Made by a program: the position numbers and the translations under genes. The notes under the pieces are model-generated. The model was not told where the DNA came from. It was given only the letters and a program-made list of their open reading frames with translations, and made no database searches. Below, piece by piece: positions 1 through 7,190 of a stretch of 7,190 nucleotides of DNA. Each line of letters begins with the position of its first letter. Position 1 is the first letter of the stretch. This DNA comes from an uncultured Clostridia bacterium (lineage in GTDB: Bacteria; Bacillota_A; Clostridia; Christensenellales; Aristaeellaceae): the NCBI GenBank assembly GCA_945871545.1, contig CAMBWJ010000087.1:1-7190 (forward strand). Direction: 5' to 3'.

Positions 1-20
1 TCCTCCATAGCGACACGCTT

Positions 21-47
21 GTGGACGGGGGACACGTCCCCCGCCAC
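21..47. other. GC-rich stem-loop
   Basis: CGGGGGA (26-32) pairs with TCCCCCG (37-43) around a CACG loop. After a bulged A at 25 the stem continues as GTGG/CCAC. Neither side has a T tract, so it is not a clear intrinsic terminator. It is the outermost of four hairpins downstream of purA. Confidence 0.6.
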
Positions 48-58
48 TGCCACCCCCT

Positions 59-97
59 CAGAAATCCACCGCGCCCGATGGGCACAATGGATTTCTG
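59..97. repeat. Inverted repeat with nested inner stem
   Basis: CAGAAATCCA (59-68) and TGGATTTCTG (88-97) form a perfect 10-bp outer stem. Inside it GCCC (73-76) pairs with GGGC (80-83) around GAT. There is no T tract on either strand. Function unknown; it could be an intergenic palindromic repeat family or part of a structured 3' region of the purA transcript. Confidence 0.6.
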
Positions 98-111
98 CAA
101 GGAAGCGATTT

Positions 112-135
112 TGCAACCGCTGTCGAGCGATTGCA
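112..135 (-). other. Stem-loop, better paired in minus-strand RNA
   Basis: TGCAACCGCT (112-121) faces AGCGATTGCA (126-135) across a 4-nt loop. The single non-Watson-Crick position (117/130) is a G-U pair in minus-strand RNA but a C-A mismatch in plus-strand RNA. That weakly favours function in the transcript running out of purA. Confidence 0.45.
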
Positions 136-145
136 TAATCAGCTG

Positions 146-180
146 CGAACCCGCCGTTCACGCCGCCGGGTTCGATTTTA
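146..180 (+). terminator. Possible weak plus-strand terminator hairpin
   Basis: CGAACCCG (146-153) pairs perfectly with CGGGTTCG (167-174) across a 13-nt loop and is followed on the plus strand by ATTTTA. The T run is short and no plus-strand gene is visible upstream within the window, so a terminator role is uncertain. In the minus direction no T tract follows. Confidence 0.3.
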
Positions 181-248
181 CAGGCTGTTCTGCGTGTGGT
201 TTTTCGATAATCAAAGGTGCAAAAGGGGGAATTGCTCCGCCACAAGTC

Positions 249-1523
249 TTATCGAATAATCAGCGCCTCGCGCTCCGGGCCGACGGACACGTACTTGATC
301 GGGCAGCCGACCTTCTCCTCGAGGAACAGCACGTAGTCCTGCGCGGCCTTGGGCAGCTCCTCCCAGGTGCGGCACTTGGAGATGTCGCAGCCCCAGCCGG
401 GCAGCGTCTCGTACACGGCCTCGCAGCCGTAGAGGTCGGCGGTGTAGGGGAAGCGGGTGGTCTGCTCGCCGTCCTTGCGGTAGGCGACGCACACCGGGAT
501 CTCCTTCAGGTAGGACAGCACGTCGATCTTGGTCAGCGCCAGCGCGGTGGTCGCCTGGAGCTTGGTGCCGTACTTGGTGGCGGGCACGTCGAACCACGCC
601 ACGCGGCGGGGACGTCCGGTGGCCGCGCCGTACTCCGCACCGGCCTCGCGCAGGTCATGGGCCGCGTCGCCGTCCAGCTCGCCCACGAACGGGCCCTCGC
701 CCACGCAGGTGGAGTAGGCCTTGGTCACGCCAACGACCTCGTTCACCTTCAGGAAGGGGCAGCCGCTGCCCACCGGCGCATAGGCCGAGATGGGGTTGGA
801 GGACGAGGTGAAGGGATAGATGCCGTAGTCGATGTCGCGCAGCGCGCCCAGCTGGGCCTCGAACATGATGCTCTTGCCCGCGGCCTGTGCGCTCTCCAGC
901 AGCTCGAATGCGTCGCAGATGTGGGGCTTGAGAATCTCGCCGTACTGCTCGATCCAGGCAAGCACCTCGTCGTAGGACACCGGCTGCTGGCCGTAGCCCG
1001 CGACGAACACGGTGTTCTTCCAGTCGATCAGGCGGCGCAGGTGCTCGCGCAGGGATTCCGGATGGAGCAGGTCGCCCATCTGAATGGCCTTCTTCATGTA
1101 CTTGTCGCCGTAGATGGGGCTGATGCCGCGGCGGGTGGAGCCGTAGGCGTTCTTGCCCAGGCGCTCCTCCTCCCACTGGTCCTGTGCGGGATGGATCGGC
1201 AGCACCATCATGGCGCGGTCGGAAATCTTCAGGTTGTCGGGGGTGATCTTCACGCCGGCCGCGCGCAGGCGGTCGATCTCGCCGCACAGGTGCTTCAGGT
1301 CAACCACAGCGCCCGCACCCAGCAGGTTGATGGTCTCCGGATGGAAGATGCCGGAGGGCAGCAGGTTCAGCGCGAATTTGCCGTACTCGTTGATGACCGT
1401 GTGGCCGGCGTTGTTGCCGCCCTGATAGCGCACAACCACCTGGAACTGATCCGCGAAGTAGTCCACCATGCGGCCCTTGCCCTCGTCGCCCCAGTTGATG
1501 CCCACGATTGCACAATTGCTCAT
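249..1523 (-). CDS. purA: Adenylosuccinate synthetase (divergent PurA)
   Basis: A 424-residue cytoplasmic enzyme expected to join IMP and L-aspartate using GTP to give adenylosuccinate, the first step from IMP to AMP. The GTP/IMP loop WGDEGKG (residues 11-17) holds Asp13, and GGNNAGHTV (35-43) holds His41, the catalytic base and acid of the family. Other family blocks are ISPIYGDK (134-141), FEAQLGALRDID (221-232), GRPRR (303-307), TKIDVL (331-336) and the C-terminal SVGPER (413-418). Length is typical of the family (about 425-430). The ATG at 1523 was chosen because GGAGG lies 9 nt upstream (1533-1537) and the protein then starts as the family does; the open frame continues upstream without homology. 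Several usually fixed positions differ: Lys144 at the IMP-contacting Arg of E. coli (R143), Leu225 where Gln224 is expected, and Cys273 in STCVGEGPF instead of Arg. It is a confident family member but a divergent branch. It diverges from guaA. Confidence 0.93.
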   Translation of the reverse strand: MSNCAIVGINWGDEGKGRMVDYFADQFQVVVRYQGGNNAGHTVINEYGKFALNLLPSGIFHPETINLLGAGAVVDLKHLCGEIDRLRAAGVKITPDNLKISDRAMMVLPIHPAQDQWEEERLGKNAYGSTRRGISPIYGDKYMKKAIQMGDLLHPESLREHLRRLIDWKNTVFVAGYGQQPVSYDEVLAWIEQYGEILKPHICDAFELLESAQAAGKSIMFEAQLGALRDIDYGIYPFTSSSNPISAYAPVGSGCPFLKVNEVVGVTKAYSTCVGEGPFVGELDGDAAHDLREAGAEYGAATGRPRRVAWFDVPATKYGTKLQATTALALTKIDVLSYLKEIPVCVAYRKDGEQTTRFPYTADLYGCEAVYETLPGWGCDISKCRTWEELPKAAQDYVLFLEEKVGCPIKYVSVGPEREALIIR

Positions 1524-1532
1524 TGAAACATT

Positions 1533-1537
1533 CCTCC
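1533..1537 (-). promoter_or_regulatory. purA ribosome-binding site
   Basis: The minus strand reads GGAGG nine bases before the ATG at 1523. This fixes the start within a longer open frame that runs back to an ATG at 1664. Confidence 0.8.
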
Positions 1538-1566
1538 GTTGTTCGATCAATAAAGCCTGTCTTGGA

Positions 1567-1602
1567 ACGGGCACGCCCGTCCGCGCGGCCGCTCTGCCGC
1601 GC
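1567..1602 (-). promoter_or_regulatory. Two tandem hairpins in the purA leader
   Basis: GCGCGGC (1583-1589) pairs perfectly with GCCGCGC (1596-1602) over a 6-nt loop. Immediately beside it ACGGGC (1567-1572) pairs with GCCCGT (1575-1580), with a practical loop of CACG. Both would lie in the 5' leader of the purA message. No T run follows them, so they look more like message-stabilising or translation-affecting structures than an attenuator. Confidence 0.4.
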
Positions 1603-1608
1603 ACACCT

Positions 1609-1636
1609 TCTATAACATTCGATATTCTCCCGTGAA
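1609..1636 (-). promoter_or_regulatory. Candidate purA promoter (weak)
   Basis: Reading the minus strand, TTCACG (1636-1631) is followed after 16 bp by TATAGA (1614-1609), preceded by TG to give an extended -10 (TGTTATAGA). Each hexamer matches consensus at 4 of 6 positions. The predicted start, near 1602, is at the base of the first leader hairpin. It is plausible but not the only option in this AT-rich stretch. Confidence 0.35.
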
Positions 1637-1662
1637 TTCCTGCGATCTTGTGCAGAATTAAC

Positions 1663-1679
1663 ATAAATCCGCGATTTAT
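1663..1679. repeat. 7-bp perfect dyad between purA and guaA
   Basis: ATAAATC (1663-1669) and GATTTAT (1673-1679) are a perfect inverted repeat around CGC. It lies between the candidate purA promoter and the PurBox-like repeat. It could be a regulator site, but no family can be assigned from sequence alone. Confidence 0.35.
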
Positions 1680-1686
1680 TCATCAA

Positions 1687-1730
1687 AATAACGAACAATA
1701 TGCATGATAAAAATTTTATTGTTCAGGTTA
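1687..1730. promoter_or_regulatory. Candidate PurR operator (paired PurBoxes)
   Basis: The left element AATAACGAACAAT (1687-1699) matches 12 of 13 positions of the B. subtilis PurBox consensus AWWWCCGAACWWT as I recall it. The right element, in opposite orientation, starts ATTGTTCAGG (1718-1727) and fits less well (about 10 of 13). GAACAAT (1693-1699) and ATTGTTC (1718-1724) are a perfect inverted repeat with 18 nt between. The spacing is close to the 16-17 nt reported between 14-nt boxes. It sits about 12 bp upstream of the guaA -35. PurR control of purA and guaA is inferred. Confidence 0.55.
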
Positions 1731-1741
1731 ACGGGATCGCA

Positions 1742-1770
1742 ATGACAAAGCATCCGCGCGCGGTTATAAT
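1742..1770 (+). promoter_or_regulatory. guaA sigma-A promoter
   Basis: ATGACA (1742-1747, 5 of 6 to TTGACA) is followed after exactly 17 bp by a perfect TATAAT (1765-1770). The predicted start is near 1777, giving a leader of about 30 nt with AGGAGG at 1791-1796. The leader is too short for a riboswitch. Confidence 0.8.
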
Positions 1771-1806
1771 AATTGCAAATCTGAATCAACAGGAGGCGGT
1801 TGCTGC

Positions 1807-3348
1807 GTGTACAGCGAGAAGATCATCATTCTCGATTTCGGCGGCCAATACAACCAACTGATTGCCAGGCGTGTGCGCGAGATGGGCGTGTACTGTGAAA
1901 TCCTGCCCTACGCCACGGACGCTTCCACATGGAAGGACGATGCGCTGCGGGGCGTGATCCTGACCGGCGGCCCGGCCAGCGTCTACGAGGACGGCGCACC
2001 GCGGATCGACCGGACGCTGATCGATTCCCTGAAGGTTCCGGTGTTGGGCATCTGCTACGGCATGCAGCTGCTGAACTACCTCTACGGCGGCGAGGTGGAG
2101 AGCGCGAACGTCAGTGAGTACGGCGACACGCTGCTCTACACCGAGGATTCCGCCCTGTTCCACAATGTGCAGCGCGCGACCCACGTGTTCATGAATCACA
2201 ACGACCGGGTCTCCCGCCTGCCGGAGGGCTTTTCCTCCCGCGCCCACACCGACAACTGCCCCTACGCGGAGTTTGCCGACGAGGCGCGCGGCCTGTACGG
2301 CGTGCAGTTCCACCCCGAGGTGAAGCACTCCGTCGAGGGCACGACGATGCTGGAAAACTTCGTGCGCGGCGTGTGCGGCTGCAAGGAGACCTACAAGGCG
2401 GAGGATCAGATCGAGACCATGCTGCGCGGCATCCGCGATCAGGTGGGCGAGGGCAGGGTCGTCGGCGGCATCTCCGGCGGCGTGGATTCCTCCGTGGCCT
2501 GCGTGCTGGCGAACCGCGCGCTCAAGCCCGGCCAGCTGACCTGCGTGTTCGTGGATCATGGCTTGCTGCGCAAGGACGAGGCCAGGCAGGTGATCGAGAC
2601 CTACAAGCACAACCTGGGCCTGGACATCATCCATGTGGACGCATCCGAGCGCTTCCTGGAGGCGCTGAAGGGCGTGACCGATCCCGAGCGCAAGCGCAAG
2701 ATCATCGGTGAACTGTTCGTGCGCGTGTTCGAGGAGGAGGCCCGCAAGACTGGCGCGGACTTTCTGCTCCAGGGAACCATCTACCCCGACCGCATCGAGA
2801 GCGGCATGGGCGGCAGCGCCACCATCAAGAGCCACCACAACGTGGGCGGTCTGCCCAAGGACAGCCTGTTTAAAAAGGATCACATCGTGGAGCCGCTGGC
2901 GAACCTGTTCAAGGACGAGGTGCGCGCGGTGGGCGAGGCGCTGGGCATTCCGCATAAGATGGTCTGGCGGCAGCCCTTCCCGGGCCCGGGCCTGGCGGTG
3001 CGCTGCATCGGCGAGCTGACCCGCGAGAAGCTGGATTCCCTGCGGGAGTGCGACGCGATCTTCCTGGACGAGCTGGAAAAGGCCGGCCTGAGCGAGCAGA
3101 TCTGGCAGTCCTTCGCGGTGTGGACCGGCGTGCGCACGGTGGGCTGCATGGGCGACGGCCGCAGCTACACCGGCTGCGTGGCCCTGCGCGCGGTGGTGTC
3201 CGACGACGCGATGACCGTCGAGGCCGCCGAGATCCCCTACGCCGTGCTGAAAAAGACCACCAGCCGCATCATCAACGAGGTGCGCGGGGTCAACCGCGTC
3301 GTGTACGACATCACCGGAAAACCCCCGGGAACCATCGAGTGGGAATGA
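1807..3348 (+). CDS. guaA: GMP synthase (glutamine-hydrolysing)
   Basis: A 513-residue cytoplasmic enzyme that aminates XMP to GMP with glutamine and ATP, the last step of the GMP branch. The N-terminal class I glutamine amidotransferase domain (about 1-190) has the catalytic triad: Cys83 in GICYGMQ, and His169 and Glu171 in FHPEV. The ATP pyrophosphatase domain (about 205-395) has the P-loop SGGVDSS (223-229). The C-terminal dimerisation domain has PFPGPGLAVR (390-399), and the protein ends in KPPGTIEWE as the family does. The length is standard. Translation starts at GTG: AGGAGG lies 10 nt upstream and no ATG is available in the right place. It diverges from purA, so the two enzymes that draw on IMP/XMP are head to head. 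guaB is not in the window. Confidence 0.97.
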   Translation: MYSEKIIILDFGGQYNQLIARRVREMGVYCEILPYATDASTWKDDALRGVILTGGPASVYEDGAPRIDRTLIDSLKVPVLGICYGMQLLNYLYGGEVESANVSEYGDTLLYTEDSALFHNVQRATHVFMNHNDRVSRLPEGFSSRAHTDNCPYAEFADEARGLYGVQFHPEVKHSVEGTTMLENFVRGVCGCKETYKAEDQIETMLRGIRDQVGEGRVVGGISGGVDSSVACVLANRALKPGQLTCVFVDHGLLRKDEARQVIETYKHNLGLDIIHVDASERFLEALKGVTDPERKRKIIGELFVRVFEEEARKTGADFLLQGTIYPDRIESGMGGSATIKSHHNVGGLPKDSLFKKDHIVEPLANLFKDEVRAVGEALGIPHKMVWRQPFPGPGLAVRCIGELTREKLDSLRECDAIFLDELEKAGLSEQIWQSFAVWTGVRTVGCMGDGRSYTGCVALRAVVSDDAMTVEAAEIPYAVLKKTTSRIINEVRGVNRVVYDITGKPPGTIEWE

Positions 3349-3365
3349 TGGGGAAGCTCTGAAAA

Positions 3366-3388
3366 CCCCGCAAGTGCAGGGGCTTTCT
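3366..3388. terminator. Terminator-like hairpin after guaA
   Basis: CCCC (3366-3369) pairs with GGGG (3379-3382), and the stem continues as GCA/TGC with one bulged A. On the plus strand CTTTCT follows, 34 nt after the guaA stop. On the minus strand TTTTC follows. It is probably a short bidirectional terminator. Confidence 0.5.
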
Positions 3389-3421
3389 GGCGCTGAACCG
3401 CCTTCGCGGCGAAGTGCTTCA

Positions 3422-3471
3422 AAACCAAAAATGACGGGCGAACGGATCGATGTGATCTCCGTTCGCCCGTC
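3422..3471. terminator. Strong 14-bp bidirectional hairpin
   Basis: GACGGGCGAACGGA (3433-3446) and TCCGTTCGCCCGTC (3458-3471) are a perfect 14-bp inverted repeat with an 11-nt loop. On the minus strand it is followed by ATTTTTGGTTTT, a good T tract. On the plus strand only TTGTCT follows. It can back up termination of the minus-strand operon and probably also stops guaA transcription. Confidence 0.65.
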
Positions 3472-3518
3472 TTGTCTGTGCGCATGCCGCTGCGGAAATC
3501 CCGGCGGGGTTGCCCGGC

Positions 3519-3548
3519 GGGCGTGCGGCAGCATGCCGCCGCACGCCC
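3519..3548. repeat. 11-bp GC-rich hairpin
   Basis: GGGCGTGCGGC (3519-3529) and GCCGCACGCCC (3538-3548) pair perfectly over an 8-nt loop. No T tract follows on either strand. It lies between the two terminator hairpins of the convergent region. Role unknown. Confidence 0.5.
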
Positions 3549-3557
3549 ATTTCCAAC

Positions 3558-3586
3558 AAAAAAACTGCGCCCCGTGCGGAGCGCAG
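3558..3586 (-). terminator. Intrinsic terminator of the regulator-desulfidase operon
   Basis: On the minus strand CTGCGC (3586-3581) pairs with GCGCAG (3570-3565), with further CCG/CGG pairing inside, and is followed directly by seven T (3564-3558). It begins 16 nt after the desulfidase stop codon, a classic Rho-independent arrangement. Confidence 0.85.
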
Positions 3587-3602
3587 CATATGAATACATT
3601 TG

Positions 3603-4877
3603 TCAGTTGCCCACCATGATGTTCAGGATCTCCACGTCGGTGGACTTCATGCCGTCGCGGCCCATGCGGCCGATGTTCCGGATGGTCTCCTCGATGTCGC
3701 CACCGGCCAGACCCTCGCCGTCCTGGAAGCACTTGTCCTCCTTGGCCATGCGGTAGGAGAGCAGGCCCGCGCTGACGGCGGAGGCGATCTTCGCCGCGCA
3801 GGAGCTCTTCGCGCCGTCGCAGACGATGCCGCCCACGTTGCACAGCGTGTTGGTGATGGTCATGCAGATCTGGTCGTAGGTGCAGCCGTCCATGTAGGCG
3901 ATGCCGCAGGCGGTGCCGCAGCCCGCGCTGACCGCGCCGCAGAAGGCGGAGAGGTTGCCGATGTGGCGCTTGATATGTACGGAGATCAGGTTTGCCAGCG
4001 CCAGCGCGCGCAGCGTGGTCTCCTCATTCTTGTTCCAGGTCTTTGCGTACTCGCAGATGGGCAGGGTGATGGTCATGCCCTGGTTGCCGCTGCCGGAGTT
4101 GATGACCACCGGCATGCTGCATCCGTTCATGCGCGCGTCGGAGCCCGCGGCAGCGCGTGCGGCGGCGCGGCCCTCCACGTGGTCGCCGTTGATCTCCATC
4201 ATGGTCTTGCCCACCGCAGCGCCGTACTTGCCGGTCAGGCCCTCCTGGGAGATGGCGGTGTTCATGGCGATCTGGCGCTCCAGCATGGGCTTCACGTCCT
4301 CCAGACGCACCTCGTTGGCGAACTCCACGATCTGGCGCACGTTCAGCAGGCTCTTGTCCACCACCACCTCGTCGGAGGCGGCGCGCTCCTCCTCTTTGGA
4401 GAGGAGCACCTGGCCGTTCCTTTCGATGTAGGTGATGTTCGTGTGCTCGTGCTCCACGGTGACCGCAGCGCTGTCCCCGCCCGCGGTGGCCACGATGCGG
4501 ATGTAGAGGTTGTCCTTGCCCTCCACCAGCTGCGCGTCGCAGAAGCCCTCGTGCACCAGCTGGGTGGTGCGGTCGATCTGCTCCTGGGTGGCGTTCTTGA
4601 TGACCTCCAGCTCCAGAGCTGCGTCGCCCGCCACGCAGCCCAGGGTGGCGGCCACGTCGATGCCGCGCTGTCCGCCGGAATTGGGCACGGTCACGCCCTT
4701 GACGTTCTTGATGATGTTGCCGCTGAGGTAGGCGGTGATGTGCTCCGGGAACCTGCCCAGGACATCCCGGGCCTTCGCCGCAGCAAACGCGACGGCGATC
4801 GGTTCGGTGCAGCCCATCGCCGGCACCAGCTCGTGTTTGAGAATTGCGATATAACCCTTGTAAACCTTGCTATCCAT
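3603..4877 (-). CDS. cyuA: Fe-S L-cysteine desulfidase family protein (CyuA/YhaM-like)
   Basis: A 424-residue cytoplasmic protein of the COG3681/UPF0597 family, related to the alpha subunit of Fe-S serine dehydratases. Characterised members split L-cysteine into pyruvate, sulfide and ammonia with a [4Fe-4S] cluster instead of PLP. The N-terminal signature is PAMGCTEPIA (19-28) with Cys23. The C-terminal half has AFCGAVSAGCGTACG (311-325) and VCDGAKSSCA (352-361). Cys23, Cys313 and Cys353 fit the three cluster ligands I recall for the M. jannaschii enzyme (25, 282, 322): the last two are 40 apart in both. VPNSGGQRG (64-72) and SGSGNQG (261-267) are further glycine-rich family blocks. The ATG at 4877 has AAGGGGAG 8 nt upstream and overlaps the end of the GntR gene by 8 bp, implying translational coupling. 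The substrate could be another amino acid, because many relatives are annotated only as serine dehydratase-like. Confidence 0.85.
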   Translation of the reverse strand: MDSKVYKGYIAILKHELVPAMGCTEPIAVAFAAAKARDVLGRFPEHITAYLSGNIIKNVKGVTVPNSGGQRGIDVAATLGCVAGDAALELEVIKNATQEQIDRTTQLVHEGFCDAQLVEGKDNLYIRIVATAGGDSAAVTVEHEHTNITYIERNGQVLLSKEEERAASDEVVVDKSLLNVRQIVEFANEVRLEDVKPMLERQIAMNTAISQEGLTGKYGAAVGKTMMEINGDHVEGRAAARAAAGSDARMNGCSMPVVINSGSGNQGMTITLPICEYAKTWNKNEETTLRALALANLISVHIKRHIGNLSAFCGAVSAGCGTACGIAYMDGCTYDQICMTITNTLCNVGGIVCDGAKSSCAAKIASAVSAGLLSYRMAKEDKCFQDGEGLAGGDIEETIRNIGRMGRDGMKSTDVEILNIMVGN

Positions 4878-5538
4878 TGTTCTGGCTCCCCTTCATAATA
4901 TCTTCCGGCGAAAAGAACGTGCAGATATCCCTGCGCAGCGTTGCCACCGCCTGTTCCTTGTCGCCCTTGCGTATACTGTCCACGATCTTCATGTGATTCA
5001 GCGGAAGCTCCGGCAGTTCGCTCTTCGCCTTGCTGAAGCACAGCTGCTGATAGGCGCGCATGCAGGTCTCCAGCGCCGTTTTCAGGCTGTTGAACAGATA
5101 TTCGTTGCCCGAAAAGGAGATCAGCGTCAGGTGGAAATTTGCCGTGCGGTTCCAGAAATCCTTGGCGTCCCGCATGGAGTGGTAGAGGATCTCACTCTCC
5201 GAGGCGCTCTCCAGATGCCGCAGCTGCACCGGCGTGATCTGATCAAAGCAGCTCTCCAGCGCGCCGCATTCCAGCAGGATCCGGTACTGGAGGATCTCCT
5301 GCACCTCGCGCTCGGTGTAGCGCACGACCATGTAGCCCTGGCGGGGAATGCTGCGCAGCACGCCCTGCGCACACAGCTCCACCAGCGCCTCGCGCACCGG
5401 CGCCTTGGACACATTCAGCTGTTCGGAGAGCTTCTTCTCGCTGAGAACGCTCTCCACGTTGTAGGAACCGTCGATCAGGTTGTGCATCACCGTGGCGTAG
5501 ACCTGCTCCTTCAACGTCGCTCCGTTCAAACTGGTCAT
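4870..5538 (-). CDS. GntR-family transcriptional regulator, FCD (FadR) subfamily
   Basis: A 222-residue DNA-binding regulator. The winged helix-turn-helix spans about 9-73, with LSEKKLSEQLNVSKAPVREAL (32-52) as recognition region and RQGYMVV (66-72) as wing. The all-helical FCD effector domain follows (about 77-212). FCD metal positions are only half kept: His136 (in NFH) and His182 (in NHMKIV) are present, but the usual Asp four residues before the first His is Thr132 and the last His is Asp204. An in-frame TAG three codons upstream means translation cannot start before the ATG at 5538. That ATG has only GGGG 11 nt upstream, so it may depend on coupling to a 27-codon leader ORF ending one base before it. 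A TTG at codon 9 with GGAG is an alternative start. It overlaps the desulfidase gene and diverges from a transporter receptor gene, so these are its likely targets. Confidence 0.9.
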   Translation of the reverse strand: MTSLNGATLKEQVYATVMHNLIDGSYNVESVLSEKKLSEQLNVSKAPVREALVELCAQGVLRSIPRQGYMVVRYTEREVQEILQYRILLECGALESCFDQITPVQLRHLESASESEILYHSMRDAKDFWNRTANFHLTLISFSGNEYLFNSLKTALETCMRAYQQLCFSKAKSELPELPLNHMKIVDSIRKGDKEQAVATLRRDICTFFSPEDIMKGSQNNG

Positions 5539-5542
5539 ATCA
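5532..5542. promoter_or_regulatory. Candidate regulator operator, site A
   Basis: TGGTCATATCA matches 10 of 11 positions of the FadR-subfamily operator TNGTNNNACNA and sits in the near-palindrome ACTGGTCATATCAGT. It covers the start codon of the GntR gene. It is one of three copies of CTGGTCATA in this control region, suggesting autoregulation by roadblock or by hindering translation-coupled elongation. Confidence 0.5.
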
Positions 5543-5623
5543 GTCTAGCCCCATTGCATCGTACTTGAATTCATCCGGCGAAATGGCCGGTATTCCGGCA
5601 TTTTCCGGGAGAATTCTGCTCAT
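5540..5623 (-). CDS. Possible 27-aa leader ORF (or shifted N-terminus) before the regulator
   Basis: An ATG at 5623 opens a 27-codon frame starting MSRILPENAG and ending at a TGA one base before the regulator's ATG. The peptide composition looks protein-like (for example SPDEFKYDAMGLD). GTGGAG lies only two bases before the ATG, and the predicted transcript starts near 5628, so initiation would be almost leaderless. Two readings are possible. It may be a translated leader that couples to the regulator, whose own ribosome site is poor. Alternatively a one-base indel separates a true N-terminal extension from the regulator. It has no cysteine, so simple Cys-codon attenuation is not supported. 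Confidence 0.3.
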   Translation of the reverse strand: MSRILPENAGIPAISPDEFKYDAMGLD

Positions 5624-5634
5624 GACTCCACTTA

Positions 5635-5663
5635 ATATTATTCCATTTTGACGCTTTTGTCAA
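5635..5663 (-). promoter_or_regulatory. Promoter of the GntR-desulfidase operon
   Basis: The minus strand reads a perfect TTGACA (5663-5658), a 17-bp spacer and TAATAT (5640-5635, 4 of 6). The predicted start is near 5628, giving a leader of about 90 nt. The -35 is half of a small dyad, TTGAC-N6-GTCAA (5648-5663), which could also be a protein site. Confidence 0.7.
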
Positions 5664-5689
5664 TGCGTTGTGGGCCGTTCTTCGCAATT

Positions 5690-5700
5690 TAATATGACCA
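5690..5700. promoter_or_regulatory. Candidate regulator operator, site B
   Basis: On the minus strand this is TGGTCATATTA, 9 of 11 to TNGTNNNACNA, within CCCTGGTCATA, an 11-mer shared exactly with site C. It lies between the two divergent promoters, about 27 bp upstream of the minus-strand -35 and 88 bp upstream of the plus-strand -35. Confidence 0.45.
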
Positions 5701-5787
5701 GGGCGGCGGTTTGGACGCAGCCTGTGTTAAATATCCGGGATACATTTTACTTTGCCGCTTTTATTTGCGCGCGCGGCCTTTTTTGCG

Positions 5788-5816
5788 TTGACAGCGGGTA
5801 AACTGCATGCTATAAT
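5788..5816 (+). promoter_or_regulatory. Perfect-consensus promoter of the binding-protein gene
   Basis: TTGACA (5788-5793) and TATAAT (5811-5816) are both perfect and separated by exactly 17 bp. The predicted start is near 5823, leaving a leader of about 140 nt. Such a strong promoter suits an abundant substrate-binding protein and implies that any control acts by repression or after initiation. Confidence 0.9.
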
Positions 5817-5877
5817 ATCTCATAAAGTTCACAATACATATTCAATCGAAGGATCGTCGTCGGAACTGCCGAAACCC

Positions 5878-5888
5878 TGGTCATACCA
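5878..5888. promoter_or_regulatory. Candidate regulator operator, site C
   Basis: TGGTCATACCA is a full match to the FadR-subfamily consensus TNGTNNNACNA, with perfect TGGT/ACCA half-sites. It lies about 55-65 nt inside the predicted transcript of the binding-protein gene, a position suited to blocking elongation. The same bases could form a 4-bp hairpin in RNA, but the matches at sites A and B argue for a DNA site. Confidence 0.55.
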
Positions 5889-5908
5889 CGAAGCACAAGC
5901 CCGGTTTT

Positions 5909-5932
5909 AAAGGCGCGCAGCACGCCGCCTTT
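5909..5932 (+). promoter_or_regulatory. Leader hairpin upstream of the binding-protein ribosome site
   Basis: AAAGGCGCG (5909-5917) pairs with CGC-C-GCCTTT (5923-5932), nine pairs with one bulged C and a 5-nt loop. It ends 15 nt before the AAGGAG ribosome site (5948-5953) and leaves that site free. No T run follows. It may stabilise the 5' leader. The rest of the leader does not match a riboswitch I recognise. Confidence 0.45.
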
Positions 5933-5963
5933 GAAATAAATAGAAAAAAGGAGCGCAACAATA

Positions 5964-7082
5964 ATGAAGAAGATTTTTGCAATCGTCCTGACTCTGGCTC
6001 TGATCCTGAGCTGCGGCGCCTTTGCCGAGGGCACCATCAAGATCGCGGTCGCCGGCCCCATGACCGGTGACAACGCGGAGTACGGCATCGGCTTTGCCAA
6101 CGCTGCAAAGCTGATGGCCTCCGAGTGGAATGCCAACGGCGGCGTGACCGTCGGCGACGAGACCTATACCGTTGAGATCGTTGAGTACGACGACAAGTCC
6201 GACTCCGACGAGGCCGCCATCATCGCCGAGAACATCGTTTCCGACGAGGACATCTGGGGCGTCATCGGCCACTTCGCCTCCGGCATCTGCATGGTCGCTG
6301 CTCCGACCTATCAGGACGCCGAGTACGTCAACATCAGCCCCACCTCCTCCCATGCCGACTACTCCGGCATCGGCGATTACATCTTCCGCAACAACACCGT
6401 CATCACCGTTGAGACCCGCACGGGCGCGGAGATGGCCGTGAACGATCTGGGCGGCCAGGCCATCGGCGTGCTGTCCATCGACTCCGAGTGGGGCCAGTCC
6501 GCCGGCAACGCCATGGAAGCCAACATCCAGGACATCGGCGGCAACTTCGTGCTGCGCCAAGAAGTCTCCACCGACGCCGTGGACTTCGCCACTGAGATCG
6601 CCAACTTCAAGGCGGCCGGCTGCGACGTGATCATGGTCGCCGGCATGTACGGCACCCTGGCTCCCTTCGCCGTCGCCTGCAACAACAGCGACTACGACGT
6701 CAAGCTGGTCGGCTGCTCCAACGCCTACACCAACAACCTGATCGAGATCGCCGGCGAGGCCGCCGAGGGCATCTACGCTCCCGTCTCCTTCTTCGCGGGC
6801 AGCACCGACGAGCGCATCCAGGCCTACGTCGCCGCCTACACCGAGGCTTACGGCGCCGCGCCCTCCGCGCTGACCACCCAGGCCTACGACTCCACCGGCA
6901 TCCTGCTGGAGGCCATTGTCCGCGCCGGCAAGCTGGATCGCGAAGCCATCAAGGACGCCATGTACGAGACCGAGTACGACGGCATGTCCGGCTACACCAC
7001 CTTCGACGAGATCGGCGACGCCCAGAAGGTGTTCACCAAGATCATGGTCAAGGACGGCGCTTTCACGCTGGCTGAGTTCTAA
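5964..7082 (+). CDS. ABC transporter substrate-binding protein, branched-chain amino acid (LivJ) type
   Basis: A 372-residue secreted or surface-anchored solute receptor of the type I periplasmic-binding fold (Peripla_BP_6/LivJ family). A signal peptide runs from MKKIF through a hydrophobic core to about residue 21, with AFA|EG (19-23) as a good signal peptidase I site. Cys17 in ILSC only poorly fits a lipobox, so lipid anchoring is possible but less likely. The mature fold starts TIKIAVAGPMTG (24-35), as family members do. GHFASG (102-107) and ISPTSSHADYS (124-134) correspond to the LivJ ligand-loop region, and a second lobe covers about 150-280. AAGGAG (5948-5953) precedes the ATG by 10 nt. 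The ligand cannot be read from sequence. Its divergent placement from a GntR-desulfidase operon with shared motifs suggests an amino acid linked to that enzyme. Permease and ATPase genes are expected just beyond the window. Confidence 0.9.
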   Translation: MKKIFAIVLTLALILSCGAFAEGTIKIAVAGPMTGDNAEYGIGFANAAKLMASEWNANGGVTVGDETYTVEIVEYDDKSDSDEAAIIAENIVSDEDIWGVIGHFASGICMVAAPTYQDAEYVNISPTSSHADYSGIGDYIFRNNTVITVETRTGAEMAVNDLGGQAIGVLSIDSEWGQSAGNAMEANIQDIGGNFVLRQEVSTDAVDFATEIANFKAAGCDVIMVAGMYGTLAPFAVACNNSDYDVKLVGCSNAYTNNLIEIAGEAAEGIYAPVSFFAGSTDERIQAYVAAYTEAYGAAPSALTTQAYDSTGILLEAIVRAGKLDREAIKDAMYETEYDGMSGYTTFDEIGDAQKVFTKIMVKDGAFTLAEF

Positions 7083-7102
7083 TTCAGAGCAACGGAGCTT
7101 TG

Positions 7103-7131
7103 GGTCGGGGAGGATGTCATCCTCCCCGACC
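7103..7131 (+). other. Perfect 13-bp hairpin after the binding-protein gene
   Basis: GGTCGGGGAGGAT (7103-7115) and ATCCTCCCCGACC (7119-7131) form a perfect stem with a 3-nt loop, 20 nt after the stop codon. AGCTTAAAGG follows instead of a T tract. A stabilising or partial-termination element between a highly expressed receptor gene and its permease genes fits better than a full terminator. Confidence 0.65.
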
Positions 7132-7182
7132 AGCTTAAAGGCGCAAAATCCCGCATTGGAACGATTCGTCCACAACACAATC

Positions 7183-7190
7183 AGAAAGGG
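7183..7190 (+). promoter_or_regulatory. Shine-Dalgarno-like sequence at the window edge
   Basis: The window ends in AGAAAGGG after about 50 nt of otherwise plain sequence. This would serve as ribosome site for a plus-strand gene starting just beyond the edge, probably a permease of the same transporter. Confidence 0.35.

Follow-up and report, generated by a model that had tools for sequence, protein, structure and literature searches.

Three palindromic repeats as candidate operators of an FCD-GntR regulator beside a CyuA-type cysteine desulfidase gene in an uncultured Clostridia bacterium

Introduction

The FCD domain of FadR-subfamily GntR regulators has six or seven helices, and the operator boxes of this subfamily read TKGT/ACMA (PMC4494728). 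A VanR-group FCD repressor, Atu1419 of Agrobacterium fabrum, was seen by electron microscopy to loop palindromes that lie 190 bp apart (PMC7797058). For genes that encode CyuA-type L-cysteine desulfidases, the regulators that we found described are of other kinds: E. coli CyuR (also DecR or YbaO) exerts a cysteine-responsive control of the CyuA gene in cyuPA (PMC11408624), and CdsR of the clostridial relative C. difficile controls the cysteine desulfidase gene cdsB (PMC5767170). The enzyme from M. maripaludis has a cluster held by Cys287, Cys329 and Cys336 and the catalytic residues Cys23 and Glu25, and its catalytic Cys and Glu are reported as not conserved in serine dehydratases (PMC12647591). 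A literature search, with subscription journals mostly outside it, did not find a GntR regulator described together with cysteine desulfidase, UPF0597 or cyuA.

Here, we analysed a stretch of 7,190 nucleotides from an uncultured Clostridia bacterium (the window), for which a sequence-only reading had proposed that three near-helically phased copies of a FadR-like operator tie a GntR regulator to both of two divergent transcripts. We compared the window with orthologous and more distant loci, with the family of its regulator and with CyuA genes that have no such regulator nearby.

Results

Genes of the window

Besides purA (minus strand) and guaA (plus strand), the window encodes a desulfidase, an FCD-domain regulator and, divergent from the latter, a substrate-binding protein (SBP; Table 1). 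The start of the desulfidase gene overlaps the stop of the regulator gene, and the two probably form one operon. The window ends after the SBP gene. In L001, a locus nearly identical to the window, the orthologous SBP gene is followed by genes for two BPD_transp_2 branched-chain-type permeases and two ABC ATPases, so that, by way of L001, the binding protein, two permeases and two ATPases of a liv-type (HAAT) importer are all present and the divergent transcript would be a liv-type importer operon. The predicted promoter of this transcript is identical in L001 and in a second orthologous locus, L002, and promoters similar to that of the regulator-cyuA transcript are predicted in L001, L002 and a third orthologous locus, L003.

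The desulfidase matched the M. maripaludis L-cysteine desulfidase (PDB 9he0) with an E value of 2.4e-22. Its sequence aligns all three cluster cysteines as well as the catalytic Cys and Glu, in an alignment that uses an inferred chain offset of 2 residues. Judged by these residues, the gene is a CyuA-type L-cysteine desulfidase gene. The genome of L001 (G001) contains three CyuA homologues (C66, C196, C68; L174, L175). The regulator-linked one shares the three-site spacer described below, and no operator site was found in about 1 kb upstream of the two other paralogues.

Table 1. Positions of genes, predicted promoters and candidate operator sites in the window
Feature	Positions	Strand	Details
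CyuA-type L-cysteine desulfidase gene	3603..4877	-	424 aa; Pfam SDH_alpha; PDB 9he0
FCD-domain GntR regulator gene	4870..5538	-	222 aa; VanR-like predicted fold; Pfam, AF2, Foldseek
HAAT-type SBP gene, divergent from regulator	5964..7082	+	Peripla_BP_6, 199 bits
Predicted sigma-70 promoter, regulator-cyuA transcript	5635..5663	-	TTGACA-17-TAATAT; 10/12 consensus bases
Predicted sigma-70 promoter, SBP/liv transcript	5788..5816	+	TTGACA-17-TATAAT; extended -10; 12/12 consensus bases
Site A	5531..5543		CTGGTCATATCAG; 11-bp core 5532-5542; centre 5537; spacer 5536-5538 = regulator ATG
Site B	5690..5700	-	TGGTCATATTA; centre 5695; between promoters
Site C	5878..5888	+	TGGTCATACCA; centre 5883; SBP leader

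The regulator and its predicted fold

The regulator scored 53.8 bits against Pfam GntR (cut-off 27) and 62.3 bits against FCD (cut-off 24.3), which identifies it as an FCD-GntR protein. The AlphaFold2 model (mean pLDDT 85.7) consists of a winged helix and a mostly six-helix C-domain, with six confident helices and one of low confidence. VanR-group regulators have a six-helix FCD domain. In the Foldseek search, Lar, McbR, Atu1419, PmiR, TM0439 and AlkR all ranked above FadR; the VanR-labelled Atu1419 and AlkR were at ranks 5 and 29, and the first FadR was at rank 40. The shortness of the protein and its closest structures place the regulator, as modelled, in the VanR group of FCD regulators. 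The sequence-only reading had assigned it to the subfamily that binds FadR-like sites; the GntR/FCD part of this assignment stands, but the predicted fold is nearer to Atu1419 and AlkR than to FadR.

Three residues are nearly constant among the 85 regulators of the clade: Arg66 (85/85), Asp204 (84/85) and Cys56 (81/85). In distant FCD proteins Cys56 occurs in 2/7 and Asp204 in 1/7, and both positions lie outside the patterns with which the family was collected. Cys56 sits at the end of the recognition helix and is a possible thiol or persulfide sensor. Asp204 is placed by alignment at the metal-binding His of Atu1419 and TM0439. From the gene content, our guess is that the effector belongs to the cysteine family or is sulfide.

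Three repeats in the divergent region

As the sequence-only reading had noticed, CTGGTCATA occurs at three places, with exact matches at 5531-5539 (+), 5693-5701 (-) and 5877-5885 (+), all within 355 bp. The only further match with one mismatch in the window is at 3870; at up to one mismatch there are thus 4 matches compared to 0.77 expected, and 0/200 shuffles reach 4. The 11-bp palindromes A, B and C have the coordinates first given for them, and sites B and C do have CCCTGGTCATA in common. Site C was also singled out as a full TNGTNNNACNA match; it is the only one in the window, but since 0.82 such matches are expected there by chance, it means little on its own. Some 9-mer was found three times within 400 bp in 28/200 shuffles of the whole window, compared to 4/2000 shuffles of the 590-bp region. 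Taken alone, the triple repeat is moderately surprising at most and suggestive; it becomes convincing through its conservation in relatives.

Conservation in orthologous loci

On comparison with relatives, the conserved entity is one degenerate palindrome, TRRT-N3-AYYA. The divergent spacers of the window, L001, L002 and L003 alike contain exactly three such sites, and the probability of three or more under Markov resampling is 0.0004, 0.0008, 0.0002 and 0.04, respectively, where L001 comes from nearly the same strain as the window and is not independent evidence and the weaker value for L003 is due to its AT-rich spacer. Site C is kept in the same orientation (TGATCATATTA in L001, TAATCACATCA in L002). 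The window and the near-identical L001 differ at 3/11 positions of this site, and each difference respects the R/Y pattern. The L003 copy of site C falls on a predicted -10 box in the AT-rich spacer. The core of site A is kept at the start codon in all three loci. Loss of the sites next to orthologous regulators had been named beforehand as the finding that would speak against operators; the sites are present beside the regulators of L001, L002 and L003. The proposed tie of the regulator to both divergent transcripts is supported by the layout in the orthologues, in which there is one site per transcript and one between them. Taken together, these comparisons support a role of the repeats as operators for the FCD-GntR regulator next to them. 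A fourth TRRTN3AYYA match in the window, TGATCAGATCA, lies inside the regulator gene at 5235-5245.

The distances between the centres given earlier (158, 188 and 346 bp) and their turn counts are correct for the window, but the near-helical phasing (15.05 and 17.90 turns) is not kept in the orthologues. The spacings are 122, 155 and 277 bp in L002 (11.62, 14.76 and 26.38 turns) and 125, 166 and 291 bp in L003 (11.90, 15.81 and 27.71 turns), so near-whole-turn spacing is found in the window, not in L002 and only in part in L003. Because the spacing differs between orthologues, helical phasing is no evidence for looping and was rejected as such.

The operators had been called FadR-like. Four of the six half-sites in the window do fit TKGT/ACMA (three TGGT and one ACCA; site C fits in both boxes, A and B in one each), but the boxes of the family differ. 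Among 140 family half-sites, the second box letter is G in 77 and A in 63, and the third is A in 120, in a search whose pattern allowed only A or G; the spacer is most often ATT or ATG. Pro47 was considered as the cause of the A in the boxes and dropped, as the correlation published for this subfamily concerns, by our count, the second box letter (PMC4494728).

A start codon inside site A

Site A had been described as lying over the start codon of the regulator, which understated the case: the ATG (5536-5538, minus strand) is exactly the 3-bp spacer of the palindrome, TGAT-ATG-ACCA. The same is true of L001, L002 and L003 (4/4 sequences), where an automatic start-codon check over 94 loci flagged L001 and L002, and L003, whose start is misplaced, was seen by eye. 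A protein whose gene has such a site at its start codon has to begin with Met, then Thr or Ile, then a residue with an A-codon. N-termini of this form were found in 25/30 close homologues and in 1/41 distant homologues. In 17 of the 25 the form begins at the annotated start, and in the other 8, which include P0024 because its annotated-start match is coincidental, it begins at an internal Met. In all eight internal-Met cases the preceding codon encodes Asp, which is GAT in the operator. This pattern supports, but does not prove, a start codon within the operator, and common descent contributes to it. In the scan of the best 80 of 323 related stretches, a site lay no more than 20 bp from where the regulator match begins only in L001, L002 and L003, so the feature belongs to the lineage of the window; the next nearest sites are about 50 bp upstream. 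One short sequence would thus serve translation, the protein and putative repressor binding, and its trace is visible in protein N-termini.

The motif follows the regulator in a wider family

In the family scan, which covered the best 80 of 323 related stretches, the identity of the regulators to the query ranged from 32 to 99%. Two peptide patterns served to find these stretches, and residues 44-52 are fixed in one of them, so that the conservation of Lys45 and Pro47 is partly a product of selection and was not used; L113 is the same place as L003. In 79 loci (L001-L080, with L052 left out for its short flank), the motif was present upstream of the regulator in 40 compared to 8.5 expected, and in 3/79 in the coding control. 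For regulators of less than 33% identity it was found in 1/13 compared to 1.1 expected, which is background. The other 39 of these 79 regulators, again from the best 80 of 323 stretches, have no match, so the motif would seem to be incomplete or other clades to differ. Loci L030 and L036 have a single unusual site, TGATCACACCA, upstream of the regulator. There may be other motif classes in the regulator family.

A CyuA gene lies within 3 kb of the regulator in 48/80 loci (best 80 of 323), and in 9 others the flank is too short to tell. The start of cyuA could be measured in 45 of the 80 loci, and in 36 of these the motif was found upstream of the gene, compared to 5.6 expected. It was present in 22/22 cases in which cyuA shares its spacer with the regulator, in 14/18 with cyuA elsewhere in the locus and in 0/5 with cyuA behind the regulator in one operon, the class in which L001 was placed. 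The background is 46/274, the count upstream of other genes. The strongest control is a set of CyuA homologues of the same order and class with no such regulator in the analysed flanks, mostly 1.5 kb on each side: the motif was found in 8/51 compared to 7.0 expected, which is chance. None of the genomes of this control is among the 5/396 (E<=1e-25) or 7/291 (E<=1e-22) that hold the regulator. In these sequence counts, the motif depends on the presence of the regulator.

Eight further control loci have some FCD match, which in three of them is of only 26-27% identity; a site precedes cyuA in 4/8 compared to 1.0 expected, and one of these four is beside only a 27% match. Two of the loci without a site before cyuA are L115, which has the window's own operon type, and L116, which has a 35% regulator. 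At an identity of at least 50%, the regulator was found only in G001, G102 and G563 in samples of 200, 396, 32 and 291 genomes; matches on plasmids were all below 60% identity and matches in phages were short.

Position of the sites relative to predicted promoters

All transcription start sites (TSSs) used here are predictions. In the window, site A is centred at about +90 from the regulator TSS, site B at about -68 from the regulator TSS and -129 from the SBP TSS, and site C at about +59 from the SBP TSS; none of the three is on a predicted -10 box. Site B is at -70 from the predicted regulator TSS in L002 and at -62 in L003.

Of 34 cyuA promoters in the relatives with both a motif and a promoter call, 24 have a site whose centre is at -11 from the predicted start, the place where a repressor blocks RNA polymerase. 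This position is partly built in, since TGATATTATCA contains an extended -10 box, so that motif calls and promoter calls reinforce one another. The density of extended -10 matches is also higher in these spacers (4.0 compared to 1.3 per kb elsewhere), a contrast that is conservative because many cyuA-upstream spacers were counted among the others. Promoter sequence alone does not readily account for the copies at -23 and +1 or for the outcome of the background and no-regulator controls, and an artefact of this kind was mostly rejected on the family counts and the no-regulator control. Among pairs of sites within 40 bp of each other in the relatives, 11/20 are spaced by exactly 12 bp. Eight loci (L004, L005, L008, L022, L031, L041, L049 and L066) have 2-3 operator copies at an exact 12-bp pitch over the cyuA promoter, which suggests dimers bound side by side.

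Genome-wide search for further targets

A whole-genome scan had been proposed for defining the regulon. With TGGTCATAYCA at up to one mismatch, it gave 26 matches in G001 compared to 34 for the reversed pattern; for TGRTNATAYYAG and its control, the counts were 3 and 1 in G001, 0 and 1 in G102, and 19 and 13 in G563. There is no genome-wide enrichment, and we hence claim no regulon outside the locus. Of the G001 matches of the TGRTNATAYYAG scan, the other two are inside open frames (301 and 183 codons) that continue past the end of the stretch analysed.

Discussion

The reading that we prefer, with a probability of roughly 80%, is that a VanR-like FCD/GntR repressor of a CyuA-linked clade uses sites A, B and C on the regulator-cyuA transcript and on the divergent liv-type importer transcript. 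What the sequences show is a set of conserved sites that depend on the presence of the regulator, together with the gene linkage; from this, we infer the following mechanism. A dimer of the regulator would recognise the palindrome TRRT-N3-AYYA. In many relatives the operator is on the -10 box of cyuA and would repress by occlusion. In the lineage of the window, cyuA would have joined the regulator operon with the liv-type importer divergent from it, and three separated operators would have replaced the compact array: A around the start codon of the regulator, downstream of the regulator-cyuA promoter; C within the leader of the importer transcript (in L003, on its -10 box); and B some 65 bp upstream of the promoter of the regulator. 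As long as inducer is absent, regulator bound at these sites would keep both transcripts blocked, with a roadblock at A and C and with B helping or activating; both would be released by the inducer, for which cysteine or one of its products is the probable candidate.

Looping is the alternative that survives best, although we consider it unlikely. In this version the sites are real operators and a tetrameric regulator loops A, B and C as Atu1419 does. That VanR-group tetramer loops 190 bp, close to the 188 bp between B and C, and one of its sites, a degenerate second one, likewise lies in an ORF (PMC7797058). Atu1419 is also among the best structural matches of the regulator. The phase between B and C is also similar in the three lineages (17.90, 14.76 and 15.81 turns), but that between A and B is not kept (15.05, 11.62 and 11.90 turns), and the close sites in relatives mostly form the compact 12-bp array, for which no loop is needed.

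A slightly less probable alternative is that site A serves for repression of the regulator's own operon and site B for its activation, by which the regulator would induce cyuA together with itself. Activator sites typically lie at about -65, and B keeps to -68, -70 and -62 in the window, L002 and L003 despite the differing distances between A and B; against this, the sites in relatives cover the -10 box of cyuA, a repressor position, and the TSSs from which B is measured are predicted. That chance and promoter sequence produced the pattern, from extended -10 boxes together with a 9-mer that recurs and without a protein that binds all the sites, has in its favour the whole-window shuffles, the extended -10 box within TGATATTATCA and the density of such boxes, but is very improbable in view of the position of A, B and C off the predicted -10 boxes, the motif in every shared spacer compared to the background genes and the CyuA genes without regulator, and the 12-bp arrays.

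The repressor reading suggests, from the genes that the sites accompany, that the regulator controls cysteine breakdown. For many uncultured anaerobes it offers a candidate operator and regulator of this process, which is a source of hydrogen sulfide, and the motif permits the prediction of target genes in other genomes. A wider proposal, which we put forward tentatively and at somewhat less than even odds, is that a so far undescribed VanR-like GntR clade controls cysteine desulfidase in anaerobic Firmicutes and some spirochaetes and would be a third class of CyuA regulator after CyuR and CdsR. It would sense cysteine or sulfide, possibly via Cys56, and in the lineage of the window it would have built a start codon into its operator, with the first codons shared by protein and site, and extended the circuit to a liv-type importer.

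The FadR subfamily resembles the window in combining GntR and FCD domains, in a palindrome with a 3-bp spacer and in divergent operons with separate or paired sites (PMC4494728). Its TKGT/ACMA boxes contrast with TRRT/AYYA in the present clade, where the third letter is mostly A, and the window differs further in having three spread sites, one of which holds a start codon, and the relatives in their 12-bp arrays. Of the CyuA regulators, CyuR is of the Lrp/AsnC type. CyuR recognises another, 23-bp motif and activates cyuPA (PMC11408624), and CdsR is a sigma-54 enhancer-binding activator with PAS, AAA and Fis domains and not a GntR protein (PMC5767170). Atu1419 resembles the window, with a similar predicted fold and several palindromes at divergent promoters, one of them over a -10 box and two sites about 190 bp apart (PMC7797058). 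It differs in its palindrome, ATGTATACAT, in serving a hydroxycinnamate pathway and in its metal ligands, an Asn and three His, at the last of which the alignment places Asp204 of the window regulator. Taken together, these comparisons indicate that the proposed GntR/FCD repressor is of a known kind, and that what would be new, within the literature searched, is CyuA as the attached enzyme.
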